Shown: one piece after another, positions 1 through 64,000 of the stretch
Layout: each line of letters starts with the position of its first letter
Position numbering within the stretch: the stretch's first letter is position 1
Source: Olivibacter sitiensis DSM 17696
Lineage (GTDB): Bacteria > Bacteroidota > Bacteroidia > Sphingobacteriales > Sphingobacteriaceae
Direction: 5' to 3'
Length of the DNA: 64,000 bases
Assembly: GCF_000427965.1 (NCBI RefSeq)
Contig: NZ_ATZA01000009.1
Coordinates: 62,001-126,000, forward strand
Notes under the pieces: generated by a model
Seen by the model: only the letters and a program-made list of their open reading frames with translations
The model's database searches: none
Told to the model about the DNA's origin: nothing
Translations under genes and position numbers: made by a program

Positions 1-368
1 CCTGCAAAAACGCCTTCGAGTTTATTCGATTTTTCTGTGCCAAAGCTGATGAGCAATTCAAAGCTCGTTTCGTTGATCAGGTAAAAAGAAGCAAGCTCGT
101 TGCGTAGGTCGGTCGTAACGGCCAGGTGAACGCCCTCCTCGACAAACTGACTGGAAGGAACGATTTTAGAGGCTGGGGGCTCATCAAAGTTTTCGTCTTT
201 CTTGCTGAATTGGCCATAGACCAATGTTACCTTGGATGTTGGCACGGGAATGCCAAAGCCATCGTCGCCCGTTACCTCAATCAGCTCCTCATTTAAGATG
301 TTGGTGACATGACCTTCCAATTCCTCATCCACAAAGCGCACATAATCGCCCAATCTAAAATTCGTCAT
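1..368 (-). CDS. DUF2027/Smr-type protein, N-terminal part, cut by window edge
   Basis: From the ATG at 368 the minus strand is open to the window edge, giving 122 residues that begin MTNFRLGDYVRFVDEE. The segment with VTGDDGFGIPVP after a short basic-acidic start resembles the N-terminus of Bacteroidota proteins that combine a DUF2027 domain with a C-terminal Smr (MutS2-like) nuclease domain. The Smr part would lie to the left of the window and is not seen, so its presence is inference. No signal peptide is visible, so the protein is probably cytoplasmic. The gene diverges from the dehydrogenase starting at 549, with about 180 bp between them. Family recognition is by resemblance only. Confidence 0.7.
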   Translation of the reverse strand, partial: MTNFRLGDYVRFVDEELEGHVTNILNEELIEVTGDDGFGIPVPTSKVTLVYGQFSKKDENFDEPPASKIVPSSQFVEEGVHLAVTTDLRNELASFYLINETSFELLISFGTEKSNKLEGVFA

Positions 369-548
369 TATATTCCTGTTTGTTGTCTTGGTTATATTTA
401 AAGAGGGCGTTAATAGCCTGTATCCAAAGGTAAATAATAGAATTGAGGTACACAATAACTTTATTTTTCTCCTTTTTGAAAGTAGTTTGTAAGTCCATAT
501 GCGTAATTTTGAAAGAATAATTTACTGCAATAAGCAAAAAAATTGGAT

Positions 549-1400
549 ATGAGATTAGGATGGTTAGGCATTGGAAACATGGGTAATCCCATGGCGGGCA
601 ATTTGTTGAAGGCTGGATATTCGCTCACTGTCTATAACAGAACAGCAGAAAGAGCAAAGCCACTGATTGAGAAGGGGGCTAAGCAGGCCAAAGATCAGGC
701 GGAACTGGTGGAGGGATGTGACGTTATCTTTACGATGCTTTCGGATGACAAAGCTGTGGAGGAGGTCTATTTAGGGAATGATGGCCTATTTACAAAACCT
801 GTTAAGGGCACGCTATTTATCAATATGAGTACCGTGGCACCCGGCACGTCGGAAAAGCTGTACCACAAAGCCAAGAAGCGTGATGCGAACTTTATAGAGG
901 CACCGGTGTCTGGCAGTGTGAAACCGGCGGAAGATGCCACGCTGGTTATCTTGGCTGCGGGGGATAAGGAAGATATGGAAGGAGCAAGGCCCCTATTGGA
1001 AAAATTGGGCAAACTGGTGCTCTACACGGGAGCGATAGGTAAAGGGGCCATTGCCAAATTGTCCATCAATTATTTTCTGGCACTCACGCTCCAAGGATTG
1101 GCAGAGTCTGTACTCTTTGCCAAGTCACATGGTATAGAGCCAACGCAGATGCTTAGCATCGTGAATGAAGGGGCGTGTGGTAGCGGTATTACCAAGCTGA
1201 AAAGTCCTGCCATTTTGAAAGGCGAGTTTCCTCCTGCCTTTGCCCTTAAGCATATGGCCAAGGACCTGCGGTTGATTAGGGATGAAGGCATAACAACGCC
1301 AGTGGCAAAGCCGGTAATAGAAAGCTATCAACGAGCATTGGAAAAGGGGCTTGGAGACGAAGACGTCATGGCCATCATCAGTTATCTGGAAAAAGCATAA
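549..1400 (+). CDS. NAD(P)-dependent beta-hydroxyacid dehydrogenase (3-hydroxyisobutyrate dehydrogenase family)
   Basis: A 283-residue soluble oxidoreductase. A Rossmann GxGxxG motif lies at the very N-terminus (GIGNMG, residues 7-12), and the conserved catalytic lysine of the family is at about K170 in GAIAKLSINY. The motif APVSGS near residue 118 is the family substrate-binding loop. Length is typical for the family, which includes 3-hydroxyisobutyrate, tartronate semialdehyde and glyoxylate/succinic semialdehyde reductases; the substrate cannot be chosen from sequence alone. The ATG at 549 is preferred over an in-frame TTG two codons upstream because it places the Rossmann strand directly at the start, as usual. 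It is followed nine bases later by the phosphatase gene and is probably co-transcribed with it. Confidence 0.9.
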   Translation: MRLGWLGIGNMGNPMAGNLLKAGYSLTVYNRTAERAKPLIEKGAKQAKDQAELVEGCDVIFTMLSDDKAVEEVYLGNDGLFTKPVKGTLFINMSTVAPGTSEKLYHKAKKRDANFIEAPVSGSVKPAEDATLVILAAGDKEDMEGARPLLEKLGKLVLYTGAIGKGAIAKLSINYFLALTLQGLAESVLFAKSHGIEPTQMLSIVNEGACGSGITKLKSPAILKGEFPPAFALKHMAKDLRLIRDEGITTPVAKPVIESYQRALEKGLGDEDVMAIISYLEKA

Positions 1401-1409
1401 TTTTACGGC

Positions 1410-1856
1410 ATGAAGATACTCATGGTTTGCCTAGGCAATATTTGTCGTTCACCGCTTGCGCACGGCGTATTCGAACATTTGGTGAGGGAAAGAGGCTTGC
1501 CTTGGTATGTCGACTCTGCAGGTACGGGGAATTGGCATATCGGTGAGCCGCCTGATAGACGTTCCATGGCTATAGCCAAGCGGCATGGCATTGATATTTC
1601 TTGCCAGAGAGCAAGGCAGTTTAAACGGGATGATCTGCAAGAATTCGACCGTGTCTTTGCGATGGACAAAAGCAATTACCGCGACCTGTTAGGCATAGCC
1701 GCCACCAAAGAAGAGAAAGAGAAAATAGCGCTTTTCTTGCCCATGGAGGAGGTGCCAGACCCCTATTGGGACGATACGCTTTTTGAACATGTTTACATGC
1801 TGGTCGCTCAAAGGAGCGAGCAACTGATAGCCGAATTGTTAGAAACAAGTCAGTAA
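1410..1856 (+). CDS. Low molecular weight protein-tyrosine phosphatase
   Basis: A 148-residue protein with the complete low-molecular-weight phosphatase signature: the P-loop CX5R as C7-LGNIC-R13-S, and the general-acid loop DPYWDD with Asp at about 117. Length matches the family (about 150 residues). It dephosphorylates phosphotyrosine, or possibly arginine, in cytoplasmic proteins. In other bacteria such enzymes often pair with tyrosine kinases for exopolysaccharide export, but no kinase or polysaccharide gene is adjacent here. It begins nine bases after the upstream dehydrogenase stop, suggesting one transcript. Confidence 0.92.
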   Translation: MKILMVCLGNICRSPLAHGVFEHLVRERGLPWYVDSAGTGNWHIGEPPDRRSMAIAKRHGIDISCQRARQFKRDDLQEFDRVFAMDKSNYRDLLGIAATKEEKEKIALFLPMEEVPDPYWDDTLFEHVYMLVAQRSEQLIAELLETSQ

Positions 1857-1895
1857 TTTACGGACTATTGGATATGGAGGGCCGTTTGTCTATGT

Positions 1896-2828
1896 TTGTG
1901 GGCAAAAGACAAGAAAAGCTTGAATTCATCGTATCTCAAATGGCTGTTATTGGCGATCCTTTCCCTCACATGGGGAAGTTCGTTTATATTGATTAAGCAG
2001 TGTTTACTGGTTTTTTCTCCCTATCAGGTTGGAGCCTTGCGTATGTGCATCGCTGGACTGGCGTTGGCATTTTTTGGAATCAAGAACCTCAAACATATCC
2101 CAAGAAAGCTTTTTCCATGGGTTATTTTAGCCAGTTGTCTTGGCAACTTCATTCCCATGTTTTTGTTCCCTCTGGCGCAGCAGCAGGTCAACAGTTCGCT
2201 GGCAGGCATACTGGACTCATTGGTGCCGATCTTTATCTTGCTGTTTGGCTTTTTGTTCTTTGGTACAAAGAGTAGTTTGAAGCAGGTTTCTGGGGCTGTC
2301 ATTGGCTTTTTGGGAGCGGCCATTTTGATGGGCGATGACGGGGGCGGTGGTACGAGCAACCTGTTTTATTCCTTGCTGATCGTCTTGGCGACGGCATTCT
2401 ATGGCATCAACGGATTGATCGTAGGCAATTTCCTGTCGGGTATTCCTTCATTTAAGCTATCTTCGTCCGTATTCACCATTTGGTTAGGGCCATCATTGAT
2501 TATATTGGGGCTGTCGGGCTTTTTCTCCGAATTTCACGGCACGCAAGAACAATGGGTGGGCTTGGGTTATGTCTCCATCCTGGGGCTGGTAGGCACCGCT
2601 CTTGCCATGGCGCTTTTCTATAAACTTATTCAATCCACATCACCCATATTTGCCTCTACGGTGACTTATCTCATGCCCTTGGTAGCCATGGGCTGGGGAT
2701 TTCTGGATGGTGAGAAATTTTCGCTGATGCACGCATTGGGCTGCTTTCTGATTCTATTGGGTATTTATTTAATTCAGGGAAAGCCCGAGGTATCCACCGA
2801 GATGAAGGAACAATGCACCAGTCTTTAG
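1896..2828 (+). CDS. EamA/DMT-superfamily transporter
   Basis: About 310 residues with roughly ten hydrophobic helices arranged as two EamA repeats; WLLLAILSLTWGSSF is the characteristic first helix. It is predicted to be an inner-membrane metabolite exporter of the drug/metabolite superfamily; the substrate is unknown. The start is uncertain: the frame has no ATG before the first helix, the only candidates being TTG at 1896 and TTG at 1923. An ATG at 1874 lies in another frame. The stop overlaps by four bases the stop of the convergent gene on the minus strand (2825-2828). Confidence 0.85.
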   Translation: MWAKDKKSLNSSYLKWLLLAILSLTWGSSFILIKQCLLVFSPYQVGALRMCIAGLALAFFGIKNLKHIPRKLFPWVILASCLGNFIPMFLFPLAQQQVNSSLAGILDSLVPIFILLFGFLFFGTKSSLKQVSGAVIGFLGAAILMGDDGGGGTSNLFYSLLIVLATAFYGINGLIVGNFLSGIPSFKLSSSVFTIWLGPSLIILGLSGFFSEFHGTQEQWVGLGYVSILGLVGTALAMALFYKLIQSTSPIFASTVTYLMPLVAMGWGFLDGEKFSLMHALGCFLILLGIYLIQGKPEVSTEMKEQCTSL

Positions 2829-4093
2829 GCCTTCTTTTTCATGTCCTTTAGCAACCTGTTTGACATCCAGAGCAGCAGGAGGATGAGGAGTGCCAATCCC
2901 GCCCATATCCAATAGGTGGATTGAAATAAGGTAAAGGATCCCTCTTTTTCGCCCTGTTTCATGAGCCTAAGGGCTTCTATGCGAATGATGGGGACATTCT
3001 CCTTTATCTTATTCTCAAAATAGCCTAGGTCATAGTCGGGCCCGCGAGCCTCTGGATTGCCAAGAGCCAATTCATACTTTGTGCCCTTTTCGAGATAGGC
3101 GACCAGATCATACTGCATTTGCCAGGCATTTACGGCGCTTAGCTGCAAAGGGACGTTGTTGCCATTGTCTATTTCTACATAGATGGAATCCGTCTTTACT
3201 TCGCTGTCCAATGTGAATAGCCGTTTATTGGGGTCGAGTATGCCCCGACCTATTTCGCTATATTGTTCCCGAAGCCTTCCCCTCCTGTCCTTTGATTGAT
3301 GCTTTTGTAAAAACCTGACTTCCCGACGGTATAGATCTGGACTGGAAACGTCAAAAGATAGTTGATAAACCAAGTAAGGACGGTCAAAAGCGACTTGCCA
3401 TAAGCTGGTAGACGACGAGGAGCTTTGCGTTTTTTTGATGGCCGCATGGGGTAGTTTCTCTACATGCGGATTTGTTTGCGCGACTTGAACCGTATCTCTA
3501 CCCGCAGACATGATATACAAAGGAGCTGATGTGGAGTCCGAAATAATCAGTTTGTAAAAGGGATAGGCCGTTTCGGGGAGTTCTATGCGAGCGATCATCC
3601 TGCTGGCCGCACTACTGGATATGGCACTGTTGAGCCAAAATTTTTCCCTGACGATATACCATTTTTCCCTGTCGTAGCTCCCGCTTACCTGCACCTGTTT
3701 GTCAGCAGAGGCATTGTTCATAGTCAGAAGCAGGTGGTTCAGGGACTGCTTTTTGGGGTTTCTGATGGTTAGAACGGAATGCTGTTCGGTGTCTTGCGCA
3801 TAGGAAATGATCGGCAAGGAATCGAAGGAAGATACAGGCCTGACATCTTTTCTCCTAATGATGTAAGGGATTTCCTGCTTGTCGCGGTATATCCGTATGT
3901 CTTCCAGATGGGGCTGTGCCAAACGCCCCACTAGCTCTGGCTTGAGCGGCAGGCTGTAAAAGCCTGTCTCCTCGACTGGCTGTATATCGGCCTGCCAACT
4001 GTAAGAAGCCTTTTGGGCAAGAACCGCGCTTGGCAGTACCCCCGTAAAGGTTACGATAATACTCCAAAGGTATAGCATGCACGTTCTATTCAT
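2825..4093 (-). CDS. DUF3999-like membrane-anchored exported protein
   Basis: About 422 residues from the ATG at 4093: a signal peptide (MNRTCMLYLWSIIV..., ending near VLAQ), a long beta-rich periplasmic region, and one C-terminal helix (WIWAGLALLILLLLW) followed by a basic tail. It resembles the DUF3999 family, whose function is unknown. The start overlaps the end of the upstream DUF2339 gene by 8 bases, indicating translational coupling; the two families are often neighbours, which suggests that they act together at the inner membrane. An earlier in-frame ATG at 4117 is less likely because it would add a polar stretch before the signal peptide. Confidence 0.7.
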   Translation of the reverse strand: MNRTCMLYLWSIIVTFTGVLPSAVLAQKASYSWQADIQPVEETGFYSLPLKPELVGRLAQPHLEDIRIYRDKQEIPYIIRRKDVRPVSSFDSLPIISYAQDTEQHSVLTIRNPKKQSLNHLLLTMNNASADKQVQVSGSYDREKWYIVREKFWLNSAISSSAASRMIARIELPETAYPFYKLIISDSTSAPLYIMSAGRDTVQVAQTNPHVEKLPHAAIKKTQSSSSSTSLWQVAFDRPYLVYQLSFDVSSPDLYRREVRFLQKHQSKDRRGRLREQYSEIGRGILDPNKRLFTLDSEVKTDSIYVEIDNGNNVPLQLSAVNAWQMQYDLVAYLEKGTKYELALGNPEARGPDYDLGYFENKIKENVPIIRIEALRLMKQGEKEGSFTLFQSTYWIWAGLALLILLLLWMSNRLLKDMKKKA

Positions 4094-6572
4094 CTCCCTG
4101 TTGCTGTGTGGTTTCATCTTCCGTATGTAAAGATAGCGTTTCGTCTTTTTTCAACAACAGCTTTAAGCGCTGGTACATAAAAGAAATGATCAAAAGCAAT
4201 ATGCCCAATGACAAAAATGCGATGATCTTACCCCCTTCGGATAGGCCGCGCAAGTCTACGAGGAAGAGTTTCAATAGGGTGATGCCAAAAAGCATAATGG
4301 AAATGATGCGCAAGGTCCTCAATTTCCAGCGCATGCCGAGGTACATGATCAAGAAAGAGCTTATTCCCCAGAGAACGGCATAGCCTACTCGATGGCTGTC
4401 GTAAAGGATGGCCCATGTGTCTTGGACTTCCTTAAACTTGGCGAGTACCAAGAGGTGATCTAGCTCGGCACTGGCCAGGTAAACAAGGAGTATGCTGGTC
4501 GTCCAGTGGAACAGCGTCATCAAATCCGGTGTTCCTGATACGGCGAGGTGTTTTTTCACCCCCAATAGACAAACGGCAAAACAGGCAATCAATATGTAAT
4601 GTAACAGGAAGGGACTCAATCCCAAATCTCCCAGGAGATACCAGGTCCTCGCCAGTACGATTTCGTGATTGTAAAACAAGGGGTAAAGGAATAGCAGTAA
4701 GGCGGAAAAAAGCAATAATAAAATCTGTAGAGGAGACTTCTTCGGCGGTGTACGGAAAAGCAAGATAGCAACGAAAAGGTAATGGTATATCCCGTTGGCT
4801 ACGCGTTGTACTTCAGGGATGTAATAGGCCACTTGATTGTTCAGTTCCAGCAATACGCCCATGTAGATCAGGAAGATAGTCAATAGTTTGAAGCTTCGGT
4901 CAAGCTGGCCCGCCGTGAATCCCCAGTCTTTTGTATCGTCAGCCCAACCTGCTGCCAGTTTTTTGTACAGGCGCTGGAACAGGATAAGGGCCACTGCGGC
5001 AAAGGCAGATGTGATAAAGGCCTTGTTGAATAGGGGAAAGCGATGCGACGTCTCCGTATACAGGATGCGGTAGTAGATCTGCCAGTCCATGGCGAGGCTG
5101 ATGAGCATTAGCGCTAGTACGATAAATGAGGTCTTTCTTAACAAGCTCAGCTCGGATTTGATGGAGAGCCATAGTAGCAGCACGGCTTCGGAAGCCCAAA
5201 ACAAAGTTATAAAATGTCCCTTGAGCTGAACGGGTGCCATGAGGCTGACGAAAGTAATGACCAAGCCGATAAAGAGGTATATAAGATTTTTGTCTGCTCT
5301 TTCATTTTTGTACAGTGTATAAGCAAAGATGAAGTTGACGATGCCAAGTATTCCGACAAATAGTCCCCTGAATATGCCGTGCTGAATGTAAGACAAGATG
5401 GTTAGACCTGCTGCCAAGTAAAGAAAGGTATTGCTTAGAAGGATGCTTATTTCTATGGCATTGAACTTTGTCCTTTCCTTGAGGTTGTTGATCACCGTCA
5501 TGACAAGGAATACCACGTAGAAAAGGGAAGCAAACACCAGCGCCCCACCATAGGGGGCGGCAACCTTGCCTATCACTTCGCTGAGCAACCAGGAGCCAAA
5601 CAGGATGGCCGTAGCTACGAAGGAGACGATGGTCACAAGATTCCATTTCTTGAAATAAGCCAAGGCTAACATGCCTATATTCAGCAATAAGATGTAAGAG
5701 AACAGCACCACATAATTGCCGCTGCCAGTGCTTACCATGAAGGGGGAACTAAACCCTCCCAGGATAGCCAATATGGCCAATTCCTTGCGGTCGTAACTTA
5801 TAGACAGTAGGACGGTAAAGGCGGTTATAAGGATAAGTAGTGCAAAGGCTACCGATTGGTTGATTAGCTGATATTCCTGAAAGCTGATGGTAATGGTGTA
5901 ATAAAGAATAGCTATGCCACCGCCTATCAGCACAGAGCTGAAAGCTATGAAAGTCTTTCTTAGGCGATGAGCGAGCAGAATGAGTGCCCCTCCGCACAGC
6001 AAGCCGATAAAGGCCCTGCCTATCTCATTTATCCAGTCTTTATCTATGGCATATTTGAGAAAAAAGCCCATTCCAACGACCAAAATGGCAATCCCGATTT
6101 TGTTAAAGAGGTTTTCTCCGATAAACTTCTCTAAATCGGGATTTCGCTGCCAAAAACTAGGCGCAGGGGTAGTTTCTTCCTCGGGTTGCGCTTCTTCTTG
6201 GTGCTTTTGGGCTTTTGTCAGTGCATCAAGCTCTTCGTCCGTTGGTCTGGTATAAGTATATGTGGGCCGCATTTGGGGAGGCTCGTGCTTCTCCATGATG
6301 GTTTCGCTTGGCACATCTTCCTCTGTAGGCGCTTCGGTTTCCGTCATTTCCGGAGGGAACTCGGGCACGGTTTCGGCCTGCTGCTCTGAAAGAGATTCCG
6401 TGCTCATTGTGCTGGATGGAGCTTTTGACAATAGCTCTTTCAATGCATTTACTTCCTTATACAAAAAATCCAATTTTCGATTGAGGAGCTCCGTCTTACT
6501 GTTGATAATGCCCCTGATTCCTGCAACGATAATTAGGGTTATGATCGAGAGGATGATTAGTATTTCTTGCAT
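4086..6572 (-). CDS. DUF2339 polytopic membrane protein
   Basis: About 828 residues from the ATG at 6572 (MQEILIILS). It has one N-terminal helix, a coiled and acidic Pro/Glu/Thr-rich linker (residues about 60-140), the motif FWQRNPDLEKFIGENLFNKIG that opens the DUF2339 domain, and then more than twenty hydrophobic helices to the C-terminus. The family is widespread in Bacteroidota and of unknown function. It is the first gene of a two-gene unit with the DUF3999-like protein, with overlapping ends. It diverges from the D-lactate dehydrogenase-like gene, with about 165 bp between the starts. A longer start at 6599 is possible but would begin with a polar segment. Confidence 0.8.
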   Translation of the reverse strand: MQEILIILSIITLIIVAGIRGIINSKTELLNRKLDFLYKEVNALKELLSKAPSSTMSTESLSEQQAETVPEFPPEMTETEAPTEEDVPSETIMEKHEPPQMRPTYTYTRPTDEELDALTKAQKHQEEAQPEEETTPAPSFWQRNPDLEKFIGENLFNKIGIAILVVGMGFFLKYAIDKDWINEIGRAFIGLLCGGALILLAHRLRKTFIAFSSVLIGGGIAILYYTITISFQEYQLINQSVAFALLILITAFTVLLSISYDRKELAILAILGGFSSPFMVSTGSGNYVVLFSYILLLNIGMLALAYFKKWNLVTIVSFVATAILFGSWLLSEVIGKVAAPYGGALVFASLFYVVFLVMTVINNLKERTKFNAIEISILLSNTFLYLAAGLTILSYIQHGIFRGLFVGILGIVNFIFAYTLYKNERADKNLIYLFIGLVITFVSLMAPVQLKGHFITLFWASEAVLLLWLSIKSELSLLRKTSFIVLALMLISLAMDWQIYYRILYTETSHRFPLFNKAFITSAFAAVALILFQRLYKKLAAGWADDTKDWGFTAGQLDRSFKLLTIFLIYMGVLLELNNQVAYYIPEVQRVANGIYHYLFVAILLFRTPPKKSPLQILLLLFSALLLFLYPLFYNHEIVLARTWYLLGDLGLSPFLLHYILIACFAVCLLGVKKHLAVSGTPDLMTLFHWTTSILLVYLASAELDHLLVLAKFKEVQDTWAILYDSHRVGYAVLWGISSFLIMYLGMRWKLRTLRIISIMLFGITLLKLFLVDLRGLSEGGKIIAFLSLGILLLIISFMYQRLKLLLKKDETLSLHTEDETTQQQGDE

Positions 6573-6738
6573 ATAATCGGATACATTTAAGAAGAGCAAG
6601 ATAGAAATAAAAATTGCAATGATGCAATGGCTGAAAACAAGGATTTACATTGGCTTGTAGCTTGATAAGTCGGGTAAGGCATTAGGTGTTTCTCCATAAA
6701 TTCATATCTTAGCCAGACATTCACCAAAACGTCGATAT

Positions 6739-7728
6739 ATGAAAGTGGCATTTTTTAGCTCAAAAGAATACGAGATGGGTATCTTCCAGAAAGCGAACGA
6801 AAGCCAAGGACATGAACTGAATTTTTTGGATGTTCCGCTGAATGTTCAGACCGCCGTGTTGGCAAAGAACCACGATGCTGTCTGCATCTTCGTCAACGAC
6901 CAAGCCGATGCGGAAGTTATCAAGACCCTCTCGAGCATGGATGTCCGCTTGATTGCTTTACGTTGTGCTGGTTTTAACAATGTTGACCTGGTTGCAGCTA
7001 GTCAAAGCGGCATCAAAGTAGTACGTGTTCCAGCCTACTCGCCCTATGCCATTGCCGAGCATACCTTGGCCTTGATATTGACATTGAACCGCAAAACGCA
7101 TAGGGCATACAACCGCGTAAGGGAAGGCAATTTTTCCCTCAATGGGCTGATGGGCTTTGATTTAAACGGCAAGACCGTCGGGCTGATTGGCCTGGGAAAG
7201 ATTGGGTTGATCACGGCCCAGATCTTAAAGGGATTTGGATGCCGCGTACTGGGCTATGATATAGCCAAACCGCAGGAAGCAGATGCCATCGGGATTGAAT
7301 TCAGCGATCTGGATACGCTCTATGCTTCGTCGGACATCATCAGCTTGCATTGTCCGCTCAACGCTCATACCCATCACCTGATCAATGATGCTTCCATTGC
7401 CAAAATGAAGCGGGGCGTGATGCTGATTAATACTAGTAGAGGTGCGTTGATTGATACGGTAGCGGTGATTTCGGCATTGAAAGAGGAACATATAAAGTAC
7501 TTGGGACTTGACGTTTACGAGGAAGAAGAACATCTGTTTTTTCAAGATCTTTCCGAAACGGTTATCCAAGACGACGTATTCTCGAGGCTGCTGGCCTTCA
7601 ATAATGTGCTTATCACTGGACATCAGGCATTTCTTACCAGCAATGCGGTAGAAAATATCGCCGATACAAGCTTGGAAAACATTACCGATTTTGAACAGGG
7701 CGATAACTTAATCAACGAGGTACTTTAA
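6739..7728 (+). CDS. ldhA: D-2-hydroxyacid dehydrogenase (D-lactate dehydrogenase-like)
   Basis: A 329-residue cytoplasmic NAD-dependent dehydrogenase that should interconvert pyruvate and D-lactate. Visible features are the NAD-binding GLGKIG (151-156), the catalytic Arg in NTSRGALIDT (R234), the acid in YEEEE (about E263) and the catalytic His in ITGHQAFLT (H295). The N-terminal MKVAFFSSKEYE and the internal CAGFNNVDL are typical of fermentative D-lactate dehydrogenases rather than phosphoglycerate or erythronate dehydrogenases. It stands alone, diverging from the DUF2339 gene, with its own promoter region at about 6600-6738. The substrate assignment is by family resemblance; the D-lactate released by MurQ elsewhere in the window would be a fitting substrate, but the two loci are 46 kb apart. 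Confidence 0.85.
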   Translation: MKVAFFSSKEYEMGIFQKANESQGHELNFLDVPLNVQTAVLAKNHDAVCIFVNDQADAEVIKTLSSMDVRLIALRCAGFNNVDLVAASQSGIKVVRVPAYSPYAIAEHTLALILTLNRKTHRAYNRVREGNFSLNGLMGFDLNGKTVGLIGLGKIGLITAQILKGFGCRVLGYDIAKPQEADAIGIEFSDLDTLYASSDIISLHCPLNAHTHHLINDASIAKMKRGVMLINTSRGALIDTVAVISALKEEHIKYLGLDVYEEEEHLFFQDLSETVIQDDVFSRLLAFNNVLITGHQAFLTSNAVENIADTSLENITDFEQGDNLINEVL

Positions 7729-7742
7729 TAATAGATGATTCG

Positions 7743-9422
7743 TCAATCGTCATAGGCTAGACTTGTCCATTTGTCTTTTTTGAAATAATGGAGCATAAGC
7801 AAAAAAATGAGCCAGCATAAAAAAGTGGCCCCCCATACTAACAGCTCGTACTGCACTATTGCATAATGTATCAGGCCTAGGACGCCTATAAAGCCCATAA
7901 CGACCAAGTTGGTGATGAATTTGCTTTCTCCCTTGGTCATGGGGCGGGAAAAAGGATAACTTTTTACGAGAAACAAGGTTAATAACACGGCCTCTATGCC
8001 ACCAAAGGCCATGGACAGAAGGATGTCGTTGATGATTTTTGGGCCAAATAGAGGAAGGCTTATCGCCAAGAAAAATAAACTGAAAGGCAAATAAAACTTC
8101 ACGAGGCAAGCTTTCAATACGCCGGACATGAGGTGGCCGGGATGCCGCATAGGGGCCACATAATAGATCCAGGCGGCCTTATAGCGATCGCTCTTGGTCA
8201 CTAGTTGCAATACGCTAATGAGCGAGAGGATGGAGAAATAGAACATGACGATATAAAGCCCACTGTGGTCCAAATCGGCGATACGTTCTTTTACGCTTTT
8301 TCCTTCTTCTCCCTTTCCGTTAAAAAACAGGAAAAAGAAGTACATGGGAATATAAGCGAGCGAGGGATATAACTGTTGTTTAAACTCCCTCGTGCGTGAG
8401 GTCATGCCCCACAATAGATCAAAACCGGCATTTTCCAATGGGCTGTTGGTGAGCCAGCGTGCCAGTAATTTGTAGAATGGCTGCTTCTGTCCATCTGCTT
8501 CCGCCTTGTTGTTTTTTGGGGTGTCGCCGATGCTCAGACCAGCTAGCTTGGCGTTGAAACCGGACGAGAATATGTTAGTGGCCAAGCCGAAGGCTAGTAA
8601 TGGCGTGGCTATGGCAAGTGCGCTCAGCAATATGGTCAGCATGCTGATGTTCCCACCTAGCAATTCCTGCAGGGCTGCAACCCATACGGCGGGCACTAGC
8701 CAAAGGGCAGGCATGTTGGGAATGCGTATTTCCTGAACAAATTGGCTTTCCAATAGACGAGGGCCTACGTAATAGGCGGCAAAAATAAATATGGACAAAA
8801 ATATCTGTAGATAGCTGACCATGTCCTTAAATCTTTGTATGGAAAGAAAACGGAGAAAGGCCAGGTAAAAAATATTTATGATTAGCAGGCTCATGAGCCC
8901 CGCGATGAAAACCTGCATAATAAACAGCAACATGGGAACCCAGCCCCATAAGAACAATACGCAGATTATTCCAGGAATGGCAAGGCCTATCAACTGGCTC
9001 ATTAGCTTGATGCCCATGTGCAGTATGCGGGCCATGGCTACCGTGCGGTCATTCACGGGGCGGGGCAGTATGATATACTGGTCGCGTGTATCCAGCAATA
9101 TGGTAGAAAAGTCGGCCACTAAGGTGAGGGCCAGTACGCTCATGAATGACAAAAAATAGAGGGACAAGGCTGTAAATCTATCATCGACATAAAAGAAAAA
9201 TAGTAAAAAAACGCTGCCCAACAAGATGAGCATCACGAATTGAAAGACCGTGGCGAAGGTGGTAGGTTTTTGTTCTTTTTGCCTTCCAAACGAAGTCATG
9301 GGCGTGCGATCGTCCATTTTCAATTTGGTTTGAAGGATGGTCTCCAGTAATTTGGGATCCACTCCAAGGCTAGTCCACAGCGACTTGAAGAGCAAAATGA
9401 ATTTTAAGAATAATACATTCAC
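7743..9422 (-). CDS. ABC transporter permease, multi-helix exporter type
   Basis: A 559-residue inner-membrane protein with about ten to twelve helices, beginning with a GTG at 9422 (no ATG is available near the start). It follows the ABC ATPase gene by 15 bp, so the two form a two-gene exporter. The first 40 residues are amphipathic (KFILLFKSLWTSLGVDPKLL), and a cytoplasmic charged segment around residues 295-315 precedes the second half. Its substrate cannot be inferred; the arrangement resembles ABC-2 type exporters of Bacteroidota. It is convergent with ldhA, whose stop is 14 bases away. Confidence 0.75.
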   Translation of the reverse strand: MNVLFLKFILLFKSLWTSLGVDPKLLETILQTKLKMDDRTPMTSFGRQKEQKPTTFATVFQFVMLILLGSVFLLFFFYVDDRFTALSLYFLSFMSVLALTLVADFSTILLDTRDQYIILPRPVNDRTVAMARILHMGIKLMSQLIGLAIPGIICVLFLWGWVPMLLFIMQVFIAGLMSLLIINIFYLAFLRFLSIQRFKDMVSYLQIFLSIFIFAAYYVGPRLLESQFVQEIRIPNMPALWLVPAVWVAALQELLGGNISMLTILLSALAIATPLLAFGLATNIFSSGFNAKLAGLSIGDTPKNNKAEADGQKQPFYKLLARWLTNSPLENAGFDLLWGMTSRTREFKQQLYPSLAYIPMYFFFLFFNGKGEEGKSVKERIADLDHSGLYIVMFYFSILSLISVLQLVTKSDRYKAAWIYYVAPMRHPGHLMSGVLKACLVKFYLPFSLFFLAISLPLFGPKIINDILLSMAFGGIEAVLLTLFLVKSYPFSRPMTKGESKFITNLVVMGFIGVLGLIHYAIVQYELLVWGATFLCWLIFLLMLHYFKKDKWTSLAYDD

Positions 9423-9437
9423 TTGATTGTCCCTTTG

Positions 9438-10214
9438 TTAGTTTATGGCAGAAATTATATTGGCAGCATCCGAACCGCTGTCCCCATTACCGGTTAGCTT
9501 GGCAAAGATGCGTTCTAGACTTTCACCATGCTCAGCCTTGAGTTGTTCAAAACTGCCATCGGCTACAATGCTTCCTTGATTGATAAGCATAATGCGATCG
9601 GAAACCTTTTCTACTACGTCCATCATGTGCGAGCAATAGAAAATGGCCTTTCCTTCCTTTGCCAATAGGGCTATCAGTTCCTTTACAATGATGACGGCAT
9701 TGGCGTCAAGGCCAGAAAGTGGTTCGTCCAATATGATAATTTTCGGGTTGTGGATGATGCCCGATATGAGCAATACTTTTTGTCTCATTCCTTTGGAGAA
9801 AGAATCCATACGCTTGTGGGCATTGGGTTCCAGATCAAAGGCTTTCAGCAACTTTACGGCTCTTTCTGCGATGGCATCTTCCTCCATGCCATAGAGCTTA
9901 CCAATGAAATCGAGGTATTCCATAGGAGTCAGTACATCATATAGCTCGGCATTTTCGGGCACATAACCTATCTGCGCCTTTGCGGCAATGGGATCGTTCT
10001 TTATATCTATTCCATTTACGAGCACTTTTCCCTCAAAATCATCTATCAGACCCGTAAGTATTTTAACCGTGGTCGACTTCCCAGCGCCATTTGGGCCTAT
10101 GTAGCCAATCACTTGACCGGGATAGATATCCAGATTGATTCCTTTAAGGATTTGTTTGGGGCCATACCATTTTTCGAGCTTATGAACGCCGATTAAAGGT
10201 TGAAGTGCTTGCAT
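9438..10214 (-). CDS. ABC transporter ATP-binding protein
   Basis: About 258 residues from the ATG at 10214 (MQALQPLIGVHKLEKWYG). Motifs are Walker A GPNGAGKST (residues 40-48), a signature loop in the variant form FSKGMRQKV, and Walker B IIILDEPLSGLD followed by the switch His in YCSHMMD. The pattern belongs to the CcmA/NatA-type export ATPases. The frame extends upstream to 10295, but those residues are not conserved-looking. It is transcribed together with the permease directly downstream and is probably the first gene of the unit. Confidence 0.9.
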   Translation of the reverse strand: MQALQPLIGVHKLEKWYGPKQILKGINLDIYPGQVIGYIGPNGAGKSTTVKILTGLIDDFEGKVLVNGIDIKNDPIAAKAQIGYVPENAELYDVLTPMEYLDFIGKLYGMEEDAIAERAVKLLKAFDLEPNAHKRMDSFSKGMRQKVLLISGIIHNPKIIILDEPLSGLDANAVIIVKELIALLAKEGKAIFYCSHMMDVVEKVSDRIMLINQGSIVADGSFEQLKAEHGESLERIFAKLTGNGDSGSDAANIISAIN

Positions 10215-10496
10215 ATACTCTGTTAGTTTTCGATTATTTGTGTTCACCGTAAATATATGGAAAAAGCTCCACAAATTGTTCGGGTTTATGCTCATTGTGT
10301 AGCGGAATCAGGCCAAAAGAGCTGTTTCTGTCGTGATTTTTTCTGATTGGGCTATGATTATAAAGATCAGGCGAGGCAACTGTTTATTTGCTTGAAACAG
10401 GATTGTTACAGTGTAACGTACAGTGAATCACCACAAAATGGAAAGATAATTGTTGTCGTCAACATATAGTTTGTTAACCATTATATACCATTACCT
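10215..10496. other. Divergent intergenic region before susC1
   Basis: It lies between the ABC exporter (leftwards) and the first SusC gene (rightwards). The sequence ATAGTTTG shortly before the susC start is only a partial match to the Bacteroidota -7 box TAnnTTTG, so a promoter is likely here but its position is not fixed. No RNA gene, repeat or small frame with support was seen. Confidence 0.4.
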
Positions 10497-13400
10497 ATGA
10501 AGAAAATATTGGTTACCCTAAGACTACGGCGTTTTTCCAGCACGGCAATTTGTGCTTTTTGCTTGCTCATTGCCGCGAATGAACTGGGTGCTCATTCATT
10601 AAGCAGGTCTAATAAAAATTGGGAGTTAAATAAACACCAACAGGAAACAGACACCATCACCGGCATTGTCCGCGATGAAAAAAAACATGCGTTACCAGGA
10701 GCTTCGGTCCAAATAAAAGGGAGAGAGAATATCGGTACCTCTACCAACCCCAACGGGCGATACACACTGATAGCCGATACTGCCGCCATACTGGTGTTCT
10801 CCATCACAGGTTATGCCACTAGGGAAGTAAAGGTGGGTGCAAGAAAAGTGGTTGATGTGGCACTCAATCCAGAGCAAGAGCAATTGGAAGAAGTAGTCGT
10901 TATCGGCTATGGGACTGTCAGGAAAAAGGATTTGACGGGATCGGTGGCTCAGGTGAAGACGGAAGAAATCAATGCTTTCCCTACGAGCAATCCCTTGCAG
11001 TCCCTTTCCGGCAGAGCAGCAGGGGTGCAGGTTGCGCAAACTTCGGGAGCGCCTGGGCCAGCTACCTCTGTCCGTATCAGAGGATCCAATTCTATTCTGG
11101 GCAGCAATGAACCCTTGTATGTGGTAGACGGGTTCCCGATATCGGGCAGTAACCCTACCATCCTGAACAATGCCGACATCGAAAGCATGGAGGTATTGAA
11201 AGATGCTTCCGCTACCGCCATATATGGGGCGCGGGGGGCAAATGGCGTGGTCATCATCACTACCAAGAGGGGCGGGTCTGACCAAACCAATGTCGATTTC
11301 GAGGCAAATTACGGCGTACAACAATTGCGAAAGGGCCTTGATTTGATGAATGCGCAGGAATATGCCACGTTCTATAATCTCAGGGCGGCAAACGATGGGG
11401 CGGAAAATCCCTATTTCACACAAGAGCAGATCAACGCACTGTCTAATACGAATTGGCAGGATTTTATCTTCCGCTCGGCACCGATTAGAAACATCAATCT
11501 CAATATAGGAGGAGGAAATGAAAAGACGCAATTCGGCATTGGCGGAAGTGTGTTGGACCAGGACGGTATCATCGAGGGCAGTGACTACCAGCGCTATTCC
11601 GTTCGAGGTAATTTGCAGCACAGCATCAGCGACAAATTTTTGGTAGATGCCAACGCTACTCTGAGCAGGTTGGTCACGGGAAGAAAAGATAACAGTGGGG
11701 GAGCAAGGGGTAACTCCCTCATATCGGCCATTATAGGTGCGCCTCCCACGTTGAGCCCATTCAATGAGGATGGTTCTTATCGCCAGCTTGGTGTTGGACA
11801 CCCTTTTGTCTCGGGCGATTTGATGAACCCGCTTAACTGGATCAGGGAGGAAACCAACCGCACGGATGCCAATCTGGTGTTGGCCAATGCCTCTTTGACC
11901 TACCGGCCCATAGAGGAAATCCGCATCAAGCTATTGGGCGGTATTGAAAATCGGGACGATCGACAAAACCTGTATCGTACCAACAATTTTCAAAACTCAA
12001 CGGGCAGGGCCAGTATCACCTCCAATAATGAACAGAGCTTACTGGCCGAGGCCACGATTAATTATGCCAAGATATGGAACGAAAAGCACGACTTTTCCAT
12101 CTTGGCGGGCTTCACTTACCAGGATTTTTCCAATACCTTCGTGAATGCCGCTGGGGAGGGGTTTATCAGCAACGTGAGCGAATGGTACGACCTAGGGCAA
12201 GCTCTAGTACCCATGATTCCTGCATCTGGATACAACAAATCCGTGCTGCTCTCCTACCTTTCGAGAGTAAATTATACCCTGGATGACAAGTACCTGTTCA
12301 CGGCCAGTTTTAGGGCCGATGGTTCATCGCGTTATCGCCAAGGTTACCAATGGGGGTATTTCCCTTCGGGTGCATTCGCCTGGCGTATGTCCAACGAGGG
12401 GTTCCTCAACGACAAGGAATGGCTTTCCGACCTGAAGCTGCGCACGAGCTGGGGACTTACGGGCACGCAGATAGAAAATTTCTATGCTACGTTCAATCCC
12501 TTGTATTCGGGCAACACCGTTTTCGGAGAGGACGTCTATTTGGCCTTGGCGCCAGGCACCGTATTGCCCGAGAACCTCAAGTGGGAGACTACGGAACAAT
12601 TTGACGTGGGCTTGGACATAGGCTTTTTGGATGACCGTTTTGTTTTTACGGCGGACTACTACGTCAAAAATACCCGAGACCTCCTTAACTCCGTTCCATT
12701 GCCATCCTCTATGGGTTATGTATCTACTTTCCAGAACGTGGGACAGATTCGCAACAGGGGGATAGAGCTTGGGCTGAATGCGGGTATTTTCAATGGTGCC
12801 TTTAAATGGGACGTCACGGCCAATATAGCCTTCAACAGGAACAAGGTGGTAAAGCTATACGGCGGTCAGGATATATTTGACAACCTATTGAACATCAACT
12901 TGGTAAATGATACACGAACCATATTAAGAGAAGGGGCGCCAAGAGGAATGTTCTATGGCTATGTGGAAGACGGCTACGATGAGAATGGACAGATAGTCTA
13001 CAGGGATTTGAACAATGATGGTACTATCAATAATTTGGACCGTACCTTCATTGGTGACCCCAACCCGGATTTCACTTTTGGGCTGAACTCGTCCATGTCC
13101 TTCAAAAATTTCGACTTCACGTTCTTCCTTCAAGGCAATTATGGAAATGATGTGTTCAATGCCAGTGCCATAGGCAGTACGTTGGACTATGTTTCGGGAT
13201 TGAACATGGTGCGGGATGTATTGTATGACCATTGGACGCCAGAAAACCCCAATGCCAAATATCCGAAAATAAGTAGCACCGTCAATGCCAATATCTCCGA
13301 TAGGTGGATAGAAGACGGGTCTTTTCTGAGATTGAGAAATGTCCAGTTGGCCTATAATCTCCCTATGGAGAAATTGAAGTTGGGTTGGTTCAAGCGCTTC

Positions 13401-13541
13401 CAGGTGTACGCCAGCGGCCAAAACCTACTTACTATCACCAATTACTCCTGGTGGGATCCCGAGGTGTCTTTTACCGGATCGGACTATTTGGCCTATCCGG
13501 TGGCCAAGACCTATACATTTGGGATAAGGGCAGGCTTTTAG
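10497..13541 (+). CDS. SusC/RagA-type TonB-dependent receptor (pair 1)
   Basis: A 1014-residue outer-membrane importer. In order: signal region (1-32), a polar spacer, a carboxypeptidase-regulatory-like beta-sandwich (about 54-122, from ITGIVRDEKKHALPGASV), the linker LEEVVVIGYGTVRKKDLTG, a plug domain with PLYVVDGFPISG and ATAIYGARGANGVV, then the beta-barrel ending in an aromatic residue (YTFGIRAGF). Its partner SusD gene lies 116 bp downstream. It binds and imports oligomers with energy from TonB; the ligand is unknown. The convergent NagZ-like hydrolases just beyond the SusD gene hint at amino sugars, but this is inference. No ECF sigma/anti-sigma pair is adjacent. Confidence 0.95.
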   Translation: MKKILVTLRLRRFSSTAICAFCLLIAANELGAHSLSRSNKNWELNKHQQETDTITGIVRDEKKHALPGASVQIKGRENIGTSTNPNGRYTLIADTAAILVFSITGYATREVKVGARKVVDVALNPEQEQLEEVVVIGYGTVRKKDLTGSVAQVKTEEINAFPTSNPLQSLSGRAAGVQVAQTSGAPGPATSVRIRGSNSILGSNEPLYVVDGFPISGSNPTILNNADIESMEVLKDASATAIYGARGANGVVIITTKRGGSDQTNVDFEANYGVQQLRKGLDLMNAQEYATFYNLRAANDGAENPYFTQEQINALSNTNWQDFIFRSAPIRNINLNIGGGNEKTQFGIGGSVLDQDGIIEGSDYQRYSVRGNLQHSISDKFLVDANATLSRLVTGRKDNSGGARGNSLISAIIGAPPTLSPFNEDGSYRQLGVGHPFVSGDLMNPLNWIREETNRTDANLVLANASLTYRPIEEIRIKLLGGIENRDDRQNLYRTNNFQNSTGRASITSNNEQSLLAEATINYAKIWNEKHDFSILAGFTYQDFSNTFVNAAGEGFISNVSEWYDLGQALVPMIPASGYNKSVLLSYLSRVNYTLDDKYLFTASFRADGSSRYRQGYQWGYFPSGAFAWRMSNEGFLNDKEWLSDLKLRTSWGLTGTQIENFYATFNPLYSGNTVFGEDVYLALAPGTVLPENLKWETTEQFDVGLDIGFLDDRFVFTADYYVKNTRDLLNSVPLPSSMGYVSTFQNVGQIRNRGIELGLNAGIFNGAFKWDVTANIAFNRNKVVKLYGGQDIFDNLLNINLVNDTRTILREGAPRGMFYGYVEDGYDENGQIVYRDLNNDGTINNLDRTFIGDPNPDFTFGLNSSMSFKNFDFTFFLQGNYGNDVFNASAIGSTLDYVSGLNMVRDVLYDHWTPENPNAKYPKISSTVNANISDRWIEDGSFLRLRNVQLAYNLPMEKLKLGWFKRFQVYASGQNLLTITNYSWWDPEVSFTGSDYLAYPVAKTYTFGIRAGF

Positions 13542-13550
13542 CGGAAAATA

Positions 13551-13592
13551 GACATGAGATATCAGATTTGAGACACGAGATCTCGGACACGG
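13551..13592. repeat. GAGAT/GAGAC word repeat between susC1 and susD1
   Basis: A short run built from variants of the word GAGA(T/C) (for example ATGAGATATCAG, TTTGAGACACGAG) in the 116-bp gap between susC and susD. A second run of the same type, in reverse orientation, is at 22245-22279. The words are degenerate, not exact copies. Confidence 0.5.
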
Positions 13593-13657
13593 AAATTAAC
13601 ACAATGGATGTGAATTTAGCGTAGGCATAGTGGCTTGCGAATCAAAAATATACCAAT

Positions 13658-15118
13658 ATGAGAACTACTCGCCATACTTTACGTTTTTTCTGGATGCTCG
13701 GCATCGGCTGTGCACTCTTTGTTGCTTGTCAGAAAGAGCTAGACCAGGAACCAAGGAATATTCTGGAGGAGAATTTTTACAATACGGCACAAGAGGCAGA
13801 AGCGGCGGTAAATGCCATATTTCCGCCATTGAGGTTAGGCGGGCAGGGCATAGCCACCTACAACGCCACGCTGGAATGTCATACAGACTATGCCTATGGT
13901 AGGGGGAGCTGGGCACAGTTCAATGATTTTGCGGGATTGGATGCGGTAAATACCAACCGTGTAGCCGATTTTTGGGAAACTTTCTACTTGGCGATAAGAA
14001 ACGCCAATCTGGTGATCAAGAATGTGCCGGATGGGACGGACATCAGCGAAGAAGATATCAACCGCTATGTGGCCGAGGCGCGGTATATGCGCGCTTGGTG
14101 CTACTTTCACCTAGTGCGCAATTGGGGAGGCGTGCCTTTGCGTATAGAGACCAATATAGAGGAAAGGGATGTGCCAAGAAGTACTGCAGACGAAGTATAT
14201 GCCCTTATAGATGCGGATTTGCGCCTGGCAGAGACACACTTGCCAGAAAGCAACGGTGCTCAGCCCGGTAGACCTACCGTATGGATGGCCAAAACCCTGC
14301 TGAGCGAATACTTGCTTACCAGGGGGGAGTACCAAGAAGCAAGGGAAAAAGCACAGGACGTCATCAATTCGGGATTGTTTAATCTGGTGCCCGTACAGTC
14401 TGTAGACGACTGGCAGCGGATTTTCGGTGTGGGCGTGGGCGTCACCTCAGAAGAGGTATTCCATTTTAAATATAGCAGGGAAGGACAAGGAAATTATTAT
14501 CCATTCATCATCAATCACCCCTCTACGGGCTTTTTTGGTGCCATGGGCGCCTATGCGCAGTATACGGACTCTGCCAATGTTTTTTTTGAAGAATGGGATG
14601 ATGAAGACCTGCGGAAAGGTCTATGGTATCCCTTGGCCTTTGATCCTGCCCAGCCTAGGACTTTGTTGCAGAAAAAATTCATCGATCCGAATGCCACCAA
14701 TGAGTACGGTGCTATCAATGACTTTCCCTTATATCGCTATGCCGAGGTATTGCTGTTGTTCGCCGAGGCAGATGCCCGCAGCAATGGCGTCACTGCCGAG
14801 GCCGTAGAAACGGTGAACAAAGTGAAGAGACGAGCCTACGGTTTGGCAATTGTTGCTCCGTCGCCCATTGACTATCAGGCTGGCGACTTGTCGCCCGAGT
14901 CTTTCGTAGATGCCATCTTGCAGGAAAGGGCCTACGAATTCCAGTTTGAGGGCAAGCGCTGGTTTGACCTGAAACGGAGCGGCAAGGCCGCCGAAATCCT
15001 ACAGGCAAACAAAGGGGTAAGCATTGCAGACAAGCATTTTCTATGGCCTATCCCTTTGGCGGAGATGAACTACAACGAGGCACTGGATCCATCGGCAGAT
15101 CAGAATCCGGGGTATTAG
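13658..15118 (+). CDS. SusD/RagB family surface lipoprotein (pair 1)
   Basis: A 486-residue lipoprotein with a signal peptide and lipobox ending LFVAC (C24), followed by the usual charged residues. The N-terminal part (EEDINRYVAEARYMRAWCYFHLVRNWGGVPL) is the helical TPR-like core of SusD proteins, and the C-terminal region has the typical ILQERAYEFQFEGKRWFDLKRSG segment. It forms a lid over the SusC barrel and binds the ligand outside the cell. Length is typical. The gene ends 26 bp from the end of the convergent NagZ-like gene. Confidence 0.95.
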   Translation: MRTTRHTLRFFWMLGIGCALFVACQKELDQEPRNILEENFYNTAQEAEAAVNAIFPPLRLGGQGIATYNATLECHTDYAYGRGSWAQFNDFAGLDAVNTNRVADFWETFYLAIRNANLVIKNVPDGTDISEEDINRYVAEARYMRAWCYFHLVRNWGGVPLRIETNIEERDVPRSTADEVYALIDADLRLAETHLPESNGAQPGRPTVWMAKTLLSEYLLTRGEYQEAREKAQDVINSGLFNLVPVQSVDDWQRIFGVGVGVTSEEVFHFKYSREGQGNYYPFIINHPSTGFFGAMGAYAQYTDSANVFFEEWDDEDLRKGLWYPLAFDPAQPRTLLQKKFIDPNATNEYGAINDFPLYRYAEVLLLFAEADARSNGVTAEAVETVNKVKRRAYGLAIVAPSPIDYQAGDLSPESFVDAILQERAYEFQFEGKRWFDLKRSGKAAEILQANKGVSIADKHFLWPIPLAEMNYNEALDPSADQNPGY

Positions 15119-15144
15119 TTAAAAGAACTAGGGTTATTAAAGTT

Positions 15145-16836
15145 TCAATACCCCGCCACGCTAACGGGCAATTTACCAGTAGCTTTTAGCTGCCCTGCGA
15201 TAACCTTTGCTGCCGCCTTTTGCATGTGTGCATCATTTTGATATGTCACTAATAGGCCTTTGGCATCGGTCAGGCTAGGTATGGAAGAGAGAGCGTAGGG
15301 ATTGCCAAAGAGGGTGAAAAAGCTGTTTTGTTGATCCAATTCACTGATAAGCCTGTTTAACGCTTCGCTATAGTTCAGCTTGCTCTGGGGGCGCAAACGT
15401 TGATCGTGTATGGAGACGATGAGCTGCTCGTAATTCCCCGCCGCCACGAGTCTTAAGCCTTCGTTTATCTCTTCGATATCCGCTTCCGGACGAACATATA
15501 TCATATCGGCTTGCGGATAGGTCGCTTTTAGTTCTTGTTGAAATACGGGCGTAGTATCTACTCCGATGCTGATAATGGCCGTACGCAAGGAAGTGTTTAA
15601 GCTATCTGCATCGCCTCTTAGCATGGTCATACTGGCATCGGCTAGTTGTTGTACCAGCGCCTTGGCACTGTCGCTATTAAGCGCTTGGTATAGGCCAAGG
15701 GTATCTACGGGTGTCGGTTGTTGTAATCCAAGCCAATACTTGGCTGCCAATACCTTTTTGACTCTTCTGTCCAGGTCATCCCTATCCAGCCGCTTCTTCT
15801 TAATGGCTTTTTCGACCATCTTGATGGCCCTCTTGCTGTTCTCCGATAGCTCCAGCAGATCATTGCCGGCTATAAATGCCAACACATCTGCCTCCCCGTC
15901 TGGAAAGAATTTTACTACACCCTTCATGTTCATGGCATCCGTGACCGCCAAGCCCCTGAATCCTAGGTCCATTTTCAGCAGGTCGCTGATAATGCTTTTT
16001 GAAAGGGAAGAAGGCAGGTGCTCCGTACTATCAAGGCTAGGGATATTCATATGGGCTACCATAATGCCTGGTGTGCCAGCATAGATCATCTGTTTGAAAG
16101 GATACATCTCCAAGCTATCCAATCGCTGCTTGGAAAATGGGAGTACGGGAAGGTCGTGATGTGAATCTACATCCGTATCGCCATGTCCCGGGAAATGTTT
16201 TAAGGTGGTTAGCAAGCCGCCATTGACCATGCCTAGCATATAAGCTTCGCCTTTTCGGGCTACATTGGGTGCATCTTCTCCAAATGACCGAAAGTTGATG
16301 ACCGGATTGTTTGGATTGTTGTTCACATCCACCACAGGCGCGAAATTGAAATTGATGCCCAGACGCAGAAAATCTTTGGCCACTTGCTGGCCCATGGTAT
16401 AGAGCAGGTGGTCGTCCTGTATGGCACCCAAAGCCATCTGATAGGGGTAGGAAATGGTGGAATCGGGAAAACGCATCCCTAGGCCCCACTCACCGTCTAT
16501 CGCGACCAGGAGGGGTACTTTGGCGGCTTCTTGATAACGGTTTATCATTTGGGCCGTGCGGACAGGTCCTCCCTGAAAAACCACTATGCCCCCCAGTTTT
16601 TCCTTGCGGAGCACCTTGGCGACCGAGTCGATGTATTCTTGTCCCAAATTGGTGTGTGTACGCACGAGGAACAATTGCGCAATGCGCTCTTTTTTGGACA
16701 ATCTTTTAAAAACAGAATCGACCCATTGGTGCTCTCGATTGATAAAATCGACCACATCGGGCTTGGTCTGGGCATTGCCTTTGTGAAGCAGTGCTATAAA
16801 CAGAAAGGATATGACGAAAAGTGATTTCTTTGACAT
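15145..16836 (-). CDS. Secreted GH3 beta-N-acetylhexosaminidase, NagZ type (copy 1)
   Basis: A 563-residue protein with a signal peptide (ending near GNAQ, residue 23). It carries the NagZ-subgroup signature KHFPGHGDTDVDSHHDLP at 213-230, which includes the His-Asp acid/base pair on a mobile loop, and the nucleophile Asp in AVTDAMNMKG (D300). The family cleaves terminal beta-N-acetylglucosamine, in NagZ from (anhydro)muropeptides. After the barrel there is a C-terminal alpha/beta domain (about 400-563). Many Bacteroidota homologues carry an additional beta-lactamase-like domain making about 1000 residues; it is absent here. A signal peptide means periplasmic or outer-surface action, unlike cytoplasmic NagZ. 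A paralogue follows upstream at 16933-18654. Confidence 0.9.
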   Translation of the reverse strand: MSKKSLFVISFLFIALLHKGNAQTKPDVVDFINREHQWVDSVFKRLSKKERIAQLFLVRTHTNLGQEYIDSVAKVLRKEKLGGIVVFQGGPVRTAQMINRYQEAAKVPLLVAIDGEWGLGMRFPDSTISYPYQMALGAIQDDHLLYTMGQQVAKDFLRLGINFNFAPVVDVNNNPNNPVINFRSFGEDAPNVARKGEAYMLGMVNGGLLTTLKHFPGHGDTDVDSHHDLPVLPFSKQRLDSLEMYPFKQMIYAGTPGIMVAHMNIPSLDSTEHLPSSLSKSIISDLLKMDLGFRGLAVTDAMNMKGVVKFFPDGEADVLAFIAGNDLLELSENSKRAIKMVEKAIKKKRLDRDDLDRRVKKVLAAKYWLGLQQPTPVDTLGLYQALNSDSAKALVQQLADASMTMLRGDADSLNTSLRTAIISIGVDTTPVFQQELKATYPQADMIYVRPEADIEEINEGLRLVAAGNYEQLIVSIHDQRLRPQSKLNYSEALNRLISELDQQNSFFTLFGNPYALSSIPSLTDAKGLLVTYQNDAHMQKAAAKVIAGQLKATGKLPVSVAGY

Positions 16837-16932
16837 GCAATTTGGGTGCTATAAAATTCAAATATAGCAAAGGAAATTGGATTACGATAACCAAATATGC
16901 ATAATTTGGCAGGAATGCCGCAAGAAAACGCA

Positions 16933-18654
16933 TTATTTGACTTCTATACCTTGCCCATAGCGAAAAAAGGCGTTGATGGTAACAGGAAGCCTTCCATTGG
17001 GTTTGAATACTCGGGTGATGGCGCCTGCCGCTGCACGTTGTGATTCTATACTGTTCTGATAGGCCATCAAAATGGTTTTGGCTTCTTCTATTCCTGGCAA
17101 TCCTGCCAGTGTGTATGGATTGGCAAAGACACAGAACAGGCTGTTGAGCCGAGTCAGTTCGTTGATGTACAGGCGCACGGTGCCACTGTAGTTGAGCTTA
17201 CTGCCCGGACTTCTTCGGTTATCGTGCAGGCATACGATCACTTGCTGAAAGCGATTAAGCTCTACCGAAACCTTTGCTATATCGTTGGGATCTGCGTCAG
17301 CAGGGATGACGAATTTCAGGGCATTGTCAAATCGTGTCGAAAGGGCATTTTGAACTTCCGTAATCTCGTTTGCCCCAATGCTGATGATGGCCGTATGCTT
17401 GCTATAGTCCATGGCCTTCAGCATACTGTCCCCTTTCAGGACGGTAATAGAAGCATTGGCCAGGCGTTGTACCAAGCCCCTGCTTCCTGCCCTGTTGACA
17501 GCAGCCGATACCGAGCTCGTATTAATGGGGGTCCAGCGATTAAGTCCCAGCCATAACTTGGCCGCAAGGATCTTCTTGACATGTCTGTCAATTTCCGCTT
17601 GGGAAATACGTTTGTCCCGAATGGCTTTTAGGATCAGGTCTATGGCGCGCTGGCTGTTTTGTGAAAGTTCCAGCAAATCGTTCCCTGCCAATACGGCCCT
17701 CACGTCGGCATCCCCGTTTTTGAAATACTTTACAACGCCGTTCATGTCCATCGCATCTGTGACGATCAGCCCCTTAAAACCCAATTGCTTTTGCAATAGG
17801 TCGGTGACTATGGGCCTGGATAGCGTAGATGGCAGGTTTTTTGTTTTGTCAAGTGCAGGGATATTCATGTGAGCCACCATCACCGCTGGTGCACCTTGTT
17901 TGATGAGCTGGGCAAATGGGTAGATTTCCAGTGAATCCAACCGCCCCCTGGAAAGATTGAGCAGGGGCAGGTCATGGTGCGAGTCTACATCGGTGTCTCC
18001 ATGACCGGGGAAGTGTTTTAAAGTGGCGATTACTTTTCCTTCCATCAATCCCCGCATGTATGCGCCGCCTTTGGCGGTCACGTTCTTTTTGTTCTCCCCA
18101 AAAGATCGAAAATTGATGACCGGATTGAGTGGGTTGTTGTTGATGTCCACATCGGGGGCAAAGTTCATGGTGATGCCCAACGCTCTAAAATCCTGTGCGA
18201 TTTCCCTTCCCATATTATAGATGAGCCTATCATCTCTTAGGGCTCCCAGCGTCATTTGATAGGGGTAGGACACAGTAGAGTCCAAACGCATACCCAAGCC
18301 CCATTCCCCGTCTAGGGCAACGAGCACAGGGATCTTCGCCGCAGACTGTAGCCGATTGACCGTGGTGGCATGTCGCACAGGACCTCCCTGAAAAAGCACT
18401 ACACCGCCCAATTGCTGGGTGCGTACTACTTGAAGGACGGAGTCGATATGCCTTTGTCCCAGATTGGTATGCAGCCGAACCATAAAAAGTTGAGCCACTT
18501 TTTCCGAGGCGCTCATCTTGGAGAATACGGAGTCTACCCAAGGTTGAGGACTGTTGATGAAGTCTATAAAAGAAGCCGACCCTTGTTGGGCGAGCGCACG
18601 CAAGCCCATGACGAAGCCAAGCAATAGCAGAAAAGCACCCCTCTTGTACCACAT
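16933..18654 (-). CDS. Secreted GH3 beta-N-acetylhexosaminidase, NagZ type (copy 2)
   Basis: 573 residues and colinear with the neighbouring copy through the whole length: signal peptide (to about residue 23), KHFPGHGDTDVDSHHDLP at 213-230, nucleophile in IVTDAMDMNG (D300), C-terminal alpha/beta domain. The two differ at many positions, so the tandem duplication is old and the copies may differ in specificity. The C-terminus has about ten extra residues (FFRYGQGIEVK). There is a 96-bp gap between the copies without a visible terminator, so co-transcription is plausible. As with copy 1, no beta-lactamase domain is fused. Confidence 0.9.
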   Translation of the reverse strand: MWYKRGAFLLLLGFVMGLRALAQQGSASFIDFINSPQPWVDSVFSKMSASEKVAQLFMVRLHTNLGQRHIDSVLQVVRTQQLGGVVLFQGGPVRHATTVNRLQSAAKIPVLVALDGEWGLGMRLDSTVSYPYQMTLGALRDDRLIYNMGREIAQDFRALGITMNFAPDVDINNNPLNPVINFRSFGENKKNVTAKGGAYMRGLMEGKVIATLKHFPGHGDTDVDSHHDLPLLNLSRGRLDSLEIYPFAQLIKQGAPAVMVAHMNIPALDKTKNLPSTLSRPIVTDLLQKQLGFKGLIVTDAMDMNGVVKYFKNGDADVRAVLAGNDLLELSQNSQRAIDLILKAIRDKRISQAEIDRHVKKILAAKLWLGLNRWTPINTSSVSAAVNRAGSRGLVQRLANASITVLKGDSMLKAMDYSKHTAIISIGANEITEVQNALSTRFDNALKFVIPADADPNDIAKVSVELNRFQQVIVCLHDNRRSPGSKLNYSGTVRLYINELTRLNSLFCVFANPYTLAGLPGIEEAKTILMAYQNSIESQRAAAGAITRVFKPNGRLPVTINAFFRYGQGIEVK

Positions 18655-18689
18655 AGGTTTTATTATAGATCAAAGATAGTGCTAAAAAC

Positions 18690-18721
18690 CAAAGGTCGCC
18701 ATAATAATGTGGCGACCTTTG
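18690..18721 (-). terminator. Rho-independent terminator after glyA
   Basis: A perfect 12-bp inverted repeat (arm CAAAGGTCGCCA) with an 8-nt loop lies just beyond the glyA stop; on the minus strand it is followed by GTTTTTAGC. It separates glyA from the NagZ-like genes. Confidence 0.8.
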
Positions 18722-18746
18722 ACTGAAATATGTACTTTCTGAGTAA

Positions 18747-20018
18747 TTATTTATAGAGTGGAAAATGCCCCATCATTTCAATTACTTCATCGTGAATGAC
18801 GTCCAGTTCATCCAGATTGTCGTGATTGATCAGCGCGCGGTCTATGAACTCTACAATGGTTTGCATCTCTGCCTCTTTCAGCCCCCGCGTAGTGATGGCA
18901 GCAGTACCTAAGCGAATACCAGAGGTTACAAATGGAGACTTGTCGTCAAACGGCACCATGTTTTTATTGATGGTAATACCTGCTTCGCCCAATGCAGCCT
19001 CCGCAGCCTTACCGCTAATACCCTTGTTGCGCAAGTCTATCAGCATGGAATGGTTGTCCGTGCCCCCTGAAATGATTTTGTAGTCTTTAGCCACAAAAGC
19101 ATCGGCCATAGCAGCCGCGTTTTTCTTTACTTGAACGATGTAATCCATATATTCGTCGCTCAAAGCTTCCCCAAAAGCGATCGCCTTGGCAGCAATGATA
19201 TGTTCCAGTGGTCCACCTTGCGTGCCGGGAAATACAGCCATATCCAATAAAGAAGACATCATGCGTATTTCTCCTTTGGGGGTCTTAAGCCCGAAGGGAT
19301 TTTCAAAGTCTTTTCCAAGCAGGATCAGTCCCCCACGTGGGCCGCGCAATGTTTTATGCGTAGTGGTAGTAACGATGTGGCAGTGAGGTAGCGGATCGCT
19401 CAACAAGCCTCTGGCTATTAGGCCGGCAGGATGTGAAATATCGGCCATGACCAAGGCGCCTATCTTGTCTGCAACCTGACGGACAAATGCATAGTCCCAA
19501 TCGCGGGAGTAGGCAGATGCCCCTACGATAATGACCTTGGGTTTCTCACGTAGGGCCGTTTCTTCCAAAGCTTTATAGTCTATTAGACCTGTTTCTTTAT
19601 CTACACCGTAGAAATGCGGTTCATACAATTTGCCAGAAAAGTTGACAGGAGAACCGTGGGTAAGGTGACCGCCATGCGAAAGGTCGAAACCTAAGATTTT
19701 ATCTCCGGGCTTCAGTATGGCTAGCAATACCGCGGCATTGGCCTGTGCGCCGGAGTGTGGCTGCACATTTGCCCATTCTGCATTGAAAAGTTGCTTGGCA
19801 CGATCTATGGCGATCTGCTCTATTTGATCGACAACCTCGCAGCCGCCATAGTAGCGCTTACCGGGCAAGCCCTCTGCGTATTTGTTGGTCAATACGGAGC
19901 CTGCGGCTTCCATTACCTGCTTGCTCACAAAATTCTCTGAAGCAATCAATTCAATGCCTTCTTCCTGGCGTTCCAGTTCTTCTTCGATAAGATCGAATAT
20001 GATGTCGTCTCTTTTCAT
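18747..20018 (-). CDS. glyA: Serine hydroxymethyltransferase
   Basis: A 423-residue cytoplasmic PLP enzyme that converts serine and tetrahydrofolate to glycine and 5,10-methylene-tetrahydrofolate. The PLP-binding lysine is in [15 protein letters not shown] (K222). N-terminal [16 protein letters not shown] and the segment [18 protein letters not shown] are strongly conserved in the family. Length is normal. It appears monocistronic: a candidate promoter at 20055-20086 lies upstream and a terminator follows the stop. Confidence 0.97.
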
Positions 20019-20054
20019 TCTTTATGTATGGCAATCTCTTTTAGAGCGTTGCGG

Positions 20055-20086
20055 CAAACTTAGCTAAATTTGCTTTTATATGCAAT
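20055..20086 (-). promoter_or_regulatory. Candidate Bacteroidota-type promoter of glyA
   Basis: On the minus strand ATTG (20083-20086) is followed after exactly 20 bp by TAAGTTTG (20055-20062), a perfect match to the -7 box TAnnTTTG and three of four bases of the -33 box TTTG. The glyA ATG lies about 37 bp downstream of the -7 box. Confidence 0.55.
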
Positions 20087-20192
20087 GTCTTTGCAGTTGA
20101 TTAGTCATTGGTTGATGGGGCATTTGTTTACTCGTCGTTAGTTGATTAGACATTCGCCTGGAACAGTATAGGCACCAATTAACAGATCAACA
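20086..20192. repeat. GTTGATTAG-type word repeats between glyA and the permease gene
   Basis: Variants of one word occur here on both strands: GTTGATTAGTCATTGGTTGAT, then TTAGTTGATTAGACATT, then in reverse ATCAACAATCAACTA. They are degenerate and closely spaced, with no coding potential. Confidence 0.45.
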
Positions 20193-20197
20193 ATCAA

Positions 20198-21424
20198 CTA
20201 TTCTGCCGATCTTAATTGTTCTACGTTCTTTACGCTGATGCGGGAGGAAATAGCCGACGCAATGCCCGATACTACCACAACCGTAAGAAATACGAGGATA
20301 AAATCGGGCCACCTGAACACAATAGGATAGGCATCGGTCACCATGTTCTCGTCCCCCATTTTTACAAAACCATAACATTGTTGTAGATAGCCGATAAGCA
20401 ATCCCAGTATCAGGCCGACAAGGCAGCCAATTAAGGAGATCATCATGCCCTCTAGAAAGAAGATGCGTCGGATCAAGGGTCGAGAGGCTCCTAAGCTGTT
20501 CAATACGGCCATGTCCTTTTGCTTGTCTATCACCAGCATGGTAAGCGAACCGACGATGTTGAATGCCGCGATGACCAGGACAAAGGACAGTATGAAGAAT
20601 ACGCCCCATTTCTCGGTATTGAGCAGCTTGTAGAGCGCAGGATGTTGCTGCATTCTATTTTTTACGATAAAGGAAGGTCCCATCAACTTGCTTATCTTTT
20701 TCTGTTCGCTGGAGACCGATATGCCTGGCTTCAGATTGATTTCTATGGCAGAGACATCGTCATATTCTCCCAGCATTTCGCGGGCAAAACTGAGCGGGAC
20801 TAGGATGAGATCATCGAATTCCTGGCTTTGGCGTAAAGCTCCGATAGGAGCGATTGACCGTACAATGAACTCGTCTGCCGGATTGATGGCGTTTCGTACC
20901 CCTTTTCTGGGAGAAAAAACTTCTATTTCGGTTAGCCTATTCTTTAAGCTGATCCCCAAGTTGGCATAAACGGCGGCACCTAGTACCGCAAAGTCTGTGC
21001 TGTCTTCATGCAAGGAGAAGCGTCCATCCCATATAAGACTATCATTGGCCATTGCCTCCCCCGCCTCGGGGTCTATGCCCTTCAGCAGGCCAATATATTG
21101 ATAGTCATCGTAGCGCAAGAGCACTTTTTCCTGTAACACTTCCGTATAGGTATTGATGATGGGTGATCTTCTGATCTGTTCTATAGCTGTCGTGTCTACC
21201 TTAAAGACTTTGCCTTTGGCCGGTTCGATGCGCAGTTCCGGTGTGAATGAACTGTACATGCGAAGGATTAGATCCTCCAATCCGTTAAAAGCCGAAAGGA
21301 TGAGGATGAGCGCTGCACTGGATACCAGAATACCCACCATGCTAATGCCGGAAATAACATTGATGGCGTTGACCGATTTCTTGGAGAACAGGTATCTTTT
21401 AGCGATATAGGCAGCGGTGTTCAT
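20198..21424 (-). CDS. FtsX-like ABC permease (LolC/LolE family)
   Basis: A 408-residue inner-membrane protein with the LolC/E layout: a first helix after the motif AKRYLFSKKSVNAINVISGISM, a large periplasmic domain (about 50-265), and three C-terminal helices of the FtsX domain with LGASRPLIRRIFFLEGMMI as the conserved cytoplasmic loop. Members move lipoproteins from inner to outer membrane together with a LolD ATPase. No ATPase gene is adjacent, which is common in Bacteroidota. Function in lipoprotein release is from family knowledge. Confidence 0.85.
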   Translation of the reverse strand: MNTAAYIAKRYLFSKKSVNAINVISGISMVGILVSSAALILILSAFNGLEDLILRMYSSFTPELRIEPAKGKVFKVDTTAIEQIRRSPIINTYTEVLQEKVLLRYDDYQYIGLLKGIDPEAGEAMANDSLIWDGRFSLHEDSTDFAVLGAAVYANLGISLKNRLTEIEVFSPRKGVRNAINPADEFIVRSIAPIGALRQSQEFDDLILVPLSFAREMLGEYDDVSAIEINLKPGISVSSEQKKISKLMGPSFIVKNRMQQHPALYKLLNTEKWGVFFILSFVLVIAAFNIVGSLTMLVIDKQKDMAVLNSLGASRPLIRRIFFLEGMMISLIGCLVGLILGLLIGYLQQCYGFVKMGDENMVTDAYPIVFRWPDFILVFLTVVVVSGIASAISSRISVKNVEQLRSAE

Positions 21425-21526
21425 TAAAAGCCAAAAGTAAAAATTTAAAAGTAAAAAGTACCCTTCTCTGCGACTCTAGGCCCTGCAAAGAGTGACAGCA
21501 GGATGGATGCAGAACAATTTCATCGA

Positions 21527-22165
21527 CTATCCTCTGACAAAGGGGTTGTGCTGTTTCTCAAAGCCTATGGTCGTTTCGGGGCCGTGTCCAGGATATACTA
21601 CCGTGTCTTCGGGCAGCACATAGAGCTTTTTCGAAATGTTTTCCAGCAATTGTTGATGGTTGCCCCCGGGCAAATCCGTACGACCAATGCTCCCCCTGAA
21701 GAGCACGTCTCCTCCTATGAGTATAGCGCTATCGGGCTGGTAAAAACAAAGGTGCGCTGGAGAGTGACCAGGAGCGAAGATGAGCTTTAGGGCCGTATTG
21801 CCAAAACGTACTTCCCCCTCTTCGGGCAAGAAATGTTCCGGTATGGGCGATTGCTCATAACGCAAGCCAAACATGGGGGCACGCACCTGTACATCAGAAA
21901 GCACGGGTGCCTCTCCCTCGTGAAACTGTGGCAACAAGCCATATTGCTCATAAACATATTTATTGCCCAACACATGGTCTACATGGCAATGTGTGTTGAG
22001 CAATAGCGTGGGGGTCAAGCCCTCCTTCTCGATAAATGAGCTTACGGCCCGCTCTTCGGCAGGATTGCTCATGCCCGGATCCACGATAGCGCAAGTATTG
22101 CTATCATCCGTAAGTACATAGGTGTTCTCCTGAAAGGGATTGTTTGGAAATACGTGTACTTTCAT
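21527..22165 (-). CDS. MBL-fold metallo-hydrolase (glyoxalase II-like)
   Basis: About 212 residues from the ATG at 22165 (MKVHVFPNNPFQENTYV). It shows the zinc-binding THCHVDH motif, then APGHSPAHLCF, the bridging Asp in ILIGGDVLFRGSIGRTDL, and the late His in VYPGHGPETT. This combination is typical of glyoxalase II-like hydrolases acting on thioesters such as lactoylglutathione or related compounds; the substrate is not known. An in-frame ATG eight codons upstream (22189) is possible but adds only basic residues. The gap to the permease gene holds a short run of AAAAGTAAAA words and no signal. Confidence 0.88.
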   Translation of the reverse strand: MKVHVFPNNPFQENTYVLTDDSNTCAIVDPGMSNPAEERAVSSFIEKEGLTPTLLLNTHCHVDHVLGNKYVYEQYGLLPQFHEGEAPVLSDVQVRAPMFGLRYEQSPIPEHFLPEEGEVRFGNTALKLIFAPGHSPAHLCFYQPDSAILIGGDVLFRGSIGRTDLPGGNHQQLLENISKKLYVLPEDTVVYPGHGPETTIGFEKQHNPFVRG

Positions 22166-22244
22166 TATCTTCGGTTTTTTGGGTATCAAGTATCAAGATT
22201 GGCTTTCTAGCTTGTTAAGCCGCCCCGAGCGCTCGGAGTCTTTT

Positions 22245-22279
22245 AATCTCATATCTCACGTCTCATATCTCACATCTTA
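22245..22279. repeat. TCTCATATCTCAC word repeat
   Basis: A run of degenerate words (ATCTCATATCTCACG, TCTCATATCTCACATC) in the gap downstream of the TetR gene. In reverse complement it matches the style of the run at 13551-13592. A nearby loopless palindrome CCGAGCGCTCGG (22225-22236) and the doubled word TATCAAGTATCAAG (about 22184-22197) make this gap dense in repeats. Confidence 0.5.
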
Positions 22280-22282
22280 GTA

Positions 22283-22858
22283 CTAACTCACCGTAGCTTT
22301 CACCAAATAAGGTAGTATTTCCTTTTGGAATGATACGAAATATTTCCGCACGTCTGCCACGCTGACCGCCGTAAAGGCAAAGGAGAACACAATGCTTTTG
22401 CTAGATTTGATCAGAAATGAAAGGTTCTCACGTGGAAGATTGGGGTCTATTACCGTGCTTTCATTGAAAGCATTGATGAGTAGGTTTTCCAAGTCGTCAG
22501 ATAATATCTTGAGGTACTCTTGCGCATTGGCCGACTCGCGGATAAAGTCCCAACCGATAAATTCATTGCAAATGGTATAGGTAAGCCTGCTTACCCGCAG
22601 TATCAGTTCGCTCAGGTAGCTTCCTTGGTCGGTTTCCTTTTTGGAGTTATGAATGAGCTCGTCCACGCCTTGTTGTACATATTCCATCAAGATAGCATGT
22701 AGTATGGTTTCCTTGCTCTCGAAATACTTGTATATGGTGGCCTTGGCTATCTTGGCTTTTTTGGCTATTTCGTTGACACTGGTTTTATTGTAGCCATAGC
22801 GCCTGAACAGTTCTCTCGAAGCCCGCTTTATACTTTCTTTTATTTTCTCTGCTTCCAT
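22283..22858 (-). CDS. TetR/AcrR-family transcriptional regulator
   Basis: About 191 residues. The N-terminal 50 residues hold the TetR helix-turn-helix (TSVNEIAKKAKIAKATIYKYF, about 26-46), followed by a helical ligand/dimer domain. The ATG at 22858 is preferred over the TTG one codon earlier. It starts three bases after the stop of the small lipoprotein gene, so the two are probably co-transcribed. Its target and inducer are unknown; no efflux pump is adjacent. Confidence 0.9.
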   Translation of the reverse strand: MEAEKIKESIKRASRELFRRYGYNKTSVNEIAKKAKIAKATIYKYFESKETILHAILMEYVQQGVDELIHNSKKETDQGSYLSELILRVSRLTYTICNEFIGWDFIRESANAQEYLKILSDDLENLLINAFNESTVIDPNLPRENLSFLIKSSKSIVFSFAFTAVSVADVRKYFVSFQKEILPYLVKATVS

Positions 22859-22861
22859 CAA

Positions 22862-23281
22862 TTAATTACTTATTAGCACACCATTTTGTTGGTAAGATAC
22901 ACTATATTCCCTTAAGGGGCACTCCGCTACACTCGCAGGGGCTCCGTTGGTCAAGACATACCTTGCTTGCGAGCAGGGATCAATGGCGGTTTGGCCGCCT
23001 TCCTCCACGTTTACTCTACATCCTTGCTCTGGATTGACGGTGCTTCTTCTGTCATAAGCTCTGATGCCATTGGCCGTATGAACGATGATAAGCCCACTTA
23101 CGCCTCCTTGTTCGGTCTCTGCGTAGCCTCCAGGCACACTCAAACTTCCATACTGGGTGTAGCTAGCGATATATTGGAAAGGCACGGTTTGGAATACCTG
23201 ACATCCGCCCTTTCTGCACGAACTGGAAGCCAATAGTAGCAGGCTGGCAGCGATAGCGATTACGTATTTGGCAAAGGGCAT
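22862..23281 (-). CDS. Small putative lipoprotein of unknown function
   Basis: 139 residues. The N-terminus is a hydrophobic signal (YVIAIAASLLLLASSSC) with a possible lipidated C22, followed by RKGGC. The mature part holds several cysteines and short polar segments with no family I recognise. It sits between pheS (12 bp upstream) and the TetR gene (immediately downstream), so it is probably in the same transcript. A signal plus cysteine-rich short mature domain suggests periplasmic or membrane-anchored location. Confidence 0.7.
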   Translation of the reverse strand: MPFAKYVIAIAASLLLLASSSCRKGGCQVFQTVPFQYIASYTQYGSLSVPGGYAETEQGGVSGLIIVHTANGIRAYDRRSTVNPEQGCRVNVEEGGQTAIDPCSQARYVLTNGAPASVAECPLREYSVSYQQNGVLISN

Positions 23282-23292
23282 GTGTCTTTAAT

Positions 23293-24342
23293 TTATAAGA
23301 GCTCCGTGTGAAACTGGTTGAGGAAACGGACGTCGTTCTCCGAGAACAATCTCAAGTCCTTAATCTCATACTTTAAGTTCGTAATCCGCTCTATCCCCAT
23401 GCCAAAGGCAAATCCTGTATATTTCTTGCTGTCTATGCCGCTGTTTTCAAGCACATTGGGGTCTACCATGCCGCAGCCCAATATTTCTACCCATCCACTT
23501 CCCTTGCACATATTACATCCCGCTCCCTTGCATATGGTGCATGAGATGTCCATCTCTGCCGAAGGTTCCGTAAAGGGGAAATAGGAAGGACGAAAACGCA
23601 CCTTGGTTCCTTCTCCGTACAACTCCTGAACAAAATGGTAAAGAGTTTGTTTGAGGTCCGCAAAAGAGACTCCTTCATCGATGTACAGCCCTTCTACCTG
23701 ATGGAAAAAACAGTGAGCTCGAGCCGATATGGCCTCATTGCGGTACACCCTGCCAGGCATGATAGCACGGAAAGGCGGTTTGCCCGATTCCATCATGCGC
23801 ACCTGTACCGAAGAGGTATGCGTACGCAAGGCAATGTCATTGCCTTCTTGTTTCTTAATGAAAAAGGTATCTTGCATATCACGGGCGGGATGCTCGGCCG
23901 GGAAGTTGAGGGCCGTGAAATTGTGCCAATCATCTTCTATCTCTGGCCCTTCGGCCACCGTAAATCCAAGTTTCTTGAAGATTTCAACGATTTCCTTGCG
24001 TACCAAAGAAAGGGGATGCCTAGATCCTATCTCAACACCGCTGCCCGGCAAGCTGAGATCCTGAATTTTAGACGTGTTTTTCTTGTCTTGATCTGTAGTG
24101 CCAAGAGCTTCTTTCTTTTCGTTATATGCCTGCTCCACTCTTTGCTTGAACTCGTTCAGTACTTTCCCGAGCGCGCGTTTTTCCTCACTGCTTACAGACT
24201 TAAATTCGTCAAATAGGTTTTTTAGTACACCCTTGGATACGAGAAACTTCAGCCGGAATTCCTCCACTTTTTCGGCGTTTTCAGGATTCCAATGCTTTAA
24301 TTCTTCGGTATATTGATTGATTTTGTCTAAAATGCTTGCCAT
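23293..24342 (-). CDS. pheS: Phenylalanyl-tRNA synthetase alpha subunit
   Basis: A 349-residue cytoplasmic enzyme, the catalytic alpha chain that charges tRNA-Phe together with PheT. Order: N-terminal coiled-coil (1-100), then class II motifs, including HPLSLVRKEIVEIFKKLGF, the motif 2 region (FRAIMPGRVYRNEAISARAH), and the motif 3 region GFAFGMGIERI. A four-cysteine segment CTICKGAGCNMCKGSGW lies between, as in other Bacteroidota PheS. pheT is not adjacent, which is usual in this phylum. Confidence 0.97.
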   Translation of the reverse strand: MASILDKINQYTEELKHWNPENAEKVEEFRLKFLVSKGVLKNLFDEFKSVSSEEKRALGKVLNEFKQRVEQAYNEKKEALGTTDQDKKNTSKIQDLSLPGSGVEIGSRHPLSLVRKEIVEIFKKLGFTVAEGPEIEDDWHNFTALNFPAEHPARDMQDTFFIKKQEGNDIALRTHTSSVQVRMMESGKPPFRAIMPGRVYRNEAISARAHCFFHQVEGLYIDEGVSFADLKQTLYHFVQELYGEGTKVRFRPSYFPFTEPSAEMDISCTICKGAGCNMCKGSGWVEILGCGMVDPNVLENSGIDSKKYTGFAFGMGIERITNLKYEIKDLRLFSENDVRFLNQFHTELL

Positions 24343-24404
24343 AATGATACCTTTTCACTTTCAAAATCTGCTTCTAATGTGGTTTTAACACAGATATTGA
24401 ACCG

Positions 24405-24412
24405 CAAAGGTA
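24405..24412 (-). promoter_or_regulatory. Candidate -7 box of the pheS promoter
   Basis: The minus strand reads TACCTTTG, a perfect match to TAnnTTTG, about 60 bp before the pheS ATG. No good TTTG box was found at the usual 19-21 bp spacing, so the assignment is tentative. The rest of the 24343-24615 gap shows no gene. Confidence 0.4.
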
Positions 24413-24615
24413 AAAAAAGAAAAGATAAAAACGGGACTTTTGGGCAAAAACGAAGTACTTATATTTCCTTTCGCCAAGTTATAGTATATAGACAAGAAGA
24501 AGTGACATTGCAATCGACTGTTGGCGTCCAACAATTGGTACTTCTTTCCATCGCCTAAGCTTTTTTTTGAAAATTAAAAACGGGATAATAAAAGAAGCCA
24601 GTAAATTAAAAGCAT

Positions 24616-24655
24616 AAAACCGAGGGACGGATTGTGTGATCCGTCCCTCGGTTTT
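24616..24655 (-). terminator. Rho-independent terminator after the S9 peptidase gene
   Basis: A perfect 17-bp inverted repeat with arms at 24616-24632 and 24639-24655 around a six-base loop (TGTGTG). It begins three bases beyond the peptidase stop on the minus strand and ends in a short T run. Confidence 0.85.
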
Positions 24656-24657
24656 TG

Positions 24658-27495
24658 TTAAAAAGCCCTTTCTTCCAGGTGTTTTTCCATATCCAGTCGG
24701 TCAATACCTTTCGTCCACCAGTCTGGCGCAGGCTTGCCTTTAAGAAAATGGTCGAAATATTCCATCATGCGCACGCTGTAGTCCTTTCTGTTTGGCAATT
24801 GTGCCAAACCATGGTTTTCCCCATTATAGGTGATCATCACCACGGGTTTTTTCAGGCGACGCAGTCCGTTATAATATTCTATACCTTGTGTGAAGTCTAC
24901 TGCCCCGTCCTTGTCATTATGGAGAAGCAATAAAGGTGTTTGCACGTTCTTGATATAGTAAATGGGCGAGTTTCTGGTGAAGGCCTCCCAGTTATCCCAG
25001 TAGCCAGGGGTGAGACGACCTTGGCTAGCCTCGAATATGGCTTGGTTGGTGCCGCCGGAATTCCAGTAAATGAGGCTGTACATGCTGATCATGTTGGTCA
25101 ATGGCGCACCTGCGGCGGCGGCCTTGAAGATGTTGGTCTGCGTGATCAGAAAAGAAGTTTGGTAACCTCCCCATGAATGGCCGTGTATGGCCACATTGTC
25201 CTTATCTACTATGCCCGTGGCTACGGCTGCTTCTACGGCAGGTACCACACAGGCTACGGCAGACATGCCGGGGTCGTTCAGCTTATAAGCAATGTCGGGC
25301 ATCAATACTGCGTAGCCATTGCTGGTGTACAGGCTGCGGTTGAAACCGGTTCTGGAAAAGTCGGGCATGGCATAACCGTTGAGTCCATCGGTGAGCCGCT
25401 CGTAGATATAGGTGATGGTGGGATAGCTTTTGCCTTCCTGATAATCGGCAGGTAGATATATAGCCGCTTGCAGCGAATCTCCATTGGCACTTACGTAATC
25501 TATCAGCTTCACGCCGGCAGACCATGCGTATTTATCTTGGTCAGGAGTATTATGGCTTAGCTGGTTGGCAGCGGCCAAGGTTTTTTCCTTACTGGCAAAA
25601 AAGTCCGGGGCCTGTACGGCATTCTGCTTACTGAAAATGAAGGTCTGGGCGTTCTTAGCCTTTTCGAGATTGCCGTATAGGTTATCGTCCTCAAATAGCA
25701 GTTGTAAAGACCGTTTGCCCGCAGGCAAAAGTGCGATGCCGTCCCTTTTATCGCGCGAGTTGAACACGTTGAAATATTGGTCTTTGCTCAGGTCTATGCC
25801 CTTTTCGTTCTCATAAAGGCTATACCTTTGTTGTACGGTTTGCTTGGTGCCTCCGAAATTGGCAGTAAGCTTCTCATATTTCTTTCCATCGGCAGGGATG
25901 AGGTAGAGGTCGTTGTTATCGGCTATAAATACGTATTTGGAATCACTGCTCCAGCCAAAATTGGTAGTGGGGTAGTGGGGGAGGTTATGGTCATCCAGTA
26001 TATTCACAAATAGACTGGGGATACTTTTCGTCAAAGGAATGATTTCGCCAGACCCTAGGTCCAGTGCATAGTAATTGCTGTCGCGGTAAAATGTGGTTTT
26101 TTTGCCGTCTGGAGAGGGTATAATCCTGCCTATCATGGGGAAATGCTCAAATTGCAGCTTCCTGTTTCCCGTTTGCAGGTTATAGATATAGACGTCGGCA
26201 AAGCGCTGTCCATCCAGATTGGACATCAGCTCATAGGCAGCATCGTCATAACCGATGGCAAACAGCTGCTTGGGGGCAATGGTTACATTGCGTACATTGC
26301 TGTCTGCCCATTGCGTGAATCGTTTATCATCTACGGAATAGCTGCTCAGGTAGCTGAAGTTCTTGTCGCGCATTTCCTGTGTCTTCTGGGCAGATTGTAG
26401 CCTCTTGTCCTGCCAGTTCCAGATAATCATGTCTGGCTTTTCGATATCGTCCTTTTTGCTGGTAGGTTTCGCCTTCGCGGCCAGCTCTTGTTGTTTGCTG
26501 CTATCTTGATTAGTGGTGTCTTTTTTTGCTTTCGATTTTTCAACGGCCTCTATCTTGTTGATGCCAAAAAAGAGCTGCCGTAGATCATCCGACCAAAAGG
26601 GCTTCATATGGCTGCTGATGGCCATGCCCTTGGTGATGGAGCTGTCGGCAATGCCTTGGTATTGTACGAGCTTGGTCTGCCCTTTTGGGAGTAAGCTAAC
26701 ACCAAGGACTGTATGGAGTTCTTCTTTATAGAGCGGGCTTTTGCTGGCCTTTAAGAGAGCAAAGGCCGTTCCTTCCTCATTCCAGTTGATGGATTTGTAG
26801 GCCGCCGTGTCGTTGTCGAGGGCCGTCGTTGTTCCGCTGGCGAGATTTCTCAGGTATATGCCATTGCCGTTCCGTCCCGCGGCATCGATGCAATAGGCCA
26901 ATTGGTCGCCGGCCTTATTGAAGGCAAACTCGGACACGCTCCCCAATGGAAAGCTCTTTTGCGTGGCCAGTTCATAGAGTATGGCGTCGCTGCCCTTGGG
27001 AGCGTCTTTGCCTTTGGGGGATCCTTCCGCAGCGTCAAACTGGATTAAGAGCCACGCCGGAGAGTCGCCGGAAAAGGACAAGCTTTTCACCTTATCGAAG
27101 TTTCTTTTGCTCGTGTCGCTTAGTTTTACGAGCGTTAGTTTGTTGGATAGCGTTTTGTTGCTTTTCTTGGCAGCCTTGGCCTCCGCTTCCTTGGGTGAGA
27201 CAAGAAAGGCCATAAATTGGCCGTCGGCAGAAAAATGAGCTTCTGTAGACTTTGCTCCTATAGGAAACTGGTATTTTGTTGTGTCTTCCGTGTACCGGAG
27301 CGTGAGCCAGAGGTCACCTTCGGTAGGACCGGCGCTCCAGGCAAGCCATTTGCCATCTGGCGATAGTGTCTGCGTATAAGGGCGTATAGATTGCCATTTG
27401 GAGACGGATTTCCAGTCTAGAGCTGGCTTTTCCTGTGCTGTTCCCTGAAATGAATAGGATAGGAGAAACAGCGCGATGAGTAGGTGTCGTATCAT
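24658..27495 (-). CDS. Secreted S9-family prolyl oligopeptidase-like peptidase
   Basis: About 945 residues from the ATG at 27495 (MIRHLLIALFLLSYSF), with a signal peptide ending near GTAQ. A long N-terminal beta-propeller region precedes a C-terminal alpha/beta-hydrolase domain with the nucleophile elbow HGHSWGGYQ (S774), the acid in LLLHNDKDGAVDF, and the His in NGENHGL. These three make a complete catalytic triad. The protein is presumably periplasmic and cleaves short peptides; the exact subfamily is uncertain. A Lys/Ser/Gln-rich insert at about residues 320-350 is low complexity. An earlier ATG at 27525 would add ten residues before the signal. Confidence 0.9.
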   Translation of the reverse strand: MIRHLLIALFLLSYSFQGTAQEKPALDWKSVSKWQSIRPYTQTLSPDGKWLAWSAGPTEGDLWLTLRYTEDTTKYQFPIGAKSTEAHFSADGQFMAFLVSPKEAEAKAAKKSNKTLSNKLTLVKLSDTSKRNFDKVKSLSFSGDSPAWLLIQFDAAEGSPKGKDAPKGSDAILYELATQKSFPLGSVSEFAFNKAGDQLAYCIDAAGRNGNGIYLRNLASGTTTALDNDTAAYKSINWNEEGTAFALLKASKSPLYKEELHTVLGVSLLPKGQTKLVQYQGIADSSITKGMAISSHMKPFWSDDLRQLFFGINKIEAVEKSKAKKDTTNQDSSKQQELAAKAKPTSKKDDIEKPDMIIWNWQDKRLQSAQKTQEMRDKNFSYLSSYSVDDKRFTQWADSNVRNVTIAPKQLFAIGYDDAAYELMSNLDGQRFADVYIYNLQTGNRKLQFEHFPMIGRIIPSPDGKKTTFYRDSNYYALDLGSGEIIPLTKSIPSLFVNILDDHNLPHYPTTNFGWSSDSKYVFIADNNDLYLIPADGKKYEKLTANFGGTKQTVQQRYSLYENEKGIDLSKDQYFNVFNSRDKRDGIALLPAGKRSLQLLFEDDNLYGNLEKAKNAQTFIFSKQNAVQAPDFFASKEKTLAAANQLSHNTPDQDKYAWSAGVKLIDYVSANGDSLQAAIYLPADYQEGKSYPTITYIYERLTDGLNGYAMPDFSRTGFNRSLYTSNGYAVLMPDIAYKLNDPGMSAVACVVPAVEAAVATGIVDKDNVAIHGHSWGGYQTSFLITQTNIFKAAAAGAPLTNMISMYSLIYWNSGGTNQAIFEASQGRLTPGYWDNWEAFTRNSPIYYIKNVQTPLLLLHNDKDGAVDFTQGIEYYNGLRRLKKPVVMITYNGENHGLAQLPNRKDYSVRMMEYFDHFLKGKPAPDWWTKGIDRLDMEKHLEERAF

Positions 27496-27555
27496 GAATG
27501 TTGATATATAGAAATAAACGCCCATAAAGTTAGCGTTTATTTCTATTAACAGGAC

Positions 27556-28122
27556 TTATTCCCCGAACTTCTTTTTCAATCGCCTCAAATTGAAAGCTAA
27601 GACCAGGTGAAAGATTCCGGAAACCATAAAGGCGGCCGAAGTCCAGAAAATGATGGTGGCAACGCCAATAACAGGGTTGAAGATCATCGCAAGCCCAAGC
27701 AGAATGGTCAAAACGCCGCCAAAAACAAGCCATCCCCATCCCGAAAGGCCGAAGTCTTTCTCTTCGAGGCCGTGGCTGATCAGGGAAATGCCCGCCATCA
27801 GCACATAGAATCCGACAATAAATGGAAGAACTTGCATAGAAATAACGGGATAGCTCAGCAAAATTAATCCTAAGATAATGTCGAGTATACCTGCCACCAG
27901 CGTCCATCCCCAGCTAGGAATATTGTTGCTGTTGCCGATGGCGAAGGAAACGCGCAGGATGCCATTGATAAATATAAAACTTCCGAAGAAGACCGCCAAA
28001 CCCAGGTAGCTGGCTACAGGGTTGGATAAGGTGTAAAAACTGGCAAGGAGCAATAGGATGCCAATAACGAGAAAAAGCCACCAGTTGCTGACGTCTTTTT
28101 TGAGGGTCTTGATGATTCCCAT
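27556..28122 (-). CDS. HdeD-family / DUF308 membrane protein
   Basis: 188 residues with six predicted helices in three hairpin repeats (for example WWLFLVIGILLLLASFY and GWLVFGGVLTILLGLAM), the layout of HdeD-like proteins. E. coli HdeD contributes to acid resistance, but function in Bacteroidota is not known. It diverges from the serine hydrolase gene across a 156-bp region containing an inverted repeat. Confidence 0.85.
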   Translation of the reverse strand: MGIIKTLKKDVSNWWLFLVIGILLLLASFYTLSNPVASYLGLAVFFGSFIFINGILRVSFAIGNSNNIPSWGWTLVAGILDIILGLILLSYPVISMQVLPFIVGFYVLMAGISLISHGLEEKDFGLSGWGWLVFGGVLTILLGLAMIFNPVIGVATIIFWTSAAFMVSGIFHLVLAFNLRRLKKKFGE

Positions 28123-28140
28123 GATTTAATTTTTTTGATT

Positions 28141-28158
28141 TTCTTTCTAAAGAAAGAA
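28141..28158. promoter_or_regulatory. Inverted repeat in the HdeD / serine hydrolase divergent region
   Basis: TTCTTTC-TAAA-GAAAGAA, a perfect seven-base dyad 18 bp upstream of the HdeD-like start. It may be an operator; alternatively it is a chance A/T-rich dyad. Confidence 0.35.
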
Positions 28159-28244
28159 TGGAACCAAAATGTTTTTTGAAGAGTTATTTATTTTATTTTT
28201 TCATTCTTTTGGTCTTTTTGTTCGTGAAGGGTCGTGTCTGGTTG

Positions 28245-28252
28245 TATATTTG
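28245..28252 (+). promoter_or_regulatory. Candidate -7 box for the serine hydrolase gene
   Basis: TATATTTG matches TAnnTTTG exactly, 27 bp before the start. The upstream TTTG at 28217-28220 is 24 bp away, slightly too far; TTCG at 28221-28224 gives the usual 20-bp spacing with one mismatch. Confidence 0.45.
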
Positions 28253-28278
28253 TTTTCAATTTTTCAAAAATAATCTTC

Positions 28279-29409
28279 ATGCAAATGAAAATAATAAACT
28301 TGCTTTTTGTTGTATTATGCCTTGTGCCGCCCGCTTTTGCCCAAAAAAAGCGCGTGGATAACGAGTTAAAAGCGATTATGGAAAAATACGAGGCCATAGG
28401 CCTTTCGGTTGCGGTATTGAAAGAGCACAAAATAGTTTACAAATCGTCCTTTGGATTAAAGGATGTGGAAAAGGGCAAGTCGCTCAAAAATAAAGATATC
28501 TTTCGGATCGCTTCTATTTCCAAATCTTTTACGGCTACTTCATTGATGCAGCTGGTGGAGCAAGGTAGCTTGTCTTTGAACGACGACGTGAGTGACCTGA
28601 TTGGTTTTCGCATCAGGAATCCAAAATTTCCAGATAAGGTAATTACCTTGGAAATGATCCTTTCCCACCGTTCTAGCTTGAACGATAAAAATGGCTATTT
28701 TACACTAGATGTACTCGATACCACAAAAACTCCGACGTGGAGAAACAGCTTCAATGAATATGAGCCTGGAAACGGATATATGTACTGCAACCTTAACTTT
28801 AACCTCGCGGGAACCATTTTGGAAAAAGTCTCTGGACAGCGATTTGACCGCTATATTAAAGAGCATATATTGGATCCGCTGGGGCTCTATGGTGGCTATT
28901 GGGTGGATGGCCTCGATAGTTCGCGCTTCGTGAAGCTGTATGAATACGTGGAGGATGAACAGCGATTTAAGCTTTCTACCGACGCTTATGCCCCTCGACG
29001 AAAGGAACTTTCTGAGTACAGGATTGGATACAGTGCCCCCGTCTTATCGCCTACTGGCGGCATGAAGATATCTGCGGTGGACCTAGCCAAGTACATGGAT
29101 ATGCATATGTATTACGGCCAGTTCAAAAAGGGGCATATTATTTCGGAAACTAGCTCGCGTAGAATGCAGACTGCCTTAACCGAAAAAAGCGGTTATGGAT
29201 TAGCTCTATGGCATGACAAGGAACTGCTTCCTGGCGTGGAGCTCGTAGGGCATACGGGATCGGCATACGGTCTTTATAGTGCTATGTTTTTCCATCCGGA
29301 GGACAAATACGGTTTTGTTGTCATTACCAATGGGCTAAATACGAATAAAGGCGTGGATGATTTTAGGAGAGACTGCATCAAGGTGCTTTACGAAGATTTG
29401 TTAAACTGA
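28279..29409 (+). CDS. Secreted serine hydrolase, class C beta-lactamase fold
   Basis: About 376 residues from the ATG at 28279 (a second ATG follows at 28285). Signal peptide to about PAFAQ. Active-site motifs of the class C/penicillin-binding family are visible: SxxK as S-I-S-K (about residue 79-82), the YxN motif in MYCNLNFNLAG, and HTG in LVGHTGSAYG. Such proteins are D,D-peptidases, esterases or aminopeptidases on D-amino acids; resistance to beta-lactams cannot be claimed. A decayed copy of the 5' end of this gene is found at 37675-37848, in the same position relative to a susC leader, so gene and leader were duplicated together. Confidence 0.88.
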   Translation: MQMKIINLLFVVLCLVPPAFAQKKRVDNELKAIMEKYEAIGLSVAVLKEHKIVYKSSFGLKDVEKGKSLKNKDIFRIASISKSFTATSLMQLVEQGSLSLNDDVSDLIGFRIRNPKFPDKVITLEMILSHRSSLNDKNGYFTLDVLDTTKTPTWRNSFNEYEPGNGYMYCNLNFNLAGTILEKVSGQRFDRYIKEHILDPLGLYGGYWVDGLDSSRFVKLYEYVEDEQRFKLSTDAYAPRRKELSEYRIGYSAPVLSPTGGMKISAVDLAKYMDMHMYYGQFKKGHIISETSSRRMQTALTEKSGYGLALWHDKELLPGVELVGHTGSAYGLYSAMFFHPEDKYGFVVITNGLNTNKGVDDFRRDCIKVLYEDLLN

Positions 29410-29453
29410 AATTGTACGGATTGTTGCATGTTTTTGTGTGTTGGGGATGAAGT

Positions 29454-29473
29454 TTACGTGTCTAAACACGTAA
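29454..29473. promoter_or_regulatory. Perfect hairpin/dyad TTACGTGT-CTAA-ACACGTAA
   Basis: An eight-base perfect dyad with a four-base spacer in the 385-bp gap between the serine hydrolase and susC2. It could be an operator or a transcript hairpin. It is not present in the two related leader copies, which start further downstream. Confidence 0.4.
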
Positions 29474-29565
29474 TGTTGGTGTAAAGATAGATTCTTTGCG
29501 GTGTAATGCATGGTTTTAGCTATTTTTTGGTTAAATAATAGTATATCTATGCGCTTTTAATTAAA

Positions 29566-29794
29566 AAACACGCAAATATTTGCGTGTTTCTTTTTTATTT
29601 TCTAATCTTGCATTAGCTAATTATCAAACTGTATTAAACCTACGACATTATAATGCCCTTTATTGGGGGATTTTATTAAGGGGGAATATGAAAATGCGTA
29701 TTTCGTAGTTTCAAATTTCTTTTCGCAGGAGTGTATTGTGATTTGGTATTTAATATAAGAATAATTCAATAATTCGATCATTTAAACAATAAAC
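29566..29794 (+). promoter_or_regulatory. susC2 promoter and long leader (leader copy A)
   Basis: A perfect 24-bp palindrome at 29566-29589 (half-site AAACACGCAAAT) contains the -33 candidate TTTG (29579-29582); 20 bp further is TAATCTTG (29603-29610), one base off TAnnTTTG. The start codon is 185 bp downstream, so the mRNA has a long untranslated leader with the segment CTAATTATC-AACTGTATTAAACC shared with two other copies (37976-38292 and 44378-44650). The palindrome is followed by a T-rich run and may also terminate the upstream hydrolase transcript. The window around it holds no frame with support. Confidence 0.6.
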
Positions 29795-32700
29795 ATGAAA
29801 CAATTTTTACGTATGTTGCTCATGGGAATGATGTTCGCATCTTCTTATGCATTCGCACAGCAAACAACTATCACGGGTAATGTAAAAAGCACAGATGGAG
29901 ACTTTTTATCAGGTGTATCGGTACTGGTAAAAGGGACGAATCAGGGAACGTCAACTAACTCTGAAGGCAAATTCAGCATTAACGTTCCAACAAATGCCAT
30001 TTTGATATTCAGGTTTGTAGGTTATGAAACTAAGGAGGTATCAGTGGGGGAAAGTAGCGTTGTAGATGTAACGTTGACCGAAAGTTCTTCTTCTCTGGCG
30101 GAGGTGGCGGTTACGGCCTTCGGCATCAAGCGGGAGGAAAGGTCTCTGGGTTATACGGCGCAGTCCGTTACCTCTGAGGACTTGAATTTCAATAAGCAGC
30201 CGAACATGGTAAACGCGCTTCAAGGAAAAGTAGCGGGGGTACAGATACGCAGTACGGGAGGTGCGCCAGGACAAGGTGCCAAAATCCAGATACGTGGTAT
30301 AAACTCGCTGGATCCTACTAGGGACAACTCCCCTCTGTTTGTTGTGGATGGTGTCATTATGGACAATAGTACTTCCACACAGGGATTGTCCGCATCGGGC
30401 CGGGGTATGAGTAATCGAGCAGTTGATATCAATCCCGAGGACATTGAATCCATGAATATCCTTCGGGGAGGCGCGGCAACGGCATTGTACGGTTTGCGTG
30501 GTTCAAATGGCGTAGTAGTGATCACTACCAAACAGGGTAAAAGTGGAGATATAAGAGTCAATTATCAAGGCTCGGTGGGGCTGGACGAGGTAAACAAATT
30601 ACCGAAAATGCAGGATGTGTATACGCAAGGATGGAATAATGTGTATGACCCTTCGTCCTTTTGGCCTGCTTTTGGACCTACGGTGGAGGAGGCCAGGGCG
30701 ATCGATCCCACACACCCCGCTAAGCTCTATAATTATCTAGAAGATGCCTTTGAAACGGGGCATCAATATAAAAATGTCCTTAATATTTCTGGTGGATCGG
30801 ACAAGATTTCGTACTATTCTTCCCTATCCCAATTCAGTCAAAAGGGCATTATGCCTTTTACCGATTTCAAAAATATACAAGCTCGTTTGAACACTACGAT
30901 AAGAACAAGTGACAAATTTTCTATTGCCACTAATTTAAACGTTACAAATAGCGGGGGAGATCGCGGCAATGCTGGAAGGTTTAATGAGCAGTTATCCTAT
31001 TGGGTGCCCCGATGGGATGTGACCAATTACGAGAAAGAAGATGGAACTATGTATATGGGGTATTCTGGCCTTTCGGTCAATCCGATATACGTAGCCAAAA
31101 CCAATCGTTTTTTTGATGACGTGTTGCGCTTTATTGGAAATACAACACTTAATTATAAGCCTACTAAATGGCTGGATTTGACTTATACATTGGGCGTAGA
31201 TACGTACCGGGACAACAGGCAAAGTACGGCACCTGCCTTCCGGGGTTTAGAGGGTGAGATTATAGTGGAAGATAATGGCGATGATGACGGGCAACCAGGA
31301 GGAGGTTTTTACTATGTCTATGATACAAAATATCGGACATTCAACAGCACTTTCATTGCAAGCATTTCGCATCAATTCACGGACGATTTTGGGGCGTCTC
31401 TAAGGTTGGGAAATGAAATATTTGATCGGAAAATATATCGTTCAGCTACTGAAGGTTTCGATCTCACTGTTTGGAATTGGTTTAGTATGGCTAATGCCAA
31501 TCAGCTTAGGGCAGGTACTAATCGCGAAGATTACCGTCTGATGGGTACATTTGCAGATGTTACCCTAAACTTTAAGGACTACCTGTTCCTTAATGCTACA
31601 TTAAGGAACGATATTACTTCCTCGCTCCTTAAGCCTAATAACTCGTTCTATTATCCATCGGCCAGCCTCAGTTATGTTTTGTCCGATCATGTCCGTTTGC
31701 CGGAAGTTATGGATCACGCTAGATTGCGTTTTTCTTATGCTCAAATTGGAAAGGATGCGCTTGCCTATTCTACTAGCTTGGGCTATCAACCTTATGCCGC
31801 TTTGCCCACTGGATATACAGGCTTCACCAGAAACGGACTATTGGGAGAGCCCAATTTGAGACCTGAATTTACCAATACCTATGAAGCTGGTTTGGTATTG
31901 CATTTCTTCAAACAGCGTCTAAGGTTTGATGGGAATATATACCGTTCGGACTCAAAGGATCAGATTATGTCCGTGCCTATCTCGACAGCTACGGGATACA
32001 GCACTGCTGCCGTCAACCTTGGCGACATTAGGAATACAGGCGTTGAGCTAACAATTGGTGGAACACCGATTAAAAACAACAACTTTACCTGGGATACAGA
32101 AATAAATCTTTCTGCCAATAGAAATAAGGTGCTGTCCATCAATGAAGACCTAGGCGGCGAGATTGTTGTAGCTTCTGAATTTGGATACCTGAGTTCAAAT
32201 GTATCTATGCGAGTTATTCCCGGACAGCCATATGGTATCCTATATGGTCGAACTTATCAACGTTATTATACGGACGCAGAGAAAGCTGCGGGACTCAATG
32301 GAGGACTGACAGTGGACGAAAACAGGCCATTGCTTATTGGCGCAAATGGATTTCCGGTCCTCAGTGCTGTGGCCGATGTGAAGCAACTAGGGAACGTATT
32401 TCCTAAATGGATAGGCGGATGGCATAATACGTTTAGATATAAGAATGTTTCCTTATCCATGCTTGTCGATGGGCAGTTTGGCCAAAAATATTATAATCAG
32501 ATGGATAACTTCTTGGCAGCGTTTGGTATGGCCGAATACACTCTTAACAGAAATGATCACGTAGTGTTTGAGGGAGTTTTGGCAGATGGCACTCCCAATA
32601 CACAGCAGGTTTGGTTGGGCCAGGGATATGATGAAGTAACCGATCGCAATTATGGCAATGGTTATTATCGGGATTACTATCGTGGAAATTCGGAATTCTT

Positions 32701-32956
32701 TGTTCAAAATGCGAGCTGGGTGAAACTTCGTTCGCTTTCGTTCAGCTATAATTTCCCATCCAGGTGGTTCAGTAACAAGCTCATCAAAAACGTTTCTGCG
32801 AGCATAACTGGCAACAATTTGTTTGTGATCACTGACTTCAATGGATATGATCCAGAGAACTCAACGACCAATAGCGGGTCGAATGTAGAAGGTTTCGCTG
32901 GAATGACCTACCCTGCGTTAAGAAGTTATTTATTCACCTTAAATGTCGGATTTTAA
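29795..32956 (+). CDS. SusC/RagA-type TonB-dependent receptor (pair 2)
   Basis: A 1053-residue outer-membrane importer: signal peptide (to about AFAQ, residue 22), a carboxypeptidase-regulatory-like domain from TTITGNVKSTDGDFLSGVSV, the linker EVAVTAFGIKREERSLGYT, plug domain with PLFVVDGVIMDNST and LYGLRGSNGVV, then the barrel ending in LFTLNVGF. The linker EERSLGYTAQ is shared with SusC 3, showing the two belong to one subgroup. The first 33 codons are almost identical in type to the remnant at 38293. Followed after 19 bp by its SusD partner; preceded by leader copy A. Confidence 0.95.
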   Translation: MKQFLRMLLMGMMFASSYAFAQQTTITGNVKSTDGDFLSGVSVLVKGTNQGTSTNSEGKFSINVPTNAILIFRFVGYETKEVSVGESSVVDVTLTESSSSLAEVAVTAFGIKREERSLGYTAQSVTSEDLNFNKQPNMVNALQGKVAGVQIRSTGGAPGQGAKIQIRGINSLDPTRDNSPLFVVDGVIMDNSTSTQGLSASGRGMSNRAVDINPEDIESMNILRGGAATALYGLRGSNGVVVITTKQGKSGDIRVNYQGSVGLDEVNKLPKMQDVYTQGWNNVYDPSSFWPAFGPTVEEARAIDPTHPAKLYNYLEDAFETGHQYKNVLNISGGSDKISYYSSLSQFSQKGIMPFTDFKNIQARLNTTIRTSDKFSIATNLNVTNSGGDRGNAGRFNEQLSYWVPRWDVTNYEKEDGTMYMGYSGLSVNPIYVAKTNRFFDDVLRFIGNTTLNYKPTKWLDLTYTLGVDTYRDNRQSTAPAFRGLEGEIIVEDNGDDDGQPGGGFYYVYDTKYRTFNSTFIASISHQFTDDFGASLRLGNEIFDRKIYRSATEGFDLTVWNWFSMANANQLRAGTNREDYRLMGTFADVTLNFKDYLFLNATLRNDITSSLLKPNNSFYYPSASLSYVLSDHVRLPEVMDHARLRFSYAQIGKDALAYSTSLGYQPYAALPTGYTGFTRNGLLGEPNLRPEFTNTYEAGLVLHFFKQRLRFDGNIYRSDSKDQIMSVPISTATGYSTAAVNLGDIRNTGVELTIGGTPIKNNNFTWDTEINLSANRNKVLSINEDLGGEIVVASEFGYLSSNVSMRVIPGQPYGILYGRTYQRYYTDAEKAAGLNGGLTVDENRPLLIGANGFPVLSAVADVKQLGNVFPKWIGGWHNTFRYKNVSLSMLVDGQFGQKYYNQMDNFLAAFGMAEYTLNRNDHVVFEGVLADGTPNTQQVWLGQGYDEVTDRNYGNGYYRDYYRGNSEFFVQNASWVKLRSLSFSYNFPSRWFSNKLIKNVSASITGNNLFVITDFNGYDPENSTTNSGSNVEGFAGMTYPALRSYLFTLNVGF

Positions 32957-32975
32957 TTAGAGAAGGGGCACGATT

Positions 32976-34412
32976 ATGAAAATGAGATTGATAAACGTTA
33001 CGAAAAGCATATATATCGGGTTATTATCAGCAACCCTTTTCTTCCAAGGCTGTGGTGATTATTTTGATGTGGGTAACAATCCCAATCTGGTCACGGAACC
33101 GAGTCTGAACTCCTTGCTCTCATCGGTAACGCACCGAACAGGGATGAATGCCTATCGATATGGAAGCACGGCATCGTATTATGTGCAATATTTGGCTAGT
33201 CCATCCGAAGGATCAGCCACGGATATCTACGATATCACGGACTTGTCTACCTCTTGGGCAGAAGCATACTATGCCATGTCTGACGCGTATGATATGATTA
33301 CTGCTGCCGAGGAATCTGGCGCGAATTTACACGTAGGAGTGGGTAAGTTGCTCACTGCGTATAACTTGAGCTTAGTAAGCGACACATGGGATTCGGCACC
33401 TTATACGGAGGCCTTTAGTAGGGTGGAAACGTTTACACCTGTTTATGATTCGCCCGAACAATTGTACCAGACAATTGGACAACTGATAGACGAGGCCATT
33501 GTAGCCTTTGGCAGCACGGATGCAACAATGGCGCTTGATCCCACGCTGGATTTAATACACGGGGGCGATGTTAATAAGTGGATACGGACGGCTTACGGAT
33601 TGAAAGCTAGGTATTTGAATAAGATTAGTAAGAAATCTGCTTATAATCCGCAAGCAGTTCTGTCGGCACTGGATGATGCCTATCTTTCTGCGGAAGACGA
33701 CATGAAAATGGGCCTCTTTTCGGGCAATAACCCTTGGGCCTCTATTGCGATAAGCAATGCAAATTCATTGTTGGGCGGATGGTTGTCGAGCAATTTGATT
33801 AAGCACGTAAACGGAGAAACATATGGAATTGTTGACCCGAGAGTAGCAAAAATTACTGACTTGACTGTAAATGGAAATTATGTGGGAACGCCCAATGGCG
33901 GAGGAAACCAGGGGCCCTTGGCAAATACGGTGCACGATGAATGCTACATATCTACTAATTCTCCGGTGACTACAGAAGAGGCTCCGGTTTACATCATGAC
34001 TTTTGAGGAATTGAAGTTTGTAGAGGCCGAAGCGGCATTTCGGGCTGGATTAACTTCTCGTGCGTATGAAGCGTATCTTGCGGGTATTCGCGCGTCAATG
34101 GCCAAGTTTCAGGTTGCCGCAGCTGCAAGGGATTCATATATTGCGGAACCTTCGGTTAGTGTTGGAGCATCGGCCTTGACGCTTGATTTGATATTTAAAG
34201 AAAAATACGTGGCAACATACCTCAACTTTGAAGCCTGGAATGATGCACGTCGACATGACTATGGATACCAAAGTTTTCAAATGCCTTTAGGGGCGGTTCT
34301 TCCCACTTTCATTCGCCAAGTGGCGATACCTAATTCAGAGATAGTGAATAATCCTGGCAATATCCCTACTCAGGTGAGCTTGGATTCACCCCTTTGGTGG
34401 GACAAGCCGTAG
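32976..34412 (+). CDS. SusD-like nutrient-binding outer-membrane lipoprotein (pair 2)
   Basis: 478 residues. Signal and lipobox end in FFQGC (C26), followed by GDYFDVGNNPN, typical for the SusD subgroup that uses DYFDVNNNPN-like starts. C-terminal segment EKYVATYLNFEAWNDARRHDYG is diagnostic for this subgroup, as is the terminal LWWDKP. It pairs with the SusC encoded 19 bp upstream. ATG at 32976 and at 32982 are both possible starts. Confidence 0.93.
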   Translation: MKMRLINVTKSIYIGLLSATLFFQGCGDYFDVGNNPNLVTEPSLNSLLSSVTHRTGMNAYRYGSTASYYVQYLASPSEGSATDIYDITDLSTSWAEAYYAMSDAYDMITAAEESGANLHVGVGKLLTAYNLSLVSDTWDSAPYTEAFSRVETFTPVYDSPEQLYQTIGQLIDEAIVAFGSTDATMALDPTLDLIHGGDVNKWIRTAYGLKARYLNKISKKSAYNPQAVLSALDDAYLSAEDDMKMGLFSGNNPWASIAISNANSLLGGWLSSNLIKHVNGETYGIVDPRVAKITDLTVNGNYVGTPNGGGNQGPLANTVHDECYISTNSPVTTEEAPVYIMTFEELKFVEAEAAFRAGLTSRAYEAYLAGIRASMAKFQVAAAARDSYIAEPSVSVGASALTLDLIFKEKYVATYLNFEAWNDARRHDYGYQSFQMPLGAVLPTFIRQVAIPNSEIVNNPGNIPTQVSLDSPLWWDKP

Positions 34413-34425
34413 GCAAACTAGTTTC

Positions 34426-34467
34426 AAAAGCCTCCACAACCTTATCGAAGCGCTTGTGGAGGCTTTT
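34426..34467 (+). terminator. Rho-independent terminator after susD2
   Basis: Perfect 14-bp arms (34426-34439 and 34454-34467; arm AAAAGCCTCCACAA) around a 14-base loop, 14 bp after the susD stop. It ends the susCD 2 transcript. Confidence 0.8.
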
Positions 34468-34538
34468 CCATTGTAAAAAATGGAATTTCTGCTTTAAACA
34501 CTAATATGAAGTTTTAGTCTCCTTTTTCTGACAAAAGA

Positions 34539-36935
34539 ATGCGCTGTTTCAATCTGTTTTTTGTTGTAGTTTTATTGATGGCTAGTCTGGCGGGAAAAGC
34601 CCAAAGCACCGTGCCTCCTGCCCTTGATCAATATGTAGAACGGGTTTTGGATAGCTTTCAAGTGCCAGGCCTTAGCATTGGTATTGTGAAGGATGGGGAA
34701 GTGGTGCTGGCCAAAGGCTATGGTGTGCGCAAGTTGGGAGAACAGGCGAAGGTGGATGAAAATACCCTTTTCTGCATTGCATCCAATAGTAAGGCTTTCA
34801 CTGCCACTGCCTTGGCCATACTGATAGATGAGGGTAAATTGAAATGGGAGGATAAGGTCATTGATTACCTGCCATGGTTTAGGATGTCCGACGACTATGT
34901 TACTACGCACCTTACGGTTCGCGACCTCCTGGTGCACCATAGCGGTTTGCCTGCTTACGTAAATGATCTCTTGCTGTTTCCTCCTTCTACCTTTACGCGC
35001 AAAGAGCTTATCGCCAAGCTAAAGGACGTGAAGCTTGCGTATGATTTTCGTACGGCATATGCCTATGACAATATCTTGTACATAGTAGCGGGAGAGATAG
35101 TGAAAAGTGTTTCCGGGCAAGAGTGGGAAGACTTTGTTCAGGAAAAGATATTCCAGAAGGTAGGGATGAACAGCAGTATTAGCCGTTTCTCAGATTTAAG
35201 TAGTCAGCCCAATTTTGCTTATTCGCATCGCAAAAAAGAAGGAAAACTGCAAGTAGTCGAAAATTTCCGAGATATTATAATAGGTGACCAGGGAAATGCG
35301 GCTGGTGGAATAGCTTCTAGCGCCTTAGACATGAGTAAATGGATGATCGCGCAACTGGATTCTGGAAGGACAGTCGGAGGAAGACGTCTTTTTGCTGCCA
35401 AAGCAACCGACGAATTGTGGAAGATGGTGCGCCCAATGCCTATCGCGAAAGAGCCAGAATGGTTAGAGCCCGCGCAAAAGGATTTTTTGGGCTATGCGTT
35501 AGGTTTCAGAACAACCAATTACAGGGACAAGAAAATGTTGTACCATGGGGGTTTGTTGACGGGATTTGTGTCGCAAGTAGCCATGGTGCCAAATCTGAAC
35601 CTTGGTATTGTTGTGTTGACCAATCAGTTGTCTACTGGTGCCTACTGGTCCATTATCAATCACATATTGGATTATTATATGGGAGCCCATTCATTTGACT
35701 GGATTGGTGGTTACAAGAGGGAATTAGATAGTGCATCGGCTCGTGCTAGTCGCAATGCCCATAAATTGGTTTATCCGGATAGTTCGGTGAAGCAGGTGCT
35801 GGCCCTCGACGAATGTGTTGGAATGTATAGAGATGCCCTGGCAGGAGAGGCGGTAATTCAAAAGCATGAGACGGGCTATCGGCTTCAATTCGTGCATATG
35901 CCCATGTACGAGGCAGCTATTTTGCCATTTAGAGGAGATAGCCACCTACTTCGATTTGTGCATCCCAATATGGGAGACGATGCCTATCTTCATTTTGTAT
36001 TGAACGCGGACAAAAGCATACAAAGACTGCTCATAGAAGCTCCGGGAGATGGTGATTTCAACGGACTGGAACTTTTTCCCGTAAAGCAAGCTATTTTGGA
36101 TAGTGTGGCATTGCGGAAGAAGATCGAAGGACTGATGGAGAAGCATCCAAAAGGACGATTTGCTGTGGCCTTTAAGGATTTGACGACAGGAGAAACTTTC
36201 CTGCACGATGCCCATAAGAACTTTCACGCAGCGAGTACCATGAAGACACCTGTTATGGTAGAGGTGTTTCGCCAAGCCTCCCTTGGCAAGTTCTCCGTTG
36301 ACGATTCTATTCTCGTTTACAATAGGTTCAAGAGCATTGTCGACGGAAGCTATTATTCCCAGGATTCTATAAATGATAGCGAGCACGATCTTTATAAAAA
36401 AGTAGGAACGAAACTGCCAATTTCGGATTTACTGTACCGCATGATTACAAAAAGCAGCAATCTCGCTACCAACATCGTCATTGATCTTGTTGGGGCGAAG
36501 AATGTCAACAAGACCATGCGAGCTATGGGCGCCAAAGACATCCAGGTATTGCGTGGTGTGGAAGATTCGAAGGCCTATGAAAAGGGACTAAACAATACCA
36601 CCACTGCTTATGACCTCATGCTGCTTTTTGAGCAGCTGGCGGAAGAAAATATAATAGATAAGGCCTCGTGCGATAGAATGATAGAAATTTTGATGGATCA
36701 GCATTTCAGGAGCAAGATACCGGCTCTGCTTCCGGAGGGCGTGAGAACGGCAACAAAGACCGGAAGTCTTGCTACCGTCAGCCATGATTCGGGAGTAGTC
36801 TTTTTGCCAGATGGGAGAAAATATGTTGTGGTGCTCCTGTCGGACGGTATTGATAAAGAAGAGGCAGATAAGACGCTTGCACAGATTTCACGTGCGTTAT
36901 ACGACTATACACAAAGTGGTTTGCTGTGTCGGTAA
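34539..36935 (+). CDS. Dual-domain serine hydrolase: class C-type plus class A-type beta-lactamase folds
   Basis: 798 residues with a signal peptide (to about KAQS). The N-terminal half (25-390) has class C motifs: S82-N-S-K85, the Tyr-x-Asn in YAYDNILY, and HGG in MLYHGGLLTG. A beta-rich linker with DUF3471-like character follows (about 415-530). The C-terminal part (540-798) has a complete class A set: S566-T-M-K569, S639-S-N641 in place of SDN, E681-KGLN as ExxLN, and K740-TGS. Two different serine-hydrolase types in one chain is unusual. The role may be in peptidoglycan peptide processing or in beta-lactam hydrolysis; neither is shown. It lies 126 bp after susD2, beyond a terminator, so it should have its own promoter. 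Confidence 0.88.
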   Translation: MRCFNLFFVVVLLMASLAGKAQSTVPPALDQYVERVLDSFQVPGLSIGIVKDGEVVLAKGYGVRKLGEQAKVDENTLFCIASNSKAFTATALAILIDEGKLKWEDKVIDYLPWFRMSDDYVTTHLTVRDLLVHHSGLPAYVNDLLLFPPSTFTRKELIAKLKDVKLAYDFRTAYAYDNILYIVAGEIVKSVSGQEWEDFVQEKIFQKVGMNSSISRFSDLSSQPNFAYSHRKKEGKLQVVENFRDIIIGDQGNAAGGIASSALDMSKWMIAQLDSGRTVGGRRLFAAKATDELWKMVRPMPIAKEPEWLEPAQKDFLGYALGFRTTNYRDKKMLYHGGLLTGFVSQVAMVPNLNLGIVVLTNQLSTGAYWSIINHILDYYMGAHSFDWIGGYKRELDSASARASRNAHKLVYPDSSVKQVLALDECVGMYRDALAGEAVIQKHETGYRLQFVHMPMYEAAILPFRGDSHLLRFVHPNMGDDAYLHFVLNADKSIQRLLIEAPGDGDFNGLELFPVKQAILDSVALRKKIEGLMEKHPKGRFAVAFKDLTTGETFLHDAHKNFHAASTMKTPVMVEVFRQASLGKFSVDDSILVYNRFKSIVDGSYYSQDSINDSEHDLYKKVGTKLPISDLLYRMITKSSNLATNIVIDLVGAKNVNKTMRAMGAKDIQVLRGVEDSKAYEKGLNNTTTAYDLMLLFEQLAEENIIDKASCDRMIEILMDQHFRSKIPALLPEGVRTATKTGSLATVSHDSGVVFLPDGRKYVVVLLSDGIDKEEADKTLAQISRALYDYTQSGLLCR

Positions 36936-36982
36936 AAATTAAGAAGCAGCTGGTTTTGAGTTTTTCAATAATTCAGATAGCT

Positions 36983-37502
36983 ATGGATAAGAAAGTGGAG
37001 GGACAGAGTACCAAGGCAGTATGGGCTGGAGAAGAATGTTTGCCGAGGGGGCCATCGTGTCTCCTCTATTCCGTGGGGTAGCATTTAAACGCTAGAATTG
37101 CGGATAGAAAGGCAAAACAGCTCTGTCATGAAAATCGCTAAATTTTTGCAAGAACAAAAGCAGGTAGAGCAGGAGTTCTATCCCGGCTTAGAAGAACATA
37201 AAGCGCACGATATAGCAAAGGCACAGATGAAGGGCTTTGGCGGCATTCTCAGCTTCACATTAAAAGGAGGCTGCGATGAGGTTGAGCGCTTTTTGCCGAA
37301 GTTGAAGCTAGCACATCTAGCGGCAAGCTTGGGATCTGTGGGCACTTTAGCTGGTCCTCCCCGTACCACGAGCCACGTTGAACTTAACGATCTTCAGCGT
37401 TCTGAGCTGGGTATTCCCGAAAGTTTGATACGCTATTCCGTGGGCATTGAAAATGTGGAGGATTTAATTTCAGGTATATCTCAGGGATTAAAGGCACTGT
37501 AA
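36983..37502 (+). pseudogene. Remnant of a Cys/Met-metabolism PLP enzyme (cystathionine gamma-synthase/lyase family)
   Basis: The start ATG at 36983 encodes MDKKVEGQSTKAVWAGEE, the typical N-terminus of this family, then the frame stops at 37079-37081. In another frame, from about 37098, the C-terminal part follows: RIERQNSSVMKIAKFL, then FYPGLEEHKAHDIAKAQMKG and, further on, LIRYSVGIENVEDLI. About 230 central residues, including the PLP lysine region, are missing. So an internal deletion with frame change destroyed the gene; the 3' part (134 residues) is still open but cannot be an enzyme. Confidence 0.85.
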
Positions 37503-37674
37503 TTTATAGTGGCAATGGACTCGATTTGACTTTGTACGCTAATTGATGTTGTCCTATCTAAAAGATTGAGATCTTACCCCACAAAGGTCGATCTAATAGC
37601 AAGCCGTGGGTAAATTTTTTTCTAGCACTGACTTCCATGCATGGAAAGGAACATTCTCCAAACTCGATCTAAAA
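37503..37674. other. Intergenic, no gene seen
   Basis: Between two remnants. It contains no open frame of note, no terminator and no repeat I can support. A short CATGCATGG dyad at about 37636-37645 is the only structure. Confidence 0.4.
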
Positions 37675-37848
37675 ATGAAACAATACGCTTACTTTTTGCG
37701 GTAGTATGCTTTGCTCCTTTTGTTTTTTGCAAAAAAAAGCTTGTCAACAATGAATTGATAGCTGTCATAGTATGATAGGAGACTAAATGTCTACCTATGG
37801 TTATGCTGAAAGAGTAAAAGATCGTTCTATAAAGTATCCTTTAAAGAC
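37675..37848 (+). pseudogene. Decayed 5' end of a serine hydrolase gene related to 28279-29409
   Basis: The nucleotide sequence lines up with the first 170 bp of the intact hydrolase gene. In the right frame it reads LLFAVVCFAPFVFCKKKLVNNELIAVI before a stop, against LLFVVLCLVPPAFAQKKRVDNELKAIM in the intact gene (compare in short pieces: CKKKLVNNEL with AQKKRVDNEL). After that, stops and frame changes accumulate (VMLKE survives) and similarity ends near 37848. The remaining 1 kb of the gene is gone. Confidence 0.8.
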
Positions 37849-37975
37849 ATTATACCCGCCTGAAAAGCAGCTAGTAAGCGGAATAATCCCCTCCAGCTTA
37901 ATTAAACAGCTTTCTTATCCCCCTGTTTGTTGCCATAGCAGCTAATCCAAATTGTCTTATGTGTAGTGCGTGTGT
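37849..37975. other. Intergenic between remnants, no gene seen
   Basis: 127 bp without an open frame, hairpin or recognisable element. It presumably is residue from the deleted hydrolase or from the deletion junction. Confidence 0.35.
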
Positions 37976-38292
37976 TCTTTTTGCGGTAGTTTACCCGATA
38001 TAGAGAATGAGTTTGCATGTTTTTGTGCATTTTTTTATTTATGTATAAATAAAACACGCAAAAATTTGCATATATAATTTGTTATTTATAATATTGTAAA
38101 GCTAATTAACAAACTATATTAAACCTAGTGATATCCTAACACCATTTATGGGGTAGATTTCATGTGCAGGGGCTGCTAAAGATGCGTTGCGTTTTTTTGA
38201 ATGGTGTCTTTTGGCTTATTGCGTTTTTTGAGTTCAAATTTTACGACATAAAAGGGATAATTAATTAAATCGATCAACAAAAACTAAAGAAA
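37976..38292 (+). promoter_or_regulatory. susC-type promoter and leader (leader copy B)
   Basis: Very similar to leader copy C (44378-44650) over about 270 bp and related to copy A. The promoter candidate is conserved: TTTG (38065-38068), 20 bp, TAATATTG (38089-38096). The palindrome of copy A is reduced to GCAAAAATTTGC. The shared leader word GCTAATTAAC-AACTATATTAAACC follows. Copy B now leads only into the susC remnant at 38293 and, 430 bp further, to the intact susC3, which it might still serve with a very long leader. Confidence 0.6.
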
Positions 38293-38480
38293 ATGAAACA
38301 GTTTTTACGCATGTTGCTTATGGGGATGATGTTTGCATCGTCATATGCAGTGTTGGCTCAGCCAAAAAGGATTACTGGAAAGGATATATAATCCATTAAG
38401 GTGGATGAACGTAACAATTAAGGGGCAAGCAACTTGAATTGCTCTTGACAATAGGAAGCCTTTATCGTTGATTCAGAATT
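38293..38480 (+). pseudogene. Remnant of a susC 5' end (signal peptide plus start of the N-terminal domain)
   Basis: The start reads MKQFLRMLLMGMMFASSY, identical in the first residues to intact SusC 2 (pair 2), then AVLAQPKRITGKDI and a stop. In another frame the homology goes on: NVTIKGQAT, stop, then IALDNRKPLSLIQN, matching the carboxypeptidase-regulatory-like domain. No further similarity is seen. The 33-codon frame could still be translated as a leader peptide, but this is unproven. Confidence 0.8.
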
Positions 38481-38720
38481 GAAACTTTCTCCTGATTGAC
38501 ATGAAAATCGTTGAACGGTTTATTTCAAATGAAAGCTATGCGTCGGAGTTGATTACATTAAGATGAGCGATAAATCCAATTTCGTTACGCCTCATGGGTG
38601 TGAAGAGTTGGCGGTATATAATACAAAAAAACACCTATTGTGCGTTGATTTTGAATGAATTACTTCTTTACTGTCTAAATAACAACAATTATCCATTTAA
38701 TACACTAAACGCTTTAAACA
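38481..38720. other. Region before susC3, no gene seen
   Basis: Low-complexity AT-rich DNA. A 65-codon frame at 38594-38791 runs into the susC start in another frame and has no support. A promoter for susC3 may lie here, but no TTTG/TAnnTTTG pair with proper spacing was found. Confidence 0.35.
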
Positions 38721-41700
38721 ATGAGAAAATTAATACGATTCTCTATGATGATTGTGCTGGGAATTCCTTTAGGGGCTTTTGGCTTCGCTGAAAAGGAAGG
38801 CGTTCCAAACCGTTCAGGAGCAACGGGCGCAATGGAAAAAAGCTCACCGAGCGTTGCGTCGCAGCAAACGGTAAGCGGTAATGTAAATAGCGCGGAGGGC
38901 CCCTTGGCTGGCGTAAGCGTGGCGGTCGTGGGGAGGCAAGTATCAACCAGTACAGATGGCCGCGGTAATTTTACGATTTCTGCCGAACCAGGCAACACCC
39001 TTCGATTTTCGATGATTGGGTATATAACGCAAGAGGTGGTCATTAGTTCTGCCACCGTAAACGTCACCTTGGTGACGAGTGATCAAAGCTTGGACGAGGT
39101 GGTTGTAACGGCGATGGGAATTACAAAAGAGAAAAGGAGCTTGGGGTATTCCGTGCAGGACATCGACAGCGAGGAGTTGATGAAAAATAAAACAGGCAAT
39201 ATCATTAACTCCTTAGCCGGCAAAATTGCAGGTGTTAATGTCACGCAAACGAGTGGGGGAGCAGGTGCCGGAGCTAGCATTATCCTGCGTGGGGGAACTT
39301 CGCTTGAACGGGACAACCAACCTTTGTTCGTGGTAGACGGGGTAATCTATGACAACTCAACGAGTATAAACGGCGATAGCGGCTTTGATGGTGCGCAGTC
39401 GACCAACTCCACTTATAGTAACCGGGTGATGGATATCAACCCAGAGGACATCGAGAACATTTCCATATTGAAAGGGCCCGCGGCCGCTGCACTTTACGGG
39501 TCGCGCGCGGCATCTGGTGTCGTTTTGATTACTACAAAAAGAGGAAAAGAGGGCACGGCAAGCGTAAGCCTTAGTTCTCGTTTGATCTCCAACTGGGCTA
39601 ATCGCCTGCCCGAATATCAGGATCGTTACAAAAGAGGATTCTATCAACAAGACGGCACCTTGATGGAGGGAGACGCAACAACGACATTGGGTTCGTGGGG
39701 TGCCCCATTTGGATCTAACGACGTAATGTACGACAATCTTGGCAATTTCTTTCAGGGCTCAAACATTTGGGATAATTCGGTAAGTATTTCGGGTGGCTCA
39801 AAGACGGGGAACTTCTACCTTTCTGCCTCTGATTTCCGGCAAAACGGCATCATACCTAATTCGTCTTACGACAAGACTACGTTTCGTTTCAATGGTGAGC
39901 AAACATATGGTATCTTGAAAGTGGGTGCCAACGTGGCTTATTCCTATGCTGATCAGTTGAGCTCGTTGACTTCAGGCGGGCTTTATAACTCAAGCGGAGA
40001 GGGTGCGGTTCAAGGGGCTTATATATGGCCGCGTGACCTTGATATGGAGCACTGGCTCAATGAAGACGGATCCAAATACCGCCAGTTCGACTGGGAATTG
40101 GTGCAAAATGATTTTGATAATCCATATTGGGTGCTTAACAAGATGCCGAGAACTGACAAGACAAAACGGTTTACTGGTAATATTAAGGCGGGTATAGATA
40201 TTACGGACTGGTGGAGTGTTAACTATATTGTAGGGTTGGATCGTTATACGTCTAACACAAATCGTTTTTCATCACCAGGTTCCGGTATTTCTTTGATTTA
40301 TCAAAACGGACTGTTGTCTGAAAACGACAGAACTTATGAATACCTGAGTTCGAATATCATGACAAACTTTAAAAAGAAAGTCGGCGATTTTGATATGAAT
40401 CTGTTATTGGGTTCCATGTTAGAGAACACCAATATCGATTACAACGGAAGAAAAGCATGGAATTTTATTATCCCCGGTTATTATACATTTGTTAACACAG
40501 CGGTTACCGATCGTGATGCAGCGCAGCAACAAACACAAAAGCGTATGGTCGGTGTGTATGGAGAATTTCGCACATCCTATAAAGATTTCGCCTATCTGAC
40601 AGTGACAGGACGTAACGACTGGACTTCTACGCTTCCGATGGCCAATCGTTCCTATTTCTATCCCTCGGTATCGGGAAGTTTTATCTTCTCCGAGTTTATA
40701 CCGCAGAATGATATTCTTTCCTTTGGTAAATTGCGCGCCTCGTGGGCAAGAGTGGGTAAGGATGCTGACCCGTACGTGACCAATACCTATGTGGTCACAC
40801 CTGCTGAATATACCTTATACAACGGAGGTCAGGGTGTTGGTGTGCGCAACGACTGGTTGCGTGGTAACCGTGAATTGATTCCAGAGATTACAGAATCGCA
40901 AGAATACGGCCTCGATGTAAATCTTTTTGACAATCGATTGGGCCTGGAGTTCACGTACTACAAAAACAGCAGTATCAATCAGCTGATGCAACCCCGCACC
41001 AGTCAGACAACGGGCTATATTTTGATGTGGACCAATGCTGGTACGATTGTAAACAGGGGCCTCGAATTATCGGCAAAGGTTTCGCCTATCAAGAACACAA
41101 ACTTTAGGTGGGATCTGACCCTCAATGCTTCGGGTAACCGTGGCCGGGTAGAAGATTTGCTGCCGGGAATGGAAATTCTGTACGTGACCGACGTACAAGT
41201 CGGAAACGCAAAAGCGGCTTCTTTCAATGGCGGGAATTTCATGGCAATCTCCGGATCGGAATGGTTGAGAAGCCCTGAAGGATATCTTGTGTTGAACCCC
41301 GAGTCGGGCATGCCGACTTCTGATGGACTGGTGACCCATGAAATTGGCAACAGAGAGCCAAAGCTCTTTGGAGGCCTTAACAACAGCTTCCAATATAAAA
41401 ACTGGAACCTCTCTTTCCTATTGGATTATCGGATTGGTGGGCATGTCTATAATGGCACAGATTATTATATGACGAATAATGGAATGAGTAGCCGTTCTAT
41501 GGATCGTGAAACGCTATCTATCACCGGTGTTGTTAGAACGGGTGAGACTACTGGGCCTGGCGGTGTGACGATTCCCGTTTATTCAGAACCTAGGACGTTT
41601 GAATACCAAGCGGGACAGATGTATCAGATCGGTAATCAAAGTTTAAGCGGAGAATATATTATTAACAACTATTATTGGCAAAACGCGTATAATTTGGAGT

Positions 41701-41978
41701 CTAAAAACTATATGACAAACACCAATTGGTTACGGTTGAGAACCCTTTCTTTGGCCTATTCAATTCCTCCTGCTGTGCTGAGCCGGATTAAAGCGATCAA
41801 GGGATTGACGGCTACCGTAACCGGAACGAACTTATTGTTGTGGACAAATTATAAGGGAATGGATCCTGAAACTTCGGCTGCCGGTTCTGGTGCGATTGGC
41901 TCCAGTTCCGTTGGCATTGATTACAACGGCATTCCTGCTCTTTCAAGCGTGGCGTTTGGACTTAATGTGACTTTTTAA
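38721..41978 (+). CDS. SusC/RagA-type TonB-dependent receptor (pair 3)
   Basis: A 1085-residue outer-membrane importer. The signal region (MRKLIRFSMMIVLGIPLGAF) is followed by a polar spacer, the N-terminal domain from TVSGNVNSAEGPLAGVSV, the linker DEVVVTAMGITKEKRSLGYS, the plug (PLFVVDGVIYDNST, LYGSRAASGVV), and a barrel ending in VAFGLNVTF. It belongs to the same subgroup as pair 2. Its SusD partner begins 13 bp downstream. It sits behind the remnant of another susC, as though it had replaced it. Confidence 0.95.
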   Translation: MRKLIRFSMMIVLGIPLGAFGFAEKEGVPNRSGATGAMEKSSPSVASQQTVSGNVNSAEGPLAGVSVAVVGRQVSTSTDGRGNFTISAEPGNTLRFSMIGYITQEVVISSATVNVTLVTSDQSLDEVVVTAMGITKEKRSLGYSVQDIDSEELMKNKTGNIINSLAGKIAGVNVTQTSGGAGAGASIILRGGTSLERDNQPLFVVDGVIYDNSTSINGDSGFDGAQSTNSTYSNRVMDINPEDIENISILKGPAAAALYGSRAASGVVLITTKRGKEGTASVSLSSRLISNWANRLPEYQDRYKRGFYQQDGTLMEGDATTTLGSWGAPFGSNDVMYDNLGNFFQGSNIWDNSVSISGGSKTGNFYLSASDFRQNGIIPNSSYDKTTFRFNGEQTYGILKVGANVAYSYADQLSSLTSGGLYNSSGEGAVQGAYIWPRDLDMEHWLNEDGSKYRQFDWELVQNDFDNPYWVLNKMPRTDKTKRFTGNIKAGIDITDWWSVNYIVGLDRYTSNTNRFSSPGSGISLIYQNGLLSENDRTYEYLSSNIMTNFKKKVGDFDMNLLLGSMLENTNIDYNGRKAWNFIIPGYYTFVNTAVTDRDAAQQQTQKRMVGVYGEFRTSYKDFAYLTVTGRNDWTSTLPMANRSYFYPSVSGSFIFSEFIPQNDILSFGKLRASWARVGKDADPYVTNTYVVTPAEYTLYNGGQGVGVRNDWLRGNRELIPEITESQEYGLDVNLFDNRLGLEFTYYKNSSINQLMQPRTSQTTGYILMWTNAGTIVNRGLELSAKVSPIKNTNFRWDLTLNASGNRGRVEDLLPGMEILYVTDVQVGNAKAASFNGGNFMAISGSEWLRSPEGYLVLNPESGMPTSDGLVTHEIGNREPKLFGGLNNSFQYKNWNLSFLLDYRIGGHVYNGTDYYMTNNGMSSRSMDRETLSITGVVRTGETTGPGGVTIPVYSEPRTFEYQAGQMYQIGNQSLSGEYIINNYYWQNAYNLESKNYMTNTNWLRLRTLSLAYSIPPAVLSRIKAIKGLTATVTGTNLLLWTNYKGMDPETSAAGSGAIGSSSVGIDYNGIPALSSVAFGLNVTF

Positions 41979-41991
41979 AAAACGAGGAGAC

Positions 41992-43884
41992 ATGAAAAAA
42001 TTATCTTATATAATAAGTGCTTTACTATTGTTAAGCCTTACATCGTGTGAAAAATGGTTGGATATTAACGACAATCCGAGCAAAGCAAGCGATGTGGTGC
42101 CCACGCCTGATTTAAGGTTGAGGTCTATACAAATGCAATTTGTCGATGCTTACGAATCCTCGGGTACGAGGGCATCATGGATTACTCAAAATATCACCAA
42201 GATAGGAGCCAATGCAACCAACGATTTGATTGCTAGGTGGAATTTTCCCTTGGCATCGGCCACTTGGCCATATCAAGCTTGGTTCGTTTATACGGCGAGC
42301 AATTTGGAACCAATGATTGAAAAAGCTACGGCAGAAGAGGCTTGGCATTATGTGGGAGCCGCTCAGCTAATCCATGCCTGGGGTTTTATGTTGATGCTTG
42401 ATTTGTATGGAGAAATGCCGTATACCCATGCGCTTGGTTCGGATGTTACGCCGGAATACGATGATGGAGAAACCATTTTTTACGGATGTTTGGAAATGCT
42501 CGAAAATGCGATTGAAAACTTGTCTAAAACGCAACCTGCGGGGGCAACTCCATTGTCCGGTGGTGATATTTGGAACGGTGGCGATCCAGGAAAATGGATT
42601 AAATTGGCCTATGGCTTGAAAGCAAGGTGGCTGAATAACCTGAGCAAAAAATCTTTTTATGATCCAGAGGCTGTTCTTGCCGCTCTTGAAAATGCCCCTC
42701 AATCAAACAGCGATAATACCGTGATGGACGCAATCAATACCTCGGAAACACAGATTGCAGGGATCGTTCGTTCAATGCAACATGGCAACTTGGGGGGAAC
42801 CGCAAATCGAATGACTAAATGGTATACGGATTTATTGACGAATACCTTTACCGGTGGTTCTGGAGTAATGGACCCGCGCACAACACGTATTATACCAAGT
42901 GCAGAGTTTTATAATAGTACAACAGGAGAAAAAGAATGGCGTTTGTCCAAAGGGGTGGATATGATTAATTCGGACATCCGCACTAAAGGCGGTCCTGTAG
43001 CGTATGAAATTATGGCGGCAAGACAAGCTCCTACTACACATCCATCCGGTTATGTCCGTGCAACCGCTGCTCAACGAAGTGATGCCGAATTTACAAATAG
43101 ATGGTTTACGACAAATGCCACAGCAGATAGACAAGGAGATTCTGTTTATATTTCTGTCTATTCCGACCGTTTAGATTGGATTGCGCAATTTCCGGATCCT
43201 CGGAATGACAATTATATAGCTAGCCGTTATAATGGGATGACGATAGACAACCCTAATTTCAACAGCAGTGTGATTAACATTAATTCTACCGGTAGTTTTT
43301 ATATTCGTGCCGATGCACCTGCACATCTTCTTACCTATCATGAAATGTGCTTTATAAAAGCAGAAGTTTTATTCCGAAAAGGAGACTTGACAAATGCGCT
43401 GACCGCCTATAAAGCTGGAATTAGGGCACATATGGAAGCGATGAACGAAAAATTAAGGGAGTACCCACAAGATGTTTATGGCAAGGAAGTAATTTCAGAA
43501 ACTGAGATTGCCACATTTTTGGCAAGTGCGGCAGTAGCGCAGAATCCGGGACAGCTAACGATGGCTAAAATTATGCAACAGAAACAAATTGCCATGTCTT
43601 TGACGATGCAGAACTGGAATGATATGAGAAGGTTTGATTATGCAGCTAACCATCCGCAGTTTGGCGTTGTTTATCCTGATTTTGGACGTCCTTTCGAATT
43701 TGATGCGGCTGCAGCCGAATGCTATCCTTCGAGCGATCCGCAAAATCCACGTTACTGGCCTCGTAGAATACAACAATGTAGCCATGAAATAAACTATAAT
43801 GCAGAAAATTGGTTGGCTTCAAACCCGGAAGCACAAGCGAGAACAATCTTATCTTACCCGGTTTGGTGGGATACGGTAGAGTAA
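41992..43884 (+). CDS. SusD-like nutrient-binding outer-membrane lipoprotein (pair 3)
   Basis: 630 residues, longer than usual for SusD (450-550). The lipobox is LTSC (C19), then EKWLDINDNPSKAS. Helical core segments such as AWHYVGAAQLIHAWGFMLM and the C-terminal QKQIAMSLTMQNWNDMRRFDY belong to the same subgroup as pair 2. The additional length lies in the region of about residues 280-430, which contains GPVAYEIMAARQ and YISVYSDRLDWIAQF, likely a ligand-side insertion. Ends VWWDTVE, as in the subgroup. A long palindrome follows. Confidence 0.93.
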   Translation: MKKLSYIISALLLLSLTSCEKWLDINDNPSKASDVVPTPDLRLRSIQMQFVDAYESSGTRASWITQNITKIGANATNDLIARWNFPLASATWPYQAWFVYTASNLEPMIEKATAEEAWHYVGAAQLIHAWGFMLMLDLYGEMPYTHALGSDVTPEYDDGETIFYGCLEMLENAIENLSKTQPAGATPLSGGDIWNGGDPGKWIKLAYGLKARWLNNLSKKSFYDPEAVLAALENAPQSNSDNTVMDAINTSETQIAGIVRSMQHGNLGGTANRMTKWYTDLLTNTFTGGSGVMDPRTTRIIPSAEFYNSTTGEKEWRLSKGVDMINSDIRTKGGPVAYEIMAARQAPTTHPSGYVRATAAQRSDAEFTNRWFTTNATADRQGDSVYISVYSDRLDWIAQFPDPRNDNYIASRYNGMTIDNPNFNSSVININSTGSFYIRADAPAHLLTYHEMCFIKAEVLFRKGDLTNALTAYKAGIRAHMEAMNEKLREYPQDVYGKEVISETEIATFLASAAVAQNPGQLTMAKIMQQKQIAMSLTMQNWNDMRRFDYAANHPQFGVVYPDFGRPFEFDAAAAECYPSSDPQNPRYWPRRIQQCSHEINYNAENWLASNPEAQARTILSYPVWWDTVE

Positions 43885-43897
43885 GAAAAATAAAATT

Positions 43898-43949
43898 GCA
43901 CAAAATAAACTTCCCAAGCGATCGATCGCTTGGGAAGTTTATTTTGTGC
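43898..43949 (+). terminator. Perfect 52-bp palindrome, probable terminator of susCD 3
   Basis: Each half is 26 bases without a mismatch or spacer (left half begins GCACAAAATAAACTTCCC, centre CGATCG). It starts 13 bp after the susD stop. The outer part is A/T rich, so the hairpin ends in a U-rich arm as in a terminator, but no extra T run follows. Equally symmetric on both strands. Confidence 0.75.
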
Positions 43950-43990
43950 TATATGTCGCTTCCTTGAGATTTTTGTCAGGTCTAAGTTGA

Positions 43991-44330
43991 TACTTTTACC
44001 TTGGTGACAAAGGTCAAATCTACGCCCTTTTGGTAGTTTGTTGAAACATGTTGGTAGGAGCCACTTTATTCTTCGTTTCTTGTTATGTAATTACCCTGCA
44101 GGTTATCAAGTGTCTCCAGTGAGCTTAATCCATCAGCCATAACTACAAATGACAACCTCGTGCTTGTCCCAAGTCATTCCGGACTGCTTAGCTCGGTTGA
44201 TGCGAAAAGCGGAGAAATCGCGTGGCAATATAAAATTTCAAATTCAATGCTCAATCCGTTGTTGCCCCTTAATGGAAGACGGGTTATTGCGAGTACGATG
44301 GATGGTAAGATTGTTTGTCTAGCATATTAA
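43991..44330 (+). pseudogene. 3' remnant of a PQQ-like beta-propeller gene
   Basis: Two pieces in different frames: YFYLGDKGQIYALL at 43991 onward, then after a stop NPSAITTNDNLVLVPSHSG, LLSSVDAKSGEIAWQYKIS and VIASTMDGKIVCLAY ending in TAA at 44328-44330. The repeat pattern (hydrophobic-GD..G.IYAL, DAKSGEIAWQYK) is that of PQQ-binding-like/BamB-type propellers. The 5' part is absent. The last 43 bp around its stop resemble the sequence just before anmK, suggesting that the propeller gene once lay directly upstream of anmK. Confidence 0.75.
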
Positions 44331-44369
44331 TCTATTTAATCTCCGAAAAGAAGTTTGTTGCTCATGATA
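44327..44369 (+). repeat. Left imperfect direct repeat flanking leader copy C
   Basis: Starts TTAATCTATT and ends GTTGCTCATGATA. The right partner at 44658-44700 starts TTAATCTATT and ends GTTGCTCATGGTA; the final 17 bases differ at two positions only, the middle is more divergent. Confidence 0.6.
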
Positions 44370-44377
44370 CATATGCC

Positions 44378-44650
44378 CTTTTTGCAGTTGTTTACCCGAA
44401 AGAGAGCGTACATTTGCATGTTTATGTGCGTTTTTTATTTATCTATAAATAAAAAACGCAAAAAATTGCATTTATGATTTGTTATTTTTAATATTGTAAA
44501 GCTAATTAACGAGCTATATTAAACCTATTGATGTCCTAACACCCTTTATGGGGTAGATTTCATGTGCAGGGGCTGCTTAAAGATGCATTGCGTTTTTGTG
44601 GATGGTGTCTTTTTTATTGCGTTTTTTGAGTTCAAATTTTACGATAAAAA
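44378..44650 (+). promoter_or_regulatory. susC-type promoter and leader upstream of anmK (leader copy C)
   Basis: It is nearly colinear with copy B from TTTTTGCAGTTGTTTACCC to AGTTCAAATTTTACGA. The promoter candidate is ATTG (44465-44468), 20 bp, TAATATTG (44489-44496). It sits 220 bp before the anmK ATG, in the right direction to drive anmK-susC4-susD4-GH9-deacetylase. It is bracketed by the direct repeats at 44327-44369 and 44658-44700, which marks it as inserted DNA. Confidence 0.6.
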
Positions 44651-44657
44651 AGAACAA

Positions 44658-44700
44658 TTAATCTATTCTTTCGTAAAAAGAAAGTCTGTTGCTCATGGTA
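44658..44700 (+). repeat. Right imperfect direct repeat flanking leader copy C
   Basis: Partner of 44327-44369. It ends 17 bp before the anmK ATG, so the natural upstream region of anmK is now separated from the propeller remnant by leader copy C. Confidence 0.6.
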
Positions 44701-44717
44701 ATCTATTAAGTTTGGGT

Positions 44718-45914
44718 ATGAACAATAATATAAATAAACTCTATTCCATAGCCCGTGCACCTGCCAGAAGAATAATCGGCCTTATGTCAGGCACCTCTTT
44801 TGACGGACTTGACGTGGCTTTGTGCGAGCTTGAGGGAGCTGGGATAGGCACAAAGGTGCAGGTGCTTCATTTTAAGACGATGGAGTATACTTCCGATTTT
44901 AAGGAAGATCTGAAGGCTGTCTTTTCCAAGAAATCAGTGGACATGGAAAAGCTGGTGCTAATGAATGCTGTTGTAGGAAAATATCATGCCGAACTGGTGC
45001 TGATGTGCCTGAAGGAATGGGGTGTTGCACCACAAGGGGTCGACTTGATTGCCAGCCACGGGCAGACTGTTTTTCACGCGCCGCGGTCCATCCATGGAAA
45101 AGCTGTGTATCCAAATGCCACTTTGCAGATCGGCGATGGCGACCATGTATCCGTTGGTACGGGCATTATCACATTGAGCGATTTCAGGCAGAAACATATC
45201 GCTGCCGGTGGTGAAGGCGCTCCTTTGGCAGTTTATGGCGACTACCTGATTTTCTCGGACCCACTGGAGAACCGTGTACTATTAAATATTGGCGGTATCG
45301 CCAATTTTACGTATTTGCCCTCGGGGTTTAGATCGGATGAAGTGTTTTCTACCGACGTGGGGCCTGGCAATACGCTGATGGACCAGTTTATACAACAGCA
45401 TTATCCCGGGAAGTACTTTGATGAAGATGCCAAAATCGCCTATTCGGGTACGGTCAACGAGGTTTTGCTTGCGGCGCTTATGGACCATCCTTTTTTCATG
45501 TTGCCAGTTCCCAAAACTACCGGGCCGGAGCTGTTCAATCTGGCTTATCTGGAAAATGCCATGGCAGCCAGTGGACAGGCAAACATGACCAATGAGGATA
45601 TAATGGCAACCCTGTGCCGTTTCTCGGCCCAAGCAATTGCTTTTTCCCTGCTGCAATATGGCGGACAATCCGACTTTGAAGTCTATTTAAGTGGCGGGGG
45701 GGCACACAATCCTTTACTACTGGCGCATATCGGCAATATTCTGGGGAAGTCTTTGGAAAAGACTACTGCGCAGTTGGGAATTAATCCGGACGCCAAGGAA
45801 GCCGTACTGTTCGCCGTATTGGCCAATGAAACAATGGCCGGATCGAATATTGAATTTCCGAAGGACGGAGCTATACCATCGGTAACGATGGGAAAAATCA
45901 GCTTTCCTATATAG
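44718..45914 (+). CDS. anmK: Anhydro-N-acetylmuramic acid kinase
   Basis: 398 residues from the ATG at 44718 (MNNNINKLYS). It phosphorylates 1,6-anhydro-MurNAc with ring opening to MurNAc-6-P in the cytoplasm. Visible: the phosphate-binding start GLMSGTSFDGLD (21-32), SHGQTVFHAP, the base in FSTDVGPGNTLMD (D213), and the sugar-kinase segment VYLSGGGAHNPLL near the C-terminus. Length fits (about 370-400). A longer frame from 44562 runs through the inserted leader and is not credible as protein. It is the first gene of a probable operon (43 bp to susC4), and MurQ, which uses its product, lies 7 kb downstream. Confidence 0.95.
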   Translation: MNNNINKLYSIARAPARRIIGLMSGTSFDGLDVALCELEGAGIGTKVQVLHFKTMEYTSDFKEDLKAVFSKKSVDMEKLVLMNAVVGKYHAELVLMCLKEWGVAPQGVDLIASHGQTVFHAPRSIHGKAVYPNATLQIGDGDHVSVGTGIITLSDFRQKHIAAGGEGAPLAVYGDYLIFSDPLENRVLLNIGGIANFTYLPSGFRSDEVFSTDVGPGNTLMDQFIQQHYPGKYFDEDAKIAYSGTVNEVLLAALMDHPFFMLPVPKTTGPELFNLAYLENAMAASGQANMTNEDIMATLCRFSAQAIAFSLLQYGGQSDFEVYLSGGGAHNPLLLAHIGNILGKSLEKTTAQLGINPDAKEAVLFAVLANETMAGSNIEFPKDGAIPSVTMGKISFPI

Positions 45915-45957
45915 ATGGATCTTTTTCAATCATCAACAACAATAAAACTTTAACACT

Positions 45958-48900
45958 ATGGTTATATCTTTCAAATTCAAACAGGTTTGTTTTGTTTGCG
46001 TCATCCTTTTTTGCAGTTGGGTGTATGCAGGGCAAGTATTAGGACAGACGAGGTATGTAATAAAAGGAATCGTCAAGGATAGATTAGATCAAACTCCTTT
46101 GTCCGGAGTGTCGGTAAAAATCGACAATACCGTTATCGGCACGGTCACCAATGTCCGGGGGGAGTTTGAGCTAAACGTAAGCTTGGTGCCGGCAAGCTAT
46201 ACCATCAGATACGCCCTCATTGGGTATGCGGCTTATGTCGATAAAGTCCAGCTAGGCAGCGAAGCGACGATCAATAGGGAGATCCTTTTGCGGGAAGACG
46301 TCTCCCGTATGGACGAAGTGGTAGTAACGGGCACGGCTGTTGCAACCAGCAAACGGGAATTGGGGAATGCCATTTCTTCGGTCAATGCGCGTGATTTTGA
46401 GAACAGTGCAGCAACATCCATTGACCAGGCTTTGAGCGGGAAAATATCCGGAGCGCAGATTACCCAGAATTCGGGAAACCCTGCCGGAGGTATCAGCGTG
46501 AGGTTGAGAGGTACCAGTACCGTAGTAGGATCCGGAGATCCGCTATATATCGTTGATGGTGTCATTATCAACAACAATTCTACTGAGCTATTGGATCTGG
46601 GGGGGTATGCCCAAAACAGGTTGGTAGATATCAATCCAAATGATGTAGAACGCATAGAGATCATAAAGGGCGCCGCCGCTGCCGCCATCTACGGATCCAG
46701 GGCAAGCAATGGGGTAGTACAGATTTTCACCAAGAAAGGAAAGGAAGGAAAGCCAGTCATTACGTTTTCTACCCAACTGAGGACCAATACCGTCAGGAAA
46801 ACACTCCCATACAATACTTATCCATATATTTTTGACAATACCGCGGCCGACGACCTAAGCCAAACGGCGGTCGAACGGTACGATTTTCAGAGCGATATTT
46901 TCCGAACAGGCCTTGGTACCGAAAGTAACGTCTCCGTCGCTGGGGGAACGGCGCAGACCCAATACTATTTCAGCGGGAGCTATATGGGCAATCAGGGGAT
47001 CATAGATCAGACAAATTTTAAACGTGGCGGCGTGAGGCTACGCATCGATCAAAATTTGGGAAATAAGATCAAAGTCGGCATAGGGGCAAACTATGTCTTA
47101 AGCACCAGTGCGGAAATCCCCAATGGGGGGATGGAAGAAGCTTATGGCGCTTTGACGGGTTTTATATTCAGCAATAACTTTGTCAACCCATATCCCGATC
47201 CCGTGACAGAGATATATCCCTCCACGGCACCTTCATCGGTAGTGAGAAGGACTAATCCATTGGAGGCTATCAACCGTTTCGACTTTGGCCAAAGGACCGG
47301 CCGCTTTATAGGCAATTTCAATATTCAGGCAACCCCGGTAGAAGGGCTTTCCATAAACTATGTCTTGGGCTATGATAATGCCACACAGATTGGCACGGGC
47401 TACATCCCCGTGGGCAATACCACCCCCACTTATGATGGCGGCTATTCCAGAAGGGCAGACCAGACCACTTATCTGCTTAACAATGATCTGAACATTGCCT
47501 ATGAAAAGCAGGTAAATGGCTGGCTAAAATCTTCAACAGGGCTTGGGGCTACTTATCAAGTCGAAAAGATTTATTCTACCAACCTTACAGCCACCCAACT
47601 TGGTCTAATCGGGCAGACGATAGATAATGGCGCCACCATCGTGGCTTCGGAGAACCGGAGTGACATCAATATTTTTGGTGCCTTTGTGCAGCAGACCTTC
47701 GGCATCAGGGACAAACTGTTCGTGACAGGCGCTTTACGGTATGATGAATCATCCGTGTTTGGATCGGAAGATAGGGCGCAGTTCTACCCCAAGGCAAGTG
47801 TCAGTTATTCGTTATCTGATGAGGCTTTTTGGCAAAACGGAAGTGTCCTAAATGTCGTGTCCAATTTCAAGGTGAGGGCTTCTTATGGGCAAGCGGGAAA
47901 TATGAGCGCTATCGGTGCTTATGCCAGGTTAAGCAATTACGATCCGGTTTCCTTTTCTGGACAGCCGGGTGTTGTGTCCCCCAGCTTATTGGGCAATTTG
48001 GGCATTAAGCCGGAAAGACAGACGGAGATGGAATTTGGTACGGACATAGGCTTTTTCAACGATCGTTTGGGACTCGAGTTTACCTACTATAACAAGGATG
48101 TGAAAGATTTGTTATTCTCGGTTAATTTACCGCCTACATCCGGCTATGGCAGTCAACTTCAGAATATAGGCACGATGACCAATAAGGGATTTGAGTTGCT
48201 CTTGCGAGGTGCCCCCGTTCAGAAGGAGAATTTCACGTGGAATGCTACGGCTACTTTTTCCAAGAATAAAAACGAAGTGAACGATATTCCCGGTGGTATG
48301 TTGGCCTTTTCAGGCGGGTTTGGGCAAGTGGCTGCAGTGAACGGCTATCCACTTGGTACTTTTTATTCCACTTATTTTGCCAGGAATGAAGACGGATCTC
48401 TTTTGTTGAATGCAGCTGGTTTACCGCAAACCGAACAGGCGGGAAGAAATGCCGATGGACAGCCAACGGGCGGTAACCTGAGTAAGGTAATCGGAGATCC
48501 CAATCCGGCTTGGATAGCCTCCTTGATCAATGAGTTTAATGTTGGCAAGAATCTTTCATTTCGTGCGCAACTGGATGCTTCTTACGGAGGCGATGTTTTC
48601 AACTTTACCAGAAGAGTGGGAGAACGTAACCTGTACGGTGGTCTGGAAGGATATGAGGCCGAACTGAGGGGTGAGGTGCCCAAAGGGACTTCCGCTGCGC
48701 TGTGGAGCATATTCGAGAACTGGATCGAGGATGGTTCTTATGTGAAGTTGAGGGAAGTTTCCGTCTCTTATACCCTACGGCCTAAGTTCTTGGGAACGGG
48801 CAATATGCGGCTTAGCCTGGCAGGCAGGAACCTGTTCTCGATAGATGACTACAGCGGTTATGATCCGGAGATCAATGCTGCAGGCCAAAGCAATGGAGTG

Positions 48901-48969
48901 CGGGGCTTCGATTTTGTGGAAGTGCCCATACCGAGAACCTTTGTGCTGGGTGTTAACATGACATTTTAA
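45958..48969 (+). CDS. SusC/RagA-type TonB-dependent receptor (pair 4)
   Basis: A 1003-residue outer-membrane importer: signal peptide to about VLGQ, N-terminal domain from YVIKGIVKDRLDQTPLSGVSV, linker DEVVVTGTAVATSKRELGNA, plug with PLYIVDGVIINNNS and IYGSRASNGVV, barrel ending VLGVNMTF. It belongs to a different SusC subgroup from pairs 2 and 3. Its place between anmK and susD4/GH9 suggests that it imports the substrate of the amino-sugar locus, for example muropeptides or chitooligomers (inference). Confidence 0.95.
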   Translation: MVISFKFKQVCFVCVILFCSWVYAGQVLGQTRYVIKGIVKDRLDQTPLSGVSVKIDNTVIGTVTNVRGEFELNVSLVPASYTIRYALIGYAAYVDKVQLGSEATINREILLREDVSRMDEVVVTGTAVATSKRELGNAISSVNARDFENSAATSIDQALSGKISGAQITQNSGNPAGGISVRLRGTSTVVGSGDPLYIVDGVIINNNSTELLDLGGYAQNRLVDINPNDVERIEIIKGAAAAAIYGSRASNGVVQIFTKKGKEGKPVITFSTQLRTNTVRKTLPYNTYPYIFDNTAADDLSQTAVERYDFQSDIFRTGLGTESNVSVAGGTAQTQYYFSGSYMGNQGIIDQTNFKRGGVRLRIDQNLGNKIKVGIGANYVLSTSAEIPNGGMEEAYGALTGFIFSNNFVNPYPDPVTEIYPSTAPSSVVRRTNPLEAINRFDFGQRTGRFIGNFNIQATPVEGLSINYVLGYDNATQIGTGYIPVGNTTPTYDGGYSRRADQTTYLLNNDLNIAYEKQVNGWLKSSTGLGATYQVEKIYSTNLTATQLGLIGQTIDNGATIVASENRSDINIFGAFVQQTFGIRDKLFVTGALRYDESSVFGSEDRAQFYPKASVSYSLSDEAFWQNGSVLNVVSNFKVRASYGQAGNMSAIGAYARLSNYDPVSFSGQPGVVSPSLLGNLGIKPERQTEMEFGTDIGFFNDRLGLEFTYYNKDVKDLLFSVNLPPTSGYGSQLQNIGTMTNKGFELLLRGAPVQKENFTWNATATFSKNKNEVNDIPGGMLAFSGGFGQVAAVNGYPLGTFYSTYFARNEDGSLLLNAAGLPQTEQAGRNADGQPTGGNLSKVIGDPNPAWIASLINEFNVGKNLSFRAQLDASYGGDVFNFTRRVGERNLYGGLEGYEAELRGEVPKGTSAALWSIFENWIEDGSYVKLREVSVSYTLRPKFLGTGNMRLSLAGRNLFSIDDYSGYDPEINAAGQSNGVRGFDFVEVPIPRTFVLGVNMTF

Positions 48970-49016
48970 TGTCTTTTGTTGAAAGGACATAATTATTAAG
49001 GATAAATTTGAAAGAT

Positions 49017-50333
49017 ATGAAAAGGTTTGTAAAATCTATTTTTTGGCTCGCTATTTTGATATGTTCTGCCCTGTTTTCAGGGTGCGAAATGGATACAGTA
49101 AATCCGAACAATCCCACAGACGCCGAAGTATTGAGCACGCAGGAGGGTATTGTAGCACTTAGCATAGGCGTAAGGCAGTTTTACGCTACCTCGGGCATTG
49201 AAGCACTGTATCTGTACCAAGGAGTGACAGGCCGGGAGACAAAAGGCATCGCTACTTTTACCAATGTGCTGGAACTAGGGGCCGGGGGAAGCGCCATTCC
49301 TAACAATAATTCGAGCATTTTGAATCTGTGGCTGCGCATGCAGCGCATTATGAGCATGAGCGAAGATATCGTCGAATATGCCCCTCAGATTTCGGGTATC
49401 GACCCAGCTCTATTGAGCGGGATCGTAGCCCATGCCAAGCTGTTCAAGGCCATGGCACTTGGGGGCTTGGCTACAGCCTTTGAGCAGGCTAATTTGGCTA
49501 CCAGTACGACCGAGAATGTCACTTTTGTGCCGAGGCAGCAGGTACTTGAAGAAGCTGTACGTCTGCTGGATGAAGCCATCTCGTCCGTTGCCGCCACTCC
49601 TCCTTCCGGTGCTTTTACCACATTGGTGGCCGGCAGTTCGTTCGATTTGCAAAACGTGCTTTATGCCTACAGTGCGCGATATAATCTCATGGCGGGCAAT
49701 TACCAGGCCGCCCTGGATAGGGCCAATCAAGTAAACCTGTCCGGGAGGAGTGAATTTGAATATAATACGCAAAGCATCAATCCTATCTGGGATTACCTGG
49801 TCACACAGAATTACTATAAGCCAAGGGCCGGTTTTGGTTTGCCTGCGGGGCTGTTCTACGAAGATGATCAGCGTTTGTCTTTCTATATGGGGGGTGAAGA
49901 CGTAGTGGTTGACGGCGATGTCATAAAAAGTATAAACGGCTTTTTTACCGAGCAAATGAGCTCTATTCCGGTCTTTCTGCCCGATGAAATGAAACTGATC
50001 AAAGCGGAAGCAATATTGCGGAATAACGGAGAGATAACCGAGGCGCTGGCCCTAATAAATGAAGTACGTACCCAAACTTCGGGAGATGTTTTTGGCGTAT
50101 ATGCCGGATTGCCCCCTTACAGTGGAGATATAACGCAAGAAGCCTTGTTGCTGGAGGTGTATCGTCAACGCTGTGCAGAGCTCTATTTGACGGGACAAAA
50201 AGTGGAGGATAGCCGTCGTTTTGGAAGGCCGGGGCCACCGACTAGTACCGAAGAGCGCAATCGTAATTTTTATCCTTATCCCGATCAGGAAAGGCTAAAC
50301 AATCCCAATACACCTGCAGATCCGGAGATTTAA
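49017..50333 (+). CDS. SusD/RagB family lipoprotein (pair 4)
   Basis: About 438 residues from the ATG at 49017; an upstream TTG at 49008 is less likely. Lipobox LFSGC (C23) followed by EMDTVNPNNPTDAE. The N-terminal segment VLSTQEGIVALSIGVRQFY and the C-terminal LEVYRQRCAELYLTGQKVEDSRRFGRP are SusD hallmarks. It pairs with SusC 4. Only 4 bp separate its stop from the GH9 start, so the operon continues. Confidence 0.93.
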   Translation: MKRFVKSIFWLAILICSALFSGCEMDTVNPNNPTDAEVLSTQEGIVALSIGVRQFYATSGIEALYLYQGVTGRETKGIATFTNVLELGAGGSAIPNNNSSILNLWLRMQRIMSMSEDIVEYAPQISGIDPALLSGIVAHAKLFKAMALGGLATAFEQANLATSTTENVTFVPRQQVLEEAVRLLDEAISSVAATPPSGAFTTLVAGSSFDLQNVLYAYSARYNLMAGNYQAALDRANQVNLSGRSEFEYNTQSINPIWDYLVTQNYYKPRAGFGLPAGLFYEDDQRLSFYMGGEDVVVDGDVIKSINGFFTEQMSSIPVFLPDEMKLIKAEAILRNNGEITEALALINEVRTQTSGDVFGVYAGLPPYSGDITQEALLLEVYRQRCAELYLTGQKVEDSRRFGRPGPPTSTEERNRNFYPYPDQERLNNPNTPADPEI

Positions 50334-50337
50334 CTGT

Positions 50338-52167
50338 ATGCAGATGATGAGAGTTCATAGAGGTGTTTTGGCTATATTCGTAGTTGCAGTGCTTATAGGG
50401 CAAGCTTGTTCGAGCTTGCCCAAAAACAAGCAGGAGGCTTATATTCGCATCAATCAATTGGGCTATACGCCAAAGGGAATTAAAGTTGTGGTACTGGGCA
50501 TGAAGTCCTCGCAAAAAATAGGTGAATTTGAGCTGGTAGACGCGAGAAGCAATAAGACGGTGTTTAACGGCGATGCCGGAGAGGCGTTCGGAGCCTACGG
50601 GCCATTCCAAGAAAGCTATCGGCTTCGTTTCTCCCAGTTTACAGATACGGGTACCTTTTACATCCGCGTAGGTAAAAGCCGTTCACAGGCATTCAGAATT
50701 GCCTCGGATGTGTACAAGGGTGCCGCCGATTTTGCCTTGCGCTATTTGAGGCAGCAGCGCACCTTGTTCAATCCCTACCTGAAAGATAGTTGCCATACAC
50801 ATGACGGCTTTACCTTGTATGCCGCGCAGGCCGGTCTTCCCGATAGTACGAAGATAGACGTCGGAGGTGGTTGGCATGACGCATCCGATTATCTGCAGTA
50901 TTCGACTACTTCGGCCAATGCCACTTACCACTTGTTGGCCGCATATCGCGATTTCCCCGAAGTTTTTGGCGATGACAAACAAGCCAATGGTTTAGACGGT
51001 GGAAACGGTAGGGCCGATGTGTTGGATGAGGCAAAATGGGGATTGGATTGGTTGCTGAAGATGCATCCCGAACCCCATCTTCTGTTCAACCAAATAGCCG
51101 ACGATAGGGACCATGCAGGTATGCGGATGCCCAGCGAGGACTCGCTGTATGGTCGGGGGTATGAGCGTCCGGTCTATTTTATCGATGGCAAACCACAACA
51201 AAGGGGAAAGTTCGTGAACAATACCACTGGGACAAGCTCTACCGCCGCCAAGTTTACCAGTGCATTCAATTTGGGAAGTGCTTTGTTCGAGACCATAGAT
51301 AAAGAATACGCCGATCACTTGCGTAGCAAAGCTATCAGCGCATATGCCTTTGCTAAATTGATGCCAGGAGCGACACAGACGGTCTCCGTAAAATCACCTT
51401 ATATCTATGCAGAAGATAATTGGATGGATGATATGGAATTGGCCGCGGCTACCAATTGGCTTGTCACGGGACAGAAGCAGTTTGCAGACGAAGCGCTGCA
51501 CTTCGCCCGGCAGGAGAAGATAACACCCTGGCTCGAAACGGATACGGCAGCCCATTATCAGTGGTATCCCTTCATCAATATTGGGCACTATGAACTGGCC
51601 AAGCAGCTGAGAGGAAACGAAAGGGAAGAAATTATTTCTTATTACAAAGAAGGTATAGAAAAGGTGTGGGACAGGGCAAGTAAGAATGCCTTCTATAGGG
51701 GAGTGCCCTTCATTTGGTGCAGCAATAACCTCACGGTTTCATTTGCCATGCAGTGTTTGTGGTACAGGAATTTGTCGAGCGATGAAGCCTATTCCGAATT
51801 GGAGCAAGCTAATTTTGATTGGTTGTTTGGCTGCAACCCTTGGGGAACCGGTATGGTATATGGCTTGCCAGCAGATGGCGACACGCCCACAGATCCTCAT
51901 TCTGCATTTACGCATTTGGGGAACTTCCCCATTGACGGTGGTCTAGTAGACGGACCTGTATATGGTAGTATATTCAATAGCCTTATCGGTATCCAATTGG
52001 TGAAACCAGATGAATACGCGCCTTTTCAGTCGAATCTTGCTGTCTATCACGATGATTATGGCGATTATAGTACCAATGAGCCCACTATGGATGGAACAGC
52101 ATCGCTGGTTTATTTATTGGCAAGTAAAGAAGGGGAGTCAAGGGGGGAGACTCCTGTAAAAAAGTAG
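50338..52167 (+). CDS. GH9 glycoside hydrolase lipoprotein, likely the N-terminal part of a split or frameshifted enzyme
   Basis: 609 residues. Lipobox IGQAC (C24), an N-terminal immunoglobulin-like domain (about 35-125, from YIRINQLGYTPKGIKVVVL), then the (alpha/alpha)6 GH9 domain with GGWHDASDY (D181 and D184) and the proton donor in STNEPTMDGTA (E581). GH9 contains cellulases but also exo-beta-glucosaminidases, and the amino-sugar setting favours the latter (inference). The frame ends GTA AAA AAG TAG. Within 52128-52167 it overlaps an open frame that runs straight into the deacetylase domain; joining them by a -1 shift would give one protein of about 843 residues. Confidence 0.9.
   Translation: MQMMRVHRGVLAIFVVAVLIGQACSSLPKNKQEAYIRINQLGYTPKGIKVVVLGMKSSQKIGEFELVDARSNKTVFNGDAGEAFGAYGPFQESYRLRFSQFTDTGTFYIRVGKSRSQAFRIASDVYKGAADFALRYLRQQRTLFNPYLKDSCHTHDGFTLYAAQAGLPDSTKIDVGGGWHDASDYLQYSTTSANATYHLLAAYRDFPEVFGDDKQANGLDGGNGRADVLDEAKWGLDWLLKMHPEPHLLFNQIADDRDHAGMRMPSEDSLYGRGYERPVYFIDGKPQQRGKFVNNTTGTSSTAAKFTSAFNLGSALFETIDKEYADHLRSKAISAYAFAKLMPGATQTVSVKSPYIYAEDNWMDDMELAAATNWLVTGQKQFADEALHFARQEKITPWLETDTAAHYQWYPFINIGHYELAKQLRGNEREEIISYYKEGIEKVWDRASKNAFYRGVPFIWCSNNLTVSFAMQCLWYRNLSSDEAYSELEQANFDWLFGCNPWGTGMVYGLPADGDTPTDPHSAFTHLGNFPIDGGLVDGPVYGSIFNSLIGIQLVKPDEYAPFQSNLAVYHDDYGDYSTNEPTMDGTASLVYLLASKEGESRGETPVKK
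52134..52167 (+). promoter_or_regulatory. Candidate -1 frameshift site: A AAA AAG heptamer before TAG
   Basis: In the GH9 frame the bases 52158-52164 are A AAA AAG, the strongest known bacterial -1 slippery heptamer, directly followed by TAG (52165-52167). Eight bases upstream is the purine block AGGGGGGAG (52141-52149), positioned like the stimulatory SD-like element of dnaX. A dyad GGAGTC (52134-52139)/GACTCC (52149-52154) brackets that block. No strong downstream stem-loop is seen. A missing base in the A6 or G6 run would have the same effect as a shift. Confidence 0.5.
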
Positions 52168-52190
52168 TCTTAGACCCTTATGGGGCCATT

Positions 52191-52868
52191 GTGCGAGGAG
52201 ATACTACAAAAAAAGAACTGGCATTGGTGTTTACAGCGGATGAATTTGGTGGTGGCGCGCGTATTATAGAAAACGTATTGGACGACAAGGATGTCAAGGC
52301 CTCCTTTTTTCTGACAGGCAGATTTTTGGATAATAAAGATAATGAGGAATTCGTTCAGAGCTTAGTGAATGCGAAACATTACGTTGGAGTGCATTCTGAT
52401 CAACATTTGCTTTATTGCGATTGGGAAGATAGAAATAAATTATTGGTGGACAAGAAGCAATTTTATAACGATTTGCAAGCAGCCTATCTCAAATTAGGAA
52501 AATTTGGTATTGATAAATCAAAAGCTTTATTATTTTTACCCCCTTACGAATGGTACAATAAGAAAATTGTGGATTGGACGAAGGAACAGGGGCTTAAATT
52601 AGTGAATTTTTCGGTGGGTACGCTGAGCACGGCCGACTATACCTATCCTGAGATGGGAAATAGATACCGCGATAATGAGACCATTTGGCGTTCGATAATG
52701 AAATACGAAGAAAATAGCAACGGCGGGTTGAATGGCTTTTTCCTGCTTATTCACCTTGGGGCTGATCCTAGGAGACAAAAAGGATTTTATGAAGAATTAC
52801 CTCGTCTGATCAAAAAGCTGACAGAAAAAGGATATGTCTTTAGAAGAATGGACGAATTGATAAATTAA
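52191..52868 (+). CDS. NodB-type polysaccharide deacetylase domain, likely C-terminal part of the GH9 protein
   Basis: 225 residues if begun at the GTG at 52191. Carbohydrate esterase 4 motifs are recognisable: the metal/base region FTADEFGGG (in place of TFDD), HSDQH (HxxxH type), LPPYEW, and the late LLIHLG. It would remove N- or O-acetyl groups from an amino-sugar chain. It has no signal peptide, so as a separate protein it would be cytoplasmic, which makes no sense for such an enzyme; this favours fusion to GH9. The frame is open upstream to 52128, and the residues KKVVLDPYGAIVRGD between 52158 and the GTG look like a domain linker. Base composition is lower in G+C than in the GH9 part. 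Confidence 0.8.
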   Translation: MRGDTTKKELALVFTADEFGGGARIIENVLDDKDVKASFFLTGRFLDNKDNEEFVQSLVNAKHYVGVHSDQHLLYCDWEDRNKLLVDKKQFYNDLQAAYLKLGKFGIDKSKALLFLPPYEWYNKKIVDWTKEQGLKLVNFSVGTLSTADYTYPEMGNRYRDNETIWRSIMKYEENSNGGLNGFFLLIHLGADPRRQKGFYEELPRLIKKLTEKGYVFRRMDELIN

Positions 52869-52948
52869 ATTTTGCGTTTTTTAGCGGTTTTTGTTTATAT
52901 TAACGTATAAAAATGCATATCTTGCAACATTGTTTTTTTAAGTAAATC
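52869..52948 (+). promoter_or_regulatory. Probable promoter region of murQ
   Basis: An 80-bp AT-rich gap. TTTG at 52890-52893 is followed after 23 bp by ATATCTTG, a poor match to the -7 box. murQ may have its own promoter or be read from the anmK operon; no terminator is seen between. Confidence 0.3.
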
Positions 52949-53764
52949 ATGATTAACACGACGGAGAGAGATTCCAACTACAGTGATTTAGACAAGATGT
53001 CGGTTGGCGAGCTGTTGACCAATATGAACAGGGAGGATCAGAGTGTGCCCTTAGCGGTCGCAGCAGCTATCCCGCAGATAGAGGCGCTGGTAAAGGTGGC
53101 GACGGACAGAATGCGTAGGGGGGGCAGGATGTTTTATATAGGTGCCGGCACCAGCGGACGTCTTGGTGTATTGGATGCATCGGAGTGCCCTCCGACCTTC
53201 GGGGTTCCGTATGACTGGATCGTGGGCATCATAGCAGGTGGTGACATAGCGATCAGAAAGGCAGTGGAGTTTGCCGAGGATGATATGGAACAAGCCTGGC
53301 AAGACTTGCAGGTATACGGTATAGATGAAAACGATATCGTGGTAGGTATTGCCGCCTCTGGCACGACGCCTTATGTAATAGGTGGTCTGGAGGCTGCCAA
53401 CGCGGCAGGGATAGCCACCGGTTGCATCGTGTGCAATTACGACACCCCCATAGCTGCGGTGGCCGAGTATCCGGTAGAGGTTGTGCCAGGCCCGGAGTTC
53501 GTGACGGGTTCTACGCGGATGAAGGCAGGCACTGCCCAAAAGTTGGTGTTGAATATGCTGAGTACGGCGGTTATGATCCGGCTAGGTCGTGTGAAGGGGA
53601 ACAAGATGGTTGACATGCAGTTGACCAACCACAAGCTGTTCGAGCGCGGGCTACGCATCGTGATGCAGGAAACGGGAGTAGATGAGCCTTTGGCCAAGTC
53701 GCTGCTGGAAGAATATGGCAGCGTACGCAAGACGATAGAGCAGGTGAAAGCATTGGAGAAATAA
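52949..53764 (+). CDS. murQ: N-acetylmuramic acid 6-phosphate etherase
   Basis: 271 residues, cytoplasmic. It cleaves the D-lactyl ether of MurNAc-6-P giving GlcNAc-6-P and D-lactate. The SIS-fold sugar-phosphate loop is GAGTSGRLG (66-73), the catalytic Glu is in DASECPPTF (E79), and a second acidic residue is in EFAEDDMEQ (about E110). FVTGSTRMKAGTAQK is another signature. Length is typical for Bacteroidota. It acts directly after AnmK (anmK, 7 kb upstream) and is followed 31 bp later by the symporter gene. Confidence 0.96.
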   Translation: MINTTERDSNYSDLDKMSVGELLTNMNREDQSVPLAVAAAIPQIEALVKVATDRMRRGGRMFYIGAGTSGRLGVLDASECPPTFGVPYDWIVGIIAGGDIAIRKAVEFAEDDMEQAWQDLQVYGIDENDIVVGIAASGTTPYVIGGLEAANAAGIATGCIVCNYDTPIAAVAEYPVEVVPGPEFVTGSTRMKAGTAQKLVLNMLSTAVMIRLGRVKGNKMVDMQLTNHKLFERGLRIVMQETGVDEPLAKSLLEEYGSVRKTIEQVKALEK

Positions 53765-53795
53765 ATTGATTGTATCCTTAAAATAATCCTAAACC

Positions 53796-55298
53796 ATGTC
53801 CCCAATTGTTTTATTTTGTTTTTTGTTGGCCTATTTCGGTCTATTGATAGGAGTGGCATATGCCACTTCTAGAAAATCGTCGGACAATGCCACTTTTTTC
53901 ATTGCCAATCGCAATTCCAAATGGTATGTGGTGGCCTTTGGCATGATCGGTACGGCCTTGTCTGGCGTGACCTTCATATCTGTTCCGGGAGCCGTAGGCA
54001 ACGGTGGCTTTGGCTATTTTCAATTTGTACTGGGCAATGCAGTTGGCTTCGTCCTCATAGCTTACGTATTGTTGCCGCTTTATTACAGGCTCCAGTTGGT
54101 TTCCATATATACGTATTTGGAACAACGTTTAGGGCATTATAGCTATAAGTCAGGAGCCATGATCTTTCTGATATCGCGAACCATTAGTTCGGCCTTCCGA
54201 CTCTACTTGGTGGCTATCGTACTGCAGCGGTTCATATTTGATGCATGGAATGTCCCTTTTGCCCTCACCATCATCATATGCCTCGTCCTTATCTGGACCT
54301 ATACGCATAAGGGAGGCTTGAAGACGATCATCATTACAGACCTAATGCAGACTTTCTTCTTGCTACTCTCCGTGGTACTCTCCATTTACTTTATCGCCGA
54401 CGGATTGAACCTAAACCTCATACAGACCATCGATGCGGTGAAGGAAAGTAGTTATTCCAAGATATTTTTCTGGGAGGACTTCCTGGGGAGTAAAGCCAAT
54501 TTCTGGAAACAATTTATAGGAGGGATTTTTGTGACGGTTGCCATGACGGGTCTGGACCAAGACCTGATGCAGAAGAATTTAAGTATGAAGACGATAGGCG
54601 AAGCGCAAAAGAACATGATGACCTTTACCTCTATCTTTGTTGTCATCAACCTGTTTTTCCTTTCCGTTGGTGCACTGCTATATATCTATGCCGAAAGATA
54701 TCATATAGATGTCAAAAGTTTAGGTACGCCAGATAACCTATATCCCGAAATTGCCCTGAATTATTTGACCGTAGTTCCTGGCATTATCTTTATGATGGGG
54801 CTCACTGCAGCTACCTTTGCTACGACCGATTCTGCACTTACTGCGCTCACTACTTCATTTTGCGTTGATTTTTTGAGTTTCAACAAGAAAGCCGATCCGA
54901 ATGATAAATCTTTAATCAAGACCAGGAATAAGGTACACGTGGCTTTCTCGGTATTAATGACCCTTGTCATATTGGTTTTCCGTGTCATCAATGATGATTC
55001 CGTGGTAATTGCTATCTTTGTCGCTGCTGGCTATACCTATGGCCCTCTATTGGGGTTATTTAGCTTTGGAATACTGACAAAGCAAGCTGTAAGGGATAAG
55101 TGGGTGCCTTATATATGTGTGCTCTCCCCGATTTTGTGTTTTGGCCTGGCTTACTGGTTGGAACATTCCTTGGGCTATGTCATGGGATTTGAATTGATAG
55201 TGGCAAATGGTGGAATTACTTTCCTCCTGTTGTTGCTCACAAGCTACAGAGGTAAGATGGGGCAAGTTGAAAGACCTCTACAGCATACGATATCCTAG
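53796..55298 (+). CDS. Sodium:solute symporter (SSS family), candidate MurNAc/anhydro-MurNAc transporter
   Basis: 500 residues with about 13 helices. The N-terminal pattern FGMIGTALSGVTFISVPGAVG is the sodium-site region of SSS symporters; GLDQDLMQKNLSMKTIGEAQK is the usual cytoplasmic loop. In Tannerella forsythia an SSS-type transporter (MurT) beside murK/murQ carries MurNAc, so the same role is suggested by this position after murQ. The ligand is inference. A strong terminator follows. Confidence 0.88.
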   Translation: MSPIVLFCFLLAYFGLLIGVAYATSRKSSDNATFFIANRNSKWYVVAFGMIGTALSGVTFISVPGAVGNGGFGYFQFVLGNAVGFVLIAYVLLPLYYRLQLVSIYTYLEQRLGHYSYKSGAMIFLISRTISSAFRLYLVAIVLQRFIFDAWNVPFALTIIICLVLIWTYTHKGGLKTIIITDLMQTFFLLLSVVLSIYFIADGLNLNLIQTIDAVKESSYSKIFFWEDFLGSKANFWKQFIGGIFVTVAMTGLDQDLMQKNLSMKTIGEAQKNMMTFTSIFVVINLFFLSVGALLYIYAERYHIDVKSLGTPDNLYPEIALNYLTVVPGIIFMMGLTAATFATTDSALTALTTSFCVDFLSFNKKADPNDKSLIKTRNKVHVAFSVLMTLVILVFRVINDDSVVIAIFVAAGYTYGPLLGLFSFGILTKQAVRDKWVPYICVLSPILCFGLAYWLEHSLGYVMGFELIVANGGITFLLLLLTSYRGKMGQVERPLQHTIS

Positions 55299-55317
55299 TT
55301 TTAGGATTGTTTTAAGG

Positions 55318-55356
55318 AAGCGACGGCAAGCTCAAGGAGTTTGCTGTCGCTTTTTT
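55318..55356 (+). terminator. Rho-independent terminator after murQ-symporter
   Basis: 16-bp arms (55318-55333 and 55337-55352) with two G-U pairs and a three-base loop, then a T run to 55356. Left arm AAGCGACGGCAAGCTC. Confidence 0.85.
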
Positions 55357-55425
55357 GTGGTAGGCTCGATGCAGCCGTCAGAATCGACTATCAGCTGTGC
55401 TCCTTACGGCCTTATACTCATTACC

Positions 55426-56625
55426 TTACACCTTGATGTAAATCTTTTTCCTATCCAACCAATAGCAAATAGACCACAAAAGGCATAAGAAACAAATGGC
55501 ATACAGCAAGGAGCCAACTTCCGGGGGGGCTGGAACCTTGGCACATACTTCTGTATAGAACCAAGATAGGGGGTTGGTATAGCGTATATCCCCATTTTCG
55601 CCAATACCATTTTCTATTCTAATAAGCCACATGGTCTTGGGGATAATCGCGCTAATGACAAAGATGAATAGCGGATTCTTTCCAAATACATCAAAAAAGC
55701 GTGTCCAGCCACCTCTATGGTCTTTTACTTCGATGTACCATATGAGGCAACCTAAGCTCATGATGGCTAGGCTAGTCGTATATACCACATAAGAACTGCT
55801 CCAAATCTTTTTGTTGATTGGAAATCCAAGATCCCAGAATAAGCCTATGAGCATGGCAATAAAGCCAACAACCATTAAAGTGCTCAAAAGACGATAGATA
55901 TGACCTTTTGGATCTGTTGAAGTCAGGTTATTTTTGCTCGTTGTGATGGCATGGCCCACCAAGTAACCAAAAGCCACTTGCACAATAGAAGGCAAGGTGC
56001 TTGCGATTCCTTCCGGGTCAAAAGGTACCCCCTCCCCTTTGTACATATGGGCTACGCCCAACACCTTCAGGTCAATCGCTGTTCCAAACCATCCTTGCAA
56101 AGTGTATGGGTCAGCACCTCCAAGGAAAGCGCATAGCGCCCAGTAGCCCATTAGTATCAATAGACTTAGGAAAAAAACAGATTTGGGCTTGAAATAGTAG
56201 GCCATGAGCGAGGCAAAGAAATAGGCGATGGCAATACGTTGAAAAACACCTAGTATCCGAATCCCGCTTGTTGGATTGTTGGGATCTACCCAGGGCTTGA
56301 ACACCAACTCATCGCCTTGCCAATTCAAAAAAGGAAACCAATTGAGTAATAATCCTATTAGAAAAATAAGCAAGGTTCTTTTGATTACTTTTTTGTAGAA
56401 AGACGTAGCGCCTGCCTGTTGCAACCTAGGTATTACGAAAGCCATGGCATTGCCAACGGCGAAGAGAAAAAAGGGAAAGACCATATCGGTGGGGGTAGCA
56501 CCATGCCACTGAGCATGTGCCAAAGGGGCGAAGATATGCGACCAACTGCCTGGATTGTTGACCAATATCATCAGGGCTACTGTTGCACCTCTAAAAACGT
56601 CAAGGGAATAATAGCGTTGCTTCAT
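55426..56625 (-). CDS. nagX: NagX-like transmembrane acyltransferase (heparan-alpha-glucosaminide N-acetyltransferase homologue, DUF5009 type)
   Basis: 399 residues with about ten to eleven helices. The start YYSLDVFRGATVALMILVNN and the following WHGATPTDMVFPFFLFAVG are diagnostic of COG4299, the bacterial relatives of human HGSNAT; the His in HAQWHGATP is the likely acetyl-carrying residue. In Shewanella and Xanthomonas such genes (nagX) lie in GlcNAc/chitin clusters and are needed for their use. Here it probably acetylates or moves an amino sugar at the inner membrane (inference). It follows the DeoR regulator by 11 bp on the same strand and is opposite to murQ. Confidence 0.85.
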   Translation of the reverse strand: MKQRYYSLDVFRGATVALMILVNNPGSWSHIFAPLAHAQWHGATPTDMVFPFFLFAVGNAMAFVIPRLQQAGATSFYKKVIKRTLLIFLIGLLLNWFPFLNWQGDELVFKPWVDPNNPTSGIRILGVFQRIAIAYFFASLMAYYFKPKSVFFLSLLILMGYWALCAFLGGADPYTLQGWFGTAIDLKVLGVAHMYKGEGVPFDPEGIASTLPSIVQVAFGYLVGHAITTSKNNLTSTDPKGHIYRLLSTLMVVGFIAMLIGLFWDLGFPINKKIWSSSYVVYTTSLAIMSLGCLIWYIEVKDHRGGWTRFFDVFGKNPLFIFVISAIIPKTMWLIRIENGIGENGDIRYTNPLSWFYTEVCAKVPAPPEVGSLLYAICFLCLLWSICYWLDRKKIYIKV

Positions 56626-56636
56626 CTTATCCGAGA

Positions 56637-57380
56637 TTAAAGGACTTTTACAACTCGGGCAAAACCCTGTAATATAGGGTTAGCTGATGTACTATCAGTG
56701 ATGAGGTAATGGATGTTGTTCAAGCCACACACTTTCATTTTCTGTACTGAGTTTAGTTTTTCGGTGATACTTAATATGGCTACTTTTTGGGAGCAACGAA
56801 TCATCGCTTTCTTGATTTGTACTACTTCCCAATCGGAGTCTGTTACGCCCTCTTCTACCGAAAGGCTGTTGGTGCCTAGTAAACAAAGATCTACTTTCAG
56901 CTCGGAAAGCTGGTTGATGACCTGAGAGCCAATGCAAACATTGGTTTGCCTTTTTATCTGTCCCCCCAGGAGAATGACCTCCGCGTTGGTGCGCTCGGCA
57001 AGTTCCATAGCCATGATAGGACTGATGGTAAAAAATGTACACTGTAGACCTTCAGGTATAATACGGGCCAGCTCCTGCAAGGTGGTGCCTCCGCCAGTAA
57101 GGATGGTCATGCCGTCATTGATGAGGCTTAAGGCCTTTTCTGCTATGGTCTTTTTGCCTTCCTTGGCATAGATTTCCTGATGCTCATACGTATAGTGAAA
57201 GGATTTAGAAAGAGCTCCTCCGTAAACCTTTAGTAATTTGCCATTGTCTGCGAGTTCATTCAGGTCGCGGCGAATAGTGTCTTCAGAAACATTCAGTTCA
57301 ATGCTGAGATCTGACGAAAGCACTTTGTTGTGCAGATTGAGTTGCTTGATAATGTAAGCCTGACGTTCTTCCTTGAGCAT
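56637..57380 (-). CDS. DeoR/GlpR-family transcriptional regulator
   Basis: 247 residues. N-terminal winged helix with KVLSSDLSIELNVSEDTIRRDLNEL (in pieces: LNVSEDTIRRDL is the recognition helix, about 27-38), then the DeoR sensor domain with ILTGGGTTLQELARI and LGGQIKRQTNVCIG, which binds a phosphorylated sugar in this family. It is the first gene of a unit with nagX and diverges from the GntP operon across 200 bp, so it is a likely repressor of both. GlcNAc-6-P or MurNAc-6-P is a reasonable inducer guess, not shown. Confidence 0.92.
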   Translation of the reverse strand: MLKEERQAYIIKQLNLHNKVLSSDLSIELNVSEDTIRRDLNELADNGKLLKVYGGALSKSFHYTYEHQEIYAKEGKKTIAEKALSLINDGMTILTGGGTTLQELARIIPEGLQCTFFTISPIMAMELAERTNAEVILLGGQIKRQTNVCIGSQVINQLSELKVDLCLLGTNSLSVEEGVTDSDWEVVQIKKAMIRCSQKVAILSITEKLNSVQKMKVCGLNNIHYLITDSTSANPILQGFARVVKVL

Positions 57381-57532
57381 GGTTGTTTTGGGATTCTTTT
57401 TTGTAAAAATAAGAGAAATTTTTATGAGGGCAAGTTATAATGTTGTTAAAATTAATTTTTATTGAGAGCGTATTTAATCGGTTATTTTTATAAAGTTTTT
57501 AAATTTGTTTATAGATTTTTGTAAAGTTTATT

Positions 57533-57561
57533 TTTGCTTTTGAGAAATCATATTAGATTTG
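57533..57561 (+). promoter_or_regulatory. Candidate promoter of the GntP-RidA-PLP enzyme-dipeptidase operon
   Basis: TAGATTTG (57554-57561) matches TAnnTTTG exactly. TTTG at 57533-57536 is 17 bp upstream, a little short. The start codon of the permease lies 22 bp after the -7 box. The remaining 57381-57532 is very AT rich, with several TTTATAAAG-like words where the DeoR protein could bind. Confidence 0.45.
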
Positions 57562-57583
57562 TTCTTTCATGAGCCTGATATAG

Positions 57584-58897
57584 ATGTCATTTTTCGTCGT
57601 AGCCATTTGTCTAGTAGCCCTTATCTTGCTTATATCCATAGCAAGGCTGAACGCCTTCTTGGCATTTGTACTTATTGCGATCCTCATGGGCATTTTGAGC
57701 GGAATGGAAATCACGGCAATGGTACAGTCACTTCAGAAGGGAATTGGTGACTTGTTGGGATCCCTGCTCATTATCATTTGCTTCGGTGCCATGCAAGGCA
57801 AGATTTTGGTGGAGACTGGCGCCGCAAGGCGCATTTCAGAGGGCTTGATACAAGTATTCGGCGTCAGGCATTTGCAATTGGCACTCCTACTGACCGGGTT
57901 CTTAGTAGGCATACCTTTGTATTACGGTATTGGCTTTGTGCTACTGGCTCCTTTGGCCATCAGCTTGTCCGTGCAGAACAGGCTCCCAGCCGTATGGCTC
58001 GCTTTGCCCATGCTTTCGGTACTTTCTGCCATGCACGGCTTTCTGCCTCCACACCCGTCGCCAGTGGCGCTTACGGAACAATTGGGGGCCGATCTTGGCA
58101 TGGTGTTGCTGTTGGGTTTTGGCGTGGTCATCCCCTCCGTATTTCTGGCGGGATATCTTTTCTCCTCCACACTAAAGAATTATATCCAAATACCCTTGCA
58201 GACCTTTGCTAACCAGTCGGTTTCCGACGCAAAGATGCCTTCGCTTGCCAATAGTTTGATTGCTTCTTTCCTTCCGGTGGTGCTGATAAGCCTTCGCACG
58301 GTAGCTCAGGTCTGGCAGGTAGACCTCATTTGGCTGAACCAGCTGTTGTCTATAGTGGGCGAGCCAGTGATCGCTATGACCATTGCACTGCTGTATAGCA
58401 TATTGTTCCTGGGGCTGCTGAACGGAATGGTGATGTCCAAGCTCATGGAGCATGTAGCCAGTGCTGTGCAGGATATAGCCATGATTTTGCTCGTAATAGG
58501 CGCTTCTGGAGGACTTAAACAGGTGCTTATGGACAGTGGCCTGGGCAATGACATAGCAGCTGGGCTTTCCCGATGGGAGATGCACCCCTTGCTGCTGGGC
58601 TTCATCATTGCTGCTCTGATCAGGTTGTGCATCGGTTCTGCTACCGTGGCTGGTCTCACGGCCTCGGGCATCGTGCTTCCGTTGATTGCCGGTCATTCGG
58701 TCAATCCCAATTTGATGGTTTTGTCCATAGGCGCCGGCAGTCTCATGTTCTCGCATGTGAACGATGCGGGCTTTTGGTTGTACAAGGAATATTTTAACCT
58801 AAGTATCAAGGACACGTTTAAGACATGGACGGTGATGGAAACGCTGCTAGGCCTGTCGGGGCTCTTGATCGTCTTTTTATTGGATAGTATTATATAG
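57584..58897 (+). CDS. GntP-family H+ symporter (gluconate or D-serine type)
   Basis: 437 residues with about 12-14 helices. Recognisable GntP segments are GDLLGSLLIIICFGAMQGKIL, cut here as GAMQGKILVETGAARRIS, then GFLPPHPSPVALTEQLGADL, a family hallmark, and SHVNDAGFWLYKEYF near the end. Family members carry gluconate, fructuronate or D-serine (DsdX). Because the following genes encode a D-threonine aldolase/D-serine dehydratase-like enzyme and RidA, a D-amino acid substrate is favoured (inference). Confidence 0.9.
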   Translation: MSFFVVAICLVALILLISIARLNAFLAFVLIAILMGILSGMEITAMVQSLQKGIGDLLGSLLIIICFGAMQGKILVETGAARRISEGLIQVFGVRHLQLALLLTGFLVGIPLYYGIGFVLLAPLAISLSVQNRLPAVWLALPMLSVLSAMHGFLPPHPSPVALTEQLGADLGMVLLLGFGVVIPSVFLAGYLFSSTLKNYIQIPLQTFANQSVSDAKMPSLANSLIASFLPVVLISLRTVAQVWQVDLIWLNQLLSIVGEPVIAMTIALLYSILFLGLLNGMVMSKLMEHVASAVQDIAMILLVIGASGGLKQVLMDSGLGNDIAAGLSRWEMHPLLLGFIIAALIRLCIGSATVAGLTASGIVLPLIAGHSVNPNLMVLSIGAGSLMFSHVNDAGFWLYKEYFNLSIKDTFKTWTVMETLLGLSGLLIVFLLDSII

Positions 58898-58917
58898 CAA
58901 CATAAAATAAAAATGCC

Positions 58918-59382
58918 ATGACGAATGCAGAAGAGAATTTCGCAGCTTTAAACTTGACCTTGCCACCTGCGCCCAAACCCTTGGGTGTATATAAGCCGGC
59001 ATTGATAGACGGGAAGTACCTGTATCTATCGGGGCATGGCCCCGTGCAGGACGATGCCTCCCTCATCATTGGGAGGGTAGGTAAGGACCTCGACCTGGAT
59101 GAGGGTAAACTGGCTGCAAGGCAGGTTGGGCTAACCATGCTCTCGACTATTAAGGCTACCATTGGCAGCTTGGACAAGGTGAAAAGGGTAATTAAAATAC
59201 TGGGTATGGTGAATGGGACGGACGATTTCGATAGGCATCCTTACGTGATCAACGGTTGTAGTGAGCTTTTTGCAGCTGTCTGGGGCGAAGAGAATGGCAT
59301 TGGCGTCCGTAGTGCCGTAGGCATGGGCACCTTGCCCGACAATATTCCCGTAGAAATAGAGGCTTTGTTTGAATTGCTATGA
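58918..59382 (+). CDS. RidA (YjgF/YER057c/UK114) family imine/enamine deaminase
   Basis: 154 residues, cytoplasmic; the longer RidA form, with KYLYLSGHGPVQDD and an active-site-like Arg in GIGVRSAVGMGTLP followed by VPVEIEALFELL-type end (PVEIEALFELL). RidA proteins hydrolyse 2-aminoacrylate and related imines released by PLP enzymes. The gene is translationally coupled to the PLP enzyme: the stop overlaps the next ATG by four bases (59379-59382), which supports joint action. Confidence 0.88.
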   Translation: MTNAEENFAALNLTLPPAPKPLGVYKPALIDGKYLYLSGHGPVQDDASLIIGRVGKDLDLDEGKLAARQVGLTMLSTIKATIGSLDKVKRVIKILGMVNGTDDFDRHPYVINGCSELFAAVWGEENGIGVRSAVGMGTLPDNIPVEIEALFELL

Positions 59383-60479
59383 ATGTGAGGACACAACTCT
59401 GGTATCCGGTAGACAATATTGACAAGATAGATACTCCCTCCTTGCTGGTCTATGAAGAGAGGGTGCTGGGCAATATCCGTAGACAGGTGGCCAGAGCGAA
59501 GGGCAAGGCATGGCTACGTCCCCATGTGAAGACCAACAAAATGGCCGAAGTATGCAAAATGATGATGGACGAAAGCATTGATAAGTTCAAATGCGCTACC
59601 ATCGTAGAGGCAGGAATGTTGGGAAGCATAGGAGCGGCAGATGTTCTTTTGGCTTATCCGCTATGTGGGCCAAAGGTGGAGCGGTACATCGACTTGATAA
59701 AGCGCTATCCCGACACGAAGTATGCCAGTTTGGTAGACAGTGTGGAGGGGGCTCGGCAACTGGCCGTTGCGGCGGCGAAACAGGGCATTACATTGGATGT
59801 TTGGATAGATGTGAATGTGGGGATGAACAGGACGGGCGTATCGCCTTCCGACTTGGCGGGATTTTATGCCGATATCATTACCTTCAAAGAGTTAAGCATC
59901 ATCGGATTACACCTATACGATGGGCATTTGCACGATGCCGATATCGAGAAGAGAAAAACGGCCAGCGATAAGGCCTTTGACATCGTGGAAGAAATTTGGT
60001 CCCAGATAAATAACCAGCATCAAGTATCTTTGCGGTTAGTGGCCGGTGGCACGCCCACTTTCCCCATTCACAATGCGAGGGCGCAAGTAGAAGCAAGTCC
60101 GGGGACATTCGTGTTTTGGGATTGGGGTTATGAACATATCTTGCCAGAGCAGGAATTTGATTTTGCCGCCTTGGTGGCCACGCGCGTCATATCCATTGTA
60201 GACGAGCATACCATTTGTACGGACTTGGGGCATAAATCCATTGCTGCGGAAACGCCACTGCCCCGTGTACATTTTCTGAATGCACCAGAGGCAAAGCCCA
60301 TAGGCCAGAGCGAGGAACACTTGGTGCTATCGGTTGAGGATGCCAGAGACTATCATATTGGGGAGGTGCTGTATGGCGTACCCGTGCATATCTGTCCCAC
60401 GGTGGCGCTCTATGAAGTGGCCAATGTGGTAAGGCATGGTCGAGTAGTAGAACAGTGGGCCATAGCAAGGCAGAAATGA
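59379..60479 (+). CDS. D-threonine aldolase / D-serine dehydratase-like PLP enzyme
   Basis: 366 residues of the alanine-racemase-fold D-TA family. The PLP lysine is in RPHVKTNK (K51), the phosphate/pyridine region in RLVAGGTPTFP, and the metal site HxC at H337-I-C339 in HICPTVALYE. Members either split D-threonine to glycine and acetaldehyde or dehydrate D-serine to pyruvate and ammonia with a divalent metal. Coupling with RidA, which clears the aminoacrylate made by serine dehydration, favours dehydratase-type chemistry (inference). Confidence 0.9.
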   Translation: MNVRTQLWYPVDNIDKIDTPSLLVYEERVLGNIRRQVARAKGKAWLRPHVKTNKMAEVCKMMMDESIDKFKCATIVEAGMLGSIGAADVLLAYPLCGPKVERYIDLIKRYPDTKYASLVDSVEGARQLAVAAAKQGITLDVWIDVNVGMNRTGVSPSDLAGFYADIITFKELSIIGLHLYDGHLHDADIEKRKTASDKAFDIVEEIWSQINNQHQVSLRLVAGGTPTFPIHNARAQVEASPGTFVFWDWGYEHILPEQEFDFAALVATRVISIVDEHTICTDLGHKSIAAETPLPRVHFLNAPEAKPIGQSEEHLVLSVEDARDYHIGEVLYGVPVHICPTVALYEVANVVRHGRVVEQWAIARQK

Positions 60480-60501
60480 ACGATCTAACTAAATTAAAGG
60501 G

Positions 60502-61578
60502 ATGTTTATCATAGATACACATTTGGATTTGGCGATGAATGCCATGGAATGGAACCGCGATTTGCGGCAGCCCATTGCGATCCTTCGAGAAAGAGAAAAA
60601 ACGATGACCGACAAGCCCGATAGGGCAAAAGGCACGGTATCTTTTCCCGAGCTGAGAAAGGGGAATGTAGGCCTGGTAGTAGCTACTCAATTGGCACGCG
60701 TAGTGCAGGATAATATGGCGTTGCCGGGCTCTGGCTGGCATTCTCCCCAGCAAGCCTGGGCACAAACCCAAGGGCAGCTGCAGTGGTACAAGGCGATGGA
60801 GGCATGTGGGGAGATGGTCATGATCAAGGATTGGGAGTCGCTGGAAAGCCATGTGGCATGGTGGACTGATGGAAGCCCCAACGAAGATAAGCCCATAGGC
60901 TATATCCTTAGTTTGGAAGGAGCCGATTCCCTGGTCGATCTGGATTATCTCGACAAGGCATACGCCTACGGATTGCGGGCCATAGGTCCTGCACACTACG
61001 GATCGGGAAGATATGCCAATGGTACGGATGCAACGGGCGGGCTCCATGCCATGGGTAGGGAGCTGCTGCGTAAAATGGAAGATCTTAATATCATATTGGA
61101 TGCCACACATCTTTGTGATGATGCTTTCTGGGAGGCACTGGAACTGTTCAACGGCCCAATTTGGGCGAGCCATAACAATTGCCGTGCACTGGTAGATCAC
61201 AATCGGCAATTTTCCGATGAGATGATCAAGGCCCTGATAGAACGTGGCGCGGTGATCGGGCTGGCGTTGGATGCCTGGATGATGGTTCCCAATTGGATTC
61301 GTGGAGTATCTACTCCTAAAGGAACAAGTTGTAGCTTGGCTACCATGTTGGACCATTTAGATCATATATGCCAGCTTGCTGGAAGTGCTTCTTTTGTGAC
61401 TATCGGTACCGATCTGGACGGGGCGTTTGGAAAAGAGCAGTGCCCCGATGATTTGGAAACTATTGCCGATTTACAGAAATTACCAGATATGTTGCAAGCT
61501 AGGGGGTACAGTGCCGCCGATATCAAAGCTATTATGCACGGCAACTGCTTGCGTTTCCTGAAAAATGCTTGGACATGA
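60502..61578 (+). CDS. Membrane dipeptidase (M19, renal dipeptidase family)
   Basis: 358 residues, no signal peptide. All zinc ligands of the family are visible: H7 and D9 in IDTHLDLAM, Glu in LSLEGADSL, His in LDATHLCDD, His in ASHNNCRAL, and Asp in IGTDLDGAFG. M19 enzymes cleave dipeptides and, unusually, accept a D-residue at the C-terminal side. In this operon (23 bp after the PLP enzyme) it would supply D-amino acids from L,D-dipeptides, such as those of peptidoglycan stems (inference). Confidence 0.93.
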   Translation: MFIIDTHLDLAMNAMEWNRDLRQPIAILREREKTMTDKPDRAKGTVSFPELRKGNVGLVVATQLARVVQDNMALPGSGWHSPQQAWAQTQGQLQWYKAMEACGEMVMIKDWESLESHVAWWTDGSPNEDKPIGYILSLEGADSLVDLDYLDKAYAYGLRAIGPAHYGSGRYANGTDATGGLHAMGRELLRKMEDLNIILDATHLCDDAFWEALELFNGPIWASHNNCRALVDHNRQFSDEMIKALIERGAVIGLALDAWMMVPNWIRGVSTPKGTSCSLATMLDHLDHICQLAGSASFVTIGTDLDGAFGKEQCPDDLETIADLQKLPDMLQARGYSAADIKAIMHGNCLRFLKNAWT

Positions 61579-61597
61579 TTTTTTAAATTGTTATAAG

Positions 61598-63508
61598 ATG
61601 AATATGAAACATTTATTTGCCTTTTACATATTCTTTTCCCCTTTATTTCTTTTGGGGCAGGAAAAGGTTCGTTTAATTCCGGAGCCTGTATCTTACAAAC
61701 AGCAGGAAGGATACTATGAATTGCCTACCACGCTGTATTTTGTAAACGAGAGTGGAGACAGCGCCGTTTCTAGGATTGCTACTATGTTTGGAGAGCGGAT
61801 TGCCCGACCCACGGGATACCTCTATCGTGTAAGTGATACCGATACTGCTAAAGAAGAAGAAAGTATTCGCTTAATCATCAACCACAAGGTGGAGGATGAG
61901 CTGGGAGAAGAAGGTTATCGGCTATTGGTAAACCATGAAGGCATTGCCGTAAAGGCCAATACGGCCAAGGGCATATTCTACGGCTTGCAAACCTTAGTAC
62001 AGCTGCTGCCCCCAGAAGTAGAACATAGCGCAGGCATGCTATTGGGCCAGTGGAGATTGCCACTGGTGGATATTGTGGATTATCCGCGTTTTGCCTGGCG
62101 GGGCATGATGCTGGATGTGGCACGCCATTTCTTCACGAAAGAGGAGGTGAAGCAGTTTATCGACAATATGGTCAAGTATAAATTCAACATGCTGCACTTG
62201 CATCTGACCGACGACCAGGGGTGGCGCATTGAGATCAAAAGTTTGCCTAAGCTCACCGAAGTGGGGGCTTGGAGAGGACAAAGAGAGGGCAAGTGGGGCA
62301 CCTTTTCCAAGCCTACTGCCGAGGAACCAAAAAGCTATGGTGGGTTTTACACCCAGGACGACATTAGGGAGCTGGTGCAATATGCCGCTGAGCGTTATGT
62401 GTCTATATTGCCCGAGATTGACGTGCCGGGCCACAGCATGGCTGCTGTTGCGTCCTATCCAGGGTTAAGCTGTACGCCGGGAGATTATCAAGTTGCTGTG
62501 GATGGCAGCTTTATGATTTGGGAAAAAGGGGGCTTCTACGGCACGATAGACAATACGCTTTGCCCAGCCAATCCCTTGGTGTACGACGTGCTCGACAAGG
62601 TGTTTACCGAAGTAGCGGAGCTCTTCCCTTTCCCTTATATCCATATGGGAGGAGATGAATGCTATAAGGGCTTCTGGGAGAAAAGTGAGGCCTGCAAGGC
62701 CTTGATGGCTCAAGAAGGGATGAAGGACATGGATGCCCTGCAAAGCTATTTCGTGAAACGGGTAGATTCCATCTTGCGGTCCAAAGGGAAGCAAACCATG
62801 GGTTGGGACGAAATACTGGAAGGTGGCCTGGCAGAAGGCGCCAGCGTGATGAGTTGGCGTGGTATGAAAGGAGGGGTCGAAGCGGCCCGTATGGGACACA
62901 AGGTGGTGATGTCGCCCAGCGATTTTGTCTATGTGGATCTCTATCAGGGCGATCCCCTTGCCGAGCCGCCTACCTATTCTATGTTAAGGCTCAGAAAAAC
63001 CTATAGCTTCGATCCCGTCCCAGAGGGGATAGACCCTTCGCTCATCCTGGGCGGGCAATGCAATCTTTGGACAGAGCAAATCCCCCACATGCGTGCAGCC
63101 GAATATATGTTGTGGCCGCGGGCCTTTGCCGTGGCAGAAAGTGTATGGTCGCCACAGGAACGCAAGGATTGGAATAGCTTTGTCGACAAGGTGGAGCATC
63201 ACTTTGAACGTTTCGATCACGCCAAGATCAAGTATGCCCTCAGTATGTACGATCCCATCGTGAAAGCCAGGAAAGTGCCAAATGGCACACTGGAAGTGGT
63301 CTTGGAGAAGGAGATTGAGAGCTTGGATATCTATTACAGCTTCGATGAAACCTTTCCGGACAATTTTTACCCACAATACTATATGCCTTTGAGCGTGCCC
63401 CAGGAAGCCTCCAACCTGAAGGTGGTCAGTTACAGGCACGGAAAACAAGTAGGGAAGATCATTAACCTGCCCATAGCCGAACTGAAAAAGCGCGCGGGAA
63501 TGAAATGA
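61598..63508 (+). CDS. Secreted beta-N-acetylhexosaminidase, GH20
   Basis: 636 residues from the ATG at 61598 (another ATG at 61604); signal peptide to about LLGQ. The N-terminal GH20b-like domain is followed by the barrel with WRGMMLDVARHFF, LHLHLTDDQGWRIEIK and the catalytic D353-E354 pair in HMGGDECYKGFW. It removes terminal GlcNAc or GalNAc by substrate-assisted catalysis, in the periplasm or on the surface. A C-terminal beta-domain resembles the short end seen in Bacteroidota members. It starts 20 bp after the dipeptidase stop, so it is probably in the GntP operon. Confidence 0.94.
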   Translation: MNMKHLFAFYIFFSPLFLLGQEKVRLIPEPVSYKQQEGYYELPTTLYFVNESGDSAVSRIATMFGERIARPTGYLYRVSDTDTAKEEESIRLIINHKVEDELGEEGYRLLVNHEGIAVKANTAKGIFYGLQTLVQLLPPEVEHSAGMLLGQWRLPLVDIVDYPRFAWRGMMLDVARHFFTKEEVKQFIDNMVKYKFNMLHLHLTDDQGWRIEIKSLPKLTEVGAWRGQREGKWGTFSKPTAEEPKSYGGFYTQDDIRELVQYAAERYVSILPEIDVPGHSMAAVASYPGLSCTPGDYQVAVDGSFMIWEKGGFYGTIDNTLCPANPLVYDVLDKVFTEVAELFPFPYIHMGGDECYKGFWEKSEACKALMAQEGMKDMDALQSYFVKRVDSILRSKGKQTMGWDEILEGGLAEGASVMSWRGMKGGVEAARMGHKVVMSPSDFVYVDLYQGDPLAEPPTYSMLRLRKTYSFDPVPEGIDPSLILGGQCNLWTEQIPHMRAAEYMLWPRAFAVAESVWSPQERKDWNSFVDKVEHHFERFDHAKIKYALSMYDPIVKARKVPNGTLEVVLEKEIESLDIYYSFDETFPDNFYPQYYMPLSVPQEASNLKVVSYRHGKQVGKIINLPIAELKKRAGMK

Positions 63509-63869
63509 GTTATAAGTGATACGTTTTAAGTTTTAAGCTTCCTAGTCGCTTTGGCGACCAGAAGAATTAGAGCTTATTGACTTACAACGCAATACTTAAA
63601 TGAGGTATGAAGATTCCATAGGAAAGAATTGGGTTAATACCAAGATAACCGAGTATTCTTTCAATAATAAATCCATATCAGACTTGGATAGAAGTTGGAT
63701 TTACCTTGGAGGCAACTTGGAGATACCTTGGACTTATTAGCTATATCACCTATAGATTGTTTGGGTGAATAAAATGAGGCATGACTATCTGGATAGGGTG
63801 AATCCTATTTGATTGGCAAAAATCAAGGTAAATTCTTAAATTGGCTTTTATTGAGAAAGATGAACACGT
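63509..63869. other. 361-bp intergenic region, no gene seen
   Basis: It has a small hairpin GTCGC-TTTG-GCGAC at about 63544-63557 shortly after the GH20 stop, possibly a weak terminator without T run, word repeats (AAGTTTTAAG; TACCTTGGA at 63702-63710 and 63724-63732), and no convincing frame. A promoter for the next gene should lie near its end. Confidence 0.4.
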
Positions 63870-64000
63870 ATGAAGCAGCTATTTGCCATTGCCATTTTAT
63901 TTTTATGCTCGGTGTTTGGCACTCACGCCCAAACCGCCGAGCAGGCAGAAGACCTTTTCTGGGATTTTGAAAGAGCTAGGGTGGAGGGAGATAAGAATCT
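63870..64000 (+). CDS. Secreted protein, N-terminal part, cut by window edge
   Basis: 43 residues are visible from the ATG at 63870: a clear signal peptide (MKQLFAIAILFLCSVFGTHAQ) if split as MKQLFAIAILFLC plus SVFGTHAQ, then TAEQAEDLFWDFERARVEGDKN. The mature start with an amphipathic helix ending in EGDKN recalls NTF2-like/DUF4440 proteins, but too little is present to decide. Confidence 0.6.
   Translation, partial: MKQLFAIAILFLCSVFGTHAQTAEQAEDLFWDFERARVEGDKN

Follow-up and report, generated by a model that had tools for sequence, protein, structure and literature searches.

A deacetylase encoded in the -1 frame behind a family 9 glycoside hydrolase: comparative evidence for a probable SD-stimulated ribosomal frameshift in Bacteroidota

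Comparison of the junction between a family 9 glycoside hydrolase (GH9) and a polysaccharide deacetylase (CE4/NodB) across related genomes indicates that SD-stimulated -1 programmed ribosomal frameshifting very likely yields two products, GH9 alone and a joined GH9-deacetylase. The evidence is comparative only, with no peptide, ribosome-profiling or reporter data. The junction was studied in a window of 64,000 nucleotides from Olivibacter sitiensis (the window being the whole stretch of DNA analysed, to whose first letter all positions refer), where it is composed of the following parts:

44562..53764, + strand: gene run around the junction (open reading frames)
44562-45914, + strand: anmK-like kinase (name inferred from sequence)
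45958-48969, + strand: SusC (Pfam)
49008-50333, + strand: SusD (Pfam)
50338..52167, + strand: GH9 hydrolase, 0 frame, 609 aa, tail VKK-stop (read directly and by Pfam)
52128..52868, + strand: CE4/NodB polysaccharide deacetylase with the open stretch before it, -1 frame, stop at 52868
52140..52149, + strand: internal SD-like element AAGGGGGGAG, gap from GGAG to the heptamer 8 nt
52158..52164, + strand: slippery heptamer A AAA AAG, 0-frame codons AAA AAG at 52159-52164
52165..52167, + strand: 0-frame stop TAG, abutting the slippery codons
52949-53764, + strand: murQ-like etherase (name inferred from sequence)

The presence of the deacetylase in the -1 frame after GH9 is a real observation. The GH9 frame ends with the codons GTA AAA AAG TAG, and the text of the -1 frame leading into the deacetylase is KKVVLDPYGAIVRGD. 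After a shift, the first -1 codon would be 52164-52166, and the joined GH9-deacetylase would comprise 609+234=843 aa. Pfam models for Glyco_hydro_9 (5e-68), CelD_N (1.8e-19) and Polysacc_deac_1 (3.2e-10) were matched in the window. The GH9 protein consists of a hydrophobic N-terminus, taken by eye from the sequence to be an export signal, followed by a CelD_N Ig-like domain and the GH9 catalytic domain, in which D181, D184 and E581 were invariant in a 7-sequence alignment; these residues have a catalytic role in GH9 enzymes. No ATG was found in the window's -1 frame upstream of the NodB domain, the earliest ATG, GTG or TTG being a GTG at 52191, and no signal peptide was seen in the NodB deacetylase. 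An earlier note, made from the sequence alone, had claimed that GH9 ends in these codons with NodB in the -1 frame from 52128, that an SD-like GGAG lies eight bases upstream of the heptamer, that the joined length is 843 and that NodB has no signal peptide. All four claims held; its further claim, a -1 frameshift at A AAA AAG stimulated by an SD-like element, is strongly supported by the comparison below, the mechanism remaining inferred.

A GH9 search of 399 genomes of the family returned a close homologue (E 1e-100 or better) in 150 of them. The resulting set of 151 loci consists of 150 from 149 family genomes (G391 contributes two, and G350, one of the 150 matching genomes, was left out) and one from another family. 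In-frame GH9-NodB fusions accounted for 75 loci, NodB was found at -1 in 68 and at +1 in none; the rest comprised seven loci without an adjacent NodB and one (L102), broken, with NodB in the same frame past the stop. The 68 loci with NodB at -1 were divided into 51 with A AAA AAG (run under 9), hereafter the A6 class, 15 with A9-A10 and two broken inside NodB (L022 and L096), which were excluded from the slippery-class counts together with L102. As an unbiased count, 66 of the 68 had the heptamer or a longer run of A. Within the A6 class, which spans eight genus groups of the family, the run was A6 in 49 loci (window included) and A7 in two, and the stop abutted the heptamer in 48 (28 TAA, 20 TAG), standing one codon later in two and twelve codons later in one. 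Overlap between the two frames ranged from 10 to 112 nt in the 66 unbroken -1 loci. The comparison shows that four features are conserved: heptamer, SD-like element, abutting stop and -1 frame.

The earlier note had proposed that relatives keeping A AAA AAG plus stop would point to a programmed shift, and relatives with A7 in one continuous frame to a mutation or sequencing error. Both arrangements were found: A AAA AAG with NodB at -1 in 51 of 151 loci, 48 of them with the adjacent stop, and single-frame fusions in 75 of 151, including two with A7 in frame (L137 and L138, Pedobacter group) and two with A11 in frame (L010 and L163). In the fused linkers (73 of the 75 loci listed, two without the linker motif being dropped), the A run never exceeded 5 in 62, and AAAAAAG was present in 11, L137 and L138 among them. 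Linker length was 46-50 aa in shifted loci (20 of 51 measured) versus 39-50 aa in fused ones (55 of 75 measured); it could be determined only where the first NodB motif has the form ...DE, which excludes the Sphingobacterium loci with TGHD. There appear to be three routes to one protein output, namely a ribosomal slip, a poly-A run and a plain fusion, and as simple fusions make up roughly half of the loci, making two products is not a requirement in all species.

A scan of named genomes, restricted to the best 80 of 535 loci, revealed 50 fusions, 16 loci with NodB at -1, 14 without NodB nearby and none at +1; this set overlaps with the 151 loci (e.g., L186/L003), so counts were never summed. 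The -1 loci included Parapedobacter composti, Sphingobacterium, Pedobacter, two Pontibacter (Hymenobacteraceae; L264 and L265), where GGAGG was followed by A AAA AAG TAA, and three Chitinophagaceae with A7 or A9. Four other-family loci (L296-L299) lie outside the classified set. Loci that have lost NodB act as natural tests. In genome G007, the in-place NodB has been deleted to a C-terminal stub (last codons), the heptamer now reads AGAAAAG, and a second NodB with its own signal-like N-terminus is found elsewhere in the genome; at L004, both NodB and the heptamer are absent and the genome (G003) lacks any NodB match. In these two cases NodB loss was accompanied by heptamer loss, favouring the -1 shift. 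By contrast, the Pontibacter locus L261 keeps GGAGGAGG and A AAA AAG TAG with no NodB frame downstream, a signal without NodB that counts against this reading.

The shifted frame is likely under coding constraint, although this estimate is rough and derives from only four of eight pairs. The -1 ORF was free of stops in 19/19 representatives given (of 24), and in four of eight pairs of A6-class homologues dN was 0.16-0.40 and dS 1.5-4.5, corresponding to a rough dN/dS of 0.05-0.11; no dS estimate was available for the other four. Start codons between the frame opening and NodB were scarce, with no ATG in 64 of 66 -1 loci and no ATG, GTG or TTG in 50 of 66, and no start codon, near-cognates included, was shared at one position by all 24 representatives. 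ATT, ATC or ATA was common at codon 8 of the -1 frame, within a conserved protein stretch.

GGAG was present 7-14 nt 5' of the heptamer in 51 of 51 A6-class loci, and an alignment of 24 A6-class representatives (under 85% identity) yielded a GGAGG consensus at -15 to -11. In these representatives, the mean best duplex with the 16S tail was -11.5 kcal/mol, versus -6.1 under a synonymous null in which codons were redrawn for the same protein with the gene's own codon usage. Duplexes at or below -9 were found in 22 of the 24 (Fisher 2.7e-12). None of the 24 reached this level at any of five internal control sites, and at the junction itself it was reached by 3-4 of 43 fused and 1 of 8 poly-A representatives. 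The Fisher value is only indicative, as the representatives are not fully independent. Taken singly, the window's element gave p 0.023 against the synonymous null, and 10 of the 24 representatives missed p 0.1. Over the 24 representatives taken together, the SD-like element is under selection beyond protein coding, its pairing in vivo being inferred. The same recoding test applied to the heptamer expects 1.4 in 24, a biased comparison because the class was picked for having the heptamer.

The strength of such a stimulator may be questioned in this class. Bacteroidia ribosomes sequester the anti-SD by means of bS21, bS18 and bS6 (PMC9976891), and it is possible that the SD stimulator is weak because of this occlusion. 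The objection is tempered by prfB, whose frameshift with an SD-like element is common in Bacteroidia, being kept in 523/726 (72%) of the prfB genes examined (PMC8710568). A typed prfB pattern matched in 23 of 41 genomes, their identity as prfB being unconfirmed, and had no match in the window genome with one mismatch allowed; typed patterns for the 16S rRNA 3' end gave no match in these genomes.

No strong downstream stem had been seen originally, and this held: no consensus pair was found in the alignment of the 24 representatives, and there was a weak folding tendency without a shared stem (pseudoknots were outside the search). The 70 nt downstream gave a mean z of -1.06 against shuffles, with 3 of 24 below -2, versus mean z values from -0.68 to 0.19 at six control sites; at three lengths the mean z was -0.87, -1.00 and -0.96. 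A downstream stem is found in dnaX, yet is absent from some prokaryotic frameshift cases (PMC4066793).

The junction state follows GH9 descent. On a GH9 tree built without the junction, the three states (A6 shift, poly-A shift and fusion) required at least 14 changes, versus 46-62 in 200 shuffles. The A6 loci are spread over several separate clades, 14 of the 15 poly-A loci fall within the Sphingobacterium group g16, and fusions dominate the Pedobacter group g14 (51 of 57 loci). Parapedobacter (g4) is the tree neighbour of the window locus. The 24 A6 representatives share less than 85% mutual identity, and three of them have single-contig assemblies (G002, G032 and G059).

In the proposed mechanism, the majority of ribosomes would probably terminate at the TAG after AAA AAG, giving exported GH9 alone. 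Some would be held up when the internal GGAG(G) forms a duplex with the 16S rRNA tail, some 8-10 nt behind the slippery codons; both lysine tRNAs would then move from AAA AAG onto AAA AAA, and continued translation in the -1 frame would give the exported GH9 a CE4 deacetylase tail (843 aa in total). Because it has neither a shared start of its own nor an export signal, the deacetylase would reach the cell envelope only as a tail of GH9. That the slip is ribosomal is inferred, as are its efficiency, the ratio of the two products and what SD pairing does in vivo, and the original suggestion that the two forms are made in a fixed ratio likewise stays an inference without expression data.

Among the alternatives, transcriptional slippage, in which RNA polymerase lengthens the run by one A and the transcript is then translated normally into the fusion, survives best, albeit as a highly improbable explanation. 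In its favour, 15 of the 68 -1 loci carry A9-A10, 14 of them in Sphingobacterium g16; most poly-A representatives are without the SD-like element (only 1 of 8 reaches -9 or lower); the poly-A locus L110 stands beside a relative with A11 in frame (L010); and a similar poly-A length has been reported behind realignment in Thermus dnaX (PMC3711429). However, the run is A6 in the window and 48 other loci and A7 in two, whereas the cited bound is n>7 (PMC3711429), and no transcription role is known for a selected SD-like element at near-fixed spacing. Slippage was consequently rejected for the A6 loci, the run criterion (>7) being met only by the 15 A9-A10 loci.

Termination-reinitiation, in which the SD-like element would restart ribosomes past the TAG to give a separate NodB protein, is also very improbable. 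It is consistent with an SD-like element near the stop, with overlaps of 10-112 nt resembling those of coupled genes (66 unbroken -1 loci) and with the GTG at 52191 in the window. Nevertheless, ATG is absent in 64 of 66 loci and any of ATG, GTG and TTG in 50 of 66, with no common start in the 24 representatives; the NodB so produced would lack an export signal, yet NodB is a tail of GH9 in 75 of 151 relatives; and an invariant A AAA AAG would be unnecessary. Finally, the possibility that mutation or misassembly disrupted a single-frame gene, the caveat of a lost base raised at the outset, has in its favour in-frame relatives with A7 (L137, L138) and A11 (L010, L163), but fails against the comparative data and is practically ruled out because the -1 arrangement recurs across homologous loci, being kept in 51 genomes, 24 of them below 85% mutual identity, with a state that tracks the tree and a -1 frame that is open in 19/19 representatives given and seemingly constrained.

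With SD-stimulated ribosomal frameshifting retained as the preferred reading, a bolder and unlikely extension can be considered. Since bS21 hides the anti-SD in Bacteroidia, shifting might depend on free or bS21-lacking ribosomes, so that the ratio of GH9 to GH9-deacetylase would read out ribosome state or growth, a dependence dropped by the lineages going to poly-A or fusion. If true, it would add a regulatory layer to a cell-wall sugar pathway.

The closest precedents for the frameshift are dnaX, magnesium chelatase and an archaeal fucosidase. As in GH9-NodB, dnaX of E. coli and other bacteria combines the A AAA AAG heptamer with an upstream SD-like stimulator, and dnaX of other lineages uses a transcriptional-slippage version resembling the poly-A GH9-NodB loci (PMC3711429). 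Unlike GH9-NodB, dnaX has a downstream hairpin, and the E. coli shift leads to the shorter product, whereas in GH9-NodB no shared stem was found, the stop abuts the heptamer and shifting appends another enzyme. In magnesium chelatase, reported in the GeneTack survey, a -1 shift likewise links a pair of ORFs that other species carry as an in-frame fusion, with measured shift efficiencies of 63, 40 and 10% for the cassettes (PMC3711429). The A runs of the three cassettes tested were 11, 9 and 7 long, in contrast with the A6 and selected SD-like element of GH9-NodB, which is moreover another gene. Production of a glycoside hydrolase, the alpha-L-fucosidase FucA of Saccharolobus (gene fucA), also needs a -1 programmed frameshift (PMC8037382), so that frameshifting in a glycosidase has a precedent, which qualifies the earlier note's suggestion of a new use; fucA differs in being archaeal and in encoding one enzyme from an interrupted gene, not two joined.

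Two further cases share single features with the junction. In Bacillus subtilis cdd, a -1 shift at an AAG codon extends the protein, but the event has been termed incidental (PMC5009743). An SD-like element assists the cdd shift, and the extension is not known to add a catalytic domain. In Bacteroidia prfB, too, a frameshift site is accompanied by an SD-like element despite occlusion of the anti-SD (PMC8710568), but the shift is +1, the SD lies right at the site and it serves RF2 autoregulation.

The GeneTack survey listed 146 candidate clusters and confirmed magnesium chelatase, DUF111, DUF772 and a spore germination protein (PMC3711429); its main text mentions neither deacetylase nor glycoside hydrolase (supplements and figures were outside scope), and the searched part of a large recoding review contains neither deacetylase nor hydrolase (PMC5009743). 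In the open-access literature searched, no paper on frameshifting with polysaccharide utilization or on a Sphingobacterium programmed frameshift was found, and titles and abstract starts yielded none on this gene. What appears new is the GH9-deacetylase gene pair and an SD stimulator in Bacteroidia, with their hidden anti-SD. A -1 frameshift in a metabolic, non-mobile gene of Bacteroidota appears to be conserved widely, and it offers a natural test of elongation SD pairing in ribosomes that ignore SD at initiation, while sister species allow the cost and benefit of two products to be compared. Such genes could conceivably be annotated as two, the deacetylase seeming a cytoplasmic orphan. As a genome-wide finder, the bare motif GGAGN7-13AAAAAAGTAR was rejected as unspecific, with 5 matches in the window genome (this site included) versus 3 for a reversed control; it is the fixed place of the motif at the GH9-NodB junction, and not the motif itself, that goes beyond chance.

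Regarding function, the neighbours include genes which we take to be an AnmK-like kinase, a MurQ-like etherase and a sodium-solute symporter (SSS). MurQ-like and SSS-like neighbours recur at Sphingobacterium and Parapedobacter loci and at 2 of 3 Pontibacter loci, but were not found at Pedobacter or Chitinophagaceae loci, so that a cell-wall sugar reading may not cover all cases. In that reading, CE4 would deacetylate muro- or chito-oligosaccharides containing GlcNAc, and GH9, acting as a glucosaminidase, would then remove GlcN, feeding the AnmK-MurQ route. Deacetylation followed by GlcN release would fit, with activity inferred from domains and neighbours only, and a cellulase-like activity of GH9 also stays possible.

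The window fits the GH9 and CE4/NodB Pfam models. CE4 enzymes typically carry the motifs TFDD, HS/TxxH, RxPY and a late H. An alignment of 27 NodB sequences showed HSxxH and the late H to be invariant, while the first motif reads TADE in the window and TGHD in L187, L189 and L190, and PPYEWYN is found in the window where RxPY would be expected. For a fused relative (L188, Sphingobacterium olei), structure prediction reached a pLDDT of 75.7, with weak stretches in GH9, and the model was used for fold class only. Endoglucanases were matched first by its GH9 fold, with the exo-beta-D-glucosaminidases VC0615 and PBPRA0520 lower in the list, and its CE4 fold matched peptidoglycan GlcNAc deacetylases as well as the CE4 pseudoenzyme BA3943.

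At 14 homologous GH9 loci of the Sphingobacterium group, the GGAGG and A AAA AAG elements at the end of the hydrolase gene are replaced by a run of nine or ten adenines (A9-A10), and NodB remains at -1:

L007, L097, L098, L103-L110, L112, L114 and L115: A9-A10 loci, Sphingobacterium group

A fifteenth such locus, L168, was found in genus group g20, and NodB is in frame in the A11 relatives L010 and L163. The A9-A10 loci appear to represent a switch from ribosomal to transcriptional slippage.

In genome G007 (loci L039 and L006), NodB has been deleted 3' of GH9, leaving a C-terminal stub, and the heptamer is absent at the GH9 end; at another place, this genome encodes a separate NodB whose N-terminus is signal-like. 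The Pontibacter locus L261 has no NodB frame downstream, yet near the GH9 stop it retains both A AAA AAG TAG and the SD-like element.

Among the 24 representatives of the A AAA AAG class, TAG is in excess at the GH9 stop (52165-52167 in the window), where it was found in 15 as compared with 3 at the NodB stop, whereas TGA is used by none and by 3, respectively. The next -1 codon is a possible confounder of both biases.

Some Sphingobacterium loci (L187, L189 and L190) carry TGHD instead of TGDE/TADE as the first NodB catalytic motif, at the NodB start, which, judging from sequence alone, could alter or abolish activity.

In the window, GH9-NodB lies within the following cluster:

44562-53764, + strand: anmK-like, SusC, SusD, GH9-NodB and murQ-like genes

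This clustering suggests a role in anhydro-MurNAc sugar uptake and recycling, a function inferred from domains and neighbours; the anmK-like and murQ-like assignments are putative, made from sequence.
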